Assembly (NCBI RefSeq): GCF_002239585.1
Contig: NZ_NDFH01000003.1
Span: forward strand, 806,001 to 870,000
Length of the DNA: 64,000 nucleotides
From: Psychromonas sp. CD1
GTDB lineage: Bacteria; Pseudomonadota; Gammaproteobacteria; Enterobacterales; Psychromonadaceae
Reading direction: 5' to 3'
Shown: in pieces, positions 1 to 64,000 of the stretch
How the letters are laid out: each line of letters opens with the position of its first letter
How positions within the stretch are numbered: position 1 is the first letter of the stretch
Made by a program: the position numbers and the translations under genes
Notes under the pieces: model-generated
Databases searched by the model: none
Told to the model about the DNA's origin: nothing
Seen by the model: the letters and a program-made list of their open reading frames with translations, nothing else

Positions 1-1
1 C

Positions 2-1285
2 AAGACGCCGGAATATACATCAGAAACGGCAACAGAAAATGACAACGAGATGTACTCTTTAAAACATTGGAATAAAGTTGATACAACTTGGGTACTCAGT
101 CTGTTTGGAACCGCCGTTGGCGCTGGAATCTTATTTCTACCTATTTCAGCAGGACTCGGAGGCATTTGGCCACTAGTCGTGATGACCATCATTGTTGGCC
201 CTATGATTTACTGGGCGCATCGTAACTTAGCTCGTTTCGTTTTATCCTCAAGCATTCCCAATGCAAATATTACAGATGTTGTTGAAGAGCACTTCGGCAT
301 GGGTGCGGGTAAAATAATCACCTTACTCTACTTTTTTGCTATCTACCCTATTTTATTAATTTATGGTGTCAGCGTTACCAATACTGTCGAAAGTTTCATC
401 GTCAATCAAATGCACATGGCAGCGCCAGCTCGTTGGTTGCTTTCTCTTATTTTGATTGGTGGCCTGATGACAATTATGGTCACGGGTGAAAAATTAATGA
501 TGATAATCACCGAATTTTTGGTTTATCCTTTAGTCATCATTCTTTTTGGTTTATCAATTTATCTTATCCCTGAATGGAACTTTTCATCTGTATCCGCTAT
601 GCCCGATTTTGGCACTTTTTCTAGCACTCTTTGGTTAACTATTCCTGTCTTAGTGTTTGCCTTTAATCACTCGCCAGCCATCAGTACCTTTGCAGTTAAA
701 CAACGTCAACATTACGGTAAAAATGCAGTAGAAAAATCAGATAAAATATTAAAAGTCACATCATCAATGCTGTTATGTTTTGTTATGTTCTTTGTTTTTT
801 CTGTAGTGTTAAGCTTAAGCCCAGAGATGCTTGCTGAAGCAAGTGCACTGAATCTACCTGTCTTATCTTATCTTGCTAATGTACAAGAAAGTCCTTTTAT
901 CTCTTACTTCGGCCCTCTTATTGCGTTCGTAGCTATTGTATCCTCTTTCTTTGGTCATTATTTAGGCGCACGTGAAGGCTTAAATGGTATTATTGAAAAG
1001 CAAACAAGAAGCATGGGTAAAAAAGTCAAACCTGAAAGTATAAACCGATTTACTACTTGGTTTTTCTTCATTACATTATGGATTGTCTCTATTGTAAACC
1101 CAAGTATCATACATATGATTGAAAGCTTAGGTGGACCAATCATTGCAACCATTCTTTTCTTGATGCCAATGTATGCTATAAAACGTGTTCCAGCAATGGC
1201 TAAATACCAAGGCGCATTCAGTAATATCTTTATTACCTTTATGGGTCTCGTTGCCATTTCATCATTAGTTTTCGGCTTAGTATAA
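2..1285 (+). CDS. sdaC: Serine/H+ or serine/Na+ symporter, SdaC-like (HAAAP family), 5' end at or beyond window edge
   Basis: Inner-membrane amino acid permease that imports L-serine, supplying the deaminase encoded just downstream. About 11 hydrophobic segments run through the protein, and the N-terminal stretch [21 protein letters not shown] is the hallmark of the SdaC/TdcC group. An internal ATG at 50 gives 411 residues, but the frame stays open upstream to base 2 and adds about 16 polar residues, giving 427 against about 429 in E. coli SdaC, whose N-terminus also has a polar lead-in. ATG-50 has no good ribosome binding site, so the true start probably lies just outside the window. No base or codon oddity was noticed. 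The family is clear; substrate serine is inferred from sdaA next door. Confidence 0.88.
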
Positions 1286-1300
1286 ATATATAAGCATAAA

Positions 1301-1330
1301 TTAACTCTGTATTATTAAATGCAGAGTTAA
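1301..1330 (+). terminator. Inverted repeat after sdaC, weak terminator candidate
   Basis: Nine-base arms TTAACTCTG and CAGAGTTAA flank a 12-base AT-rich loop, starting 15 bases after the sdaC stop. Only a short T run follows, so termination may be partial and allow read-through into sdaA. Confidence 0.45.
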
Positions 1331-1410
1331 TTTCGCTAAGTTTGTTTAGATCTCATTTACCTTTAAGATAATGATTAATCCTCATATTTTCAACAATAAG
1401 GATACCTTTT

Positions 1411-2778
1411 ATGTATAGCGTCTTTGATATTTTCAAAATTAGTATTGGCCCTTCTAGTTCACACACCCTTGGCCCTATGAAAGCGGGCAAACGTTTTATT
1501 GAATATTTACAAACAACCACTGACATCGCGAACATTGATGAGATAACAGTTGATATTCACGGTTCATTAGCTTTAACGGGAAAAGGTCACCATACCGATA
1601 CCGCCTGTATACTCGGCCTTGCAGGCTTTGATGCTGAATATGTAGATATCGACAAAATTCCGTCTTTTATCGACAAAGTGAAAGAAACACAAATATTGCC
1701 GATTTTAAATGGTAAGCACCAGGTACACTTTCCAACTGGAGCTTTAAATTTTATCAACACCCCTCTGCCGTTACATGAAAATGGCTTGATTTTTCATGCT
1801 ACGACTAAAAACAACACGCAAATAAGTCAAACCTACTACTCGATTGGTGGTGGATTTATTGTCGATGCCGAACACTTTGGTGAAGAGGCGGAAGATAATG
1901 TAAAAGTTCCTTACCCCTTTCACAGCGCCACATCATTACTGGCATTTTGCACACAAGAAAATATTAGCATTAGCACATTAATGTTACGCAATGAACTATG
2001 CATGAATTCACAACAATATATTGATACACGATTGCAAAAAATTTGGAGAACAATGCAAGAAGGTATACAACGGGGTTGTCGACATGAAGGTGTATTAGCA
2101 GGTGCATTACACGTCCCTCGACGCGCGCCTCCCTTGCAACGAATGCTAGCATCCAGCAGTCTGTTAAATAACGACCCTATGATTATTCTTGATTGGGTGG
2201 CATTATTTGCTCTTGCAGTGAGCGAAGAAAATGCATCTGGAGGTCGTGTTGTCACCGCCCCCACCAACGGAGCTGCAGGAATAATCCCAGCTGTTCTTTC
2301 CTATTATGATAAGTTCATCGAAAAAGTAAACCAAGAACAATATAGTCGTTTCTTTTTCACCGCGGCAGCGATCGCAAGCTTGTATAAAGAAAATGCATCT
2401 ATTTCTGGTGCAGAAGTTGGATGCCAAGGTGAAATTGGCGTTTCTTGCTCAATGGCAGCTGCGGGCTTAACCGAACTATTGGGCGGTAGCCCTATGCACG
2501 TTGCCGAAGCGGCGGAGATTGCAATGGAGCATCATTTAGGCTTAACCTGCGATCCTGTTGCTGGGCAAGTGCAAGTTCCTTGTATCGAGCGTAATGCCAT
2601 TTCTGCCATGACAGCTATCAATGCATCGCGCATGGCTTTGCGACGCACAACTAATGCCTGCGTCTCGTTAGATAAAGTAATCAAAACAATGTATGCCACG
2701 GGCAAAGACATGAACGCGAAATACCGAGAAACCTCACAAGGTGGCCTCGCCATTCAACTTGCTTACACCTGTACTTAG
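1411..2778 (+). CDS. sdaA: L-serine dehydratase (iron-sulfur type)
   Basis: Deaminates L-serine to pyruvate and ammonia in the cytoplasm using a [4Fe-4S] cluster. The 455 residues match the single-chain enzyme of E. coli (454). The N-terminal beta domain opens with SIGPSSSHTLGPMKAG. The C-terminal alpha domain carries cysteines in VGCQGEIGVSCSM, TCDPVAG and VPCIERNA, where the cluster ligands of this family lie, plus the GGRVVTAPTNGAAG loop. ATG-1411 follows AATAAGGATACC, a clear ribosome binding site. It sits 125 bases after the transporter on the same strand, so uptake and breakdown of serine form one unit. Family and function are secure. Confidence 0.96.
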   Translation: MYSVFDIFKISIGPSSSHTLGPMKAGKRFIEYLQTTTDIANIDEITVDIHGSLALTGKGHHTDTACILGLAGFDAEYVDIDKIPSFIDKVKETQILPILNGKHQVHFPTGALNFINTPLPLHENGLIFHATTKNNTQISQTYYSIGGGFIVDAEHFGEEAEDNVKVPYPFHSATSLLAFCTQENISISTLMLRNELCMNSQQYIDTRLQKIWRTMQEGIQRGCRHEGVLAGALHVPRRAPPLQRMLASSSLLNNDPMIILDWVALFALAVSEENASGGRVVTAPTNGAAGIIPAVLSYYDKFIEKVNQEQYSRFFFTAAAIASLYKENASISGAEVGCQGEIGVSCSMAAAGLTELLGGSPMHVAEAAEIAMEHHLGLTCDPVAGQVQVPCIERNAISAMTAINASRMALRRTTNACVSLDKVIKTMYATGKDMNAKYRETSQGGLAIQLAYTCT

Positions 2779-2793
2779 CACAAGATGTACTAT

Positions 2794-3003
2794 TTAAGCT
2801 TCGACTTCAAAATCAATTACGGTACAACCCCGTAGACAAGTCACACCCGTTGCTTTATCTGCAGCAACACATAGACTCAATACTTGTTGGCAAATTGGGC
2901 AATAAACTGTATGCCCTTTGCCAATTTTTTTAATAATATTCTTCTGCTCATTATATGATTTTGCCGAAGATTTATTGATGGCCGAAAAATCAATCTTAGT
3001 CAT
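2794..3003 (-). CDS. Small Cys-rich protein, possible zinc ribbon, function unknown
   Basis: A 69-residue product with a basic, Ser/Lys-rich N-terminal half and a C-terminal part holding CPIC, then CVAADKATGVTCLRGC. These four or five cysteines could bind one zinc ion. An AAGAG motif about 8 bases before the ATG supports translation. It lies 23 bases after truB on the same strand and is probably the last gene of that transcript, where many relatives instead have rpsO. I do not recognise a named family, so no function is offered. Confidence 0.62.
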   Translation of the reverse strand: MTKIDFSAINKSSAKSYNEQKNIIKKIGKGHTVYCPICQQVLSLCVAADKATGVTCLRGCTVIDFEVEA

Positions 3004-3026
3004 TACAAAGCTCTTTTAAATTAAAC

Positions 3027-3959
3027 TTAAAGATTAACCAAACGCTTTGGCGCAATTAATCCATCATCATTCATTTGTCCCATACCGATAAAGGTATGTG
3101 CATCCCCCATAGTGATACGTACTAATGTATCCTCTGGAGCACCCGAAATTTGTACAGGTTGACCATGCAAAATGTAATCTGCCATTATCTCTGATATATG
3201 CACTTCAGGATATTTTTTAACAGCCGTATCCATGTCCAATAACAGTTCATCTAATAATGTATAAGGACTAATATCATTTTCTTTTGCTTGTTCAATTAAA
3301 GCATCTAATTGCGTAATAGTAACCATGCGCTCATAAGGGTAATCTGCGACTTGAGTTCGACGCAACATAGAAACATGCGCACCACATCCAAGTAGTTCAC
3401 CCAGATCATCCACAATCGTGCGAATATAAGTACCTTTACTCACATGAATATCTAAATCTATTTCATCATTTTCGAAGCGTAATTGATTTAATTCATAAAC
3501 AGTAATAGGTCGCGCTGGACGATCAATCGTTATCCCTTCGCGCGCATATTTATACAGGGGTTTACCTTCAAATTTTAATGCAGAATACATCGATGGGATT
3601 TGCTTTATTTGTCCACGGAAAGTATCAAGCGCCACATCAAGCTGTTGTTGAGTGACATTAACGACTTTTTCACAAACAACATCACCTTGAGAGTCACTAG
3701 TGGTTGTTCTTACGCCTAATTTTGCTGTCACAATATAGCGTTTATCTGAATCTAATAAAAATTGCGAAAATTTAGTCGCTTCCCCAAGACAAATCGGTAA
3801 CATTCCCGTCGCCAAAGGATCTAATGCCCCAGTATGACCGGCTTTATTAGCAAAAAAAATGCGCTTAACGCGTTGCAACGCATGATTTGAACTAATACCG
3901 GTGGGTTTATCTAACAATACAATTCCATTAATTGAGCGACCTTTCCCGCGTCTTGCCAT
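3027..3959 (-). CDS. truB: tRNA pseudouridine-55 synthase
   Basis: Isomerises U55 in the T-loop of nearly all tRNAs. The 310 residues include the catalytic motif GALDPLATG with Asp about residue 47, the KRYIV segment, and the [14 protein letters not shown] motif followed by [12 protein letters not shown]. The C-terminal region resembles the usual PUA-like tail. The start codon overlaps the rbfA stop by one base (TAATG), implying translational coupling. It belongs to the nusA-infB-rbfA-truB ribosome-maturation cluster. Function is secure. Confidence 0.97.
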
Positions 3960-4363
3960 TATGCGTTGTCCTCATCTTCTTTACGGCCAGATGCTAATAA
4001 TTTTTCTCTATCTTTTTTTACAGCGCCACTGACTAATTCAGAAAGACGTAGACCTTCAGTTAATGTTTCATCAAAACAAAAACGAACGGCAGGTACAATA
4101 CGCAAGCGCATCGCTTTACCTAATAAACGGCGAATATAACCTGCGGCTGAATTTAAACCTTCAAGAGATTCCTCGTTGGTTTGATCACCAATTGTTAAAA
4201 AAGTAACAAATACTTTTGCATACGCAAGATCACGCGTGATATCAACACCCGAAATAGTTACCATACCAATGCGAGGATCTTTCACTTCTTGTTGTAGTAT
4301 ACGTGCTAACTCTTTTTGCACCTGTTGCGATACACGTGATGTGCGGCTATATTCTTTTGCCAT
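3959..4363 (-). CDS. rbfA: 30S ribosome-binding factor RbfA
   Basis: Binds immature 30S subunits and helps 16S rRNA 5'-end maturation; important for growth in the cold. The frame opens at 4384, but the family N-terminus is MAKE(Y/F), which fits the internal ATG at 4363; an AAGGAA motif lies 5-6 bases before it, so I choose that start (134 residues, E. coli 133). The type-II KH core is visible from [18 protein letters not shown] through [23 protein letters not shown]. The tail is charged. It follows infB after a 178-base gap with a terminator-like hairpin. Confidence 0.94.
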
Positions 4364-4495
4364 TTTTATTTCCTTGTTCATCATTTTATCTATATGTGGC
4401 GATAAGCCTAATAGATCCTATTACCAATACCAAATCGTCTTAACCAAAACAATACGCCTGATTTCATTGTTATTAAATAGGTATTATTATAAATA

Positions 4496-4522
4496 AGAAA
4501 GGAGGCATTAGCCTCCATTCTT
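4496..4522 (-). terminator. Terminator-like hairpin between infB and rbfA
   Basis: On the minus strand GGAGGC-TAAT-GCCTCC is extended by A/T pairs (AAGAA with TTCTT) and followed by a T-rich stretch, about 20 bases after the infB stop. It may end part of the nusA-infB transcript or act as a processing or stability stem before rbfA-truB. Confidence 0.65.
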
Positions 4523-4541
4523 TTATTTTGCAGTATTAAAA

Positions 4542-7193
4542 TTAAAGTGTACGTTTAACTTCAACAATTTCAAATACTTCAATTTGATCGCCTACACGAA
4601 CATCATTGTAGTTTTTGACGCCGATACCACATTCCATGCCATTACGTACTTCTTGAGCATCGTCTTTAAAACGACGTAATGATTCAAGAACACCTTCATA
4701 AATAACGATGTTTTCACGTAATACACGAATTGGATTATTGCGTTTAATCAAACCATCAATAACCATACAACCCGCTATCGCACCAATTTTTGGTGACTTG
4801 AATACTTCACGAACATCCGCAAGACCAATGATCTCTTGTCTAAATTCAGGAGCCAGTAAACCACTCATTGCAGCACGAACTTCATCAATCAGATCATATA
4901 TAATACTGTAGTAACGTAAATCAACCGCTTCATTATCAATTAACTTACGTGCAGATGCATCAGCACGTACATTAAAGCCGATAACAATCGCGCCAGATGC
5001 TGATGCAAGAGATGCATCAGTTTCTGTAATACCACCGACTCCACGTCCGATAATATTCACTTTCACTTCATCAGTAGAAAGTTTATTTAATGAATCAGAA
5101 ATCGCTTCTAATGAACCTTGCACATCTGCTTTCAATACAATATTAAGCTCAGAAACTTCACCAGATTCCATGTTCAGGAACATATTGTCTAGTTTAGATT
5201 TTTGCTGACGCGCTAATTTAATATCACGGAATTTACCTTGACGATATAATGCAACTTCGCGCGCTTTTTTCTCATCACGCACTACCGTTGCTTCATCACC
5301 CGCAAGAGGCACACCAGAAAGCCCTAGGACTTCAACTGGAATCGCAGGTCCCGCAGACATAATAGGCTGACCATTTTCATTACGCATTGCTCGAACACGA
5401 CCATATTCAAGACCACATAATACAATGTCACCCTGTTTTAGTTCGCCGTCTTGAATAAGGATAGTCGCCACTGGACCACGTCCTTTATCCAAACGAGATT
5501 CAATCACAACACCTGATGCTGGACCTGTTGCAACTGCATCCAAATCTAACATTTCAGCTTGTAATAAGATACTTTCAAGTAGCTCATCAATGCCCGTTCC
5601 TACTTTTGCAGAAACATGTACAAAAATGTTTTCACCACCCCATTCTTCTGAAATAATATCATGCTGAGAAAGCTCTGTTTTAACACGATCCAGATCAGCA
5701 CCTTCTTTATCTATTTTATTCACCGCAACAATCAATGGCACTTTCGCAGCTTTAGCATGTTGAATCGCTTCAATCGTTTGTGGCATAACACCATCATCCG
5801 CAGCAACGACTAAGATAACGATATCGGTTGATTTTGCACCACGAGAACGCATTGCTGTAAAGGCAGCATGTCCTGGTGTGTCTAAGAAAGTGATAGCACC
5901 CTTATCCGTTTGAACATGGTAAGCACCTATATGTTGGGTTATCCCACCGGCCTCACTATCTGCTACTTTTGCACGACGAATATAATCGAGTAATGATGTT
6001 TTACCATGATCAACATGGCCCATAATTGTCACAACAGGTGCACGAGGTGTTTTAATACCATCAATCTGTTTTGCATCTGCAAGTACCGCTTCTTCTAACT
6101 CATTCTCTTTCGTTAGAATAACTTTATGACCCATTTCTTCAGCGACAATCGTTGCTGTTTCTTGATCAATGACTTGGTTAATAGTTACCATCGCACCCAT
6201 TTTCATCATCACTTTGATAACTTCAACCGCTTTAACAGCCATTTTGTTAGCAAGTTCTGCGACGGTAATGGTTTCACCAATTTTCACATCACGTTCAACT
6301 TTAGCAACTGGCTTTTCAAATGCTTGTTGTAATGCTGACGGAGTGGCTAAATGTGATTTTTTACCACGACGACCACGACGACCGTATCCAGGTTGCGATG
6401 CGTGTGGTGGTTTTTTCTTTTTCTTACGACGATTATTACCTTCAGCTTTAGAGTCAGAGACATCTTCAGCTTCTTGTGCTGCAGCCGATGAGGTCACATG
6501 ATAATCTTGTTCAGAAGCAGCTTTCTTACGCTCAGCTTCTTCTTTTGCCCAACGCCCAGAATTTTCTTCTGCTAATTTTTTCGCGATTTGAGCTTGTTCT
6601 GAAGCTTCTTTCTCCGCTTTTTCTTTCGCTTGCACATCCGCTTTTTTAAGTATTTCTACCGCTTCATTGTCCGCTTTAATTTGTGCGTCTGTTTTTTTAA
6701 CTTTAGGCACTTTTTGCTTTTCTTTATTCGCCATTGCTGCCTTTTTTGCTTTCTCATCCATTATTTTTTTCGCCGCTAATTTTTCTGCTTGAGCTTTTTC
6801 AGCTACTATTTTTTTCGCTTCTAAATCCGCGTTTAATTCCGCCTGACGAGTTGCAACTTCAGCTGCTTTCTCTGCAAGTTCTGCTTCTTTAATTGCTTCA
6901 ATTTCGCTATCAGTACGCTTTATATAAGTACGTTTTTTACGAACTTCTACATTAACCGCTTTTGCTTGCCCTTTGACATTCACCAACGACTTTACTTTTT
7001 TCTGTAACGTCATTTTTTTATTAACTTCTCCACCATGCTTTTTTTGCAGGTAAGTGGTTAATACTTCTTTTTCTGTTAAAGAAACTTTATCGGTTACTTT
7101 TTTGTTTATACCAGCAAGGTTAAATTGTTTAACTAATGCGTCCGCAGACTTGTTTAATTCTTTAGCAAGATCTTGTAATAAAATATCTGACAT
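4542..7193 (-). CDS. infB: Translation initiation factor IF-2
   Basis: GTPase that brings initiator fMet-tRNA to the 30S subunit and promotes subunit joining. The 883 residues compare with 890 in E. coli. An N-terminal IF2_N-type domain ([14 protein letters not shown]..) is followed by a long Lys/Ala/Glu coiled region (about 85-235), a basic RRKKKKK patch and a second IF2_N domain (about 300-350). The G domain begins with GHVDHGKTS near residue 392, then DTPGHAAF and NKIDKEGAD; domains II to IV follow. ATG-7193 is 20 bases after the nusA stop. Shorter internal-start forms are known in enterics; I could not show one here. Confidence 0.98.
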
Positions 7194-7213
7194 AATTTTT
7201 CTCCTATCTGTGC

Positions 7214-8716
7214 TTATTCAGTTTCATTACTGAACCAACAGATGTTACGGGCAGCCATAATAAGCTTGCCGGCTTTTTCTTCGTTCAATTCTTCAATATC
7301 AATAAGGTCATCAACCGCTTGTTCCGCTAGATTTTCAAGAGTGATAATATCTTTACTCGCAAATACATAAGCAAGATGTGCATCTAAACCCTCTAAAGCA
7401 AGTAAATCGGCAGCAGGTTTTGCACCCTCGAGATTTTCTTCAGCAGCTAATGCTTTGGTCACTAAAACGTTCTTAGCTCGCATACGTAACTCATCAACCA
7501 TTTTTTCGTCTATACCTTCAATCTCAAGTAATTCCGAGATAGGCACATAAGCAATTTCTTCAAGTGAAGTAAATCCTTCATCGACTAATACAGCAGCAAA
7601 GTCTGCATCAATTTCTAGTGCTTTTACAAAAACACTGATCACACTATCCGCTTCTGCTTGATGTTTTTCTTGTAGCTCTGCAACGGTCATTACATTTAAT
7701 TCCCAGCCTGTTAACTGTGATGCTAAACGAATATTTTGACCATTACGACCAATGGCTTGAGCTAAATTATCTTCTTCAACCGCGATGTCCATACTGTGTG
7801 CGTCTTCATCGACAACAACAGAGGCGACTTCAGCAGGTGACATTGCATTTATAGCAAATTGAGCTGGATTTTCATCCCAAAGGATAATATCAACACGTTC
7901 TCCACTGAGTTCACTTGATATTGCTTGTACGCGTGCACCACGCATACCAACACAAGCACCTATTGGGTCAATACGTTGATCATTTGATTTTACCGCTATT
8001 TTTGCACGCGATCCAGGATCACGAGCAGCTGCCATTAAATCAATCATCTCTTCTGCTATCTCTGGCACCTCTAACCGGAAAAGTTCAATTAACATTTCCG
8101 GTTGTGTACGTGTCATAAATAATTGAGCGCCACGCGCTTCAGGGCGCACATCATATAAAAGAGCACGTAATCTATCACCCGGACGGAAGTTTTCACGCGG
8201 TAACATTTCGTCACGGAAAATAACCGCTTCAGCATTGCCACCTAAATCAAGTAAAATACTATCACGAGTCATACGTTTAACGATACCTGTTATCAGCTCG
8301 CCTTTTTGCTCAATATATTGTTCTACCACTTGCGCGCGCTCTGCTTCACGAACTTTTTGTACGATAACTTGCTTGGCAGTTTGCGTTGTAATACGGTCAA
8401 AGGTGACAGATTTAATATCATCTTCGATAAATTCACCAATTTGTATTTCTGGTTGATCATATACAGCGGCTTCATAAGTCATTTCCGCACATGGATTTTC
8501 CATCTCTGCATCAGGCGCCAATACTAACCAACGACGAAATGTTTCAAATGTTCCTGTTTCACGGTCAATTTCAACACGAACTTCGATCTCCATTTCGTAT
8601 TTCTTTTTTGTAGCAATGGCAAGCGCGCTTTCTAATGCTTCAAAGATGGCCTCACGAGGAAGGCCTTTTTCATTAGAGACTGCCTCTACGACCAATAATA
8701 TCTCTTTATTATTCAT
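7214..8716 (-). CDS. nusA: Transcription elongation/termination factor NusA
   Basis: Binds RNA polymerase and nascent RNA, modulating pausing, termination and rRNA antitermination. The 500 residues (E. coli 495) show an N-terminal polymerase-binding domain, an S1 domain near 135-200 ([23 protein letters not shown]), two KH domains ([22 protein letters not shown] and [28 protein letters not shown]), and two C-terminal acidic repeats typical of gammaproteobacteria. It lies 15 bases after rimP and 20 before infB, clearly one operon. Confidence 0.98.
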
Positions 8717-8731
8717 TTTTCATCGCCTTAA

Positions 8732-9190
8732 TTAATCAAATTTCGGAACAATATTCGCTTTTTGAATATTGCTTAATGCAAACCGCTCGAGCGTCCCATC
8801 TACATTAATACTAATAATTTCGCCTTCAACACTCGCAATTATCCCTTTCCATCTACGACGGTTTTGTATTGGCATACGTAATTGAATTTTTACTTCAGAA
8901 CCAATAAAAGATTGATAATGTGTAGCACTAAAAAGCGGACGCTCTAAACCTGGAGATGAAACTTCTAATGTATATTCGTTAGTTATAGGATCTTCTACAT
9001 CCATCAACGCACTAATTTGACGACTTACTGCCGCACAGTCACCTACTAAAATACCAGTATCTTGATCAATATAAACACGCAATATTGAATGTTGTCCTGC
9101 ACGAGTATATTCAATCCCCACTAATTCATAACCTAAATCTTCTACACTTGGTGTGAACATTTCAGTTAATCGTTGTTCTAAACTTGCCAA
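8732..9190 (-). CDS. rimP: Ribosome maturation factor RimP, TTG start
   Basis: Needed for 30S subunit assembly. The frame opens at an ATG at 9265, but this would place 25 unrelated residues, encoded by a terminator stem, before the conserved SLEQRLTEM start of the family. A TTG at 9190 is preceded by AAGGGG six bases away and gives 152 residues (E. coli about 150), so I choose TTG. Conserved segments are [26 protein letters not shown] and [13 protein letters not shown]. It is the first protein gene of the operon behind the initiator tRNA, as in E. coli. A rare start may limit its yield. Confidence 0.93.
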
Positions 9191-9231
9191 ATTTATCCCC
9201 TTTTTAAGCCCCGACTTGAGGCAATGAAACG

Positions 9232-9251
9232 AAAAAAGGGCCTTTAGCCCT
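9232..9251 (-). terminator. Rho-independent terminator/attenuator in the rimP leader
   Basis: Minus-strand stem AGGGC-TAAAG-GCCCT followed by six T residues, ending about 40 bases before the rimP TTG start. It is the second terminator between the initiator tRNA and rimP. Confidence 0.68.
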
Positions 9252-9265
9252 ATTAAATTAATCAT

Positions 9266-9563
9266 AACTGTTTAATAAACCAGTCATTTATACAAACAGA
9301 TATATTTACTATTTGCAAAACACAAAAAAGCCCCAATAAATTGGAGCTTCATTCGGTTTGTTCATTTACTGAACAAGATATTGCTATTGGAAATACAATA
9401 TCGAATGTAATGGAAATCTGAGCATTATAAATGTTTCTATCATACATGCAGATTAACAATTTGAATACGAACATGCTTGCAAGTATGATGACACTTACAT
9501 CTTTACTGGCATTATTAAGAAGTTATTACATTCACTTCTTAATAGAAACACATATTCTATATA
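9266..9563 (-). other. Leader/intergenic region between initiator tRNA and rimP
   Basis: About 300 bases without a credible reading frame. It holds a terminator (9324-9348), an inverted repeat TTGTTCA/TGAACAA (9358-9376), and an 11-bp-arm inverted repeat containing TTAAGAAGT/ACTTCTTAA (9513-9544) just after the tRNA, which may be a processing stem. I see no confident sigma70 promoter for rimP. Confidence 0.5.
9324..9348 (-). terminator. Terminator downstream of initiator tRNA
   Basis: On the minus strand AGCTCCAA-TTTA-TTGGGGCT (one G-T wobble) is followed by TTTTTTG. It would end the metY transcript before rimP unless antiterminated. Confidence 0.75.
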
Positions 9564-9640
<77 letters not shown>

Positions 9641-9732
9641 TCTGTTACTTTTAGGCTAAACCTAAATAATGCCGATATTATATCTACTATTTACTCTTGA
9701 GGCAATTCTTTAATATCAACATTACATTAATT

Positions 9733-9817
9733 TGGTGCGGATGGAGAGACTTGAACTCTCACGGCCTAAGCCACAGCCCCCTCAAGGCTGCGTGTCTACC
9801 AATTCCACCACATCCGC
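9733..9817 (-). tRNA. leuU: tRNA-Leu (GAG)
   Basis: An 85-base class II tRNA with a variable arm and encoded CCA. The anticodon loop TTGAGGG gives GAG, reading CUC and CUU. It starts 9 bases after secG, the same arrangement as E. coli secG-leuU, and is probably cotranscribed with it. Confidence 0.96.
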
Positions 9818-9826
9818 TTTATTTAT

Positions 9827-10168
9827 TTACTCTGGGATCTTAGTCGAATTATCAACTTCAACTTTAACAGGTGCTTTAACTGTTTTTTCAACAACTTTAC
9901 TTACATTTAAGTCTGAAAAAACATCATCAACAGAAATTTTGTTTGCAGACAAATTCCCTAGAGCTAAACTTAATACAAAAAAGACAATAGCTAATACAGC
10001 GGTAGTTCGCGTCATAAAGTTTCCAGAGCCACTTGCTCCGAATACTGTGTTTGATGCACCAGAGCCAAACGAAGCTCCCATACCCGCGCCTTTACCTTGC
10101 TGAACTAAAACAAATCCAATTAAGATAATAGAAACAATCAAATAAACAACTAATAGCATTTCATACAT
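9827..10168 (-). CDS. secG: Preprotein translocase subunit SecG
   Basis: Small membrane subunit of SecYEG that aids SecA-driven export. The 113 residues (E. coli 110) have two hydrophobic helices at about 3-23 and 53-73, separated by the conserved QQGKGAGMGASFGSGASNTV loop. The C-terminal tail is variable and charged. It lies between glmM and tRNA-Leu(GAG), the usual gammaproteobacterial order. Confidence 0.95.
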   Translation of the reverse strand: MYEMLLVVYLIVSIILIGFVLVQQGKGAGMGASFGSGASNTVFGASGSGNFMTRTTAVLAIVFFVLSLALGNLSANKISVDDVFSDLNVSKVVEKTVKAPVKVEVDNSTKIPE

Positions 10169-10361
10169 AAGAATATACCCGATATTTTCCGAAAGTATTT
10201 ATATTAAACTCCCTAAGGAAGCGCGCTGATAATACTTAAAAGCAAAGAGAACTACAAGTAAATAACAGAATAATTTTACAAGTTTCAGCATTATATGCTT
10301 TAAGCGTATAATTTTTAAACAAAAAACACATAAAAGAGCGCTCTTCGCTTTTATTTAAGTA

Positions 10362-11693
10362 TTATATTTTTACTTTATCTGCAATCGATTGTGCATACCC
10401 ACGCACCACTTCTTCTGCTTCATCTGATTCAACCATCACTCTAAAGACAGGCTCTGTTCCTGATTTTCGTAATAACACGCGCCCATGATCAGCAAGTAAA
10501 GCTTGAATTCGTACTTGCTCTGCTAATACATCTTTATCTTGTAATGGATCAATCGCGTTATCAAAGCGAATATTTAACATTACTTGCGGATATTTACACA
10601 TGCCTTGGCGTAACTCATGTAACGTTAAACGACTGCTTTTCATAGCAGCTATCACTTGTAAACCAGAAACGATGCCATCTCCTGTTTCTAAATATTCAGA
10701 GCAGATAACATGACCTGAATTTTCAGCCCCAAGAGACCAACCATTCTTTTTCATCAACTCCATTACATGACGATCGCCGACATCACTTCTTTCAAAAGGA
10801 ATACCTAATTTTTTCAACGCTATCTCTAAGCCTAAATTAGACATTTTAGTGCCAACAACACCACCATTTAAAGTTCCATTACGTAATCTATCCCGCGCAA
10901 TAATATATATTAACTCATCACCATCTAAGACATAACCGGTATGATCGACCATCATCACTCGATCACCATCACCATCATATGCAATACCAAAATCTGCTTT
11001 TTCTTGCACTACACGCTCAGAAATAGCCTGCATACTCGTTGCGCCACAGTTTAAATTAATGTTAACACCATTCGGCTCAACACCCATTGTGACAATAGAG
11101 GCCCCTAATTCGCTCAACACTGACGGTGCAATATGATAAGTCGCACCATTTGCACAGTCGACGACTATTTTAAAATTATTTAAATTTTGTTGGATAGGAA
11201 ATGTGCTTTTACAAAACTCAATATAGCGCCCTGCCGCATCTGTAATTCGGTAAGCTTTCCCTAATTTACTTGACTCTACACATATTAACTCTTTATCAAT
11301 TTCAGCTTCAATTTCAAGTTCAACTTTTTCTGACAATTTAGTGCCTTGTGCATTAAAAAATTTAATACCATTATCATAATATGGATTATGTGATGCACTG
11401 ATAACAATTCCGGCAGCCGCTCTAAAAGTATGCGTTAAATAAGCGATAGCAGGCGTGGGCATCGGCCCCATTAATACTGGACGCAAACCCGCAGCTGTTA
11501 AACCTGCCTGCAACGCAGCTTCGAGCATATAGCCTGATATACGTGGATCTTTACCTATTAATACTTTTTTCGTTCCCGTTTTTGCAAGCACTCGTCCCGC
11601 AGCCCAACCTAATTTAAGAGCAAACTCAGGGGTTATTAATGATTCACCGACTTTACCTCGAATACCATCCGTACCAAAATATTTTTTTTTCAT
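10362..11693 (-). CDS. glmM: Phosphoglucosamine mutase
   Basis: Converts glucosamine-6-phosphate to glucosamine-1-phosphate for peptidoglycan and LPS precursor synthesis. The 443 residues (E. coli 445) contain the N-terminal [12 protein letters not shown], the phosphoserine loop ISASHNP with Ser about residue 101, the metal loop [11 protein letters not shown], and the phosphate-binding [12 protein letters not shown] near the end. It lies 13 bases after folP in the conserved folP-glmM pair. The 193-base gap to secG has a weak stem after glmM and probably the secG promoter. Confidence 0.97.
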
Positions 11694-11706
11694 GCCTATT
11701 TTCTTC

Positions 11707-12540
11707 TTATTTATTAAAAGAGTTAACTTTATTTAAAACTTTAATGATATCAACAGTCGCGCCAACATCATGCACACGTATTATTTTAGATCCCTGTTGT
11801 ACCGCAATTAAAGCGCCTGCCAGACTACCCGCTAAACGGTCTGATAATTGACGATTTAATAATTGACCAAACATTGATTTGCGAGAAATACCTGTCAATA
11901 GAGGGTAACCAAGTGCAACAAATTTATGTGTTGCACTTAATAATGCAAAGTTATGATCCATTGTTTTACCAAAACCAAAACCCAAATCAAGGATTATCTG
12001 CTCTTTTTTGATACCTATTTGTAAACAAGCTTCGATACGTTGCTCTAAAAAATCTTTCACATCAGAGTACAGATTAGCATAGCGGGGGTCACTCTGCATT
12101 GAGCGCGGAGCTCCTTGCATATGCATTAAACATACTGGCACGTTCAATTGAGCGGCAGCTTGTAATGCACCTTCGCCTTGTAACGCGCGTACATCATTTA
12201 GGATTGACGCCCCTGCGTGTACAGCCTCTCGCATCACTTGTGCTTTACTCGTATCGATGGATATCCAACAGTCACTATTTTGTTTTATTTTTTCAATAAT
12301 GGGCAAAACTCGCGCTAACTCTTCATCTAAGCTTACATCCGGCGCACCAGGGCGCGTTGACTCACCGCCAACATCAATAATACTGGCACCTTGTGCAAGC
12401 ATCTCAAGAGCTCGTTTGAGTGCTATATCGAGGTTTTTAAATTTCCCTGCATCCGAAAACGAATCCGGCGTCACATTTAAAATTCCCATAACTTGTGCGA
12501 ACTTTAAATCAAGTACCTTAGAGCCACTTTTTAATTGCAT
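11707..12540 (-). CDS. folP: Dihydropteroate synthase
   Basis: Joins p-aminobenzoate to the pterin pyrophosphate in folate synthesis and is the sulfonamide target. The 277 residues (E. coli 282) show [53 protein letters not shown] and [10 protein letters not shown], the substrate-binding loops of this TIM barrel. It follows ftsH and precedes glmM, as in E. coli, but a strong terminator separates it from ftsH. Confidence 0.97.
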
Positions 12541-12568
12541 TCTATTTCAACTCTTTTTCTACACACAT

Positions 12569-12600
12569 AAAAAAAACCTAAGCAAGCTTAGGCTTTTTTA
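12569..12600 (-). terminator. Rho-independent terminator after ftsH
   Basis: Minus-strand stem CCTAAGC-TT-GCTTAGG with A residues before and eight T residues after, 12 bases beyond the ftsH stop. Confidence 0.85.
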
Positions 12601-12611
12601 GCAATCTTTAC

Positions 12612-14573
12612 TTATTCTTTATCTTCGCGCTTATTATCTTCGTTATGTGCATCGTCATCGACCCGTTGGTCAATAACATTCTCATCGTGTTCCGGTGAGG
12701 ATGTTTCATTTTCATCGGACTTAGATTCTTGATGGCTTTTTTTATCACCCTCTTTAGGTTGTTCATCATCACCCCAATCTTTGGGTAAACGAACTTCAAT
12801 ACGCGCCATTAAATCATCAACTTGATGCGCATCAATGGTTTCAAATTTCATTAACGCATCTTTCATAGCATGTAAAATATCAATATTATCCTCTAATAAT
12901 TTATATGCTCGATTATAATTAACCTCAACAAACGCTTTAACTTCATCATCAATTATTTTACCCGTTTCAGATGAAATCGTATTTGAACGCAATGAATTAG
13001 GCTCTGCTATCAATAATATTGGACCTAATTTGTCCGAGAAACCCCATTCGGTCACCATTGCTCGCGCAATCGAAGATGCTTGTTTAATATCTTGCGATGC
13101 ACCAGTAGAAACTCTATCTTTACCATAGATAAGCTCTTCTGCTATTCGTCCACCGTATGCAACTGAAATACTACTTTCAAGCTCTAAACGATTTTGACTA
13201 ATTTGATCACCTTCAGGTAAAAATTGTGTCACGCCTAATGAACGTCCACGAGGAATAATGGTCACTTTATGAATAGGATGATGTTTTGGTACTAAGCGCG
13301 CAACAATCGCATGTCCTGCTTCATGGTATGCCGTTGATTCTTTATCTTCTTCGCGCATCACTAAACTACGACGTTCAGCTCCCATCAATATTTTATCGCG
13401 TGCTTGCTCGAAATCTTCACTATTAATTACCCGCTTATTACTACGCGCCGCAAATAGTGCTGCTTCATTGACTAAGTTTGCTAAATCAGCACCTGAAAAA
13501 CCAGGGGTTCCTCGCGCTAGAATGCTAGATTTCACATCATCTGCCAAAGGCACTTTACGCATATGTACATTAAGAATTTGTTCACGCCCGCGCACATCGG
13601 GTAAAGCAACCATCACTTGTCTATCAAAACGGCCTGGTCGTAGTAAAGCGACATCTAAAACATCGGGTCTATTTGTAGCAGCGATGACAATTACACCTTC
13701 ATTGCCTTCAAAACCATCCATTTCAACAAGTAATTGGTTTAATGTTTGCTCACGTTCATCATTACCTCCACCCATGCCGGAGCCACGTTGACGGCCAACG
13801 GCATCAATTTCATCAATGAAAATAATACATGGTGCTGACTTTTTAGCTTGTTCAAACATATCTCGAACTCGAGATGCACCAACACCCACAAACATTTCCA
13901 CAAAATCAGAGCCGGATATAGCAAAGAAAGGTACTTTAGCTTCACCCGCAATCGCTTTCGCAAGTAAAGTTTTACCCGTACCAGGAGGTCCGACCAATAA
14001 CACCCCGGTAGGAATGCGACCACCTAAACGCTGAAATTTTGTTGAGTCTTTTAAGTAATCAACTAATTCTTTAACATCTTCTTTTGCCTCATCACACCCC
14101 GCGACATCCGCAAAAGTGGTTTTTATTTGATCTTCACCTACCAATTTAGCTTTGCTTTTACCAAAGGACATAGCACCGCCTTTGCCTCCGCCTTGCATGT
14201 TACGCATGAAGAATATCCACACACCAATCAGTAAAATCATCGGGAACCATGAAACAAATATAGATGCTAAGAAACTGGTAGTTTCTGGTGCTTTGCCTTC
14301 TACTTTTACATTGTTTTTGAGTAAATCATTAAGCAGATCTAAATCTGGTGCTGGAATATAAGTAACAAATTCATTTTGATTGCTTTGTATACCACTGATA
14401 ACAGATCCATCAATTTGCACTTGTTGAATCTGCCCTCGGTTTACTTCTTTTACAAAAGTGGTGTAATCCATTGCGGATTGCTTACTCTTATCTGATCCAA
14501 AGCCTTGGAATAAAGACATTAAGACTACTGCGATCACCAACCACAATATCAGGTTTTTTGCCATATCGTTCAA
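12612..14573 (-). CDS. ftsH: ATP-dependent zinc metalloprotease FtsH
   Basis: Membrane AAA+ protease that degrades misassembled membrane proteins and regulators. Two membrane helices (about 5-24 and 102-125) flank a periplasmic domain; the ATPase has GPPGTGKT near 195 and [11 protein letters not shown]; the protease has HEAGH near 418. An acidic tail follows. The N-terminus can be read from TTG at 14573 (MNDMAKN..) or ATG at 14564 (MAKNLILW..). GAGG lies 8 bases before the TTG and 17 before the ATG, so the spacing favours TTG; older E. coli annotations had a comparable three-residue extension. The upstream region is a perfect tandem duplication. Confidence 0.96.
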
Positions 14574-14575
14574 GA

Positions 14576-14731
14576 TGTAAACCTCGTAATTAATAAATAA
14601 AATTCAACTATAGACTACTACAGTTTAAAAATAGTCGCTACTATATATTTTGCTGTAAACCTCGTAATTAATAAATAAAATTCAACTATAGACTACTACA
14701 GTTTAAAAATAGTCGCTACTATATATTTTGC
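14576..14731. repeat. Perfect 78-bp tandem duplication upstream of ftsH
   Basis: Copies at 14576-14653 and 14654-14731 are identical base for base. Each holds the GAGG ribosome binding site of ftsH and an AT-rich stretch that could be its promoter. Only the copy next to the gene can serve translation. Confidence 0.97.
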
Positions 14732-14751
14732 CATAAAATGACAATTATGTA

Positions 14752-15420
14752 TCAAACGCTAAAACCCATTGCTACAAGATAAACCTCTCTTGAGCGTGCT
14801 CGAGAAGAATCAGGTTTGCGCGTTTTTACGACTTTAAATTTCTTTTTAAGTTCCTTCATAAAGGTATCAAAATCTGCTCCCATAAACACCTTTACAATAA
14901 AACTACCGTCTTTTTTTAAGACATCAGAGCACATTTCAAGAGCGAGCTCGACTAAATACATCGACTTGGGTTGATCCATCGCCGCATTGCCACTCATATT
15001 CGGTGCCATATCGGACAAGACCACATCCACTTTTTTTGTGCCTATACGCTTTAACAATGCATTTAGAACCGCTTCATCACGGAAATCACCCTGTAAAAAA
15101 TCAACACCCGCAATAGAATCCATCGCTAAAATATCACAAGCTATCACTTTACCTCTTAAACCAACTTTATCGACACACCATTGAGACCAACTCCCAGGAG
15201 CAGCACCTAAATCAACGACAGTCATACCCGATCGGATCAGTTTATCTTTATTATTTATCTCTTCCAATTTAAAAACTGCGCGAGAACGCAAACCTAACCG
15301 ATTTGCTTCTTTGACATAAAAATCATTAACATGTTCTTGCATCCAACGCTTTGAACTACCTGAATTGCTTTTTTTTAACACACCGGGGGCATTATTCCCC
15401 GAATTAACTTTTTTACCCAT
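14752..15420 (-). CDS. rlmE: 23S rRNA (uridine-2552-2'-O)-methyltransferase
   Basis: Methylates U2552 in the ribosomal A-loop, a late 50S assembly step (FtsJ/RrmJ). The 222 residues have the core [18 protein letters not shown] and [12 protein letters not shown] with a catalytic Lys, the SAM motif [14 protein letters not shown], the Asp in [11 protein letters not shown], and FIVKVFMG. The N-terminus is about 12 residues longer than in E. coli and low in complexity (NSG/SGSS). It is divergent from yhbY, the common arrangement, and 178 bases upstream of ftsH. Confidence 0.96.
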
Positions 15421-15507
15421 TAATTTTTTCCTGCACCTTTATAAATAGTAAAGTATAATATTAAAGGGTAGAATGCCCTATTTTTAACCTTAAATAAAAG
15501 AATTTGT

Positions 15508-15804
15508 ATGAACTTATCAAATAAACAAAAGAAGCACCTTAAAGGCTTAGCTCATTCCCTTAAACCAATTGTACTTCTTGGACAAAATGGCTTAACCGAA
15601 GGCGTACTCGCTGAAATTGAGAATGCGCTTAACTTCCATGAGCTTATCAAAGTGAAAATCGCAACAGATGATCGTGAAATGAAGCAATTAATTATCGATG
15701 CTATCGTACGTGAAACAGAAGCAATTAATATCACTAAAATTGGCCATGTGGTTGTGTTATACCGCCAAAGTGAAGAAAAAATAATAGACTTACCACGCAA
15801 ATAA
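15508..15804 (+). CDS. yhbY: YhbY/CRS1-domain RNA-binding protein
   Basis: Small KH-like protein that associates with pre-50S ribosomal particles. The 98 residues contain the family landmarks LKGLAHSLKPIVLLGQNGLTEGVLAEIENAL and the GH(V)VVLYR segment. It is transcribed divergently from rlmE with an 87-base shared promoter region, the same layout as in E. coli. Confidence 0.93.
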   Translation: MNLSNKQKKHLKGLAHSLKPIVLLGQNGLTEGVLAEIENALNFHELIKVKIATDDREMKQLIIDAIVRETEAINITKIGHVVVLYRQSEEKIIDLPRK

Positions 15805-15820
15805 CACCTCCAATTAATAC

Positions 15821-15848
15821 AAAAGCCCAGTTATGCTGGGCTTTTTTA
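15821..15848. terminator. Bidirectional terminator between yhbY and greA
   Basis: Symmetric stem AAAGCCCAG-TTATG-CTGGGCTTT with A and T tracts on either side, so it can end both converging genes. Confidence 0.9.
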
Positions 15849-15866
15849 TATCTTTATTTACTAAAA

Positions 15867-16346
15867 CTATGCAATATATTGAACATTAATTATTTCATAT
15901 TCAATCGCGCCACCCGGTGTTTGGATAATTAGTTCATCGTCTATTTTCTTACCAATCAACCCTCTAGCAATAGGTGAATTAACAGAGATAAGGTTTAGTT
16001 TAATATTTGCTTCATCATCACCTACTATTTTATAAGTAACCTCTTCATCAGTATTAACATTAACAATCGTCACCGTTGTTCCAAATATCACTTTGCCGTT
16101 ATTCGTTAATTTACTCACATCTATAATTTGTACATGAGAAAGCTTCGCATCAATATCTTGAATACGCCCTTCACAAAAACCTTGCTGTTCTCTTGCTGCA
16201 TGGTATTCAGCATTTTCTTTTAAATCACCATGTTCACGAGCTTCCGCTATCGCCGCAATAATTTGGGGCCGTGTTTCGTTTTTTAACTGCTCAAGCTCTG
16301 CACGTAAAGAGGCAGCTCCAGCGGCTGTCATTGGATATTGAACCAT
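15867..16346 (-). CDS. greA: Transcript cleavage factor GreA
   Basis: Rescues backtracked RNA polymerase by stimulating cleavage of the transcript 3' end. The 159 residues (E. coli 158) have the N-terminal coiled coil with the acidic tip in [20 protein letters not shown] and a C-terminal FKBP-like domain ending [17 protein letters not shown]. Upstream on the same strand is a TatD-type nuclease, 66 bases away. Confidence 0.97.
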
Positions 16347-16412
16347 TAAAAATCACCTTATTTCGGTTTTAATCTATTTTGAAAAAGTAATATTTTACGC
16401 TGATTTTTATAT

Positions 16413-17186
16413 TTAGTCACCGATTAAGGGAAAAATTGCCAACGTATTTTTATAAAGTTGTGTACTAATGCAAGATTTCTCTTCATTACGTAGATTATTT
16501 AAACACTCAAAAATAGGAATAACATTTAGAGGTGTATTGTTTTTTTGACTTTGTTGGTGTAAATGCATATCTGGTGCATCGGTTTCTAACAAGAGAGAGG
16601 TTAATGGTAAATGCGCGATACTCGCGCGTACTTTTATCGCATTAGGATGGGTTATTACGCCACCGATCCCCAGCTTAAAGCCTAATTTTATAAACTCATT
16701 ACCAACCTCAACACTAGCAGAAAAACCATGATAAACACCTCCTTGTGAAAAATGACATGCTTTTAAAATTTCTAAGACGCGTCCTTGTTTTTTAACACAG
16801 TGCAATATAATAGGTAATTGGAATTTTTCGGCTAACTGTAATTGCTTAATAAAAAGTATTTCTTGCTCTTCTGCAGAAAAAGAGACTCCTTTATCTAAAC
16901 CGATTTCACCTAACGCCACACATTTTTTAGGTTTTTTTTCTAAAAGAGTTTGTAAATACTTAAGATCACTTTCTTTATATGAATGCAAAAATTGCGTGTG
17001 CACCCCTAACGCATAATAAATAACATCATGCGTTTGCGCCATATGTTGGATACTAGCCCACTCTTTAGCGTGTGTTGATGGAATTATCAGTTTATTTATC
17101 TTTTTTTCTTTTAACTGCGCAAGAATAGCCATAATGTCATCATTAAAACACTTAAAATTAAGATGACAATGGCTATCTATAAACAT
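16413..17186 (-). CDS. TatD-family metal-dependent deoxyribonuclease (YjjV-like)
   Basis: Predicted cytoplasmic metallo-hydrolase of the TatD group. The 257 residues show the metal motif DSHCHLNF at the N-terminus, GEIGLDKG, HCVKKQGR, and LLLETDAPDMHLH near the end, in the expected order. Segments such as GVHTQFL, GVYHGFS and GVITHPNA resemble E. coli YjjV most closely. Its neighbour prfC also lies near yjjV in E. coli. DNase activity is known for some members only, so the substrate is not settled. Confidence 0.9.
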   Translation of the reverse strand: MFIDSHCHLNFKCFNDDIMAILAQLKEKKINKLIIPSTHAKEWASIQHMAQTHDVIYYALGVHTQFLHSYKESDLKYLQTLLEKKPKKCVALGEIGLDKGVSFSAEEQEILFIKQLQLAEKFQLPIILHCVKKQGRVLEILKACHFSQGGVYHGFSASVEVGNEFIKLGFKLGIGGVITHPNAIKVRASIAHLPLTSLLLETDAPDMHLHQQSQKNNTPLNVIPIFECLNNLRNEEKSCISTQLYKNTLAIFPLIGD

Positions 17187-17238
17187 GCGAATTCAATCCT
17201 TAAAAGTCCAATAAATATTCAAAAAGCACCCTTAAATA

Positions 17239-18825
17239 TTAATGCTCTCGTGTTTTACGGAAATTAATCGCCGGATAACGTTCAATCGCTAAATTTAAGT
17301 TAATCATTGTCGGCGCAACATAAGTTAAGTTATTGCTTCCATCTAACGCAAGATTATCATAAGCTTTTTTCTCGAATTCAGACATTTTTTTAGAGTCTTC
17401 ACTATCGACCCAAAGTGCAGTTGCCACATTTATGCCCTCGTAAATAGCATCCACTTTATATTCTGATTTTAAACGTTGAACAACCACTTCAAATTGCAGT
17501 ACACCCACAGCACCTACAATAAGATCATTACTGCGTAATGGGCGAAATACCTGTACCGCACCTTCTTCTGAAAGTTGCATTAAACCTTTTAATAATTGCT
17601 TTTGCTTTAAAGGATCTTTTAAACGAATGCGGCGAAACATCTCTGGAGAAAAATTTGGGATCCCTGTAAATTTTAATTCTTCACCCAAAGTAAATGCATC
17701 ACCAATTTGAATAGTGCCGTGATTATGTAGACCGATAATATCTCCCGCATAGGACTCTTCTATCGCGCGTCTATCGCCGGCCATAAAAGTAACGGCATCC
17801 GTAACCGTCATTTTTTTACCCGTGCGCACATGAAACATTTTCATGCCTTTTTCATATTTACCAGAACAAATACGCATAAAAGCAATACGATCTCGATGCT
17901 TAGGATCCATATTTGCTTGAATTTTAAAGATAAATCCCGAAAACATTTCTTCTGTAGGCTCTACAACTCGCTGTTTTGTCACGCGCGATAATGGTTTTGG
18001 CGCCCATTGTATTAAACCATCTAATACGTGATCTACACCAAAATTACCTAATGCAGTTCCAAAATAAACCGGCGTCAATTCTCCACTTAAGAACATTTCT
18101 AAATCAAACTTATTCGAGGCACCTAATACTAACTCCATCTCATCTCGTAATAGATCAATATGTAATGGTAATATGTCATCTAATTCAGGATTATGTAAGC
18201 CCTTAATGATACGGCTATCTTGAATAGTATGGCCTTGCCCTGTTGAATATAAAATAACTTCATCGCGAACAAGATGATAGACACCTTTAAATTCTTTACC
18301 CATACCGATGGGCCAAGTGATAGGGGCACAAACAATATCTAACACGTCTTCCACTTCATCCATTAAGTCAATGGGATCGCGAATATCACGATCACATTTA
18401 TTCATAAATGTAATGATCGGCGTATCACGTAATCGTGTCACTTCCATTAGTTTAATAGTTCTTTTTTCAACCCCTTTAGCCGAATCAATAACCATTAAAC
18501 AAGAATCTACCGCCGTCAGCGTACGATATGTATCTTCAGAGAAATCTTCATGCCCAGGAGTATCAAGCAGGTTAATAATACAATCACGATAAGGAAACTG
18601 CATGACAGAGGTTGTAATAGAAATTCCTCGTTCTTTTTCAATTTCCATCCAATCGGACTTTGCATGCTGTCCCGATTTTTTACCTTTCACTGTACCCGCT
18701 TTTTGCAGAGCATTACCAAAAAGTAATACTTTTTCAGTAATGGTCGTTTTACCCGCATCGGGGTGAGATATTATAGCAAACGTCCGTCTACGCCCCACGC
18801 TATCTACTAATTCTTTAATCGACAT
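17239..18825 (-). CDS. prfC: Peptide chain release factor 3
   Basis: GTPase that removes RF1/RF2 from the ribosome after termination. The 528 residues (E. coli 529) have the G1 loop SHPDAGKTT near residue 20, [26 protein letters not shown], and the RF3-specific C-terminal part ([20 protein letters not shown]). ATG-18825 is followed by [22 protein letters not shown] as in relatives. The upstream 164 bases are shared with a divergent gene and hold repeated TATGTACAC motifs near 18842-18862, a possible operator. Confidence 0.97.
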
Positions 18826-18989
18826 TAACCACTCTCTTTGATTATGTACACTATTATGTACACATATGTGTGCGTTCGGTTTATATAAAAACTATTTATT
18901 CCTCGTATTTTATGTTACAAGGATCATTGAAAGAATAAGAATATGCATGCGCTCTAATAAACGGTTATACATTATAATAGGAGTAATTC

Positions 18990-19409
18990 GTGTCGAAAAT
19001 TGAACATTTAAATATCACGGTTCCGAATATAGACGAAGCGATTAAATTTATTCAAATAATCGCACCTGATTTCAAAATAAGAAAGGATGTAAAATCATCC
19101 ACTAGTTATCGTTGGGTTCATATTGGTAATGATGAATGCTATTTTGCCCTTCAGGAACCTCATTTTGGATCTGATCCTGAAAGCCCACGAAAAACATATA
19201 AGAATTACGGTGTTAATCATATTGCAATTATTGTTAGTGATCTTTTGAAAGTAGAAAAAGATTTAGTGAAATATGGATACAAACGTAGTATTGAAACTCC
19301 TGTAGAAAAATATCGTAAAAGGTTATATTTCTTCGATAATTTTGGATTTGAATGGGAGTTAATTGAGTATAGTACTCAAGATCCTACAGAGAAGTTTTTA
19401 TACGAATAA
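18990..19409 (+). CDS. VOC-superfamily (glyoxalase/dioxygenase fold) protein
   Basis: A 139-residue single-domain vicinal-oxygen-chelate fold protein. It starts at GTG, with AGGAG seven bases before it. The beta-alpha-beta-beta-beta pattern is visible (IEHLNITVPNIDEAIKFI .. NHIAIIVSDLLKVEKDLVKYGY .. RLYFFDNFGFEWELIEY). Candidate metal ligands are His-5, His about 76 and Glu about 124-127. Substrate cannot be told; the family includes lactoylglutathione lyases and resistance proteins. It immediately precedes a dehydrogenase gene on the same strand. Confidence 0.8.
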   Translation: MSKIEHLNITVPNIDEAIKFIQIIAPDFKIRKDVKSSTSYRWVHIGNDECYFALQEPHFGSDPESPRKTYKNYGVNHIAIIVSDLLKVEKDLVKYGYKRSIETPVEKYRKRLYFFDNFGFEWELIEYSTQDPTEKFLYE

Positions 19410-19439
19410 ATGTATCAAAAGTTAAATATCGGAATGCTT

Positions 19440-20171
19440 ATGAACTCGATTGTGTTAGTTACAGGTGGTAGTAGAGGAATCGGGGCTGCAACCTCAAAAT
19501 ATCTAGCAAAACAAAGTTATGCTGTTTGCGTTAATTATATATCAAATGAAATAGAAGCAAATAAGATTGTTACAGAAATAGAAAGGGATGGTGGCGTCGC
19601 TATTGCAGTGCAAGCTGATGTATCAAAAGAGAATGAAGTCATTAAACTTTTTGATACCATTGATAAATCATTGGGTAAAATCACTCACTTAGTAAATAAT
19701 GCAGGAATATTACTACCAAAAATGAAAGTTTCTGAAATGTCAGCTGAAAGAATTAACAAAATATTTTCGACTAATGTCACTAGCTATTTTTTATGTTGCA
19801 AAGAAGCAATAAACCGAATGAAAAATGGAGGGGCTATTGTTAATGTTTCTTCTGTCGCCTCACGATTAGGCTCACCCTCTGAGTATGTTGATTATGCCGC
19901 ATCAAAAGGGGCTATTGACACATTAACAATAGGTTTATCTATTGAGGTTGCTAATAAAAATATTCGTGTTAATTGTGTGAGACCAGGCTTTATTTACACT
20001 GAAATACACGCCGACGGCGGTGAACCTAATAGAGTAGAACGGATTAGAAATTTGATACCATTACAACGGGGTGGTAACCCTGTAGACGTTGCCGCTTCCA
20101 TAGCTTTTTTATTATCAAGTGAAGCTTCTTTTATTACGGGTACATTTATCGATGTAGCAGGTGGAAAATAG
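19440..20171 (+). CDS. Short-chain dehydrogenase/reductase, YgfF-like
   Basis: NAD(P)-dependent oxidoreductase of the classical SDR family. The cofactor loop TGGSRGIG, NNAG, the catalytic Ser in VNVSSVASRLG and the Tyr-Lys pair YVDYAASKGA are all present, and the C-terminus DVAGGK is typical. Long stretches resemble E. coli YgfF. The frame opens at 19410, directly after the VOC stop, but the Rossmann fold begins at NSIVLVTGG, so I prefer ATG-19440 with GGA six bases before it (243 residues). Substrate is unknown; position suggests action with the VOC protein. Confidence 0.87.
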   Translation: MNSIVLVTGGSRGIGAATSKYLAKQSYAVCVNYISNEIEANKIVTEIERDGGVAIAVQADVSKENEVIKLFDTIDKSLGKITHLVNNAGILLPKMKVSEMSAERINKIFSTNVTSYFLCCKEAINRMKNGGAIVNVSSVASRLGSPSEYVDYAASKGAIDTLTIGLSIEVANKNIRVNCVRPGFIYTEIHADGGEPNRVERIRNLIPLQRGGNPVDVAASIAFLLSSEASFITGTFIDVAGGK

Positions 20172-20269
20172 CTATATAACAAGCCAAAAACGTATTTTTC
20201 GACCCTTTAAATAATTCTTTGTAATTATAAATTAACATTCAAATTCTATCATAAAGCCATGACCGATTT

Positions 20270-20296
20270 CCAATTCCGGATTGGCATTTGCCAATT
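20270..20296. repeat. Overlapping inverted repeats between SDR and hydrolase genes
   Basis: CCAAT-TCCGG-ATTGG overlaps ATTGGCA-TT-TGCCAAT, so the shared ATTGG could pair with either partner. It lies in a 236-base gap with no credible gene. Function is unknown; it could be a weak terminator or an operator. Confidence 0.5.
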
Positions 20297-20407
20297 ATTT
20301 AAATGAATCAAGAACATCTCTTATTGCCCTAGTAAGCACGCACACTAATACGGGCCGATGTTTTTCTAGTTTCATCCGCATTACGTGAGTATTTATTCGA
20401 GGGTATT

Positions 20408-21100
20408 ATGTCCATAATAATTTATGCTGTTCCTGGAACCTTTTGTAATGTTGAAGTTTGGGATGAATTACTTAAAAACCTACCATCTTGTATCGAGATA
20501 ATTAACATAAATATCCCAGTAAGAAATTCTGTTAGCGAAATTATAAATTTTCTCGATGAGCAATTACCTGACACTGCATCGAATTTGCTAGGATTTTCTT
20601 TTGGAGGCTTTCTTCTGTCTGCTTTCACACTCAAATTTCCTCATAGAGTGAATAAGCTTTTGGTGATATCCGATTCCTTAAATAAACTAGAACAGAAAGA
20701 AATCGAGTCGCGTAAAAAATTTGTAAGTTTTATTAAAAGAGAAGGATTCTCTGGCTTACATAAAGAATCGATAACAGCAGTGCTACATCCGATTAGAAAA
20801 GATGATATTGATTTACATGAAAAAATAATAAAAATGAGCAAATCGATGGAACCCATAGCAGTACAAAATCAGATACTTGCTACAACGACTAGATATAATC
20901 TATATGAAAAATTAAATTTTCTATCAATACCCACTTACATTGTGTTTGGCGATATGGATCAAACATTCAATAAGAATATTATTAACGCCTTAGCTCCTGA
21001 TAACTTTCACTATAAAGAAATTAGTGATTCTGGTCATTTCTTACCTTTAGAACAACCAAGTAAATTAGCTACGATTGTCTTAAGATGGACTGCTTTATAA
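20408..21100 (+). CDS. Alpha/beta-hydrolase fold protein
   Basis: A 230-residue soluble hydrolase. It shows the oxyanion start YAVPGTF, the nucleophile elbow GFSFGG (Ser about 69), an acid in VFGDMDQTF and the catalytic His in DSGHFLPLEQPSKLA. GGGTATT lies just before ATG-20408. The lid region between them is short. Substrate is not evident; esterases, lipases and MenH-like enzymes share this outline. It stands alone, 236 bases after the dehydrogenase. Confidence 0.82.
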   Translation: MSIIIYAVPGTFCNVEVWDELLKNLPSCIEIININIPVRNSVSEIINFLDEQLPDTASNLLGFSFGGFLLSAFTLKFPHRVNKLLVISDSLNKLEQKEIESRKKFVSFIKREGFSGLHKESITAVLHPIRKDDIDLHEKIIKMSKSMEPIAVQNQILATTTRYNLYEKLNFLSIPTYIVFGDMDQTFNKNIINALAPDNFHYKEISDSGHFLPLEQPSKLATIVLRWTAL

Positions 21101-21235
21101 TAACAATACAGAATAAGTCGTTTAAACAAAATCAAAACGATGGCTCTTATTTGTGACTTACAACAAAGTCTCACTCGCAAGTGTAAATATTTGCTACAAT
21201 AGGCATAATAACGATTTAATCAATAGTGGTGTTTT

Positions 21236-21628
21236 ATGAAATTATTAGTGCGTAATATTGCAACAATAAGTACAGAAGAAAAGATATTAAGTTTATTTAG
21301 TGAATACGGAACCGTACAATATTGTACTTTAGTGCTTGATAAAAAAACGGGAAAATCAAAAGGGTTTGGTTTTGTTGAGATGCCTCGCTCTGGTGATGCT
21401 AAGCTTGCTATGAAAAAACTAAATGGCTATAAATTAGCCGGCAATATTCTCCGAGTGAAAAAAGCAGAGCATAAAGAAGGTGATGATATAAAAGTAGCCA
21501 TTGAACCAAAAAAAGTATCCGTACAATTTAAACAAGTCCCAAAAGTAAAAGAGAACAACAGCGTTATCGACAACGATGAAAATGTTGCGCATTTATACGG
21601 AAAGATCAAAGAGCATGATGCCGATTAA
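21236..21628 (+). CDS. RRM-domain RNA-binding protein
   Basis: A 130-residue protein with one RNA recognition motif over residues 2-78: RNP2 is LLVRNI and RNP1 is KSKGFGFVEM, with the beta4 segment NILRVKKAE. The rest is a charged, probably disordered tail. Such bacterial RRM proteins occur in marine gammaproteobacteria and cyanobacteria, where some are cold-induced; that role is plausible here but not shown. TGGTG precedes the ATG by about 9 bases. Confidence 0.88.
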   Translation: MKLLVRNIATISTEEKILSLFSEYGTVQYCTLVLDKKTGKSKGFGFVEMPRSGDAKLAMKKLNGYKLAGNILRVKKAEHKEGDDIKVAIEPKKVSVQFKQVPKVKENNSVIDNDENVAHLYGKIKEHDAD

Positions 21629-21769
21629 TTACTTTTTATAAATCCAAGAGCGCGTTTATAACGACCTTCTCTCATTATAAAATAAGCCATATCATTAATT
21701 AATCTTATGGCTTAAGTCACTCTAAGACCCTTTTACAAAATATTAAATACCTACAAATACATTGACTGC

Positions 21770-22354
21770 TTAGTTATCTTCACTAATTCGGCTAGAAACA
21801 GGCCCTTGCTGATTTTTATATTTTGCATTCGCACGTTTATTATAAGGTCTTGCTGCCGGTGCAGATAACGTTTCAAAACTCAAAGCACCAATTGTCATGC
21901 CTGGGCGCAGAGCAAGTGGTAACTTACCACTATTATAAAATTCTAAAACAATACAACCCGACCAGCCGGGATCAATACGATGCGCAGTAACATGCACCAT
22001 TAACCCTAAGCGCGCTAATGACGAGCGACCATCAAGCCAGCCCACAATATCATCAGGCAATGTGACTTTTTCAAGAGTGACAGCAAGAGCAAGCTCCCCT
22101 GGATGCAAATAAAAAGCTTCGTGAGCAGGAATAATTATTTCATCACTCATTATCTTATCTAAAGCTACATCCACATCTGCTTTTGGTCCAGAAAGATCTA
22201 AATATGGCATTTTGTGCTCATTAAACACACGGAATTTATTGCCTAGACGAACATCAACACTAACACCTGATATTGCACTTTCTTCAGGCCGTGGATCTAT
22301 CACTATTTTACCTGTATCTAAATATTCTTCTATATGGGTATCACACAATCGCAT
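21770..22354 (-). CDS. dcd: dCTP deaminase
   Basis: Deaminates dCTP to dUTP, feeding dTMP synthesis. The 194 residues (E. coli 193) show [32 protein letters not shown], the catalytic region [24 protein letters not shown] with its Glu in IVLEFYNSG, and the nucleotide loop near the end. It is a single-gene unit on the minus strand. Function is secure. Confidence 0.97.
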
Positions 22355-22440
22355 AGGGGGAAACTCCAGTAATATTTTCGATTAATAAACGCAGTATACA
22401 GTCACGTCATTATATTAAAAGGAATTTTACGACAGGCATA

Positions 22441-22475
22441 AAAAAAGGCCAGTCAATGACTCACCTTTTTTTTCA
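22441..22475 (-). terminator. Terminator of the cold-shock gene
   Basis: Arms AAAAAAGG and CCTTTTTT enclose a second stem AGTCA/TGACT; a T tract follows on the minus strand, about 40 bases after the csp stop. Confidence 0.8.
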
Positions 22476-22512
22476 AATCAGAATGGACTATTTAAAGTCC
22501 ATCGAGGCTATA

Positions 22513-22722
22513 TTATAGCGCTACGATGTTTTCTGCTTGAGGACCTTTTTGACCTTGAGTAACAGTAAACTGTACTTTTTGGCCTTCAGCAAGAGTTTTA
22601 AAACCATTGCTTACGATTGCAGAGAAATGTGCAAAAACGTCAGGACCATTTTCTTGCTCGATGAAACCAAAACCTTTAGATTCATTGAACCATTTTACTG
22701 TACCAGTAGTAGTTGTAGACAT
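22513..22722 (-). CDS. Cold-shock protein, CspA family
   Basis: A 69-residue single OB-fold nucleic-acid chaperone. RNP1 KGFGFIEQ and RNP2 VFAHFSAI are both present, after the usual [12 protein letters not shown]. It binds single-stranded RNA and DNA and melts RNA structure. AGGA lies about 9 bases before the ATG. The leader is long and AT-rich, as for cold-induced csp genes, but a canonical cold box was not found by eye. Which csp paralogue this is cannot be said. Confidence 0.96.
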
Positions 22723-23025
22723 AGTTATATCCTATTTATTGACTAAATTAACCTTGATAAATCAAGGGCTTTCGCTGGAAGTGTTGCTATTACTTATGAA
22801 GTATAGGATTCGGTACATAATACGGAACATTGAAACATAAATATCAAACGAACTTTCAAGCTACGACAAAGTATATATATCTTACTTATATAGTCAATCT
22901 CTATTTATCAAAAAGCCTGTTTTTTTATAAAATAAATACTATTGTCTCTGCTTGCATAAAAGCGCTTAACACAGTTCACACATTTAATGTTATATTATTG
23001 CTCTTTGATATTGACGAGTATATAG
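22723..23025. promoter_or_regulatory. Intergenic leader region between csp and the YaiI-family gene
   Basis: About 300 bases, no credible gene. Next to csp lies a near-palindrome CCTTGATAAATCAAGG (22752-22767), which would form a stem in the csp mRNA leader. The rest is very AT-rich and should hold divergent promoters; I cannot place them firmly. Confidence 0.5.
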
Positions 23026-23481
23026 ATGACAATTTGGATAGATGCGGATGCCTGCCCCGTGCCAGTAAAAAATATTATTATACGCGCTAGCCAGCGCACC
23101 AACATGGCTTTAGTCTTCGTAGCCAACAGCCCTATCCCTTTGCCTAACCGAACTCTTATAAAGCGAGTACAGGTTGAACACGGCTTTGATGTGGCAGATA
23201 ATTACATTATTCAACATGCAAATAGTAGCGATCTAGTAATAACCCAAGATATCCCTTTAGCCGCGGAATTAGTGGCGATGAAAATATGTGCACTTAACCC
23301 TCGTGGTGAGTTATATACCCCCGATAACATCCGCCAACGCTTAGCGATGCGAAATATTTCTCAAGAAATGCGCGATATGGGACAAATAACCGGAGGTCAA
23401 AATAAATTTTCCGATAAAGAAAAACAATCCTTTGCAAATGCTTTAGATCGCTGGCTACAAAAAAATAAACCTTGTGCCTGA
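23026..23481 (+). CDS. YaiI/YqxD family (UPF0178) protein
   Basis: A 151-residue cytoplasmic protein with the family signature MTIWIDADACPVPVK at the N-terminus, VITQDIPLAAELV in the middle and TGGQNKFSDKEKQSFANALDRWL at the end. The conserved acidic residues resemble a PIN-like nuclease core, but no activity is established for the family. It stands alone between csp and the nqr operon. Confidence 0.9.
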   Translation: MTIWIDADACPVPVKNIIIRASQRTNMALVFVANSPIPLPNRTLIKRVQVEHGFDVADNYIIQHANSSDLVITQDIPLAAELVAMKICALNPRGELYTPDNIRQRLAMRNISQEMRDMGQITGGQNKFSDKEKQSFANALDRWLQKNKPCA

Positions 23482-23500
23482 CAAGACACAAGGTTTATTT
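23463..23500. terminator. Bidirectional terminator overlapping the YaiI-family gene end
   Basis: Perfect 14-base arms (AAATAAACCTTGTG and its complement) around a 10-base loop. The left arm lies in the last codons of the gene; the right strand ends with TTTATTTT. Confidence 0.85.
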
Positions 23501-23531
23501 TCATTCAACACATAAAATCACGTAACGTAAC

Positions 23532-23756
23532 TTATAAGATACGCTCTTCTTTGTTAAGCATTGCTAAACGTAGGCTTTCAGCATCTTTTTGTTTGCGTTT
23601 TTCACACGGTTCAGGGCAATCACATTCTTTTTCAATACCAACAGAAGAAAGCCCGCCACAACTTCCCGATATCGTTTTTTTATTAAAAATATAACCGATG
23701 GACATTGCCACAATGACCACTAAAAACACCATAAATGTCGCCACAAAATAAATCAT
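23532..23756 (-). CDS. nqrM: Na+-NQR maturation protein NqrM
   Basis: Small membrane-anchored factor needed to assemble Na+-NQR, probably by delivering iron to the NqrD/NqrE site. The 74 residues have one N-terminal helix (about 3-22), then a cluster of cysteines (GSCGG .. ECDCPEPCEKR), the hallmark of the family. It overlaps the end of apbE by four bases (ATGA) and ends the nqr operon, the standard place for it. Confidence 0.93.
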   Translation of the reverse strand: MIYFVATFMVFLVVIVAMSIGYIFNKKTISGSCGGLSSVGIEKECDCPEPCEKRKQKDAESLRLAMLNKEERIL

Positions 23757-24787
23757 AAGTCCTCCTGTACTAAATACATTTTAAATGCATCTGTGTATGA
23801 TTCAATAAATTTATCGCCTTTTTTAACAATCAAAAATACGGCTAGTTGATGTTTTTTAGCAAAATCAAGCCCAACTTTAGGACCTAATACTGTGATAGCA
23901 GTTGCATAAGCATCCGCTAACATGCAACTTTTATTGATTACGGTAACAGAGGCTAATTTATGCGTAATAGGTTTGCCGGTATTAGGATCTATTGTATGTG
24001 AATAACGGATACCATTAAATTCATAGTAGTTGCGATAATCTCCCGATGTCGCTATCGCATTATCTCCGATATGGATAACCTGCTCTACATTCTTGCCCAC
24101 CGTTGGCCTCTCAATAGCCAGAGTCCAACGTTTATTCTTAGGTTTCATTCCTTGTGCTCGCAACTCCCCACCAATATCAACTAAATAATTATTGATACCT
24201 AAAGATTGCAAATATTCGCTAATAACATCAACGCCATAGCCTTTAGCAATAGAAGAAAGATCAATGTATAGATCTGGAATTGCTTTTTGCAACGTTGTTC
24301 CTTGCACTGTCAAATATTGACCGCCAACACGTAATTTTTGACGCGCAATAAGGCCCGCACTCGGCACTTTTGTCGGTCTTTTATCTGGCCCAAACCCCCA
24401 TAAATTAACTAAAGGTCCAACCGTAATATCATAAGCACCTTGCGATTGTTTATATATTTTTAACGCGCTATTAACGACGAATGCCGTTGCTTTTGAAACA
24501 ACAAATGATTGTTTACTCTGATTAAATAAAGAAAGCTCTGAGTCTGGGATATACGTCGACATTTGAGCGTTAACTAATTCTAATTTTTTATCGATTGCAA
24601 ATTTTAATTTAGATTGACTTAAATCTTCTGTTTTTTGCTGTTTAGCATCTAAAACTAAAGTGATTGTATAATAGGTGCCCATTGTTGTACCTTGAAGTTG
24701 TACAATTTCAGGTTCAACATTGCCACACGATAAAAGAAGACAAGCTAGTCCGGTTAAGACTAGCCATTTACTAATGCGAGAAATCAT
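23753..24787 (-). CDS. apbE: FAD:protein FMN transferase ApbE
   Basis: Attaches FMN covalently through a phosphoester to Thr in S(T)GAT-type motifs, here those of NqrB and NqrC. The 344 residues start with a lipoprotein signal peptide (lipobox LLSC near residue 21), placing the enzyme on the periplasmic face. Family motifs GTTMGTYY, DLSSIAKGYGVD, LVDIGGELRAQG and the metal site ADAYATAITVLG are present. It lies 6 bases after nqrF. RnfD and RnfG, encoded elsewhere in the window, would be further substrates. Confidence 0.96.
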   Translation of the reverse strand: MISRISKWLVLTGLACLLLSCGNVEPEIVQLQGTTMGTYYTITLVLDAKQQKTEDLSQSKLKFAIDKKLELVNAQMSTYIPDSELSLFNQSKQSFVVSKATAFVVNSALKIYKQSQGAYDITVGPLVNLWGFGPDKRPTKVPSAGLIARQKLRVGGQYLTVQGTTLQKAIPDLYIDLSSIAKGYGVDVISEYLQSLGINNYLVDIGGELRAQGMKPKNKRWTLAIERPTVGKNVEQVIHIGDNAIATSGDYRNYYEFNGIRYSHTIDPNTGKPITHKLASVTVINKSCMLADAYATAITVLGPKVGLDFAKKHQLAVFLIVKKGDKFIESYTDAFKMYLVQEDL

Positions 24788-24793
24788 TCAAAA

Positions 24794-26014
24794 TCAACCG
24801 AAATCATCAAGCATAATATTTTCATCTTCAACACCTAAATCTTTAAGCATAGAAATAACGGCAGCATTCATGATAGGTGGACCACACATATAAAATTCAC
24901 AATCTTCTGGAGCTTCGTGATCTTTAAGATAATTTTCTAATAAAACATTATGAATAAACCCAGTGTAACCCTTCCAATTATCTTCAGGTTGTGGATCACT
25001 CAACGCAACGTTCCATGAAAAATTTTCATTTTCAATTGCAATTTGATCGAAATCTTCGACATAAAACATTTCGCGTTTAGAACGAGCACCATACCAAAAA
25101 CTGACTTTACGCTTCGTCTGTAAACGACGGAACTGATCAAATATATGAGATCGCATAGGCGCCATGCCCGCACCACCACCAATAAATATCATTTCATTTT
25201 CAGTTTGTTGTGCAAAAAACTCTCCAAAAGGCCCAGATATTGTTACTTTATCGCCAGCTTTTAAACTGAAGATATAAGATGACATTTTACCACAAGGTAA
25301 AGTGAGATCACGAGGAGGTGGTGTTGCAATACGCACATTAAGTAAAATTATACCGGCTTCACCTGGATAGTTAGCCATTGAATAAGCACGAATAGTACTT
25401 TCATCAACTTTAGATTCTAAATCAAAGAATTTAAAATGCTCCCAATCACCACGATACTGCTCTTCAATATCATAATCTTTATATTTAACATGATGTTTAG
25501 GCGCTTCAATCTGAATATAACCACCGGCTTTAAAAGGTACTGTTTCACCATCTGGTATTTGTAATTTTAGTTCTTTAATAAAAGTCGCTTTATTATCATT
25601 TGATATTACCGTACATTCCCATTTTTTCACCCCAAAAATCTCTTCGGGTAATTCAATGATCATGTCTTCTTTAACACTCACCTGACATGCTAAACGCTCA
25701 CCTTTTTTAGCATCTTTTTTACTAATATGATCAAGTTCAGTCGGTAGAATATCTCCACCTCCTGCGGTTACTTTAACACGACACTGACCACAGGTTCCTC
25801 CGCCACCACAAGCAGATGAAACAAATATACCTGAATTGGATAATGCACCTAACAGTTTACCACCCGCTTGTGTATTGATACTTTTATCTACATCGTCATT
25901 AATAGATATTTTAATATTACCAGTGCTTACCAATTTGGACTTTGCAGCTAAAATAATAACAACTAAGGCCAAAACAATAATTGTAAACATGGCAACGCCG
26001 AGAAATATTTCCAT
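24794..26014 (-). CDS. nqrF: Na+-NQR subunit F (NADH-oxidising)
   Basis: Electron entry subunit: it takes hydride from NADH onto FAD and passes electrons to a [2Fe-2S] centre. The 406 residues (V. cholerae 408) begin with one membrane helix; the ferredoxin domain has [10 protein letters not shown] near 69-78 and a fourth Cys in RLACQVSV; the FAD site RAYSMANYP and NADH site [10 protein letters not shown] plus [12 protein letters not shown] follow. The 107-base gap to nqrE holds two hairpins, unusual within this tight operon. Confidence 0.98.
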
Positions 26015-26033
26015 CGACTTTTTCCTTGTATTG

Positions 26034-26108
26034 AGGGGATAAAATCCCCAAATTCAATAAATCTAATTTACGTTTAAAAAGTTGCTTATATAAAAAACAA
26101 TAAGCAAC
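26034..26108 (-). promoter_or_regulatory. Two hairpins between nqrE and nqrF
   Basis: GGGGAT-AAA-ATCCCC (26034-26048) and GTTGCTTAT/ATAAGCAAC (26081-26089 with 26100-26108, 10-base loop). Neither has a clean U tract. They could stabilise the upstream mRNA or mark a processing site. Confidence 0.5.
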
Positions 26109-26121
26109 TCATCTTATTTCT

Positions 26122-26730
26122 TTATAATTGAATACCTGAAAATGACATAAATCCTATCGCCATCAACCCTGCAGTAATAAACGTAATACCTAGGCCACGT
26201 AATCCTTCAGGTACATCTGAATACTTCATCTTTTCACGAATACCAGCCAAAGCAACAATCGCTAACGTCCAACCAATACCACTACCCACGCCATAAACAA
26301 CAGATTCAATTAGTGTGTACTCACGTTGTACCATAAAGGCAACGCCACCAAAGATGGCACAGTTAACCGTTATTAGAGGTAAAAATATACCTAAAGCTTG
26401 ATATAAAAGAGGGAAATATTTATCTAATACCATTTCTAATATTTGCACTAAGGCCGCGATCACACCGATAAAGGTAATAAAACCTAAAAAGCTCAGATCT
26501 GCATCTGGAAAACCTGCCCAAGCCAAAGCACCAGGTGCTAATAGGTGAAAGTAGATCACTTGGTTTACAGGGACTGAAATCCCCAATACCACGATCACTG
26601 CAACACCAAGACCCATTGATGTTTTTATTTTTTTAGATACAGCAATAAAAGTACACATACCTAAAAAGAAAGCTAACGCCATGTTTTCTATAAAAATAGA
26701 TCGAATAAATAAACTAAGATAATGTTCCAT
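26122..26730 (-). CDS. nqrE: Na+-NQR subunit E
   Basis: Integral membrane subunit paired with NqrD in inverted topology; together they hold an iron centre within the membrane and form part of the Na+ path. The 202 residues (V. cholerae 198) have six hydrophobic segments and the conserved TVNCAIFGG in the middle plus [12 protein letters not shown] near the start, each with a Cys. The start is 6 bases after nqrD. Confidence 0.97.
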
Positions 26731-26735
26731 CTAAA

Positions 26736-27368
26736 CTACTCCTTTGGCTCAACTTGATCAGGGCGGAAAGTACGAATTACCCAGATAAGACCGCCAATAA
26801 TAAAAAAGGCACTAGGAGGAAGTAGTAACAAACCATTACTTTGGTACCAACCTCCATTTGATGTTAATGGTAAAATTTCAAAGCCAAATAAAGCACCAGC
26901 TCCAAACAATTCACGAATCCCACCTACCAACACAAGAATAAAACCATAGCCTAGACCATTACCTATACCATCCATAAAACTTGCAAATGGCTTGTTTTTC
27001 ATAGCAAAAGCTTCGGCGCGTCCCATAACAATACAGTTAGTAATGATTAGGCCTACATACACCGATAATTGTTTAGAGATACCAAATGCATACGCTTTTA
27101 ATACTTGGTCAACAACTATAACCAAAGAAGCGATAATCGCCATCTGTACAATAATACGTACACTATTGGGTATATAATTACGTATCATTGAAATAAACAT
27201 ACTTGAAAAAGCAGTTACCAACAAAACGGCAAGAGTCATTACGACAGCTGTTTCTAACGTTGATGTTACGGCAAGCGCCGAACAAACACCGAGTATTTGT
27301 AATGCTATCGGGTTATTATTAATAATCGGTGAGGTTAACACCTCTGTTAATTCACTTGATTTAGCCAT
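26736..27368 (-). CDS. nqrD: Na+-NQR subunit D
   Basis: Integral membrane partner of NqrE. The 210 residues (V. cholerae 210) have six membrane segments and the conserved cysteines in [10 protein letters not shown] and [16 protein letters not shown], which supply iron ligands. The N-terminus [12 protein letters not shown] is typical. It overlaps nqrC by eight bases. The homologous rnfE is at 38505-39239. Confidence 0.97.
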
Positions 27369-28134
27369 TGTTTAATGCTCCATGATGCACTCGATTCAAG
27401 AAAGGACCAAAGCCTAACTTTCCTAACCAAAAAGTGAAGGTATGTTGCACTCCTACACTGGTTAATGTTGCGCCCGATAAACCATCAATTTCATGAACTG
27501 AGCCCTCAGGTGCCACACCTTTGATAATTTTTATTGCCGGCAAGCCATTTTCATCAAATAACTTTTTACCTACAAATAATGCGCGCCAACGAGGATTTTC
27601 AACTTCGCCACCAAGCCCAGGTGTTTCACCTTGTTCATAATAGGTAATATCTTCAATCGTATTACCGTCTGTCTTAATTGCCACAAAAGCATACATTGTG
27701 GACCACAAACCCGCACCATGAATTGGTAATATAATACGTTGTAATACACCATTATCATCCGAAACTAAGTACACTGTTGCTATATTGGCTCTTCGACCAA
27801 TTTTTGCCACATTTTGCTCTACATTTAATTTAATGCTTTGTTTCGGATCTTTTGCTGCTACTCGTTGATCATATTTAGCATTATCAGCCACAAATTCACC
27901 CGTAGCTAAATCAACTAATTTAGTTTGAATATTTGAGGAAAATATTTCTGTAATAGATTTATCAGTATGTAGCCCTGCCACGGCTAAAATATTTTGCTGC
28001 TTATCCTTGGCTTTATTAATAATCTGTAGCGGTCGCAAACCTACAGCGGCGCCAGCAACGATAATAGAGCACACTAAACAAACAGCAAGCACGACCAACA
28101 TGGTCCGTGAAAATGATTCTTGTTGATTAGCCAC
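27361..28134 (-). CDS. nqrC: Na+-NQR subunit C, GTG start
   Basis: Carries covalent FMN on the periplasmic side. The frame opens upstream at 28203 inside nqrB, but the family N-terminus ([22 protein letters not shown]) begins at a GTG at 28134 with GGAGG seven bases before it, giving 257 residues, the same as V. cholerae. One N-terminal helix anchors it. The flavinylation motif SGATLTS lies near the C-terminus, with the third residue pattern that ApbE recognises. It overlaps nqrB by eight bases. Confidence 0.96.
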
Positions 28135-29332
28135 GAGATAACCTCCGTTTGATATTACCTTGCACAACAAAGTAATCGAACAATGGCGCAAATAAATTAG
28201 CAAACAAAATAGCTAACATCATGCCTTCTGGAAACGCTGGATTTAGCACCCGAATAAGTACCACCATAATACCTATCAAAATACCATATACCCATTTAGC
28301 TTTATTTGTAAAAGAAGCCGAAACGGGATCTGTTGCCATAAAGATCATACCAAAAGCAAAGCCCCCCATTACAAGATGCCAGTACCAAGGTAAAGCAAAC
28401 ATAGGGTTCGTTGTACTACCTATTCCATTGAGCAATGAAGATAAAGCAATCATACCTATCATAACGCCGGCAATAATACGCCAAGAAGCTATACCCGTTA
28501 GCACTATTAATAAACCACCAATTAAGATAGCTAAGGTTGATACTTCCCCAATACTGCCTTGCATATTACCCAAGAAAGCATCCATCCAAGTTAAGCCTGA
28601 ATGTGCCAACGATTCTAATCCGCCTTGCGATACAATGCTTAGTGACGTTGCACCGGAAAAACCATCCACCGTAGTCCAAACTGCATCGCCGGATATGTAA
28701 GTTGGATAAGAAAAGAAAAGAAATGCACGACCAGCAAGAGCAGGATTTAAAAAGTTACGTCCTGTTCCACCAAAAACCTCTTTCGCAACGACGACACCAA
28801 AAGTAATACCGAGTGCCACTTGCCATAAAGGTAATGTTGCAGGAACTATCAGTGCGAATAAAATAGAAGACACGAAGAAACCTTCATTAACTTCATGCTT
28901 ACGCACGGTACAAAATAAAACTTCCCAGAATCCGCCCACTATAAAGGTGACGGCATAAATAGGTAAGAAATACATGGCACCAAAGATGAAATTATCGAGC
29001 AAGCTAGTGCTAGCCCCCATATTCACATTCAATAGATTTAAAATAACAATATGCCAATCATTAATCGCAACATAACCATTAGCTATCGCTAAATTTGCTT
29101 GCGCACCAACATTATACATACCAAAAAACATGGCAGGAAACGTTGCTAACCAAACGATAATCATCATACGTTTTAAGTCTAAGTTATCACGTACATGAGT
29201 TAACCCCTTAGTAACATTACCCGGAGTATAAAAAAATGTGGCCGTTGCTTCAAACAGAGCATGCCACGTTTCATAGCGTCCCCCTGCTTCAAAGTGGGGC
29301 TCCATTTTCTCAAGAATATTCTTAAGATTCAT
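28127..29332 (-). CDS. nqrB: Na+-NQR subunit B
   Basis: Large membrane subunit with covalent FMN and riboflavin, central to Na+ translocation and near the quinone site. The 401 residues (V. cholerae 415) have about ten hydrophobic segments. FSGATSLS near residue 230 holds the flavinylated Thr. Other conserved parts are [35 protein letters not shown]-like [13 protein letters not shown], and [12 protein letters not shown]. It starts two bases after nqrA. Confidence 0.98.
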
Positions 29333-29334
29333 TC

Positions 29335-30675
29335 TTAGCCTTCCTTTTCAATTTTACTGAGATTATTACGTAATATCGAGGCATAATCATACTTACCCGG
29401 ACATACATAGGTGCATAATGCTAAATCTTCTTCATCTAGCTCTAAGCAACCTAATGCTTGCGCAGAATCAGTATCCCCAACAATCAAATCTCGCAATAAT
29501 AGAGTGGGAAGGATATCAAGTGGCATAATACGTTCATATTGACCAATGGGTACCATTGCTCGTTTACTACCACCGGTTGTCGTCGTAAAGGCGAATCGTT
29601 TTGCACGATTAAAAGTAGACAAGAAAACTGGCGCAACTGAATGTTTATTTAACCCAGGGACTCCCCAACCAAAGAGCTCTTTCTCATAGCCCTCAAGTAA
29701 AGCTGATATTTGATTATGGTAACGCCCTAAAAATGCATGTGCTCCTTGCGCGACAACACCACATAAAACGGAACCCGAAATAACACGCACTTCACCCGAA
29801 AGCATCTCATTTTCTGTTATTTGCACGATAGATGCGCCCATCACAGTGCGTAATAAACGCGGTTTAATAACCGCAGGACCGGCTAAAGATATCACACGTT
29901 CGACATAAAGTTCACCCTTCACAAAAAGTCTACCAAACGCGATAACGTCTTGATAATTAATAGACCAAACATATTTGTTAATAGAAACGGAATCTATAAA
30001 ATGAATGTGCGTTCCCGCTAATCCAGCCGGATGTACACCGGAAAACTCTTTCTCAATAACACTATCAATCTTTGATTTCGGTAACTGTCCACGCTCTTTA
30101 CAAACATAAACATTACCTTTACTGAGTTGAGAAAGTAAAGATAACCCATCCACAAATGCCTGCTGATTATCATTAATGATCATTGCAGCATTTGGTGCTA
30201 ATGGATTGGTATCCATCGCAGTCACAAAAATAGAGGCGGGTAGCGCATCAATCTGAGGGATTTTACTAAATGGACGAGTTCGAAAAGCAGTCCATGCTCC
30301 TGAATTTACGAGATTATCAACGATATCTTGTCTTGCGACTTTTGCAAGTTCCGCACTTGTGTACGTAGGGAACGATATGTTTTCTTTACCTTTAATTGTG
30401 ATGACAACAGATTGTAAAACCCGTCTAGCACCACGATTAATTTCTTTAACTACACCGGATGCTGGAGCGGTAAATTTAACACCAAGATTCTTCTTATCTA
30501 AGAAGAGAACCTGACCTTTCTTTACAATATCGCCAACTTTAACAACCATTGACGGACGCATACCAACATACTCTTCACCCAATATAGCCACTTCAGTAAT
30601 GGTTGGACCATTCTGAATAACTTGCTCTGGTGCTCCACTTATAGGGAGATCCAGCCCTTTTTTTATAGTAATCAT
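29335..30675 (-). CDS. nqrA: Na+-NQR subunit A
   Basis: Peripheral cytoplasmic subunit at the quinone end of the complex. The frame can start at GTG-30687, but relatives begin [12 protein letters not shown], which fits ATG-30675 (446 residues, V. cholerae 446). Neither has a strong ribosome binding site. Conserved pieces include [36 protein letters not shown] and [16 protein letters not shown] near the end. It is the promoter-proximal gene of the operon and faces infA across about 250 bases. Confidence 0.97.
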
Positions 30676-30828
30676 ATTTATTTGCACTATGTTTACGGGA
30701 AGAAAAATTAGATACTTTACACTATGGTAACATTCGCACCTAACTGCTAGAAGTAACCTTGTTAATCATTGTATTAACTTATTATTAACAACTTAACTAA
30801 AATATTATTCGCAATAATACCACTATAA

Positions 30829-31143
<315 letters not shown>

Positions 31144-31170
31144 TTATTTGACTCGCATTGACACAGTCAA

Positions 31171-31196
31171 AAAAAAACCAGCTTTGCTGGTTTTTT
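31171..31196. terminator. Bidirectional terminator between infA and clpA
   Basis: Stem CCAGC-TTT-GCTGG with seven A residues before and six T residues after. Confidence 0.92.
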
Positions 31197-31203
31197 ACTT
31201 TTA

Positions 31204-33462
31204 TCAACTTAAAATTAACTCATTCGTATAAGTAAACTCTATATCATCCGAGCCAGAGTTCAGTGATACACTCACACTTCCCCCTTTTTGTAACTGCCCA
31301 AATAAAATTTCATTAGCTAATGGTTTTTTAATGCGCTCTTGAATTAGACGAGCCATTGGTCGAGCACCCATTGTGCGGTCATAGCCTTTTTTTGCAAGCC
31401 ACTTACGCACATCTGCGTGTACATTTAAAGTGATCTGTTTCTTATCTAATTGAGATTGTAATTGTACAATAAATTTATCGACAACACGCCCAATGACTTT
31501 CATATCAAGATGATTAAACCAAATAATATTATCAAGACGATTTCTAAACTCAGGAGAAAATAATTTATTAATTTCATCCATTGCTCTTAATGAATTATCT
31601 TGCGACTTAAAACCTATCGTGGTTTTATTTGTTTCGCGAACACCTACATTAGTCGTTAATATTAAAATAATATGTCTAAAATCAGCCTTTCTACCATTGT
31701 TATCGGTTAACGTCCCATTATCCATCACTTGTAATAAAATATTATAAATATCACTATGAGCTTTTTCTATTTCATCTAACAATAAAACCGCATGTGGATG
31801 TTTTACAACTGCATCGGTCAATAACCCTGCTTTTTCATGCCCAACATAACCTGGAGGCGCCCCTAGAAGACGTGAAACAGTGTGTTTTTCCATATACTCA
31901 GACATATCAAAACGTAATAACTCAACGCCTAATATTTTAGCCAGTTGTTGGGTTACTTCCGTTTTACCTACTCCTGTTGGACCTGCAAACAGAAACGACC
32001 CTACTGGTTTGTGCTCCGATGTTAAACCGGATCGACTTAAATGAATAGCATCCGTTAATACTTCTATCGCCTCATCTTGACCAAATACCGTCATTTTCAA
32101 GCGAGCAGATAATTTAGAAAGTTGCTCTTTATCAGAACTGCTCACAGATTTTTGAGGGATACGCGCAATTTTAGCAATGATCTCTTCGATTTCAGCTACA
32201 TCAACGCTTTCTTTACGCTGATCCTCTGGTAATAAACGCATCTGAGAGCCAGCTTCATCGATAACATCAATAGCCTTATCTGGAAGGTAGCGATCATTAA
32301 TATATTTATCACTTAATTCAGCAGCTGCTATTAATGCTTTTGAGGTATAATGAATATTGTGATGCTCCTCATAACGAGAGCGTAAGCCAAATAATATTTC
32401 AGCCGTTTCTTTTACCGATGGCTCTAATACATCTATTTTTTGAAAACGGCGCGCTAAGGCATGTTCTTTCTCAAAAATTTGTCCGTATTCTTGATACGTC
32501 GTAGATCCCATACAACGTAGTTTCCCACTGCTTAACAAAGGTTTAAGTAAATTGGCAGCATCGAGTTGCCCGCCAGTTGCCGCACCTGCTCCAATAATTG
32601 TATGGATCTCATCAATAAATAAAATAGATTTACTTTCTAACTCCAATTGCGCTAATACTTTCTTAAATCGTTGCTCAAATTCACCACGATATTTTGTTCC
32701 AGCAAGTAGCGCTCCCATATCTAAAGAATAAATAGTATTGTCTAGCATCACATCAGGAACATCACCATGTACAATACGGTAAGCAAGACCTTCCGCTATC
32801 GCTGTTTTACCTACTCCAGCTTCACCGACTAATAATGGATTATTTTTACGTCTACGGCCTAAAATTTGAATACACCGTTCAACTTCTTTTTCTCGACCGA
32901 TTAAGGGGTCGATACGACCCGATTCTACTTGTGCATTTAAATTAATAGTGAAAGCTAGCCCTTCCTCCTCTTCCGTGACGGTCTCAGGTTTTTGCTCTTG
33001 AAAAATAGCTAACGATGCATCTTCAATCGGTGAAGTTGTCCCATGCGATATATAGTTAACAACGTCTAAACGAGTTAGATTCTCTTTTTTAAGTAAGAAA
33101 ACCGCATGAGATTCTTGCTCTCCGAATATAGCAACAAGAACACTATTAGCAGAAACATCTGTATGCCCAGAAGATTGGACATGAAAAATAGCACGTTGCA
33201 ATACACGCTCAAAAGCAATCGTCGGCTGTATCTCGACTTTATGAGTTAGTACTTCTGGACGCACAGGACTATGTTCTAAAAATGCAACAAGTTCCATATT
33301 TAAGGCGGTAAGATCAACCGAGCAAGCTTTTAATAATTTTTTGCTTTCCTCATTTTCCAATAATGCTAATAGCAAATGCTCAACCGTCATAAATTCATGC
33401 GATTTTTCAAATGCAAAACGAAAAGCTAAGTCTAAAGTTTTTTCTAATGGCTTATCTAGCAT
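31204..33462 (-). CDS. clpA: ATP-dependent Clp protease ATP-binding subunit ClpA
   Basis: AAA+ unfoldase that feeds substrates, including ClpS-delivered N-degron proteins, to ClpP. The frame reaches 33552, but the family start is ML(D/N).., and ATG-33462 has GGAGG six bases before it, giving 752 residues (E. coli 758). It has the N-domain (FMTVEHLLLALL), Walker A GEAGVGKT in the first ATPase and GPTGVGKT in the second, and the MGARPMARLIQ sensor-2 region. It lies 37 bases after clpS. Confidence 0.97.
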   Translation of the reverse strand: MLDKPLEKTLDLAFRFAFEKSHEFMTVEHLLLALLENEESKKLLKACSVDLTALNMELVAFLEHSPVRPEVLTHKVEIQPTIAFERVLQRAIFHVQSSGHTDVSANSVLVAIFGEQESHAVFLLKKENLTRLDVVNYISHGTTSPIEDASLAIFQEQKPETVTEEEEGLAFTINLNAQVESGRIDPLIGREKEVERCIQILGRRRKNNPLLVGEAGVGKTAIAEGLAYRIVHGDVPDVMLDNTIYSLDMGALLAGTKYRGEFEQRFKKVLAQLELESKSILFIDEIHTIIGAGAATGGQLDAANLLKPLLSSGKLRCMGSTTYQEYGQIFEKEHALARRFQKIDVLEPSVKETAEILFGLRSRYEEHHNIHYTSKALIAAAELSDKYINDRYLPDKAIDVIDEAGSQMRLLPEDQRKESVDVAEIEEIIAKIARIPQKSVSSSDKEQLSKLSARLKMTVFGQDEAIEVLTDAIHLSRSGLTSEHKPVGSFLFAGPTGVGKTEVTQQLAKILGVELLRFDMSEYMEKHTVSRLLGAPPGYVGHEKAGLLTDAVVKHPHAVLLLDEIEKAHSDIYNILLQVMDNGTLTDNNGRKADFRHIILILTTNVGVRETNKTTIGFKSQDNSLRAMDEINKLFSPEFRNRLDNIIWFNHLDMKVIGRVVDKFIVQLQSQLDKKQITLNVHADVRKWLAKKGYDRTMGARPMARLIQERIKKPLANEILFGQLQKGGSVSVSLNSGSDDIEFTYTNELILS

Positions 33463-33499
33463 AACTGCCTCCATGTGTACTAAATTAGATGTAATTAAA

Positions 33500-33826
33500 T
33501 TATGTGATCTTTTGCATTGAACAGCGCAATGGGTGTTCCTTTCCCTGCGCATAATTAGTTACTTGCATCACTTTTGTTTCTGCTATATCTGCACTAAATG
33601 TACCGCAAATTCCTACGCTCTTGTAATGAACGTTTAACATGATTTGTGTTGCTTTTTCTGCGTCTAATTGAAAAAAACGTTGCAACACATCAATAACAAA
33701 ATCCATCGGCGTATAATCATCATTATGTAATAACACGTTATACATAGATGGTGGCACTAATTTTGTATCTACTTTGTCCAATACCGCCGGACTGTTATCT
33801 ACTTGTACAGAATTTTTATCTCTCAT
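33500..33826 (-). CDS. clpS: ClpA adaptor protein ClpS
   Basis: Binds N-terminal degron residues and hands substrates to ClpA. The 108 residues (E. coli 106) have a flexible N-terminal tail and the core [20 protein letters not shown] with the degron-pocket residues, then [10 protein letters not shown] and [12 protein letters not shown]. It is transcribed with clpA. Confidence 0.97.
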
Positions 33827-33910
33827 ATTTCAGTCTAGTCTTATTTATTAAAGTTACGAAAAAATTTCATCGTCGATAGTAAACCATAAAAACGTACTAG
33901 CACTTAAAAT

Positions 33911-33941
33911 AAAAAAGGCCTTTTGAATACACAAAAGGCCT
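33911..33941 (-). terminator. Terminator of nrdDG
   Basis: Minus-strand stem AGGCCTTTTG-TGTATT-CAAAAGGCCT followed by TTTTTATTTT, 25 bases after the nrdG stop. Confidence 0.9.
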
Positions 33942-33965
33942 AACATTCATTTGTTATCTTATACA

Positions 33966-34427
33966 TTATAAGTAATGCACAATTTGATTTGAACTCCCTC
34001 TCCACACTAAATTAGGATCCGCGAGTTCTTGAATAAATTTACCATCAATTAATACATCTATATACGCAAGTATTTCCTGTTGTAACCGGCTTAACTCTTC
34101 AATTTTATATCCAGTCCAGAGCCAAATATCTTTATTTAGACATTCTTTTTTAACACGTTGTACTAGCTGTAACACAGCCTCTAAATTTGATGGATGTAAC
34201 GGATCTCCTCCTGACAAAGATAACCCTTGTTTTTTTATACGCGAATCATTTAAATCTTTAATTATTTGATTTTCAAAGTCCTGATCAAAAAGATGTCCAG
34301 AATCTGGAGACCAAGTTGATTTGTTATAACAACCTCGACATTGATGCACACAACCCGAAACAAAAATAGTACAGCGTGTCCCTGTACCATTTATAACATC
34401 TACCGGATAATATTGACTATAATTCAT
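33966..34427 (-). CDS. nrdG: Anaerobic ribonucleotide reductase activating protein
   Basis: Radical SAM enzyme that makes the glycyl radical on NrdD. The 153 residues (E. coli 154) carry the cluster motif CVHQCRGCYN (CxxxCxxC) near 26-33 and the SAM-binding LSGGDPLHPSN. The start overlaps the nrdD stop by one base (TAATG), which should couple translation of the two subunits. Confidence 0.97.
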   Translation of the reverse strand: MNYSQYYPVDVINGTGTRCTIFVSGCVHQCRGCYNKSTWSPDSGHLFDQDFENQIIKDLNDSRIKKQGLSLSGGDPLHPSNLEAVLQLVQRVKKECLNKDIWLWTGYKIEELSRLQQEILAYIDVLIDGKFIQELADPNLVWRGSSNQIVHYL

Positions 34428-36544
34428 TATAAGTGTTTTACCCTACGTTTCACTTCTTCTTGCTTACCTTCATTAAAAGGTCGCGCATCAGGACTGCCTA
34501 AATATCCACAAACTCGACGGATAACCGACACTTTTTCTGCATCTGAATTACCACAACTCGGACAGACAAAGCCTTTGCTCGTACAATCAAATTCACCATG
34601 GAAACCACATTCGTAGCAATCATCTATCGGTGTATTCGTGCCGTAATAAGGAACTCGACTATAACTGTAGTCCCAAACATCTTCTAACGCTTTTAAGTTA
34701 TTTTGCATGTTCGGGTATTCACCATAGCAAATAAATCCACCGCTCGCGATATTGGGATAACGCATTTCAAAATCTAACTTTTCATAGGGATTTACGGCTT
34801 TTTCAACATCTAAATGAAAACTATTAGTGTAATAGCCTTTATCTGTTACACCTTCAATAATGCCAAATTGCTTCGCATCTAATCGACAAAAACGATCACA
34901 TAAATTTTCTGAAGGCGTTGAATATAAGCTAAAAGCATAACCACTTTCTTTTGTCCAACGCTCCGTTGCATCTTTTAAATATTGCACCATCTTAAGTGCT
35001 TTCTCTTGTTTTTCTGGATCGTCAAAAAGATCTTTTTCTATGCCAAATAATGCATTACTCGCTTCATGTACACCAATGTAACCTAGTGAAATAGAAGCGC
35101 GCCCATTTTTAAATATATCTGCGACACAATCATCGGCTTTTAAACGAACACCACAAGCCCCTTCCATGTATAAAATAGGCGCCACACTGGCTTTCACATC
35201 GGATAAACGCTCTATACGCGTATCTAATGCTTTTTTAGCAATTTTCAAATTCTCATCGAGCAATTGATAAAATTGTTTTTCATCTCCAGCCGCTTGTAAT
35301 GCGACACGAGGTAAATTAATACTCACGACACCTAAATTATTACGTCCGTCATGAATAAGCTCACCATTTTCTTCATATGTACTTAAAAAACTGCGACAGC
35401 CCATCGGGGTTTTAAACGAACCTGTAACAGAAACCACTTTATCAAAATTTAAAATGTCTGGATACATACGCTTCGACGCACACTCTAACGCAAGTTGTTT
35501 AATATCATAATTTGCATCTTCAGGTTTTAAATTTAATCCGTCTTTAATTGCAAATACTAGTTTAGGGAAAACCGCTGTTTTTTTGTTTTTACCTAAACCA
35601 TCCATACGAATTTTGAAAATAGATTTTTGAATTAAACGCGCTTCCCATGAAGTCCCCAAACCAAACCCAAAAGTAACAAAGGGTGTTTGTCCATTCGCGG
35701 TATGTAGTGTATTAACTTCATATTCTAGAGATTGGAATGCGTCATAACATTCTTTTTCGGTTTGTGTGGTTGCATATTCTTTTGACTCTTTAATTCCCCA
35801 TTTTTTCGCCGTTGCCAAATGTTTTTGGTAACTTTTTGCAACATAAGGTGCTAACGTCGTATCAATGCCATTAATAGTTGTTCCACCATAAATATGACTG
35901 GCAACTTGTGCAATAATTTGTGCGGTGACAGCAGCGGCTGTTAAAATCGATTTTGGCTCTTCGATTTCAGCATTGCCCATTTTAAAGCCCTGTGTAAACA
36001 TTCCTTTGACATCAATAAGCATACAATTAAACATCGGGAAAAAAGGCGCATAATCTAAATCATGGTAATGTATATCACCCGCTTCATGAGCACGTACTAC
36101 ATCACGCGGTAAAATATATGCTTTAGCATAATGCTTCGCGACAATTCCAGCTAAAAGATCGCGTTGTGTCGGGATAACCTTACTGTCTTTATTCGCATTT
36201 TCATTTAATAACGAAGCATTACTTTGTTCGATTAAACCGCATATTTCACTATTGAGCTGGCTCTTACGTTCTCGAGCAATGTCTCTATCATGACGGTATT
36301 CTATATAGACTCGGGCTAATTCAACATGGCCGCTTTTCATTAAACACGCTTCAACTGCATCTTGGATATGATGAATATCCACTTCTTTTTGTCCCTTTAA
36401 ACTCAACTCCACCTCTTTTGCAATAGCAAACGCATCAACACCTTTACAACGCGCGGCGCCAGATGCCTTTAAAATAGCTTCAGCAATGCGTAAGGCATTA
36501 AAAGGAACTTGACTACCATCTCGTTTAATAACAACAGGTTTCAT
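34427..36544 (-). CDS. nrdD: Anaerobic ribonucleoside-triphosphate reductase
   Basis: Oxygen-sensitive class III reductase making dNTPs from NTPs. A TTG at 36556 is possible, but ATG-36544 starts the conserved MKPVVIKRDG and has GGAG six bases before it; this gives 705 residues (E. coli 712). An N-terminal ATP-cone is followed by the barrel; the C-terminus has a zinc site (CYECGFHGEF .. CPSCGN) and the glycyl-radical region RVCGYLG. A well-placed FNR box upstream suggests induction without oxygen. Confidence 0.97.
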   Translation of the reverse strand: MKPVVIKRDGSQVPFNALRIAEAILKASGAARCKGVDAFAIAKEVELSLKGQKEVDIHHIQDAVEACLMKSGHVELARVYIEYRHDRDIARERKSQLNSEICGLIEQSNASLLNENANKDSKVIPTQRDLLAGIVAKHYAKAYILPRDVVRAHEAGDIHYHDLDYAPFFPMFNCMLIDVKGMFTQGFKMGNAEIEEPKSILTAAAVTAQIIAQVASHIYGGTTINGIDTTLAPYVAKSYQKHLATAKKWGIKESKEYATTQTEKECYDAFQSLEYEVNTLHTANGQTPFVTFGFGLGTSWEARLIQKSIFKIRMDGLGKNKKTAVFPKLVFAIKDGLNLKPEDANYDIKQLALECASKRMYPDILNFDKVVSVTGSFKTPMGCRSFLSTYEENGELIHDGRNNLGVVSINLPRVALQAAGDEKQFYQLLDENLKIAKKALDTRIERLSDVKASVAPILYMEGACGVRLKADDCVADIFKNGRASISLGYIGVHEASNALFGIEKDLFDDPEKQEKALKMVQYLKDATERWTKESGYAFSLYSTPSENLCDRFCRLDAKQFGIIEGVTDKGYYTNSFHLDVEKAVNPYEKLDFEMRYPNIASGGFICYGEYPNMQNNLKALEDVWDYSYSRVPYYGTNTPIDDCYECGFHGEFDCTSKGFVCPSCGNSDAEKVSVIRRVCGYLGSPDARPFNEGKQEEVKRRVKHL

Positions 36545-36588
36545 TTTGGACTCCAAACAGTAAAGGACACTACATCTTGTGTGTGATC

Positions 36589-36630
36589 ACTATACATAAC
36601 ACTATATATAGACATATTGATGTGTATCAT
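36589..36630 (-). promoter_or_regulatory. FNR-dependent promoter of nrdDG (predicted)
   Basis: Minus-strand ATGAT-ACAC-ATCAA (36617-36630) differs from the FNR consensus by one base. A TATAGT -10 box at 36589-36594 implies a start near 36582, putting the box centre at about -41.5, the class II activator position. The site is nearly symmetric and could also act toward rnfD. Confidence 0.68.
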
Positions 36631-36710
36631 GTTTTTTAAAATGGTTTATTTATGTTAAATCATACGATTTATCTTGCACTTTTCACACTCATTACTTCAT
36701 GTTTGTATAG

Positions 36711-36818
36711 ATTGATAGTGATGACTTACGTTCTAAATTATATATACAAAAAGAAAAAATAGCAATGATTATCGCACTTGCTAAAGCAAAAAAAACGGCC
36801 CAAAAGGAACATAAATAA
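36711..36818 (+). pseudogene. rnfC: Remnant of the rnfC 3' end
   Basis: A 35-codon open stretch, after a stop at 36708, reads through KEKIAMIIALAKAKKTAQKE and ends in a TAA that overlaps the rnfD ATG by one base. It matches the Ala/Lys-rich C-terminal tail of RnfC/RsxC (AAIARAKARK-type repeats). No start or upstream rnfC sequence exists here: nrdD lies next door. The TAATG junction and AAGGA site inside it look like the surviving coupling signal for rnfD. Confidence 0.72.
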
Positions 36819-37870
36819 TGGCATTTATTAATGCAAGCTCCCCTTATCAAAGTAATAAACGCAAAACATCTGAGATTATGCGTTGGGTTATTCTCTGTTT
36901 AATTCCTGGGATAGCAATACAAAGTTATTATTTTGGCTTTGCTAATTTAATTCAAATATTTATTGCCGCATTGACAGCTTTAATCTGTGAAGGCTTCATT
37001 TTACACATGCGAAAACGTCCCATTACGGTAACATTAAAGGATAATAGCGCCCTATTAACCGCTATTTTAATTGCCATCTCTATTCCACCTCTTTCACCTT
37101 GGTGGGTTGTAACCATCGGTTGCGGATTTGCTATTATTTTTGTAAAACAACTTTACGGAGGACTTGGTCAGAACATTTTCAATCCCGCTATGGCGGCTTA
37201 TGTTCTATTACTGATAGCATTTCCAGTGCAGATGACTTCATGGCTTCCTATGCATGACTTGCAAAGTATTGATATGTCTTTTATCGACCAACTCAGCTGT
37301 ATTCTAACGGGTTCAACACGCGATGGTTATTCATTACAACAATTAACTAGTAACATTGATGGATTAAGTATGGCAACGCCTCTCGACATCACTAAAAACG
37401 CCCTAAATGCAGGCTTTACTATCTCTGAGATTTTACAACGAGCAGCCTTTGCCAACTCATCTTGGCAGGCAATACAATGGGTTAATATTGGATTTTTATT
37501 TGGGGGCGGTATTCTTCTGTACAAACGTATTATCCAATATACTATCCCTTTAAGCTTTTTATTAGGTTTAAGCGTGTTTTCTTTTATCGCTTTTGCCTAT
37601 GCACCAGATTTAAATACCACGCCTATTTTTCATCTTTTTTCAGGCGCAACGATGCTAGGCGCATTTTTTATCTTAACCGATCCTGTTAGCGCTGCCACCA
37701 CACAAAAAGGTCGCATATTATACGGATTACTTATCGCCTTATTGGTTGTACTCATCCGTAATATAGGTGGGTACCCTGATGCGGTTGCCTTTGCCGTCTT
37801 ACTAGCCAATATATGTGTTCCCCTGATTGATTATTATAGCCAGCCTAGAGTTTATGGAGGACGCACTTAA
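36818..37870 (+). CDS. rnfD: Rnf/Rsx electron transport complex subunit D
   Basis: Membrane subunit homologous to NqrB. The 350 residues (E. coli RsxD 352) align along the whole length: SSPYQSNKRKTSEIMR, TLKDNSALLTAILIAISIPPLSPWW, KQLYGGLGQN, LSMATPLD with the Thr that carries FMN, and FHLFSGATMLGAFFILTDPVSA. The gene is intact, so it is not an obvious pseudogene even though rnfA, rnfB and rnfC are missing upstream. Confidence 0.96.
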   Translation: MAFINASSPYQSNKRKTSEIMRWVILCLIPGIAIQSYYFGFANLIQIFIAALTALICEGFILHMRKRPITVTLKDNSALLTAILIAISIPPLSPWWVVTIGCGFAIIFVKQLYGGLGQNIFNPAMAAYVLLLIAFPVQMTSWLPMHDLQSIDMSFIDQLSCILTGSTRDGYSLQQLTSNIDGLSMATPLDITKNALNAGFTISEILQRAAFANSSWQAIQWVNIGFLFGGGILLYKRIIQYTIPLSFLLGLSVFSFIAFAYAPDLNTTPIFHLFSGATMLGAFFILTDPVSAATTQKGRILYGLLIALLVVLIRNIGGYPDAVAFAVLLANICVPLIDYYSQPRVYGGRT

Positions 37871-38502
37871 TGTCATCAATTATTTATCGAAATGCATTTT
37901 TATTAGCAACCTTCGCTATTATTTGCACCGGTGCGGTTGCACTTATTAATCAAATAACTCAACCTATCATTGCAGAGCAAGAAGAAAAAGCATTGCTAAG
38001 TACAATCGATCAATTAATACCCGCCTCACTTTACGATAATAATATTATTCAGAGTTGCTTCATTATTCAGGATGATAAATTACTTGGAAAAGGAGTTCAA
38101 CAAAAAGTATTTGTAGCTAAAAAGGACAAACTACCCGTAGCATTAATGTTAGAAAGCAGTACTTTTAAAGGATATTCTGGCGAAATAAAACTAGCAATCG
38201 GTATTTTTGAAAATGGCACATTAGCAGGCGTCAACGTTTTACATGATAATGAAACACCTGGATTAGGGGATAAAATTCAAACTAAAAAATCTAATTGGAT
38301 CACTGTTTTTAAAGGAAAAACATATCAGCCATCTGAAGATAAACGTTGGGAAGTGAAAAAGCATGGCGGTGATATCGATGCATTTACTGGTGCAACTATC
38401 AGCCCTCGCGCCGTGACTTTAGCGGTCAGAGATGCCTTAATTTATTTTCAAAAGCATAGAGATTTTCTTTTTAATCAGCCCGCTAATTGTGGAGAGAAAT
38501 AA
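37870..38502 (+). CDS. rnfG: Rnf/Rsx electron transport complex subunit G
   Basis: Homologue of NqrC with one N-terminal membrane helix and a periplasmic FMN-binding domain. The 210 residues (E. coli RsxG 206) include [17 protein letters not shown] and the flavinylation motif [11 protein letters not shown]. It overlaps rnfD by one base and rnfE by a few, so the three are translated together. It would need ApbE, encoded in the nqr operon. Confidence 0.95.
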
Positions 38503-39239
38503 TGTCTCAAGAAAACATAGAAATTAGCCCAGAGAAAAGTAAGCAGATAAAAAAACCTGTTTATAAAGAACTGCTCTTACAAGGATTATGGAAAAACAAC
38601 CCTGGTATTGTACAATTACTTGGCCTTTGCCCATTACTTGCAATCACCAATACTATGACTAATGCTCTAGGTTTGGGCCTTGCCACTCTGTTTGTTCTAA
38701 TCGCATCAAATACACTCATATCTTTGATTCGTCATCATGTCACCGCGGCAATTCGCATCCCTATTTTTGTTATGATCATCGCCTCACTGGTAACTTGTGT
38801 CCAACTATTAATGAATGCATTTACCTATAATCTTTATCTTTCTTTAGGCATTTTCATTCCTTTAATTGTCACAAACTGTATTATCATTGGCAGAGCCGAA
38901 GCTTTCGCCTCCAAAAATAGCGTCGCCCATTCCGCCTTTGATGGATTTGCAATGGGTTTAGGGTTTTTAGGCGTTTTATTTTTACTTGGCACTATTCGAG
39001 AAATATTAGCGCAAGGCAGCATCTTTAGTGGTATTGAAACACTTCTTGGAAGTTGGGCTAAGGTGCTCACCATTACACTCTATACTACTGACACCAAATT
39101 TCTATTAGCCGCTTTACCTCCTGGTGCTTTTATTATTATGGGACTTATCCTTGCATTAAAAAATAGCCTTGATAATAAAATAAAAAACAAAAAAAAACGT
39201 CCCGAAAATGCGAGCTCTATTAATAGCGTGAGTAAATAG
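38502..39239 (+). CDS. rnfE: Rnf/Rsx electron transport complex subunit E
   Basis: Six-helix membrane subunit homologous to NqrD. The ATG at 38502, MSQENIE.., follows a GGAGAG motif; a frame extension to 38487 is less likely. About 245 residues, somewhat longer than E. coli RsxE (231), with extra polar residues at both ends (a Lys/Asn-rich tail). Core motifs [23 protein letters not shown] and [19 protein letters not shown] hold the conserved Cys residues. It ends directly before nth. Confidence 0.94.
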
Positions 39240-39875
39240 ATGAATCAATTAAAACGTATTGCTATGCTTACACGCTTACGCTCTCAAAATCCGAATCCAA
39301 AAACAGAATTAAATTATAACAACGCATTTGAATTATTAGTGGCCGTTACATTATCCGCACAAGCAACCGATGTCAGTGTAAATAAAGCGACCACCAAATT
39401 ATTTGCTGTTGCAAATACACCTGATACTATTTTTGCTTTAGGTGAAGATGGTCTCAAAAAATATATTCGAACGATAGGTTTATATAACAGTAAAGCACGC
39501 CACATAATTCAAGCTTGTAACATACTCATAAAGCAACATAGCAGCACCGTTCCCGAAAATAGAGATGCCTTAGAGTCCTTACCTGGTGTTGGTAGAAAAA
39601 CGGCTAATGTTGTCCTTAATACCGCATTTGGTTGGCCAACCATTGCCGTAGACACTCATATTTTTCGCGTGGCTAATCGCACTAAACTCGCAATGGGGGG
39701 GAATGTAGATCAAGTCGAAAAAAAATTATTAAAAGTTATCCCAAAAGAGTTTAAAGTCGATGTACACCATTGGCTTATTTTACACGGACGTTATATTTGT
39801 ATTGCGCGAAAACCACGCTGTGGTGCTTGTATTATCGAAGATTTATGTGAATTTAAAGATAAAATAGATATTTAA
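39240..39875 (+). CDS. nth: Endonuclease III
   Basis: Base-excision repair glycosylase/AP lyase for oxidised pyrimidines. The 211 residues (E. coli 211) have the helix-hairpin-helix LPGVGRKTANVV with the catalytic Lys, the catalytic Asp in AVDTHIFRVANR, and the [4Fe-4S] loop C-x6-C-x2-C-x5-C at the end (CIARKPRCGACIIEDLC). No gap separates it from rnfE, as in the rsx-nth operon of enterics. Confidence 0.97.
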   Translation: MNQLKRIAMLTRLRSQNPNPKTELNYNNAFELLVAVTLSAQATDVSVNKATTKLFAVANTPDTIFALGEDGLKKYIRTIGLYNSKARHIIQACNILIKQHSSTVPENRDALESLPGVGRKTANVVLNTAFGWPTIAVDTHIFRVANRTKLAMGGNVDQVEKKLLKVIPKEFKVDVHHWLILHGRYICIARKPRCGACIIEDLCEFKDKIDI

Positions 39876-39913
39876 AAAAACAAAACCGAGATAACTCTCA
39901 GTTTTGTTTTTTC
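39873..39913. terminator. Terminator after nth, shared with the YehS-like gene
   Basis: Arms AAAACAAAAC and GTTTTGTTTT around GAG..CTC with A and T tracts; can serve both converging genes. Confidence 0.8.
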
Positions 39914-39917
39914 CATT

Positions 39918-40403
39918 TTATGACTCGCTGGATGTTGTTCCTCTAAAACGCTTAGTTATTCCATTTAAAAAGTTACGTAATAGTTGATCTCCACATTCTT
40001 TATAATTGCGATGATCTCTCTTACGAAACAACGCCGAAAGCTCAGACTTAGAAACCGGAAACTCCGCAGATTCTAATGCATCTAACATATCTTGTTCTTT
40101 GAAATTTAATGCAATACGTAATTTTCGTAAAATATCATTGTTTGAAAGAATCGCTTTTGCAGATAATATAATGGGGCTTGAACCCTCTTTTTTACCGCGT
40201 TTATCATCAATTAAACCATCTAAAAATAGAGATAACAAACTATCACGACAAAAAACAAAGTTCTCTTCGCCTTCTTTGGCCATGATGCTGTGTAAGTAAT
40301 TTTCATCAATTGCATTATCAACAGAAGTAAAAATGCTTAACATCTTTTTATCATTTAGTTGTAACGCATAACGTACACGTCGTAAAACATCATTTGTGAT
40401 CAT
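39918..40403 (-). CDS. DUF1456 family protein (YehS-like)
   Basis: A 161-residue cytoplasmic protein built of two similar halves, each with NDVLR(R/K)(V/L)R.AL..(N/K) and a CRDSLLSLFLDGLI or CGDQLLRNFLNGIT segment. This duplicated layout and the motifs match E. coli YehS. No function is established. It stands alone between nth and the methyltransferase. Confidence 0.92.
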   Translation of the reverse strand: MITNDVLRRVRYALQLNDKKMLSIFTSVDNAIDENYLHSIMAKEGEENFVFCRDSLLSLFLDGLIDDKRGKKEGSSPIILSAKAILSNNDILRKLRIALNFKEQDMLDALESAEFPVSKSELSALFRKRDHRNYKECGDQLLRNFLNGITKRFRGTTSSES

Positions 40404-40464
40404 AAATTCTCAATCATTAGTTAATAAAGTAAGAATACATTATACCGATTATTTCAAGACACTG

Positions 40465-41607
40465 CTAATCGGCTTGTAAAACATTCAGTAATGCATTGGC
40501 TATTAAACGAATAATATCCACAGACACAGAATTACCCGCTTGTTTATACAGATGTCCATTAGACATGTTATCGGGTAATACATAACCCTTACCAATCGGG
40601 AAACCTTGTAATCTAAATGTCTCGCTAGGTGTTAATTTACGCACTCCATCTGCCACTTTTATCAAAGGAACATTATGTCCTCCCGTACCCATATTCGCAG
40701 TGAGTGTCGGGCAAATCCCTTGTGCATTTTTACGCACATACATGCCTCTACGTAACTGATAAAACTCAAATTCTGTATCTATTTGCTCACCGAGATGAAT
40801 GCGCTCTTTTTTACGTTTATCCTCAGATAATGCCTCATATTGTGCTTTATTAATAAAATAATGCGGATACTTCTCAGGCGTATAATAATATGCGTTTAAT
40901 TCTTCTTTGCCTTTATGCAAATCAAGCACACGCGCTATATTTTCACGGCGTAAGTCATCAGATGAATGTATTTTTATACTATCTAGCTGCTCAAAAAGTG
41001 TAAAGTTATCCGCATCTTGTTGCTTTAAAAAACACAGCATAAACATACGCTCACGATTTTGAGGCAAACTTGTATACGTTTTAGTATTTAATGTCGCATC
41101 TTTAACGATATATCCCGCCTTCTCGATTTCAGATTTTATAACTTGATATGTGCGTCCATTATCATGAGTGCGTAAATTTTTTACATTTTCTAAAAATAAA
41201 ATTCGTGGTTTATAAGCTACTTTGTCTAAATCGTTGACCAAATCAATGATACTGTAAAAAAGATTACCGCGATGATCATCAAAACCTTTACGTGCACCGG
41301 CAATACTAAATGCTTGGCAAGGAAACCCCGCGGTTAAAACATCAACAGGTTGAGCTAATATTTGCGCTTTCTTTTGCGTAAATAAAGCTTCTTCACCTTT
41401 TGACGCTGCCCTTTGTGGTTTAACTATCTTTTCAATATCACCCGAAATCATATTGTGCTTAAAATTACATTGATATGTTTTTATCGCATGTGCATCTATT
41501 TCGTTCGCCCAAAGAAGTTGATAGCTTCCTTTATCATTAAATGCACTTTTAAAACCAAGGCAAACGCCTCCTACGCCAGCAAATAAACTGCCTACTTTAT
41601 AAATCAT
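40465..41607 (-). CDS. DNA (cytosine-5-)-methyltransferase, type II R-M
   Basis: Methylates cytosine C5 in a specific site to protect host DNA. The 380 residues hold the ordered motifs: I (SLFAGVGGVCLGF), IV with the catalytic Cys (AGFPCQAFSIAG), VI (FLENVKNL), VIII (LPQNRERMFML), IX (LTPSETFRLQGFP) and X (YKQAGNSVSVDIIRLIANAL). The target-recognition region lies at about 210-300. It ends the two-gene module; the presumed nuclease is 28 bases upstream on the same strand. The recognition site cannot be read from sequence. Confidence 0.95.
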   Translation of the reverse strand: MIYKVGSLFAGVGGVCLGFKSAFNDKGSYQLLWANEIDAHAIKTYQCNFKHNMISGDIEKIVKPQRAASKGEEALFTQKKAQILAQPVDVLTAGFPCQAFSIAGARKGFDDHRGNLFYSIIDLVNDLDKVAYKPRILFLENVKNLRTHDNGRTYQVIKSEIEKAGYIVKDATLNTKTYTSLPQNRERMFMLCFLKQQDADNFTLFEQLDSIKIHSSDDLRRENIARVLDLHKGKEELNAYYYTPEKYPHYFINKAQYEALSEDKRKKERIHLGEQIDTEFEFYQLRRGMYVRKNAQGICPTLTANMGTGGHNVPLIKVADGVRKLTPSETFRLQGFPIGKGYVLPDNMSNGHLYKQAGNSVSVDIIRLIANALLNVLQAD

Positions 41608-41635
41608 TATTTTCCCAAATTACATGTTTTTATAT

Positions 41636-42778
41636 TTATTCAAATTCTTTAATAAATGATTCATACGCATCAATTTTAGAAAAGTTAATTGCATACGTAC
41701 CATTATAAAATTTATCTATTCGAACCGAGTCGATTCCGATGCTTCTAAGTATCGCATATGACAGGATTTCACCCTCTTTTAAATTTAAAATATCTCGTAA
41801 TATCCATTGCCCCAATTCTTTATTAGATTGAGACATAAGCGCTTTATTACCTTGCTGGCATAATTTAGATCTCAAAATTCTATTATTGGGGAGTAATAAA
41901 GAGAATGGAGTGCTTCTTTCTGGAAAAAAATTGGGTTTAAGCTTATGTATTAAATGAGGTACAGGTATATACGCTTCATTTATATCTCTTTTCCTTCCGT
42001 TTGCATGCCATTGATTTAACCCACTGCGCGGGTGGACTTTTTTATTTCTACCATACAAAGGAAGATATAACGTATCTTCAATGAACTGTTCATCCTTATT
42101 TTTTACAAATAAATGTTCGAATTTATGATTGATAGCAGAGTCTATATAATCAAAAGGCGCCGATAATATATTAACCGGAAATGAAAGTAACGCTTTATCA
42201 GTTATAAAGCGTTTGTATAAGGTTGATTTACTAAGATTAAATTTATAATCAGACAATCCATCTGAAAAATTGATGATATTATTATTTTCGGTAGTAATAC
42301 AGATATTATTAATATCTATTAAAGCCATAGCCTCTTCAAAAATTTGAAAAACACCTTCTTTACGTACCACACAGTGATAAATTGAAGTATCGAGTAGATA
42401 AGCTCTCGAGGTGAAATTTAATCGATTATTTCTCAGTTCAGCTACTTTTTGCACCAGATCAAAAGAATTATAATGCCTATAATCCTCTCTTTGACGATTA
42501 AACTCCGCTATTTTTTGATACGTTTTACCATTATTAAATAAAAAGGTTTTTAAACCAACACCTATGTTCTTATTACCAATTTTTAAAACAGCATCACTTG
42601 ATACATCCCCACGAGAAAGATCGGAAGCTTCAAAACATTCACAATAAATCTTTTCTGCTATGCGATAATATAAATAAGGGGTCGTTGATACTGAAAATAA
42701 ATTAGATAATTTTCCTATTAGTTGCAACCTTTGTGTGTATTTTAAGCGTTGCATTTTTGCTAATTTTGCAAAATACAT
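41636..42778 (-). CDS. Putative type II restriction endonuclease with C-terminal B3-like domain
   Basis: A 380-residue protein paired with the cytosine methyltransferase. The C-terminal part (about 235-370) has SGLNQWHANGRKRDINEAYIP-like sequence, FFPERSTPFSLLLPN, KALMSQSNKELGQWILRD and LKEGEILSY, resembling the B3-like DNA-binding domain of NgoFVII-type enzymes. The N-terminal half lacks an HxK phospholipase-D motif; instead it has DVSSDAVLKIGNKNIGVGLKTF, which could be a degenerate PD-(D/E)xK core. Nuclease function is inferred mainly from pairing. Its start codon lies inside a tandem duplication. Low G+C like its neighbours. Confidence 0.72.
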   Translation of the reverse strand: MYFAKLAKMQRLKYTQRLQLIGKLSNLFSVSTTPYLYYRIAEKIYCECFEASDLSRGDVSSDAVLKIGNKNIGVGLKTFLFNNGKTYQKIAEFNRQREDYRHYNSFDLVQKVAELRNNRLNFTSRAYLLDTSIYHCVVRKEGVFQIFEEAMALIDINNICITTENNNIINFSDGLSDYKFNLSKSTLYKRFITDKALLSFPVNILSAPFDYIDSAINHKFEHLFVKNKDEQFIEDTLYLPLYGRNKKVHPRSGLNQWHANGRKRDINEAYIPVPHLIHKLKPNFFPERSTPFSLLLPNNRILRSKLCQQGNKALMSQSNKELGQWILRDILNLKEGEILSYAILRSIGIDSVRIDKFYNGTYAINFSKIDAYESFIKEFE

Positions 42779-42918
42779 GTTTAATTTCTTCTTTTAAATC
42801 TAAGACAAAATATACAACAAAAATAAACGACTAAAAAATCAGGCAAATACATGTTTAATTTCTTCTTTTAAATCTAAGACAAAATACACAACAAAAATAA
42901 ACGACTAAAAAATCAGGC
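42771..42918. repeat. 74-bp tandem duplication spanning the nadA end and the endonuclease start
   Basis: Copies 42771-42844 and 42845-42918 differ at one base. Each contains the last bases and TGA of nadA, the intergenic spacer and the ATGTATTT that begins the endonuclease. The copy next to nadA leaves a 23-codon orphan frame. Confidence 0.95.
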
Positions 42919-43971
42919 ATTACCTTGGACTTTTAATTGTTGTTCTTTAGCAAAGTTCAACATACGATCTAATGAAATAATGGCACCTTTGGCGATATCT
43001 TTATCCACATCGATTTCATGCCCATCACTATCGGTTAACGCTTCGTATATCGCTTTTAAACCATTCATTGCCATCCAAGGACAATGAGCACAACTTTTAC
43101 ATGTAGCGCCATTACCCGCAGTTGGAGCAGCCAATATCTCTTTATCTGGGCAGACTTGTTGCATTTTATAAAAAATACCCGTATCGGTTGCAACAATTAT
43201 CGTTTTATTAGGTAACGTTTTGGCCGCGGTAATTAATTGACTCGTTGAACCTACCGCATCTGCAAGTTTAACCACACTTTCGGGGGATTCTGGGTGTACG
43301 AGAATAGCTGCATCTGGATAAATAGCTTTCATATCACGTAAGGCACTGGCTTTAAATTCATCATGTACGATGCAGTCACCTTGCCAAAGAATCATATCCG
43401 CGCCAGTTTGTTTTTCAATATAGCCACCTAAATGTCGATCAGGTCCCCATATTATTTTTTTACCCTCACTGTCCAAATGCTCTACAATCTCAAGCGCAAT
43501 ACTTGATGTAACAACCCAATCTGCACGTGCTTTAACCGCTGCAGACGTATTTGCATACACTACCACCGTACGATCTGGGTGTTTATCACAAAATGCACTA
43601 AATTCATCTACGGGACAACCTATATCAAGTGAGCAGGTCGCTTCTATGGCTGGCATTAATATTTTTTTATGGGGCGTTAATATTTTAGCCGTTTCTCCCA
43701 TAAATTTAACACCTGCAACAATAAGTGTTGAAGCGCTATGATCACGTCCAAAGCGCGCCATATCTAAAGAATCAGAAACATATCCCCCCGTTTCCTCCGC
43801 TAAAGCTTGTATTTCCGGATCCGTATAATAATGAGCAATTAAAACCGCATCTTTAGCAATTAATAGTTGCTTGATTTTAGATTTATAATCCAGTTTTTCC
43901 GTTGCCGATAACGCAACAGGTTTAGATGGAAATGGGTATGTAGAACCAGCAAGGGAGAGTATTGTGCTCAT
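42913..43971 (-). CDS. nadA: Quinolinate synthase
   Basis: Condenses iminoaspartate with dihydroxyacetone phosphate to quinolinate for NAD synthesis, using a [4Fe-4S] cluster. The 352 residues (E. coli 347) show [39 protein letters not shown], the Cys in [19 protein letters not shown], and the C-terminal [13 protein letters not shown]. It lies beside the tRNA-Lys and tol-pal genes as in E. coli. Its 3' end takes part in the tandem duplication. Confidence 0.97.
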
Positions 43972-44092
43972 TTTATCTCGTTACTTATTAAAAAGATCTT
44001 AATTATACGCGTTTACCGATAAAAACGATAATGATCTTAAAAAATTATAGAGAATAATGTGAACAGAAATAAAAAAGAAAATTAATTAGATT

Positions 44093-44168
44093 TGGTGGGC
44101 CGTGAAGGGGTTGAACCTTCGACAAATGGATTAAGAGTCCACTGCTCTACCAACTGAGCTAACGGCCC
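44093..44168 (-). tRNA. tRNA-Lys (CTT)
   Basis: A 76-base tRNA with encoded CCA; anticodon loop CTCTTAA gives CTT, reading AAG. It differs from the two neighbours mainly at the wobble base and one T-arm position. Confidence 0.96.
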
Positions 44169-44227
44169 ATTATAGGGTCTTACTTATACCTTCATCGTCA
44201 TAGCGACGACACACTCTTTAATAAAAG

Positions 44228-44303
44228 TGGTGGGCCGTGAAGGATTTGAACCTTCGACAAATGGATTAAAAGTCCACTGCTCTACCAACTGAGCTAACGG
44301 CCC
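44228..44303 (-). tRNA. tRNA-Lys (TTT), copy 1
   Basis: A 76-base tRNA with encoded CCA; anticodon loop CTTTTAA gives TTT, reading AAA/AAG. Identical in sequence to the next copy as far as I can see. Confidence 0.97.
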
Positions 44304-44363
44304 ATCTATAGGGTCTTACTTGTACCTTCATCGTCATAGCGACGATGCACTCTTTTACAAAAG

Positions 44364-44439
44364 TGGTGGGCCGTGAAGGATTTGAACCTTCGACAAATGG
44401 ATTAAAAGTCCACTGCTCTACCAACTGAGCTAACGGCCC
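44364..44439 (-). tRNA. tRNA-Lys (TTT), copy 2
   Basis: Second TTT gene, first in the transcript. The spacers between the three genes are near-identical too, making a 135-136 base tandem unit with a small TCGTC/GACGA stem. Confidence 0.97.
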
Positions 44440-44502
44440 ATCTATAAGTTTACATTTTAAAGGTCAGAGATATACATCACTCATTCGCTCTAACTGCGGC
44501 GT

Positions 44503-44530
44503 ATGATATACAATATATTGAATAGCGCAA
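44503..44530 (-). promoter_or_regulatory. Predicted promoter of the tRNA-Lys cluster
   Basis: TTGCGC, 16-base spacer, TATCAT, then a G+C-rich discriminator (ACGCCGC) typical of stringently controlled stable-RNA promoters. It sits about 60 bases before the first tRNA. Confidence 0.5.
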
Positions 44531-44615
44531 CAAAATTTAATGCTTTTTTTTCTGTTTGCAGATAAAACAAACAAAAGCAGACAAATCGGCCACTTTTTTC
44601 CAAAAGTTGCTTATA

Positions 44616-45338
44616 TTACAATCCATTTAAACGTTGTTTTGCCAACGTTGCGACAGATGAATCAGCATACTCTTGTATCACTTTTTTATAAAAAATTTTA
44701 GCTGAAGAATTTTTTCCTAAGTATTCATCAATAATACCAATTTTAAAAAGTGAGTCTGCACGTTTATTTGATGTTAAATATTTTTCAGTTACAACAAGAA
44801 ATGCTTGCCGAGCTTTTTCTCGCTCTTTTTCTTTATACAACAGTTGCCCTAACCAATATTGTCCATTAGGAATATAATTTGATTTAGGATAAGTTGCAAT
44901 AAAATCATTAAAAGCAACAATAGCTTTTTGATAATTTTTATTAACTAAAACTAAATTAACGGCTTTCTGATAAGCCTCTTTCTCATTTTGGGGTTGGGGT
45001 GATACTAACCCTTTAGGCGCAGGTTTTGCTGTTTTATTTTCATCTAACAACTGATATAAATTACGTTGGCGATTTTCTATTTGATCCATTTTACGATCAA
45101 AGACTTCAAGAGTACCTTTTATCTGACTTACTTCGCCTGCAATTTCATCAAGTTGATTTTGAAAACGTATTTGCATTTTATTACGCGATTCGAGTAATCG
45201 AGTTAGCTCTTTAATTTGTTTTTCTATTTTCTGCTGGCCACCATAACCTGTCACATCACTCACAGGGGCGATAGCGTAAACACTTGTAGATAAACAAGTA
45301 GCCATTAAGATGGCCACTTTAATTTTCATCAATGTCAT
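44616..45338 (-). CDS. cpoB: Cell division coordinator CpoB (YbgF)
   Basis: Periplasmic partner of TolA that links outer-membrane constriction to peptidoglycan synthesis. The 240 residues (E. coli 263) have a signal peptide ending near VYA, a coiled-coil trimerisation segment (about 32-80), a short linker and C-terminal TPR repeats (AYQKAVNLVLVNKNYQKAI.., YIPNGQYWLGQLLY.., RADSLFKIGIIDEYLG). It follows pal by 9 bases at the end of the tol-pal operon. Confidence 0.94.
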   Translation of the reverse strand: MTLMKIKVAILMATCLSTSVYAIAPVSDVTGYGGQQKIEKQIKELTRLLESRNKMQIRFQNQLDEIAGEVSQIKGTLEVFDRKMDQIENRQRNLYQLLDENKTAKPAPKGLVSPQPQNEKEAYQKAVNLVLVNKNYQKAIVAFNDFIATYPKSNYIPNGQYWLGQLLYKEKEREKARQAFLVVTEKYLTSNKRADSLFKIGIIDEYLGKNSSAKIFYKKVIQEYADSSVATLAKQRLNGL

Positions 45339-45347
45339 GGCATTAAC

Positions 45348-45890
45348 TTAATAAGTTAGTTCTGCGCGACGGTTCTCTGCTCGAGCCGCTGCACTATGAC
45401 CTAAATTAACCGGTTTTTCTTCACCGTAACTAACTACGTTAATTTGTTCTGATGTTACACCCATATTTTCTAAATAAGTAGAAACAGACATCGCACGACG
45501 CTCACCTAAAGCAATATTGTATTCTGGTGTGCCTCTTTCATCCGTATTTCCTTCAATAGTTAGTGATTGAGTTGGATGATCTACAAGAAATTTTGCATGT
45601 GCATCAAGGATTTTAGTATAACGAGACTCTAAAACAGAAGTATCAAAACCAAATTGAATAGTTGTTTCTAAAATTGCGTCTGAATATTCATTCGTCAATT
45701 TTTCTTCATCAGTTAAGTTTAGTGAATCAATTGCGTTTGTTTCTACGCCATTCTCAGCTACGACAACGGCACTGTTCGCTTTATTTGTTTCATTCGATGT
45801 AGTATCTGATTCACTGCTTGAACTACATGCACCGAGCGCTAACATTGGTAAAGCGATTAATAAACTCTTTGCAATCATTGATATATTCAT
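45348..45890 (-). CDS. pal: Peptidoglycan-associated lipoprotein Pal
   Basis: Outer-membrane lipoprotein binding peptidoglycan and TolB. The 180 residues begin with a lipoprotein signal (lipobox LGAC near 21), then a low-complexity Ser/Thr linker, then the OmpA-like domain with FGFDTSVL, IEGNTDERGTPEYNIALGERRA and SYGEEKPV. Part of tolQRAB-pal-cpoB. Confidence 0.97.
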   Translation of the reverse strand: MNISMIAKSLLIALPMLALGACSSSSESDTTSNETNKANSAVVVAENGVETNAIDSLNLTDEEKLTNEYSDAILETTIQFGFDTSVLESRYTKILDAHAKFLVDHPTQSLTIEGNTDERGTPEYNIALGERRAMSVSTYLENMGVTSEQINVVSYGEEKPVNLGHSAAARAENRRAELTY

Positions 45891-45924
45891 TATTTGTTCC
45901 TTGTGGTTTTTATATTGTAAAAAT

Positions 45925-47238
45925 TTAATTTAAAAATGGGGACCATGCAGGTGATTTTACATCACCTTTTTGTGCTGGAATATTTGCTTTAAAACGCCCA
46001 TCCATTGACACCAATGCTAATCCTTTATGCCCTTTATACACCGTACTATAAATGATCATACTACCATTTGGCGCCACACTAGGAGATTCATCCAATTGTG
46101 TTTTAGTTAACGTTCTTAAATCTCCCGAAACAAGGTCTTGTACGGATATTTTGTACTGACCATTACTTCTACTAACTAAGACAAGACTATCACCATCGGG
46201 GGTAATAGTTCCACCTAAATTCATATCTCCCTCCCATGTAATGCGTTTTGTTTGCATTGACGCGATATTAACTTGATATATTTGTGGTCGCCCACCGCGT
46301 TCTGACGTAAAAACAAGTGATTTTCCATCCGGAGACCAACTAGGCTCAGTATCAATAACTCGATTATGCGTAATACGAGTCAATTTTTTACTGTGCAGAT
46401 TTAACGTGTAAATTTCCGCTTGCCCATCTTTTGATAACACAAAAGCAAGTTGTTTTCCATCTGGCGACCAACTCGGAGCACCATTAATTTTAGGAAAAGA
46501 AGTTATCAACTCTCGCTTTTGCGTATAAATATCTTGCACATATATTTGTGACTTATGCATTTCAAAACTAACATAAGCTAATTTATGCCCATCAGGTGAC
46601 CAAGCTGGCGACATAATTGGTTGCTTCGAACGTAAAACCAATTTCTCTGCGTAGCCATCATAATCAGAAATGCGTAATTGATACGGATAAGGACTCGAAT
46701 AATCCACCGCTATATAAGCAATATGCGTTAGGAAAGCACCTCGCTCTCCCGTTAATTTTTTATAGACAACATTACTAATACGATGGGAAAAATTACGAAA
46801 TTGAGACACCGTTAATGTACTTCTGCGTTTTTCTAATACAGGGCTTAATCCAACCATTCCCATATTCCCTGTTAGCACATCTAACAATTCGTAAGTAACT
46901 GTATATTTTCCCACTTCTTCTGTGGGTTTGATCTCTCCCATCACAATGGCTTCAACGCCAAGTTTATGCCAAAGCGCATAATCTACATTTTCACTTTTAG
47001 AAGGAGTTTTCGGCATTTTTTCAATTGAAATAGGAAAAAACAAACCACTACTGCGTAAATCATCGGCTATGATACGCGCAAGTTCTTTCGGTTTCTCTCC
47101 AGCCCCCAACCACTTAAAAGGGATAACCGCAATAGGTCTTGCACTATTGACGCCTTCCGTTATCAAAATATTCAGACGTGCAAAAGTCTGCGTCGAGCAC
47201 AATAATAACAATAATGATGTTAATAAACGTAATGACAT
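45925..47238 (-). CDS. tolB: Periplasmic translocation protein TolB
   Basis: Periplasmic protein that cycles between TolA and Pal. The 437 residues (E. coli 430) have a signal peptide ending near TFA, an N-terminal alpha/beta domain and a C-terminal six-bladed propeller marked by repeated [15 protein letters not shown] motifs. It lies between tolA and pal. Confidence 0.97.
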
Positions 47239-47252
47239 GATCTAACTATTCC

Positions 47253-48122
47253 TTATAATTTCGGTGCCAAGGTAATACTAAATTGACGGAATTGAGAAGC
47301 TATTTGAGTATTTTGAGGTATTGGTAACATTTTGGCTTTTAAAGTTGCTCGGCGCGCGGATTGACACACTCTTCTATCCCCAGAAACAACATCCACTTTA
47401 ATAACTAAACCATCAGGGGCTAAGCTAATATTCAAACGACAAAGTTTACCTTTCATACTCGGCTCTATTTGCCAATTACGACTAATTTTATCTTCAATTA
47501 AATTTTTGTACTTTTCTATTTCAGAAAGTTCCTTTGCATTTTTCGCTTGCGAAAACGCATCAGAAAATTCAGCTTCCATGGCTTTATCTAATTCAGCTTG
47601 ACGTAAGCGCTCTTTTTCCGCAGCTGCAACTTTTGCAATGCTAGCTAAACGTTGCTTTTCTTTTACTTTAACAAGTCGTTTTACTTCAGCTACACGTTTT
47701 TGTTCTTTTATATCTGCAACACGCTTAACTTCAGCAACACGTTTGGCCTCTTTTACTGCTTTTTGTTGCACGACTTGCGCATCATAAATACGTTTTTTCT
47801 CTATTTTAGCCTCTTCAATTTTACGTTTTTCTTGAGCTGTTTTTTGTGCCAAAAGTTGCTCTTTTTTTCTTTTTTTACGTAATTTTTCAGCGACTATTTG
47901 TTGTTTTCTTTGCCTTTCTTTACGGATAAGTTCAGACTTTCTATTTGCTAAATCTAGCAATAATTCCGGATTTACCATCGTTGCATTTATTATTATTTTT
48001 TGTGGCTTAGGCTTTTCTTTCGGTAATGTGTAATTTGCCCCAATAATAAGCACTCCTACAACAATAAGATGTAACGCTAACGCACTAACAAAAGCAATAT
48101 TATTACAATCATTTTTCTTCAT
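47253..48122 (-). CDS. tolA: Inner-membrane protein TolA
   Basis: Spans the periplasm to couple TolQR energy to TolB-Pal. One N-terminal membrane helix (about 8-30), a long Lys/Glu/Ala-rich helix (about 60-205), and a C-terminal domain (SEIEKYKNLIEDKISRNWQIEP .. CRLNISLAPDGLV). At 289 residues it is far shorter than E. coli TolA (421), mostly in the helix. It overlaps tolR by 14 bases. Confidence 0.94.
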   Translation of the reverse strand: MKKNDCNNIAFVSALALHLIVVGVLIIGANYTLPKEKPKPQKIIINATMVNPELLLDLANRKSELIRKERQRKQQIVAEKLRKKRKKEQLLAQKTAQEKRKIEEAKIEKKRIYDAQVVQQKAVKEAKRVAEVKRVADIKEQKRVAEVKRLVKVKEKQRLASIAKVAAAEKERLRQAELDKAMEAEFSDAFSQAKNAKELSEIEKYKNLIEDKISRNWQIEPSMKGKLCRLNISLAPDGLVIKVDVVSGDRRVCQSARRATLKAKMLPIPQNTQIASQFRQFSITLAPKL

Positions 48123-48546
48123 TATTAGGCTCGGTCATTAAACCAATGGAAGCGACTCCGGATGTTTGTAGTAACACCATCAACTCCATAACTTTTTTAT
48201 ACGGCACAGATCCATCACCTTTAATCACAAACTGAGTACTGGGTTCACGGCGAATTTCAGCACGCACTAATGCCTGTAATTCATCTTCATTTAAAGAACG
48301 ATTTGAACTGCCTCCGGTGCTTAAATAATACAAACCTTGCTTATCAATTGATGCCACTACAGGCAGTTTACTATCTACAGGAAGAGGCGCTGAAGTCGCT
48401 TGTGGCAAATCGACTTTTACACCTAACGTCACCGACGTAGCTGTTGCCATAAAAATAATTAATAAGACTAACATCACGTCAATATAAGGCACTACATTGA
48501 TCTCTGAAACAATACGGCGCCTAGTTCTACGATAAGGATAATGCAT
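48109..48546 (-). CDS. tolR: Tol-Pal energy-coupling protein TolR
   Basis: ExbD-type subunit of the proton-driven TolQR motor. The 145 residues have a basic N-terminus (RRTRRR), one membrane helix VVPYIDVMLVLLIIFM with the proton-carrying Asp, and a periplasmic domain. It starts 5 bases after tolQ. Confidence 0.97.
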   Translation of the reverse strand: MHYPYRRTRRRIVSEINVVPYIDVMLVLLIIFMATATSVTLGVKVDLPQATSAPLPVDSKLPVVASIDKQGLYYLSTGGSSNRSLNEDELQALVRAEIRREPSTQFVIKGDGSVPYKKVMELMVLLQTSGVASIGLMTEPNNEEK

Positions 48547-48551
48547 TTTAG

Positions 48552-49235
48552 TTACTCACTTTCAGTCATTGCTTGGCGATGTAAAATAGAGGTAAACTCT
48601 TCCATTAAATTTATATATGCTGTTTCTAAACTCATCATCTTTGCGGTATAACGGTTATAAGCCATTACAGCAGGTATGGCGGCAAAAAGTCCCATTGCTG
48701 TTGCGATTAACGCCTCAGCAATCCCCGGCGCAACCATCGCCAATGTAGCTTGTTGTACCTGACCTAACGCCATAAAGGCGTTCATTATTCCCCATACCGT
48801 ACCAAACAAACCAATATAAGGACTAATTGAGCCAATTGTTGCTAAGGCCGAAAGCCCTTCTTCCAACTCTTCAACCTCTCGAGATAAAACAACTCGCATG
48901 CTACGATGCGCACCTTCTACCACAGAGTCAACGTTACGTCCTGGCATAAGATGTAATCGCGAAAATTCTTTAAAACCCTGAAAGAATATTTTTTCTCCAC
49001 CACTAATTCGCTCACTACGCGCGACTGTTTCTTGATATAAGCGACTTAAATCATGCCCAGACCAAAAGCGTTTTTCAAAATGTTTTAACGCTTCATGTGC
49101 TAATTTAAGGACTCTTGCTCTAGAAAAAATTAGTGTCCAAGAGTACACCGACATTGCCAATAATAACAACATCACAAATTTAACGAGAAGACTTGCTTGT
49201 AAAAATAGGCCTAGAATAGATATTTCAGCTTGCAC
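48552..49235 (-). CDS. tolQ: Tol-Pal motor protein TolQ
   Basis: ExbB/MotA-type proton-channel subunit. The 227 residues (E. coli 230) have three membrane helices: one near the N-terminus and two after a cytoplasmic loop ([42 protein letters not shown]). It overlaps ybgC by 11 bases. Confidence 0.97.
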
Positions 49236-49623
49236 GGGATATAACCTCTATTATTTTTGTTGGGATCGCTATCGCTTTCATTTTTTGTAAATTAACACAC
49301 GCAATAAGAGTCGTTGCTTGGCAAATAAGTTCCCCTTGTGGATTAAATATTTTTTGTAAAAAAATTAAACTCGCTTTACGATAACTTTTAATTTGAGTTT
49401 GTACACTTAATAACTGATTAAAACGTGCTGATTTCATAAAATCAACGTCTACTTTTTTAACCATAAATGCAATGTTTTGTACCAATAAAACATCTTGTTC
49501 GATATGCATGTCACGTAGATACTCTGTTCTTCCTCGTTCAAAGTACTTAAGGTAATTAGCATAATAGACAACACCACCAGCATCGGTATCTTCATAATAA
49601 ACTCGAACCGTTATCATCGACAT
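49225..49623 (-). CDS. ybgC: Acyl-CoA thioesterase YbgC
   Basis: Hotdog-fold thioesterase, first gene of the tol-pal operon. The 132 residues (E. coli 134) contain [29 protein letters not shown] with the catalytic Asp. Known relatives act on short-chain or phospholipid-related acyl-CoA and acyl-ACP substrates. Confidence 0.95.
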
Positions 49624-49703
49624 TAATCCATCACTTTTTTAGCATTAAAATTGATGAGCTACGTTACTATAAATCCTTGTTTTTGTCGAATAATGGCCTT
49701 TGT

Positions 49704-49775
49704 TAATACGAACATAATGTTTGATAAAAAAGAGCTTATATAAGCTCTTTTTTATCAAACATTATGTTCGTATTA
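49704..49775. terminator. Perfect 72-bp palindrome with bidirectional terminator core
   Basis: Two 36-base arms are exact reverse complements with no spacer, centred at 49739/49740. The core AAAAAAGAGCTTAT/ATAAGCTCTTTTTT is a terminator in both directions. It ends the cyd operon, 6 bases after ybgE, and lies about 80 bases before ybgC. Confidence 0.9.
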
Positions 49776-49780
49776 TACAC

Positions 49781-50092
49781 TCATAAGAATGACGTAATAC
49801 GCGACGCGATAAAACTAAATAATATTACCCAAGAAAAATACGGAGAAAAAAGTATTTTCCAAAGCCAAAATATCGGATTAAAACCAATACCATGAATAAA
49901 AGCAGCACTTAATGCCAGCATTAACAAACTCAAATAACCATGATCAAGCTGATCTATACTTTGCGCAATATGTCCCGGATTAACAGTTAATACCACACTC
50001 AAAAAAAGCGCTAATATCATTGAGATTATACGAGCAATAGTGAAATTAAACGGCTTGTGAACAAAATCAATAAGTACATTAACTTTATCCAT
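49781..50092 (-). CDS. ybgE: Cyd operon membrane protein YbgE
   Basis: A 103-residue inner-membrane protein with about three helices, encoded after cydX in many proteobacteria. GLIHG-like AAFIHGIGFNP and FWLWKILFSPYFSW match the family (E. coli 97 residues). Its exact role is not established. It starts two bases after the cydX stop. Confidence 0.9.
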   Translation of the reverse strand: MDKVNVLIDFVHKPFNFTIARIISMILALFLSVVLTVNPGHIAQSIDQLDHGYLSLLMLALSAAFIHGIGFNPIFWLWKILFSPYFSWVILFSFIASRITSFL

Positions 50093-50094
50093 TA

Positions 50095-50232
50095 TCAGCT
50101 CTCTTCTTGTAAGAGTTCTATTGCTAGTTTTTCTTTCACTTCTTTGTCTTCTGCTTGATCAAACCATAAACCATTAATGATACCAAATGCACTCGCCAAC
50201 AACACACCTAAAAACCATACAAAATACCACAT
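50095..50232 (-). CDS. cydX: Cytochrome bd-I accessory subunit CydX
   Basis: A 45-residue one-helix subunit that stabilises the haem centres of the CydAB oxidase. The start MWYFVWFLGVLLASAFGIIN matches the family (MWYF.W.LG..LA), followed by a charged tail. The ATG has a GGAG site and lies 13 bases after cydB. Too short for most gene finders' default cut-offs. Confidence 0.94.
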   Translation of the reverse strand: MWYFVWFLGVLLASAFGIINGLWFDQAEDKEVKEKLAIELLQEES

Positions 50233-50245
50233 AATATTCTCCTAA

Positions 50246-51385
50246 TTAATACGATGACTGCTGAGATTTAGCCATAAATTCTTTGCCGATACGACCAAAC
50301 ATTTTAAAATAACCCCAAGAGGTATACAAAAGAATAATCGGTAAAAATATCGCTGCAGTAATACTCATAATATTAAGTGTTAACTCACTTGACGTTGCAT
50401 CCCAAACAGTAAAACTAATATTGGGATCTATGCTAGATGATAAAATAAAAGGAAAAGTACTCACAGCAAAAGTTGAGAGCACAGCCACTTGCATTAAACT
50501 CGTGGTGAAAAATGCCCAACCACAACGATTATACTTACTGGCGAGTGCCGCAAGTAATGGGAATAATAAACCAAGTAACGGTGCCAGCATCGTAACCGGA
50601 TACTTCTCATAGTTTAATAGCCAGCCACCCGCTTGTAACTCTACTGTTTTAAGGAATGGATTTGAGGGACCACTTAAATCCCCGATAGAGGTTAGTACAT
50701 AGCCATTTAATCCATAGGCAACCCATAATCCCGCAATAGCAAAAAGAATTGTTGCAACAGGACCTAACACCATGGTGATTCGTCGTGCACGTGCACGTAA
50801 ATCGCCTTCAGTTTTCATTTGCAACCACGTTGACCCCTGTAATACAAATAGCACTAAACTAAACACTCCCACTAATAATGAAAATGGATTAAATAAATCT
50901 AAGAATCCACCTTTATATTGTGATTGTAAAAATTCATTTAGAACATAAGGTACACCTTCTAATAAATTAGCAAAAGCGACACCAAATACAATAGGGGGAA
51001 TCGTACTTCCCGCAAAAATGGCCCAATCCCATGAATATCTCCAACGAGGATCTTCTATTTTATTGCGGTATTCCAAACCAACAGGGCGGAAAAACAAAGC
51101 AAAAAGCGTAAGCATCATTGCGACATAAAAGCCCGAAAATGCCGTAGCATAAACGCTTGGCCAAGCTGCAAATATTGCAGCCGCACCGGTGACTAACCAA
51201 ACTTGATTGCCCTCCCAATGTGGCGCAATAGTTCTGAGCATAATACGGCGTTCTTCATCTTTTTTGGTGATAAAAGGAAGAAGTGTACCGACTCCCATAT
51301 CAAAACCATCAGTGATAACAAACCCAATCAATAAAACACTGATCAAAACCCACCAGATCATTCGTAACGTTTCATATTCAAACAT
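50246..51385 (-). CDS. cydB: Cytochrome bd ubiquinol oxidase subunit II
   Basis: Membrane partner of CydA in the high-affinity terminal oxidase. The 379 residues (E. coli 379) begin MFEYETLRMIWWVLISVLLIGFVITDGFDMG, with the conserved GFDMG and EGNQVWLVTGAAAIFAAWP motifs and about nine helices. It lies 14 bases after cydA. Confidence 0.98.
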   Translation of the reverse strand: MFEYETLRMIWWVLISVLLIGFVITDGFDMGVGTLLPFITKKDEERRIMLRTIAPHWEGNQVWLVTGAAAIFAAWPSVYATAFSGFYVAMMLTLFALFFRPVGLEYRNKIEDPRWRYSWDWAIFAGSTIPPIVFGVAFANLLEGVPYVLNEFLQSQYKGGFLDLFNPFSLLVGVFSLVLFVLQGSTWLQMKTEGDLRARARRITMVLGPVATILFAIAGLWVAYGLNGYVLTSIGDLSGPSNPFLKTVELQAGGWLLNYEKYPVTMLAPLLGLLFPLLAALASKYNRCGWAFFTTSLMQVAVLSTFAVSTFPFILSSSIDPNISFTVWDATSSELTLNIMSITAAIFLPIILLYTSWGYFKMFGRIGKEFMAKSQQSSY

Positions 51386-51399
51386 AATCTTCTCCTATT

Positions 51400-52968
51400 C
51401 TAGTGGTTGTCGACTATTTTGTTTTCTAATTGTTCAAAATGGTATTTTCCAGTATTCAAGCTACTTGGACCCATGCGTGAAAACTTAAACATTAAAAATA
51501 TTTCAATGACCAATAACACAAGATAGAACGTTGCAATCGATATAATACTAAATAACACTTGATTGCTACTTACACTTGAAACACCCATATGCGTTGGTAA
51601 AATTTCTGCAATTGCCCAAGGTTGACGACCATACTCAGCGACAAACCAACCCGATTCAATAGCGATCCAAGGTAGAGGAAGACCATATAAACAAAGACGA
51701 TGGAAAAATTTACTGTGCCCGATACGATTACGCGCAGATTGATAAAAGGCAAACAAGAAAATACCTAATAATGCAATACCAGCGCCGACCATAATACGGA
51801 AAGCAAAAAACATGGGAGCAACACCAGGAATACTATCATCGGTGGCTTGTTGTATTTGAGCCTCCGTTGCATCCACGACATTAGGAGCATATTTTTTAAG
51901 TAATAATCCATAACCCAAATCGATTTTAACCTTTTCAAATGCTGCAACAGTTTGATCTGAAGTATCACCTGAACGTAATTGCTCTAATAAACCATAAGCT
52001 ATCATGCCATTACGAATGCGTTCTTTATGGCTTTTCATTAGATCTTTTAAACCAATCACTTGTTTATCTAAAGACCGTGTTGCTATCAAACCTAATGCAT
52101 AAGGAATTTTAATTGCATAATCGGTTCGTTGTTCTGCTTGGTTTGGAATACCTATTAACGTAAAAGACGCAGGGGCTTCTTGTGTATCCCACTCTGATTC
52201 AATCGCCGCTAATTTAGACTTTTGCACATCACCAACTTCATAACCACTTTCATCGCCTAAAACAAGCGTTGAAATAATACCGGCCAAACCAAAGGCGGCT
52301 GCAATAGCAAAAGAGCGTTTAGCAAAACTAAGATCTCGCCCTTTTAATAAATAATAAGAGCTAATCGCAAGGACAAACATAGCTCCCGCCACATAACTAC
52401 CTGCAACAGTATGTACAAATTTAACTTGTGCTACTGGATTTAATATCAAATCAACAAAACTCGTCATTTCCATACGCATGGTGACATAGTTAAACTCTGC
52501 CCCTACAGGATTTTGCATCCAGCCATTAGCAATTAAGATCCATAATGCCGACATACTTGAGCCAATCGCAACTAACCAAGTAGCCATTAAATGTTGCAGT
52601 TTACTTAAACGGTCCCAACCAAAGAAGAATAGACCAACAAAAGTAGATTCTAAGAAGAATGCCATCATGCCTTCAATTGCAAGTGGCGCACCAAAAATAT
52701 CTCCGACATAATGTGAATAATAAGCCCAGTTTGTACCAAACTGAAACTCCATTGTTAAGCCCGTTGTGACGCCTAATGCAAAATTAATACCAAACAATTT
52801 ACCCCAAAATTGCGTCATATCTTTATACACTTCTTTCTTCGTCATTACATATAATGATTCCATTACGGCAAGCATCCAAGCAAGACCGAGTGTTAATGGC
52901 ACGAATAAAAAGTGATACATAGCTGTCATCGCAAATTGAAAGCGCGATAGATCAACGATATCATCCAT
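51400..52968 (-). CDS. cydA: Cytochrome bd ubiquinol oxidase subunit I
   Basis: Binds haems b558, b595 and d and oxidises quinol while reducing O2. The 522 residues (E. coli 522) have the N-terminal [24 protein letters not shown] with the haem-ligand His, [22 protein letters not shown] with the conserved Glu, and the C-terminal [18 protein letters not shown] motif. The large periplasmic Q-loop is of the long type. A FNR box upstream fits low-oxygen expression. Confidence 0.98.
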
Positions 52969-53005
52969 TGTTTTCTCCTAATATTATAAAATTAAATTAG
53001 TTTTT

Positions 53006-53188
53006 CTATTTATCATCTATCTGTTGCACTTCACCAAAAATATGATCTGCATTAAAAGGCACAGGATCAGAAAAATAAAAATATTGTATCGTAAAAAGAA
53101 CCATCAGTTTAAAGATCAGAATAACGGCTATTTCACGAACAAGTGGAATAGAAAAAATCCCTTGCTTGGGAAATAATTTATTTAACAT
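53006..53188 (-). CDS. cydP: Cytochrome oxidase putative small subunit CydP
   Basis: A 60-residue protein with one membrane helix (VREIAVILIFKLMVLFTIQYFYF) and a soluble tail; it resembles the CydP family encoded before cydA in several gammaproteobacteria. A TTG extension to 53200 is possible, but GGAG six bases before ATG-53188 favours MLNKLF. It lies 37 bases before cydA, in the same transcript. Role in the oxidase is inferred from position and family. Confidence 0.8.
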   Translation of the reverse strand: MLNKLFPKQGIFSIPLVREIAVILIFKLMVLFTIQYFYFSDPVPFNADHIFGEVQQIDDK

Positions 53189-53498
53189 CTTTTGCTCCAA
53201 TAAGCCTTATCATTAAAAAATGATTATTAATAGTAACAGCACCGAAGATCCCTTAAATTTCATAGCTTCGTGCTAATATTCAGCATACTTATACTCTTCA
53301 ATCTGATCTAGATCAATTTTAATTTTAACTTATTTGCAAACTTAAGTCTGTGAAAGAAATACCACTTCCATCCTAAATGTTAAAATATAAAATAAAAGGT
53401 ATCTTAAATGTAAAGTATAATAATGAAATGTAAAATAAAAAACAATCGATGACTCGACATTTAATGAAAATAAATATAAAAGATTTGCCTTTAAAAAG
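53189..53498. other. Intergenic region between cydP and ruvB
   Basis: About 310 bases. The half near cydP carries the promoter described separately. The half near ruvB is very AT-rich, with several TAAAATATAAAATAAAAG-like runs; I see no gene, no clear terminator for ruvB and no strong promoter there. Confidence 0.5.
53273..53316 (-). promoter_or_regulatory. FNR-dependent promoter of the cyd operon (predicted)
   Basis: TTGAT-CTAG-ATCAG (53303-53316) has one mismatch to the FNR consensus. TATTAG at 53273-53278 as -10 implies a start near 53267 and an FNR centre about -42. Confidence 0.62.
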
Positions 53499-54500
53499 TC
53501 AAGGCAGAACAAAGCCAAAATGCTTGTACGTGCGCGGTGTTGCTATGCGCCCTCTAGGTGTGCGTTGCAAGAAACCTTTTTGGATAAGATATGGCTCAAG
53601 TACATCTTCAATTGTTTCTTTTTCTTCTCCAATTGCAGCCGCTAGATTATCTAAACCCACAGGTCCACCCTGAAATGTATCTAAAATAGCCAATAGTAGT
53701 TTTCTATCCATATAGTCAAAACCTTGTTCATCAACCTCGAGCATATCTAATGCTTGATTTGCAATTTTATAATTAATAACAGATTCTTTTTTTACTTGAG
53801 CATAATCACGCACACGACGTAATAAACGGTTTGCTATTCGTGGCGTGCCACGTGAACGCTTTGCTATTTCCGTCGCACCTGAAAGGTCTAAATTTAATTT
53901 AAAGTGTTTACTACTGCGCATCACTATTTTAGTTAAAGGAATAAGCTCGTAATACTCAAGGCGCTGCACTATACCAAAACGATCTCGCAAAGGAGAAGTT
54001 AACGATCCAGCTCGAGTTGTTGCACCAATAAGCGTAAAAGCTGGAAGATCTAACTTAATAGAGCGTGCGGCAGGTCCCTCTCCAATCATAATATCAAGCT
54101 GATAATCTTCCATTGCTGGATATAAAATTTCTTCAACAACGGGACTTAGACGATGGATTTCATCAATAAATAGAACATCGTTTTCTTCTAAATTAGTCAG
54201 TAAGGCGGCTAAATCACCCGCTTTTTCTAAAATAGGTCCGGATGTCGTCTTAATATTTACTTTTAATTCATTAGCAACAATATGAGATAATGTCGTTTTA
54301 CCTAACCCTGGAGGCCCATAGATAAGTAAATGATCTAACGCTTCACCACGTTGACGCGCAGCTTCAATGAAAATTTCCATTTGTATATTAACTTGTGGCT
54401 GGCCCTCATAATCTGCTAACAATTTAGGTCGAATAGCACGATCAGCAAAACTATCATCATTTTTTTCAACAGCCGAAATAAGGCGATCTTCTTCAATCAT
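53499..54500 (-). CDS. ruvB: Holliday junction helicase RuvB
   Basis: AAA+ motor driving branch migration. The 333 residues (E. coli 336) include Walker [10 protein letters not shown], Walker [10 protein letters not shown], sensor [19 protein letters not shown] and the winged-helix end ([19 protein letters not shown]). It starts two bases after ruvA. ruvC is not beside it. Confidence 0.98.
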
Positions 54501-54502
54501 TT

Positions 54503-55126
54503 TTATACCATACTTTTAAGAGCACAACGGATAAGATCCTCACACCCCATACCAACACTATAAACTTGTCGAATACATTTTTCCGCCATTGCAGGCTTAT
54601 AACCTAAGGCTAATAACGCACTGACAGCTTCATTTTTCGCATTATTTTTATTTAATGTTAGAGCTAAGCCACTCGGCGAATCCGTTGTATCAGCTTGCGG
54701 GCTCAACAGATCTGCTCCCACCCATTTTTTTAATCTATCTTTCATTTCAACAACTAAACGTTCTGCGGTTTTTTTGCCCACACCAGGTAGTTTAACTAAT
54801 TGACTAACAGCTTCACCTCTAATACATAAAACAAATTCATTCGCTGACATGCCAGATAAAATAGCTAACGCTAATTTAGGTCCCACACCATTGACTTTAA
54901 TTAAAAGACGAAACATCGCCCGCTCATGTTTATCTGCAAAACCGTACAAAAGTTGTGCATCTTCACGCACAACGAAATGCGTATATATGATAGCTTCTTG
55001 ACCGACTTCAGGTAGTGGATAAAAAGAACTCATAGGTAATTGAATTTCATAACCAACCCCAGCAACATCTAATAAAACCTCAGGGGGTTGTTTCTCTAAT
55101 AATATGCCACGTAATCGTCCAATCAT
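54503..55126 (-). CDS. ruvA: Holliday junction-binding protein RuvA
   Basis: Tetramer that holds the four-way junction for RuvB. The frame extends to 55171, but the family start MIGRLRG fits ATG-55126 with AAGGA seven bases before it, giving 207 residues (E. coli 203). It has an N-terminal OB fold, two HhH motifs ([32 protein letters not shown]) and the C-terminal RuvB-binding helix bundle. Confidence 0.97.
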
Positions 55127-55281
55127 ATTTATGTCCTTAAAAAAATAATAACAATACATTATAAAAAACAACTGAGTTTATATCCAGCGCTATTTATATA
55201 GCTATTATAAAAATGTATTGTCAATAGCAACTCTAAATACTTCTATTTTAAGAAGTAAACTTAGACTCGCTCAAGAGGTAA

Positions 55282-55926
55282 ATGATGTCTGCAACTGCTA
55301 AATTAATTTCTGGTTACCAACGGTTTAGAAATGAATATTACCCAAAGAATAAAGAAAATCTTTTAAAACTTTCTGAGGATGGCCAATCACCCAAAGTGGT
55401 TATTATTGCTTGCTCTGATTCCAGAGTTGACCCCACCCTTATTCTCGATTGTGATCCCGGAGAATTATTTGTTATTCGTAATGTCGCGAATCTTGTTCCA
55501 CCTTGTGAAGATAACGATAATGATAACTTTCACGGAACCAGTGCAGCCCTTGAATTTGCCGTAACAAAATTAAACGTTGAAAGTATTATTGTTTTAGGAC
55601 ATACCCAATGTGGCGGGATTAAAGCTTTAATGGATAATAGTAATGAAGATATACATAGCAGTTTTATCGCTAAATGGATGCAACAGTTAGAACATGTACG
55701 CGATGTCATCAACAACAGTCAACAATATACAGATCAGACGAGTCGCTATGACTGTTGTGAAAAAAAAGGGATCCAGCAATCACTAGAGAATTTAATGACG
55801 TTTCCTTGGGTCGCAGAACGAGTTAAATCGGGTACATTAACTTTGCATGGCTGGCGTTATAATTTAAAAACATCTGAACTTTGCGCATTAGATAATACAA
55901 GTGGTCAATTTTCTAAAGTTTCTTAG
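55282..55926 (+). CDS. Beta-class carbonic anhydrase
   Basis: Interconverts CO2 and bicarbonate. The 214 residues hold the zinc ligands Cys and Asp in IIACSDSRVDPTLI, and His and Cys in VLGHTQCGGI. Tail GTLTLHGWRYNLKTSEL is typical. Two adjacent ATGs (55282, 55285) follow AGAGG; either could be used. It is divergent from ruvA with a 155-base gap. Assignment to the E. coli Can or CynT group is uncertain. Confidence 0.95.
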   Translation: MMSATAKLISGYQRFRNEYYPKNKENLLKLSEDGQSPKVVIIACSDSRVDPTLILDCDPGELFVIRNVANLVPPCEDNDNDNFHGTSAALEFAVTKLNVESIIVLGHTQCGGIKALMDNSNEDIHSSFIAKWMQQLEHVRDVINNSQQYTDQTSRYDCCEKKGIQQSLENLMTFPWVAERVKSGTLTLHGWRYNLKTSELCALDNTSGQFSKVS

Positions 55927-55950
55927 ATAAAATAGTGCATCTAAATATTG

Positions 55951-57097
55951 TCATTGGTGCGCTAAATAACCCACAATTTCTTGCATATCCAAATTAAAAT
56001 CCGATGCTCGTACGCATTTTACAATTAGCTCATTCTCTGACGTTGATAAATCAATGTTTTTTTCTGATGAAAACATTTTCTCGGTTAAATCATAAAAAAC
56101 TTTCACATGAGGGCGAATAGAATCATCTTTATTTTTACTTGCCACAATGGCTAAACGATTAGAGTTGAGTTTTACAATCGCGCCGATCGGATATATTCCC
56201 ATGCATAAAATAAATTTATCCACTAATACTTTATCTAAATGATTAATTTTACCCAAATCACGTAAAATATTAAAGGCTTGTACTTGAGCCATATCTTCTT
56301 TATATATGCGCGTTGATGTCAGCGCATCAAAGATGTCACAAATTGCAATCATACGTCCAAAAAAAGAAATTTGATCTTCTTTTAATGCATTAGGGTAACC
56401 ATTACCGTTAAGTTTTTCATGGTGTAATGCGACAACCTCTATACTCAGCGCATCAATATTCGCAATATATTTAACAATATCAATCGATATACTGAGCATG
56501 CTTTTTCATAAAAACAAATTCTGCATCCGTAAATCCCCCTGGCTTATTCAGTATCTCATTCGCTAGTTTTATTTTCCCAATATCATGTAAAAACGCACCA
56601 ACAGCGAGCTTTCTCACTGTTTTTTTCTTTATCTTTAAATAAGACGCAAATAAAATGATTAAAAATGACACCGCTACTGAATGCTCTAATAAATATTCAT
56701 TTTTATTCCGTAAATTGAGTACACAAGATAATGCATCAGGATTCTTAAATATAAGATCAATCGATTCATCCGTAATACGATTAACCGCTTTTAAATCTAC
56801 TGAATTACCCTTGCCGGCTTCATAATGTATTTTCTTTTGAATAACTTTAGATTCATCAAAAACACGTTGTGCCACAAAAATATCTTTTAAAAAGAGAGAT
56901 TTTCTTTCTTTAAAATAAGAATTTACATAACTCGTATCAATCCGAATGCGTTCAACACCTCGTTTCGGTAAATTTACAATTGTTTTTTACTTTTTTATAA
57001 ATCCACTTTCCCGTAACAAAAATTTACCTTTAGGCTCCATAATTGCGACTAAATACATACCAACATGTAAATCTGAGATGACCAGATCAACTAACAT
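55951..57097 (-). pseudogene. HD-GYP domain phosphodiesterase, broken by a nonsense codon and a frameshift
   Basis: Would degrade cyclic di-GMP. Read from ATG-57097 (AGGA eight bases before it), a DUF3391-type N-terminus (MLVDLVISDLHVGMYLV..) stops at TAA 56987-56989; the same frame continues with KTIVNLPKRGVERIRIDT and the HD part (HDIGKIKLA). Near 56485-56495 the frame shifts by one base, and the GYP part (HHEKLNGNGYP) is in another frame. Both lesions truncate the product before the active site is complete. The rest aligns well, so the loss looks recent, or one lesion is a sequencing error. Confidence 0.86.
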
Positions 57098-57161
57098 ATA
57101 AAGTTCCTATCCTCCTGTTTTTTTTACAGAAAAAACTTACATTGGCATATCAGGTTTTAAA

Positions 57162-57190
57162 AAACGGTGCTAATAAGCACCGTTTAAAAA
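57162..57190 (-). terminator. Terminator of aspS
   Basis: Stem AAACGGTGCT with AGCACCGTTT, 4-base loop, T-rich 3' side on the minus strand, 27 bases after aspS. Confidence 0.85.
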
Positions 57191-57216
57191 ATAAAAATGA
57201 CAGGTTAGTCTTTGTT

Positions 57217-58971
57217 TTATTTTAATATTGCTATATTTAACTCTTTAAGTGCACTCGGACTCGCATAACCAGGTGCATTGGTTAACGGACATGCCGCTGA
57301 AGAGGTTTTAGGAAAAGCAATAACTTCACGAATAGAGCTTGTTTTTGTCATTAACATAACAATACGATCTAATCCAAATGCAAGCCCTGCATGTGGAGGC
57401 GCACCATATTTAAGCGCTTCGAGTAAGAAACCAAATTTATCTTTAGCTTCTGCATCACTAATATTTAAAATACGGAAAATAGCAGCTTGCATCTCTTCTT
57501 TATGGATCCGCACAGAACCACCACCTAATTCACAACCATTTAAAACCATATCATATGCATTTGAGATAGCATCAATAGGATTAGCTTCTAGTTCTTGTGC
57601 AGTTAAATTAATAGGCGATGTAAATGGGTGATGTAATGGCGTTAAAGTGCCGTCGTCAAGAGCTTCAAACATCGGAAAATCAACAACCCAAAGAGGTTTC
57701 CACTCTGATCCAATTAAATCTAGATCTTCAGCAACTTTAAGACGTAACGCTCCCATCGCTTCCGTCACTATTTTTTCTTTATCTGCACCAAAGAAAATAA
57801 TATCTCCATCTTTTGCTTGAGTACGTGTTAATAAAGCATGCACAATATCAGTAGAAAGAAATTTAGCGACAGGCGACTGTATACCGTCAATGCCCTTGCT
57901 CACATCATTCACTTTCATCCATGCCATACCTTTGGCGCCATAAATTTTAACAAACGTAGTATAATCATCAATTTTTTTACGTGACAATTTTGCACCGCCT
58001 GGAACACAAATCAGTGCAACGCGACTATCGGCATCATTGGCAGGTATAGAAAAAACGTTAAACTCAACATCCTTTAACAAATCAGCGACGTCAATTAATT
58101 CAAAATCGATACGTAAATCTGGCTTATCCGAGCCGAAACGACGCATCGCTTCGCTATATGTCATTTTTGGAAAGGTACCTAAATCAACATCTAACATTTT
58201 TTTGAAAAGTTTAACAATCATCTCTTCCATTGTCTGCATTACTTCTGTTGCAGACATAAAAGAGGTTTCAATATCAATCTGCGTAAATTCAGGTTGACGA
58301 TCGGCACGTAAATCCTCATCGCGGAAACATTTCACGATCTGATAATATTTATCTAACCCAGACATCATTAATAATTGTTTAAAGAGTTGAGGAGATTGTG
58401 GCAACGCAAAAAATTGTCCTTTATAAGTACGACTTGGCACTAAATAATCACGGGCACCTTCAGGTGTTGCTTTGGTTAATATCGGAGTCTCAACTTCTAT
58501 AAAGCCATCTTCTTCTAAAAATCGACGAACAAAACTACTGACTTTTGCACGGAAGCGCAAACGATTTGTCATTTCTGGTCGACGTAAATCAAGATAACGA
58601 TAACGTAAGCGCTGCTCTTCTGAATTGTTTTGATTTCCATCTAAAGGAATTGGCTCTGAACGATTTAATATCTCAATTTCAAGACCACAAATTTCAATCG
58701 CTCCTGTACGCATATTTTTATTCACTTGCCCACTTGGGCGAGCACGTACTTGCCCCTTAATTTGAATACAATATTCATTACGTACTGATGTAGCTATTGC
58801 GGTAGCAGCTGGCGTATCACCATCAAAAAACACTTGCACTATCCCTTCTCGATCACGCAGATCTAAAAATGTCACACCGCCTAGATCGCGTTGCTTATTA
58901 ATCCAACCTACTAATTTTACCTCTTGACCAATGACAGCTTCCGTCACTTCACCACAATACATAGTGCGCAT
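57217..58971 (-). CDS. aspS: Aspartyl-tRNA synthetase
   Basis: Class II synthetase charging tRNA-Asp. The 584 residues (E. coli 590) have the N-terminal OB fold ([23 protein letters not shown]), class II motif 2 ([19 protein letters not shown]), the bacterial GAD insertion, and motif 3 ([12 protein letters not shown]). It is divergent from cmoA, a familiar neighbour in gammaproteobacteria. Confidence 0.98.
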
Positions 58972-59108
58972 TCTTGATTCCTGTTTTAAATAGATAACAA
59001 ATAATTCTACTCAGTATAAAAGAAAATTAACATGACCGCTAAATAAAAACTGACCATCTCAACTATTTTAAGTAAAATATGCGCACAACTAAGGTTAGAG
59101 ATGAGATT

Positions 59109-59849
59109 ATGTATAATACAGACAATATTTATAGCAAAGCAGTGAAGAATATCAGCGGATTCACCTTTGATGAGCAAGTTGCACAAGTTTTCCCCGATAT
59201 GATCAAGCGCTCTGTACCCGGATATGAAAAAATTATTCAAACGATAGCAATGATAACTAAACGTTGTGCGCTCAATAATAGTAACCTTTATGATTTAGGT
59301 TGTTCTCTTGGCGCAGCCACTCTTTCTATGCGAAGTGCATTAAAAGAAACAACAGGTTGTCAAATTATTGCAGTTGATAATTCTACCGCGATGGTCAAAC
59401 GTTGTGGTGAAACCATTGAAGCTTATCGCTCAGAGATCCCAGTACAAATTATAAATGATGATATCTGTAATATTCAAATTGAAAATGCATCTGTGGTTGT
59501 CTTAAATTTCACCTTACAATTTTTATCCACTGACAAACGTTTAGAATTACTAAGTAATATTTATCAAGGTCTACTACCAGGTGGCGTTCTGGTTCTTTCA
59601 GAAAAATTCATCTTTAAGGATGATGTCACCCACCAGCTATTAATCGATTTACACTTGGATTTTAAACGTCAGCACGGTTATAGTGATCTTGAAATTAGCC
59701 AAAAACGCTCATCACTAGAAAACGTTTTAATAGCAGAAACAGTTACAGAACACTGTCAACGTTTACAAAAGGCAGGTTTTAAACATAATAACTTATGGTT
59801 TCAATGTTTTAACTTCGGATCCATTATTAGTATAAAAGAAAAAATATGA
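59109..59849 (+). CDS. cmoA: Carboxy-S-adenosyl-L-methionine synthase CmoA
   Basis: Makes carboxy-SAM from SAM and prephenate for wobble-uridine modification. The frame opens at 59079, but ATG-59109 follows GAGATGAG and gives 246 residues (E. coli 247). It has [22 protein letters not shown], the SAM loop [15 protein letters not shown], and [10 protein letters not shown]. It overlaps cmoB by four bases (ATGA). Confidence 0.96.
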
Positions 59850-60832
59850 TTGATTTCACACCTTTTTATAGTTGCATTGCCAAAAATCGCTTAAGCCACT
59901 GGTTGCGCACTCTGCCCTCTCAATTACATGAATGGGAAAATACACATGTCAATAAAAAACTCGCAGGTTGGATACGTGTTTTAAATAGATTACCCAAAAT
60001 TCACACTGAACATATTGAGCTAAAAAAGCAGATCAAAATAGGCAAAGCCAATCTCCTTAGTCCTGGTGAATGTAAGAAAATCGAAAATCTTCTACAAAAA
60101 TTTCATCCTTGGCGCAAAGGCCCTTTTGATATTCATGGTATCCATATTGATACAGAGTGGCGCAGTGATTGGAAATGGGATCGAGTATTACCCCATATAA
60201 GCTCATTAAAATATCGTTATGTATTAGATGTCGGGTGCGGAAGTGGTTATCACATGTGGCGGATGCGCGGGGCTGGCGCTAAATTTGTGGTTGGCATTGA
60301 TCCCAGCGATCTTTTTTTATGTCAATTTGAAGCCATTAGACATTTTGCAAATAATGATCAACAAGTACATTTATTACCTTTAGGCATTCAACAGTTACCT
60401 AAATTAGAAGCCTTTGATAGTGTTTTTTCAATGGGCGTTTTATATCATCGAAAATCACCAATAGATCATATCATACAACTACAAGATCAACTCGTTGCAG
60501 GTGGTGAGCTTATCCTTGAAACCTTAGTGATTGTAGGCACCAAAAATGATGTGTTAGTACCTGAAGATAGATATGCCAAAATGCGTAATATCTGGTTTAT
60601 ACCTAGTGCACTCGCATTAAAATTATGGGTGGAAAAATGTGGATTTGAAAATGTAAGAATCGTCGATATAAATGATACTTTAACCGGAGAGCAACGTAGT
60701 ACAGCATGGATGACCAATGAATCACTCGCAGATTATTTAGATCCTAATGATCCAACTAAAACAATTGAAGGACATCCAGCTCCTAAAAGAGCCCTTTTAA
60801 TTGCGACAAAATCCATTAAACCTTTAAATTAA
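59846..60832 (+). CDS. cmoB: tRNA U34 carboxymethyltransferase CmoB
   Basis: Uses carboxy-SAM to turn ho5U34 into cmo5U34 in tRNAs. The 328 residues (E. coli 323) hold [25 protein letters not shown], the nucleotide loop [20 protein letters not shown] and [12 protein letters not shown]. It is translationally coupled to cmoA. Confidence 0.97.
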
Positions 60833-60862
60833 AAAAAGGCTTCTATAATACGAAGCCTATTT
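60831..60862 (+). terminator. Terminator of cmoB
   Basis: Stem AGGCTTC/GAAGCCT with an 8-base loop, preceded by A residues. Last clearly native feature before the chimeric block. Confidence 0.8.
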
Positions 60863-61868
60863 ATCCGCCTACACAGAGCGAAACTTCTCTGCTAAGCTTA
60901 GTTTGCGGGATCTGGTAGAGGCAGTGCCAGCTTGCATGCCTGCAGGTCGACGATTCACAAAAAAATGCTCTGTTGCCGTTCTCTGCTTCTATTTCATCTA
61001 AGCATGTGAATACTATGCCGTGCCTTTCAGCATAACCCTTAGCATCTCCGCCCGTATCGGCTGGATCGAATGAAGAAATCTTTGCACCTCTTGGCTCAAT
61101 ACCAAGTTTAATATGTGCATCAATACACGCATCGAACCATTCCGCAATTATTACGCTTGACTCAACATCGTCTATGAAGTCACCAAGCCAGATATGGTTA
61201 AACCTAGCTTTGCTCATGCGTTTGCTTTCCATCTTTTCTTTGTCCTTTTTATACTCACCTAGCAATGATTCATCATGTTCAAACCAAGGGTTATCTTGAA
61301 AGCCCACTTTGATAATTAAATGATAATCATCTTCATAGTATCCATCCCGATCTATTTCAGCTTGAAAGGGTATTATAAACTCTTGGCTCATTGCATCAGA
61401 TGACGATTCATTATTCCAAAGATACCAAAGTTCAGCGCCGGGCGTGTCTCGTAATGTAGGCCCCAAAGTATCTATTGTTGATTGTTTAGTTCGAGCGGCT
61501 TCTTCCATCAGAAAAAACTTGTAATTGCTCGCACCTTTCATATCTATAATGTTCCCCATTCCGCCAAAGGTGAACACTCCGCCAGTCTTGTGACGTATCT
61601 CCCAATGTGATGGAACCGGTAAGAACCCTTTCAAGCTCAAGTCTTTAATTGACTTGTTTATCCCTGCATATATGGACTCTTTAAGCGACTTCATTCTTTC
61701 TCGTAACACGTAAACTTTAGAGCCACAGGAATTGATCTCACCCGACATTATGTCTTGCGCAAACCTTGACTTTGTACCAGCTCTCCCACCGAACATGCAC
61801 TTATATTTTTTGTGCTTTAGTATCATCGGCTCAAGTTTTTCAATCAAATAAAATAGTGGGCTCTTCAT
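60861..61868 (-). CDS. Phage terminase large subunit fragment, 3' end replaced by vector polylinker
   Basis: Would be the ATPase/nuclease that packages phage DNA. From ATG-61868 (MKSPLFYLIEKL..), the ATPase loop CMFGGRAGTKSR lies near residue 30, Walker B is FFLMEEAA near 120, and FDPADTGGDAKG near 270 is the first nuclease Asp region. At about residue 305 the phage sequence stops; the last 25-30 codons read through SalI, PstI and SphI polylinker sites and unrelated sequence. The real protein should be about 100 or more residues longer. Richer in G+C than neighbours by eye. No portal or capsid gene follows. Confidence 0.8.
   Translation of the reverse strand: MKSPLFYLIEKLEPMILKHKKYKCMFGGRAGTKSRFAQDIMSGEINSCGSKVYVLRERMKSLKESIYAGINKSIKDLSLKGFLPVPSHWEIRHKTGGVFTFGGMGNIIDMKGASNYKFFLMEEAARTKQSTIDTLGPTLRDTPGAELWYLWNNESSSDAMSQEFIIPFQAEIDRDGYYEDDYHLIIKVGFQDNPWFEHDESLLGEYKKDKEKMESKRMSKARFNHIWLGDFIDDVESSVIIAEWFDACIDAHIKLGIEPRGAKISSFDPADTGGDAKGYAERHGIVFTCLDEIEAENGNRAFFCESSTCRHASWHCLYQIPQTKLSREVSLCVGG
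60922..60951. other. Cloning-vector polylinker (pUC/M13 type)
   Basis: CAGTGCCAGCTTGCATGCC followed directly by CTGCAG (60940-60945) and GTCGAC (60946-60951) is the HindIII-SphI-PstI-SalI part of the pUC18/19-type multiple cloning site with one base missing at HindIII. Such an ordered run is not natural sequence; the stretch on its left may be poor-quality read start. Confidence 0.93.
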
Positions 61869-61882
61869 CAGTAGCAATCATG

Positions 61883-62032
61883 TTACCGATAGTTCCTTTC
61901 CATTTTTCTTAATAAAGTGCGGTACTTTTTCACCATCACTATGTCACCTCTATCACACGCCGTAAATGCTAGGCTCAGGCCTTTCTGAAGCTGCTTTTGC
62001 ATCCGCTCACTCCTAGCTAATTCTTTAGCCAT
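61883..62032 (-). CDS. Small phage-type protein upstream of terminase
   Basis: A 49-residue basic, helical product (MAKELARSERMQKQLQKGLS..) ending 14 bases before the terminase ATG. No recognised family and no good ribosome binding site. It could be a truncated small-terminase-region gene or a chance frame. Confidence 0.4.
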   Translation of the reverse strand: MAKELARSERMQKQLQKGLSLAFTACDRGDIVMVKKYRTLLRKMERNYR

Positions 62033-62117
62033 GCGCTAAGCCAATTCGAACACCGTAAACGCGAATTAGTTGCTATTATGCTACAACACGCCAACAAAAT
62101 GGTAACATTGAACGATA

Positions 62118-63374
62118 ATGAGACAAATAATGATTTACAAAAAACGATTAAATAAAATATTAATTGCCTTAAGTATTACCCTTAGTGCATCACAAGTCAG
62201 TGCTGCAGGTTTTCAACTCAATGCACAATCGGCCACGGGTTTAGGCCGTGCTTTCGCCGGAGATGCTGTTATTGCCGATAATGCTTCCGTTGCATCACGT
62301 AATGCAGCCGCCATGGCTCTCTTTGATAGCACAGCCCTATCAATGGGCGTTAATGTAATACAAACTGATATTAATGTCAGTAATGGAAAATATAGTCCTT
62401 TTGGAGAACCTGGAATCGATTCAAATTATGACAACGCCGGTGACATCTCTATTGCGCCAAATTTCCATTTGATAGTGCCCCTCAATGATAAATTTGCATT
62501 AGGTATGAGTTTATACTCTAATTTTGCCACACGAAGCGAATTTGATAGCTCTTTTAAGGGGACCGAATATGGCGGATTAACCGATGTTAAAAGCATCAAT
62601 TTAGCCTTATTAGCGTCATATCGCATCAACTCTCAATGGAGTATTGGAGGCGGGCTAGATATTATTTATGGAATGGGTAAGTTACAAAGAAATTTTAGCG
62701 ATTCTTATAGGCCACTTTTATCGGGTAAAAGAATATTAGATGCAGATACAGCAGGAATTGGCCTTGGCTTTAACGTTGGCACCGTATTTGAACTCGATAA
62801 AAATAATCGGTTTGGTTTGTCGTACCATTACAGCCCTCGACTACACACCAAAGGTGATGTTTTTTTCCTAGAAGATAAGAGAAATGCAAATGCAATTGAT
62901 GATACCTTATATCTATCACTCCCTGACATGGCGGAATTTTCAGGTTATCATCGCCTACAAGGTTCTAAATTTGCCGTCCATTATAGCGTACAATGGATAG
63001 GCTGGTCTTCTTTTGAATCTTTAGACTCAGCAGCTCATGGCACTCTAAAAGAATACAATTGGAAAGATACTTATCATGTCGCCCTCGGCACCACTTACTA
63101 TTTAAATAAAGATTGGACACTACGTGCAGGTTATATGCATGATTTAAGTGCACAAGATAAAGTAACGTCTATTTCAGTACCAGACTCAAATCGTCAATGG
63201 TTTTCAGCTGGCTTTACTTACCAACTAAATGAAAATAGTAATATTGATTTCGGCACGACTTATTTATTGGGTCAAGACGTAGAAGTAACCGAGCACTTAG
63301 GCCCATCTAAAATCAGTGCAACAACACATGCAGATGCAATTTTAATGGCAATGCAATACAGCTATGTTTTTTAA
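62118..63374 (+). CDS. FadL/OmpP1-family outer-membrane transporter
   Basis: Outer-membrane beta-barrel for long-chain fatty acids or other hydrophobic compounds. The 418 residues start with a signal peptide ending VSA, followed by AGFQLNAQSATGLGRAFAGDA, the N-terminal plug of FadL proteins, then alternating beta strands to a terminal aromatic (YSYVF). Starts at 62118 and 62130 are both possible; neither has a strong ribosome binding site. The upstream region is contaminated by the chimeric block, so its promoter cannot be judged. Confidence 0.92.
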   Translation: MRQIMIYKKRLNKILIALSITLSASQVSAAGFQLNAQSATGLGRAFAGDAVIADNASVASRNAAAMALFDSTALSMGVNVIQTDINVSNGKYSPFGEPGIDSNYDNAGDISIAPNFHLIVPLNDKFALGMSLYSNFATRSEFDSSFKGTEYGGLTDVKSINLALLASYRINSQWSIGGGLDIIYGMGKLQRNFSDSYRPLLSGKRILDADTAGIGLGFNVGTVFELDKNNRFGLSYHYSPRLHTKGDVFFLEDKRNANAIDDTLYLSLPDMAEFSGYHRLQGSKFAVHYSVQWIGWSSFESLDSAAHGTLKEYNWKDTYHVALGTTYYLNKDWTLRAGYMHDLSAQDKVTSISVPDSNRQWFSAGFTYQLNENSNIDFGTTYLLGQDVEVTEHLGPSKISATTHADAILMAMQYSYVF

Positions 63375-63400
63375 AAATAGGGCTTGCCTCTATTAAACTA

Positions 63401-63429
63401 AAAAAGCACCGTTTAATACGGTGCTTTTT
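63401..63429. terminator. Bidirectional terminator between the FadL gene and the RND pump
   Basis: Stem AAAAGCACCGT-TTAAT-ACGGTGCTTTT with A and T tracts. Confidence 0.9.
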
Positions 63430-63454
63430 AGTAACACGAATACTTAATATCTGA

Positions 63455-64000
63455 TCACTTAAGTGAAACAACCTTACCCAAAGATTTTATCACTTCTCTT
63501 TTTTTCCATTGAAAATAAACACAAGGTAAAATAAGTAGCGTAAGTAGCACCGCGCTTAACATACCGCCAATCATTGGCGCTGCGATACGTTGCATAATTT
63601 CAGAGCCAGCACCTTCTGCATACATGATAGGTACAAGCCCCATCACGACAGTTGCAACCGTCATCATCACAGGTCTAACTCGTAATCCGGCACCTTGCAT
63701 TACAGCATCGCGCAAATCATTGACATTGAAATTATACAGACGTTGCTTTTTCTTCGCATCTAAAGACTGATTTAAATAAAGTAACATAATGATCCCAATT
63801 TCAATCGAGACTCCCGCTAAAGCAATAAATCCAACACCTACTGCGATAGAAAAATTATAATCAAGTAAGAACATTAACCAAATCCCCCCCATTAGTGCAA
63901 AGGGCAATGTCGCTAAAATTAATAATACCTCTCCCACTCGGCGAAAGGCTAAATAAAGCAACATAATAATTATCAACACCGTCACGGGGATAACCTTCAT
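63455..64000 (-). CDS. RND heavy-metal efflux pump, CusA/CzcA type, C-terminal part
   Basis: Inner-membrane proton-driven pump subunit; the visible 181 residues are the end of a protein of about 1040, and the gene continues past the window edge. It shows the last membrane helices of the family: LLYLAFRRVGEVLLILATLPFALMGG, VGVGFIALAGVSIEIGIIMLLYLN, and RVRPVMMTVATVVMGLVPIM followed by GSEIMQRIAAPMIGGM. The wording resembles CusA (Cu/Ag) more than drug pumps such as AcrB, but the metal cannot be decided from this end. Confidence 0.93.
   Translation of the reverse strand: MKVIPVTVLIIIMLLYLAFRRVGEVLLILATLPFALMGGIWLMFLLDYNFSIAVGVGFIALAGVSIEIGIIMLLYLNQSLDAKKKQRLYNFNVNDLRDAVMQGAGLRVRPVMMTVATVVMGLVPIMYAEGAGSEIMQRIAAPMIGGMLSAVLLTLLILPCVYFQWKKREVIKSLGKVVSLK

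Follow-up and report, generated by a model that had tools for sequence, protein, structure and literature searches.

Untrimmed cloning-vector and phage terminase sequence between cmoB and fadL in a Psychromonas genome, a laboratory artefact ascribed to manual gap closure

Features of the cmoB–fadL locus

The genome analyzed comprises 1,688,234 bases in three contigs, and the window, by which we mean the whole stretch of 64,000 nucleotides under analysis, corresponds to C3:806001-870000. Within it, the genes cmoB and fadL flank an insert containing a vector arm, a PCR primer and a fragment of a phage terminase gene. Homology at the DNA level to G010, the nearest relative with a complete genome (3,052,410 bases), stops at 60857 and is back from 62112, just ahead of the fadL start at 62118, bearing out an earlier interpretation, hereafter the sequence-only reading, that native sequence resumes around fadL. 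The parts of the stretch are as follows.

59846..60832, plus strand: cmoB, native left flank (NCBIfam NF011650, 491.6 bits, cut-off 209; homology to G010 on to 60857).
60863..60921, no strand: 59 bases of noise, read as a low-quality Sanger start (vector-arm score at shuffle level; no plasmid match).
60922..60955, minus strand: vector arm with T-vector cloning site (AATCGTCGACCTGCAGGCATGCAAGC-TGGCACTG; 34/35 columns against both L004 and GQ149348).
60956..60975, plus strand: PCR primer CACAAAAAAATGCTCTGTTG (exact second copy at C3:1238077-1238096).
60966..62054, minus strand: terminase large-subunit fragment with the C-terminal part missing and the N-terminal part garbled, overlapping the primer 3' end (phage match and profiles).
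62055..62111, no strand: junction zone of 57 bases, either read tail or native (last phage-matching base 62054; G010 homology from 62112).
62118..63374, plus strand: fadL, native right flank (relatives in 20 of 24 genus genomes, own included; NF007988, 302.8 bits, under its cut-off of 585).

Vector arm and adjoining primer

The polylinker 23-mer AGCTTGCATGCCTGCAGGTCGAC occupies 60929-60951 and is not there by chance, the mean number of matches over 100 shuffles being 0.00. When 60922-60955 was aligned with L004, a complete vector arm located elsewhere in this genome, the two agreed in 34 of 35 columns, with one T missing from AAGCTT. This confirms the pUC-order polylinker with small base losses that had been recognized at 60922-60951, and the pUC order runs up to lacZ. 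The right border of the pMD18-T cloning site, whose layout we take to be TCTAGAGAT(T) / (A)ATCGTCGAC, is present in the window, and both borders are present at L004, L005 and L006. The vector name is presumably pMD18-T, as given in the available text of PMC5893861, and the arm itself was compared with GQ149348, which carries the same arm.

Three records, GQ149348.1 (L089), GQ149343.1 and GQ149346.1, are listed as E. coli plasmids from giant panda and contain cloning-vector sequence, the first with the same AATCGTCGACC arm as the window; they may be clones recorded as plasmids.

The segment at 60863-60921, upstream of the arm, scored 15.0 against the vector arm versus a shuffle mean of 15.6, with 307 of 500 shuffles as good. 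It matched no plasmid record at the settings used and, among the compared loci, only itself and 13 bases in L083/L076 at E 0.35, as expected of a noisy Sanger read start.

Directly after the vector lies the 20-mer CACAAAAAAATGCTCTGTTG (60956-60975). Terminase sequence had been placed immediately after the SalI site; it is indeed present, but the T-vector cloning site and this 20-mer, a PCR primer, intervene. With up to three mismatches allowed, its only other match in the genome is exact, at C3:1238077-1238096, 371 kb away and near selA; sequence identity around that copy ends, rightward, at base 20. This putatively native copy is flanked by nusG/secE (named by eye) on one side and by selA (TIGR00474), into which it points, on the other; it is situated 137 bases beyond the stretch aligned to G010. 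Since within the window the primer matches only itself at the same tolerance, it does not originate from the cmoB or fadL end, which indicates that the clone was made for another gap.

The phage terminase fragment

A minus-strand terminase large subunit was identified by Pfam Terminase_3 (E 6.5e-25, 88.3 bits versus a cut-off of 23.2) and phrog_3717 (E 3.3e-21), both matches falling on an open reading frame at 60861-61877 that reads through into the vector. The comparison with phage databases that the sequence-only reading had proposed yielded terminase relatives, of which the best named one is the terminase of Vibrio phage 1.090.B (MG592465; 70.3% DNA identity over 72% of the query). Relatives with 66-78% protein identity are encoded by 27 of the 30 candidate viral stretches. 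The gene is a fragment; it lacks its 3' end, as had been noted, with approximately 200 C-terminal codons absent relative to the phage locus L024.

The same reading recognized no phage gene other than the terminase and a tiny upstream frame. No further phage gene was found, but the upstream frame is not a separate gene: it is best read as the probable N-terminal end of the same terminase, its frame broken by read errors, because a second copy (L002), clean in this part, carries it in a single frame that starts at a GTG equivalent to approximately window position 62053. Where the primer 3' end is presumed to anneal, L024 has TCTGTTG and the Vibrio phage TGCTCT.TT; a seed of this kind, 7-10 bases long, would explain mispriming on the phage terminase.

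Copies of the phage sequence in the assembly

Among 41 genomes searched, only the genome itself contains the terminase sequence, and the 40 relatives gave no match. Further pieces lie at C3:667682-668454 (L002) and C3:1353048-1353264 (L003), giving three sites with the window. Aligned with L002, the window shows no difference in the 300 columns over positions 61550-61849, and agreement declines at the edges to 33 of 50 columns at 61300-61349 and 35 of 51 at 62000-62049 through lost bases, added bases and miscalls. This decay, which runs in opposite directions in the two copies, is the pattern of two overlapping raw reads. L002 and L003 are 99.4% identical over 327 bases, and from these alignments the three phage pieces are probably raw reads of a single product. 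L002 and L003 lack the vector arm and both primers, and the clone reading of these two accordingly draws on the common phage sequence and the error pattern.

The occurrence of phage sequence at three assembly places is compatible with a resident mobile element. One alternative weighed is that a genuine phage remnant or degraded prophage occupies the cmoB–fadL interval, the polylinker alone being artefactual. Against it, the three pieces overlap in one stretch of 1.1-1.5 kb with ends formed by read errors, the 40 relatives lack the sequence, and in the window the vector and primer adjoin phage DNA directly. Moreover, the portal gene of the relative phage was not found in the genome (a search without a positive control), and the terminase stands alone between cmoB and fadL rather than within several phage genes in a row. 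A remnant is thus very improbable, and the earlier advice against claiming a prophage here stands. The phage DNA is bounded by a vector arm on one side and a decaying read on the other.

Other clone-bearing sites

Six sites in the assembly carry such material, with vector at four and phage sequence at three, the window belonging to both sets. A pUC19 polylinker query matched nine places, eight of them at the four vector sites; the ninth, a 14-base match at E 1.96, was taken as chance. With a vector-bearing record as query, nine places at the same four sites were recovered, the longest being 372 bases at 97%; on this basis, the vector sites on C3 are at 214.5-216.0, 444.6-445.7, 866.9 (the window) and 1179.4-1180.5 kb.

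Inserts at the three other vector sites start at TCTAGAGAT(T) or GTCGACGAT(T) with the primer TAATATTAAATATATTGAGCCTGC. A further copy of this primer, free of vector and putatively native, lies at C3:7110, upstream of aspA. These inserts are read as off-target products of one gap-closing primer. An identical 603-base unit of primer, rmuC insert and primer occurs at two sites. For the sbcC insert, identity to Enterobacter hormaechei reaches 97.9% across 68% of the query, and for a third insert (L006:995-1420) the best plasmid matches reach 75.8-79.1%.

Two other sources for this material were rejected. The 27-mer at these inserts is not a shotgun-library adaptor, given its vector-free copy upstream of aspA and the gap-closing PCR named in the available text of PMC5893861. 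Host DNA from E. coli is likewise out as insert source, with 80.6% identity for sbcC and 82.7% for rmuC to the best E. coli matches.

The arrangement differs between sites. L006:945-2522 (C3 approximately 214.5-216.0 kb) consists of two tandem clone reads with vector stretches, a G+C-rich insert and the rmuC insert also found at C3:1179 kb. At L005:1487-2640 (C3 approximately 444.6-445.7 kb), a clone read with the Enterobacter-like sbcC insert cuts the gene after a ribose transporter permease, a few codons past a possible start.

Vector stretches of this length, up to 372 bases at 97%, at three sites besides the window could also be explained if the organism or a clone had been engineered and the vector were truly chromosomal. 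However, the vector pieces at the four sites are incomplete, noisy and short of some bases, PCR primers flank the inserts, and the genome fits an amphipod-gut metagenome bin as described in the part of PMC5893861 that was available. Engineering is consequently the least credible of the explanations considered, even less probable than a phage remnant.

Flank spacing and unsupported joins

The distance from the end of cmoB (2222709) to the start of fadL (2231040) in G010 is 8.3 kb; it is 12.1 kb in G023, 12.1 kb in G022 and 15.1 kb in G015. cmoB was searched in six genomes, and distances were taken from the four with both genes ordered on one contig, leaving out G002 (cmoB and fadL on different contigs) and G005 (no fadL match). 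The flanks of L002 are 13.1 kb apart in G010 and those of L003 2.65 kb apart, so that the genes flanking the three phage-bearing joins are separated in G010 by 2.7-13.1 kb.

When the cmoB–fadL interval of G010 was compared with the present genome, an ABC transporter was recovered at C3:416053-417924, with ordinary genes around it, together with matches of 117 and 37 bases to the same query stretch. The NUDIX, acyltransferase and alkyl-sulfatase genes of the interval were not found by DNA search of the genome, a search that diverged copies could escape. These data bear on the possibility that the insert is an artefact but cmoB and fadL are nevertheless true neighbors, the interval having been lost by genome reduction with nothing hidden. 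The displaced ABC transporter implies that the interval was at least partly rearranged, and the available text of PMC5893861 reports the genome as reduced. Yet the only sequence at the join is an off-target clone, which leaves the adjacency unsupported, and the same source describes contigs ordered by alignment to other Psychromonas genomes. We regard true adjacency as possible but doubtful; the preferred reading is that the gap between cmoB and fadL was bridged falsely.

Loss of torCAD at the cmoB–fadL gap was considered and rejected. All open reading frames in the intervals of G010, G015, G022 and G023 are at most 720 aa and none is tor-like by eye; TorA is presumably longer than 720 aa. The published torCAD deletion therefore seems unconnected with this site.

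A further join, within L003 (C3 1351548-1354764), bears a piece of selC (tRNA-Sec) at L003:1218-1391 (C3 approximately 1352.8-1352.9 kb). It ends inside the tRNA gene where the phage sequence starts. The distance from here to selA is 115 kb; the selC of G010 sits immediately upstream of its selA. ARAGORN detected tRNA-Sec in G010 and none in L003 or L107, and none of the five tRNAs of the window is tRNA-Sec. Rfam at gathering thresholds returned nothing for L001 and L003, despite the selC piece in the latter. In addition, G010 has mnmE between the two genes that flank the L003 join, but in the present assembly no mnmE stands next to yidC there. Formate hydrogenlyase would be expected to need selC. 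This enzyme is stressed for Psychromonas sp. CDP1 in the available text of PMC5893861.

Origin of the insert

The cmoB–fadL insert is a laboratory artefact of manual gap closure without biological feature. At a probability of roughly 0.97, window positions 60863 to approximately 62054 represent a single unprocessed Sanger read from a T-vector clone, inserted manually to join the cmoB and fadL contigs of the metagenome-derived CDP1 genome. The vector, the primer copy, the phage identity, the error pattern, the recurrence at other sites and the wrong flank spacing are observed directly, and the clone read was presumably pasted into the contig by hand.

According to the available text of PMC5893861, CDP1 comes from the gut of a hadal amphipod and has 1,688,241 bp in three contigs. 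The genome analyzed here fits CDP1 in size (a 7-base difference), contig number and method. As further described there, the 11 contigs obtained on reassembly were oriented through alignment with other Psychromonas genomes; gaps were amplified from metagenomic amphipod DNA, products were cloned with the pMD18-T kit and Sanger sequenced, and the resulting reads were "manually linked" to the draft, which closed eight gaps after 11 libraries. This published method fits a gap-closing PCR clone. The six sites, three of which were checked against a relative, probably represent six of the eight published closures.

Mechanistically, the Sanger read would have been placed to close the cmoB–fadL gap, with a clone insert that is most probably an off-target product of a gap-closing primer whose own site lies near selA. 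The last 7-10 bases of that primer probably annealed to a phage terminase gene present in the template, which is the likely source of the phage DNA in the clone. The noisy read start, vector, primer and decaying read end were all left untrimmed. The earlier proposal that a clone read entered the contig without trimming is borne out by the vector, the primer and the decaying phage match, with the refinement that the clone derives from gap-closing PCR, not from a shotgun library, and that its phage part is an off-target PCR product. The cmoB–fadL gap in the assembly remains unclosed.

Implications for the published genome

This artefact matters as a correction to a published genome. In the available text of PMC5893861, CDP1 is presented as near-complete (99.3%) and as a case of genome reduction; the listed completeness of the genome analyzed is 79.9%. 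In annotation, the foreign sbcC, rmuC and terminase genes could be mistaken for genes of this organism. The hidden intervals seen each measure kilobases and, for that reason, cannot alone overturn a genome of half the usual size. Our literature search found no published correction of the CDP1 genome. More speculatively, the off-target product might sample a genuine phage, as yet undescribed, that is related to Vibrio phage 1.090.B, inhabits the hadal amphipod gut and perhaps infects the dominant Psychromonas, and the false closures might hide some of the genes considered lost; we advance this only tentatively.

Comparison with known systems

The window fragment shares the Terminase_3 family with Vibrio phage 1.090.B (MG592465) and its IMG/VR relatives. 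In contrast to the 554-aa frame of L024, it is truncated at the C-terminus as described above and garbled in its 5' part, and, unlike the terminases of the phage relatives, it has no adjoining phage gene. With pUC-type T-vectors (pMD18-T), the window shares the polylinker, the lacZ-side arm and the AATCGTCGACC cloning border at the 34 matching columns of 35. What sets it apart from usual vector contamination is that off-target PCR produced the insert and that the read spans a gap, where such reads would otherwise lie at a contig end.
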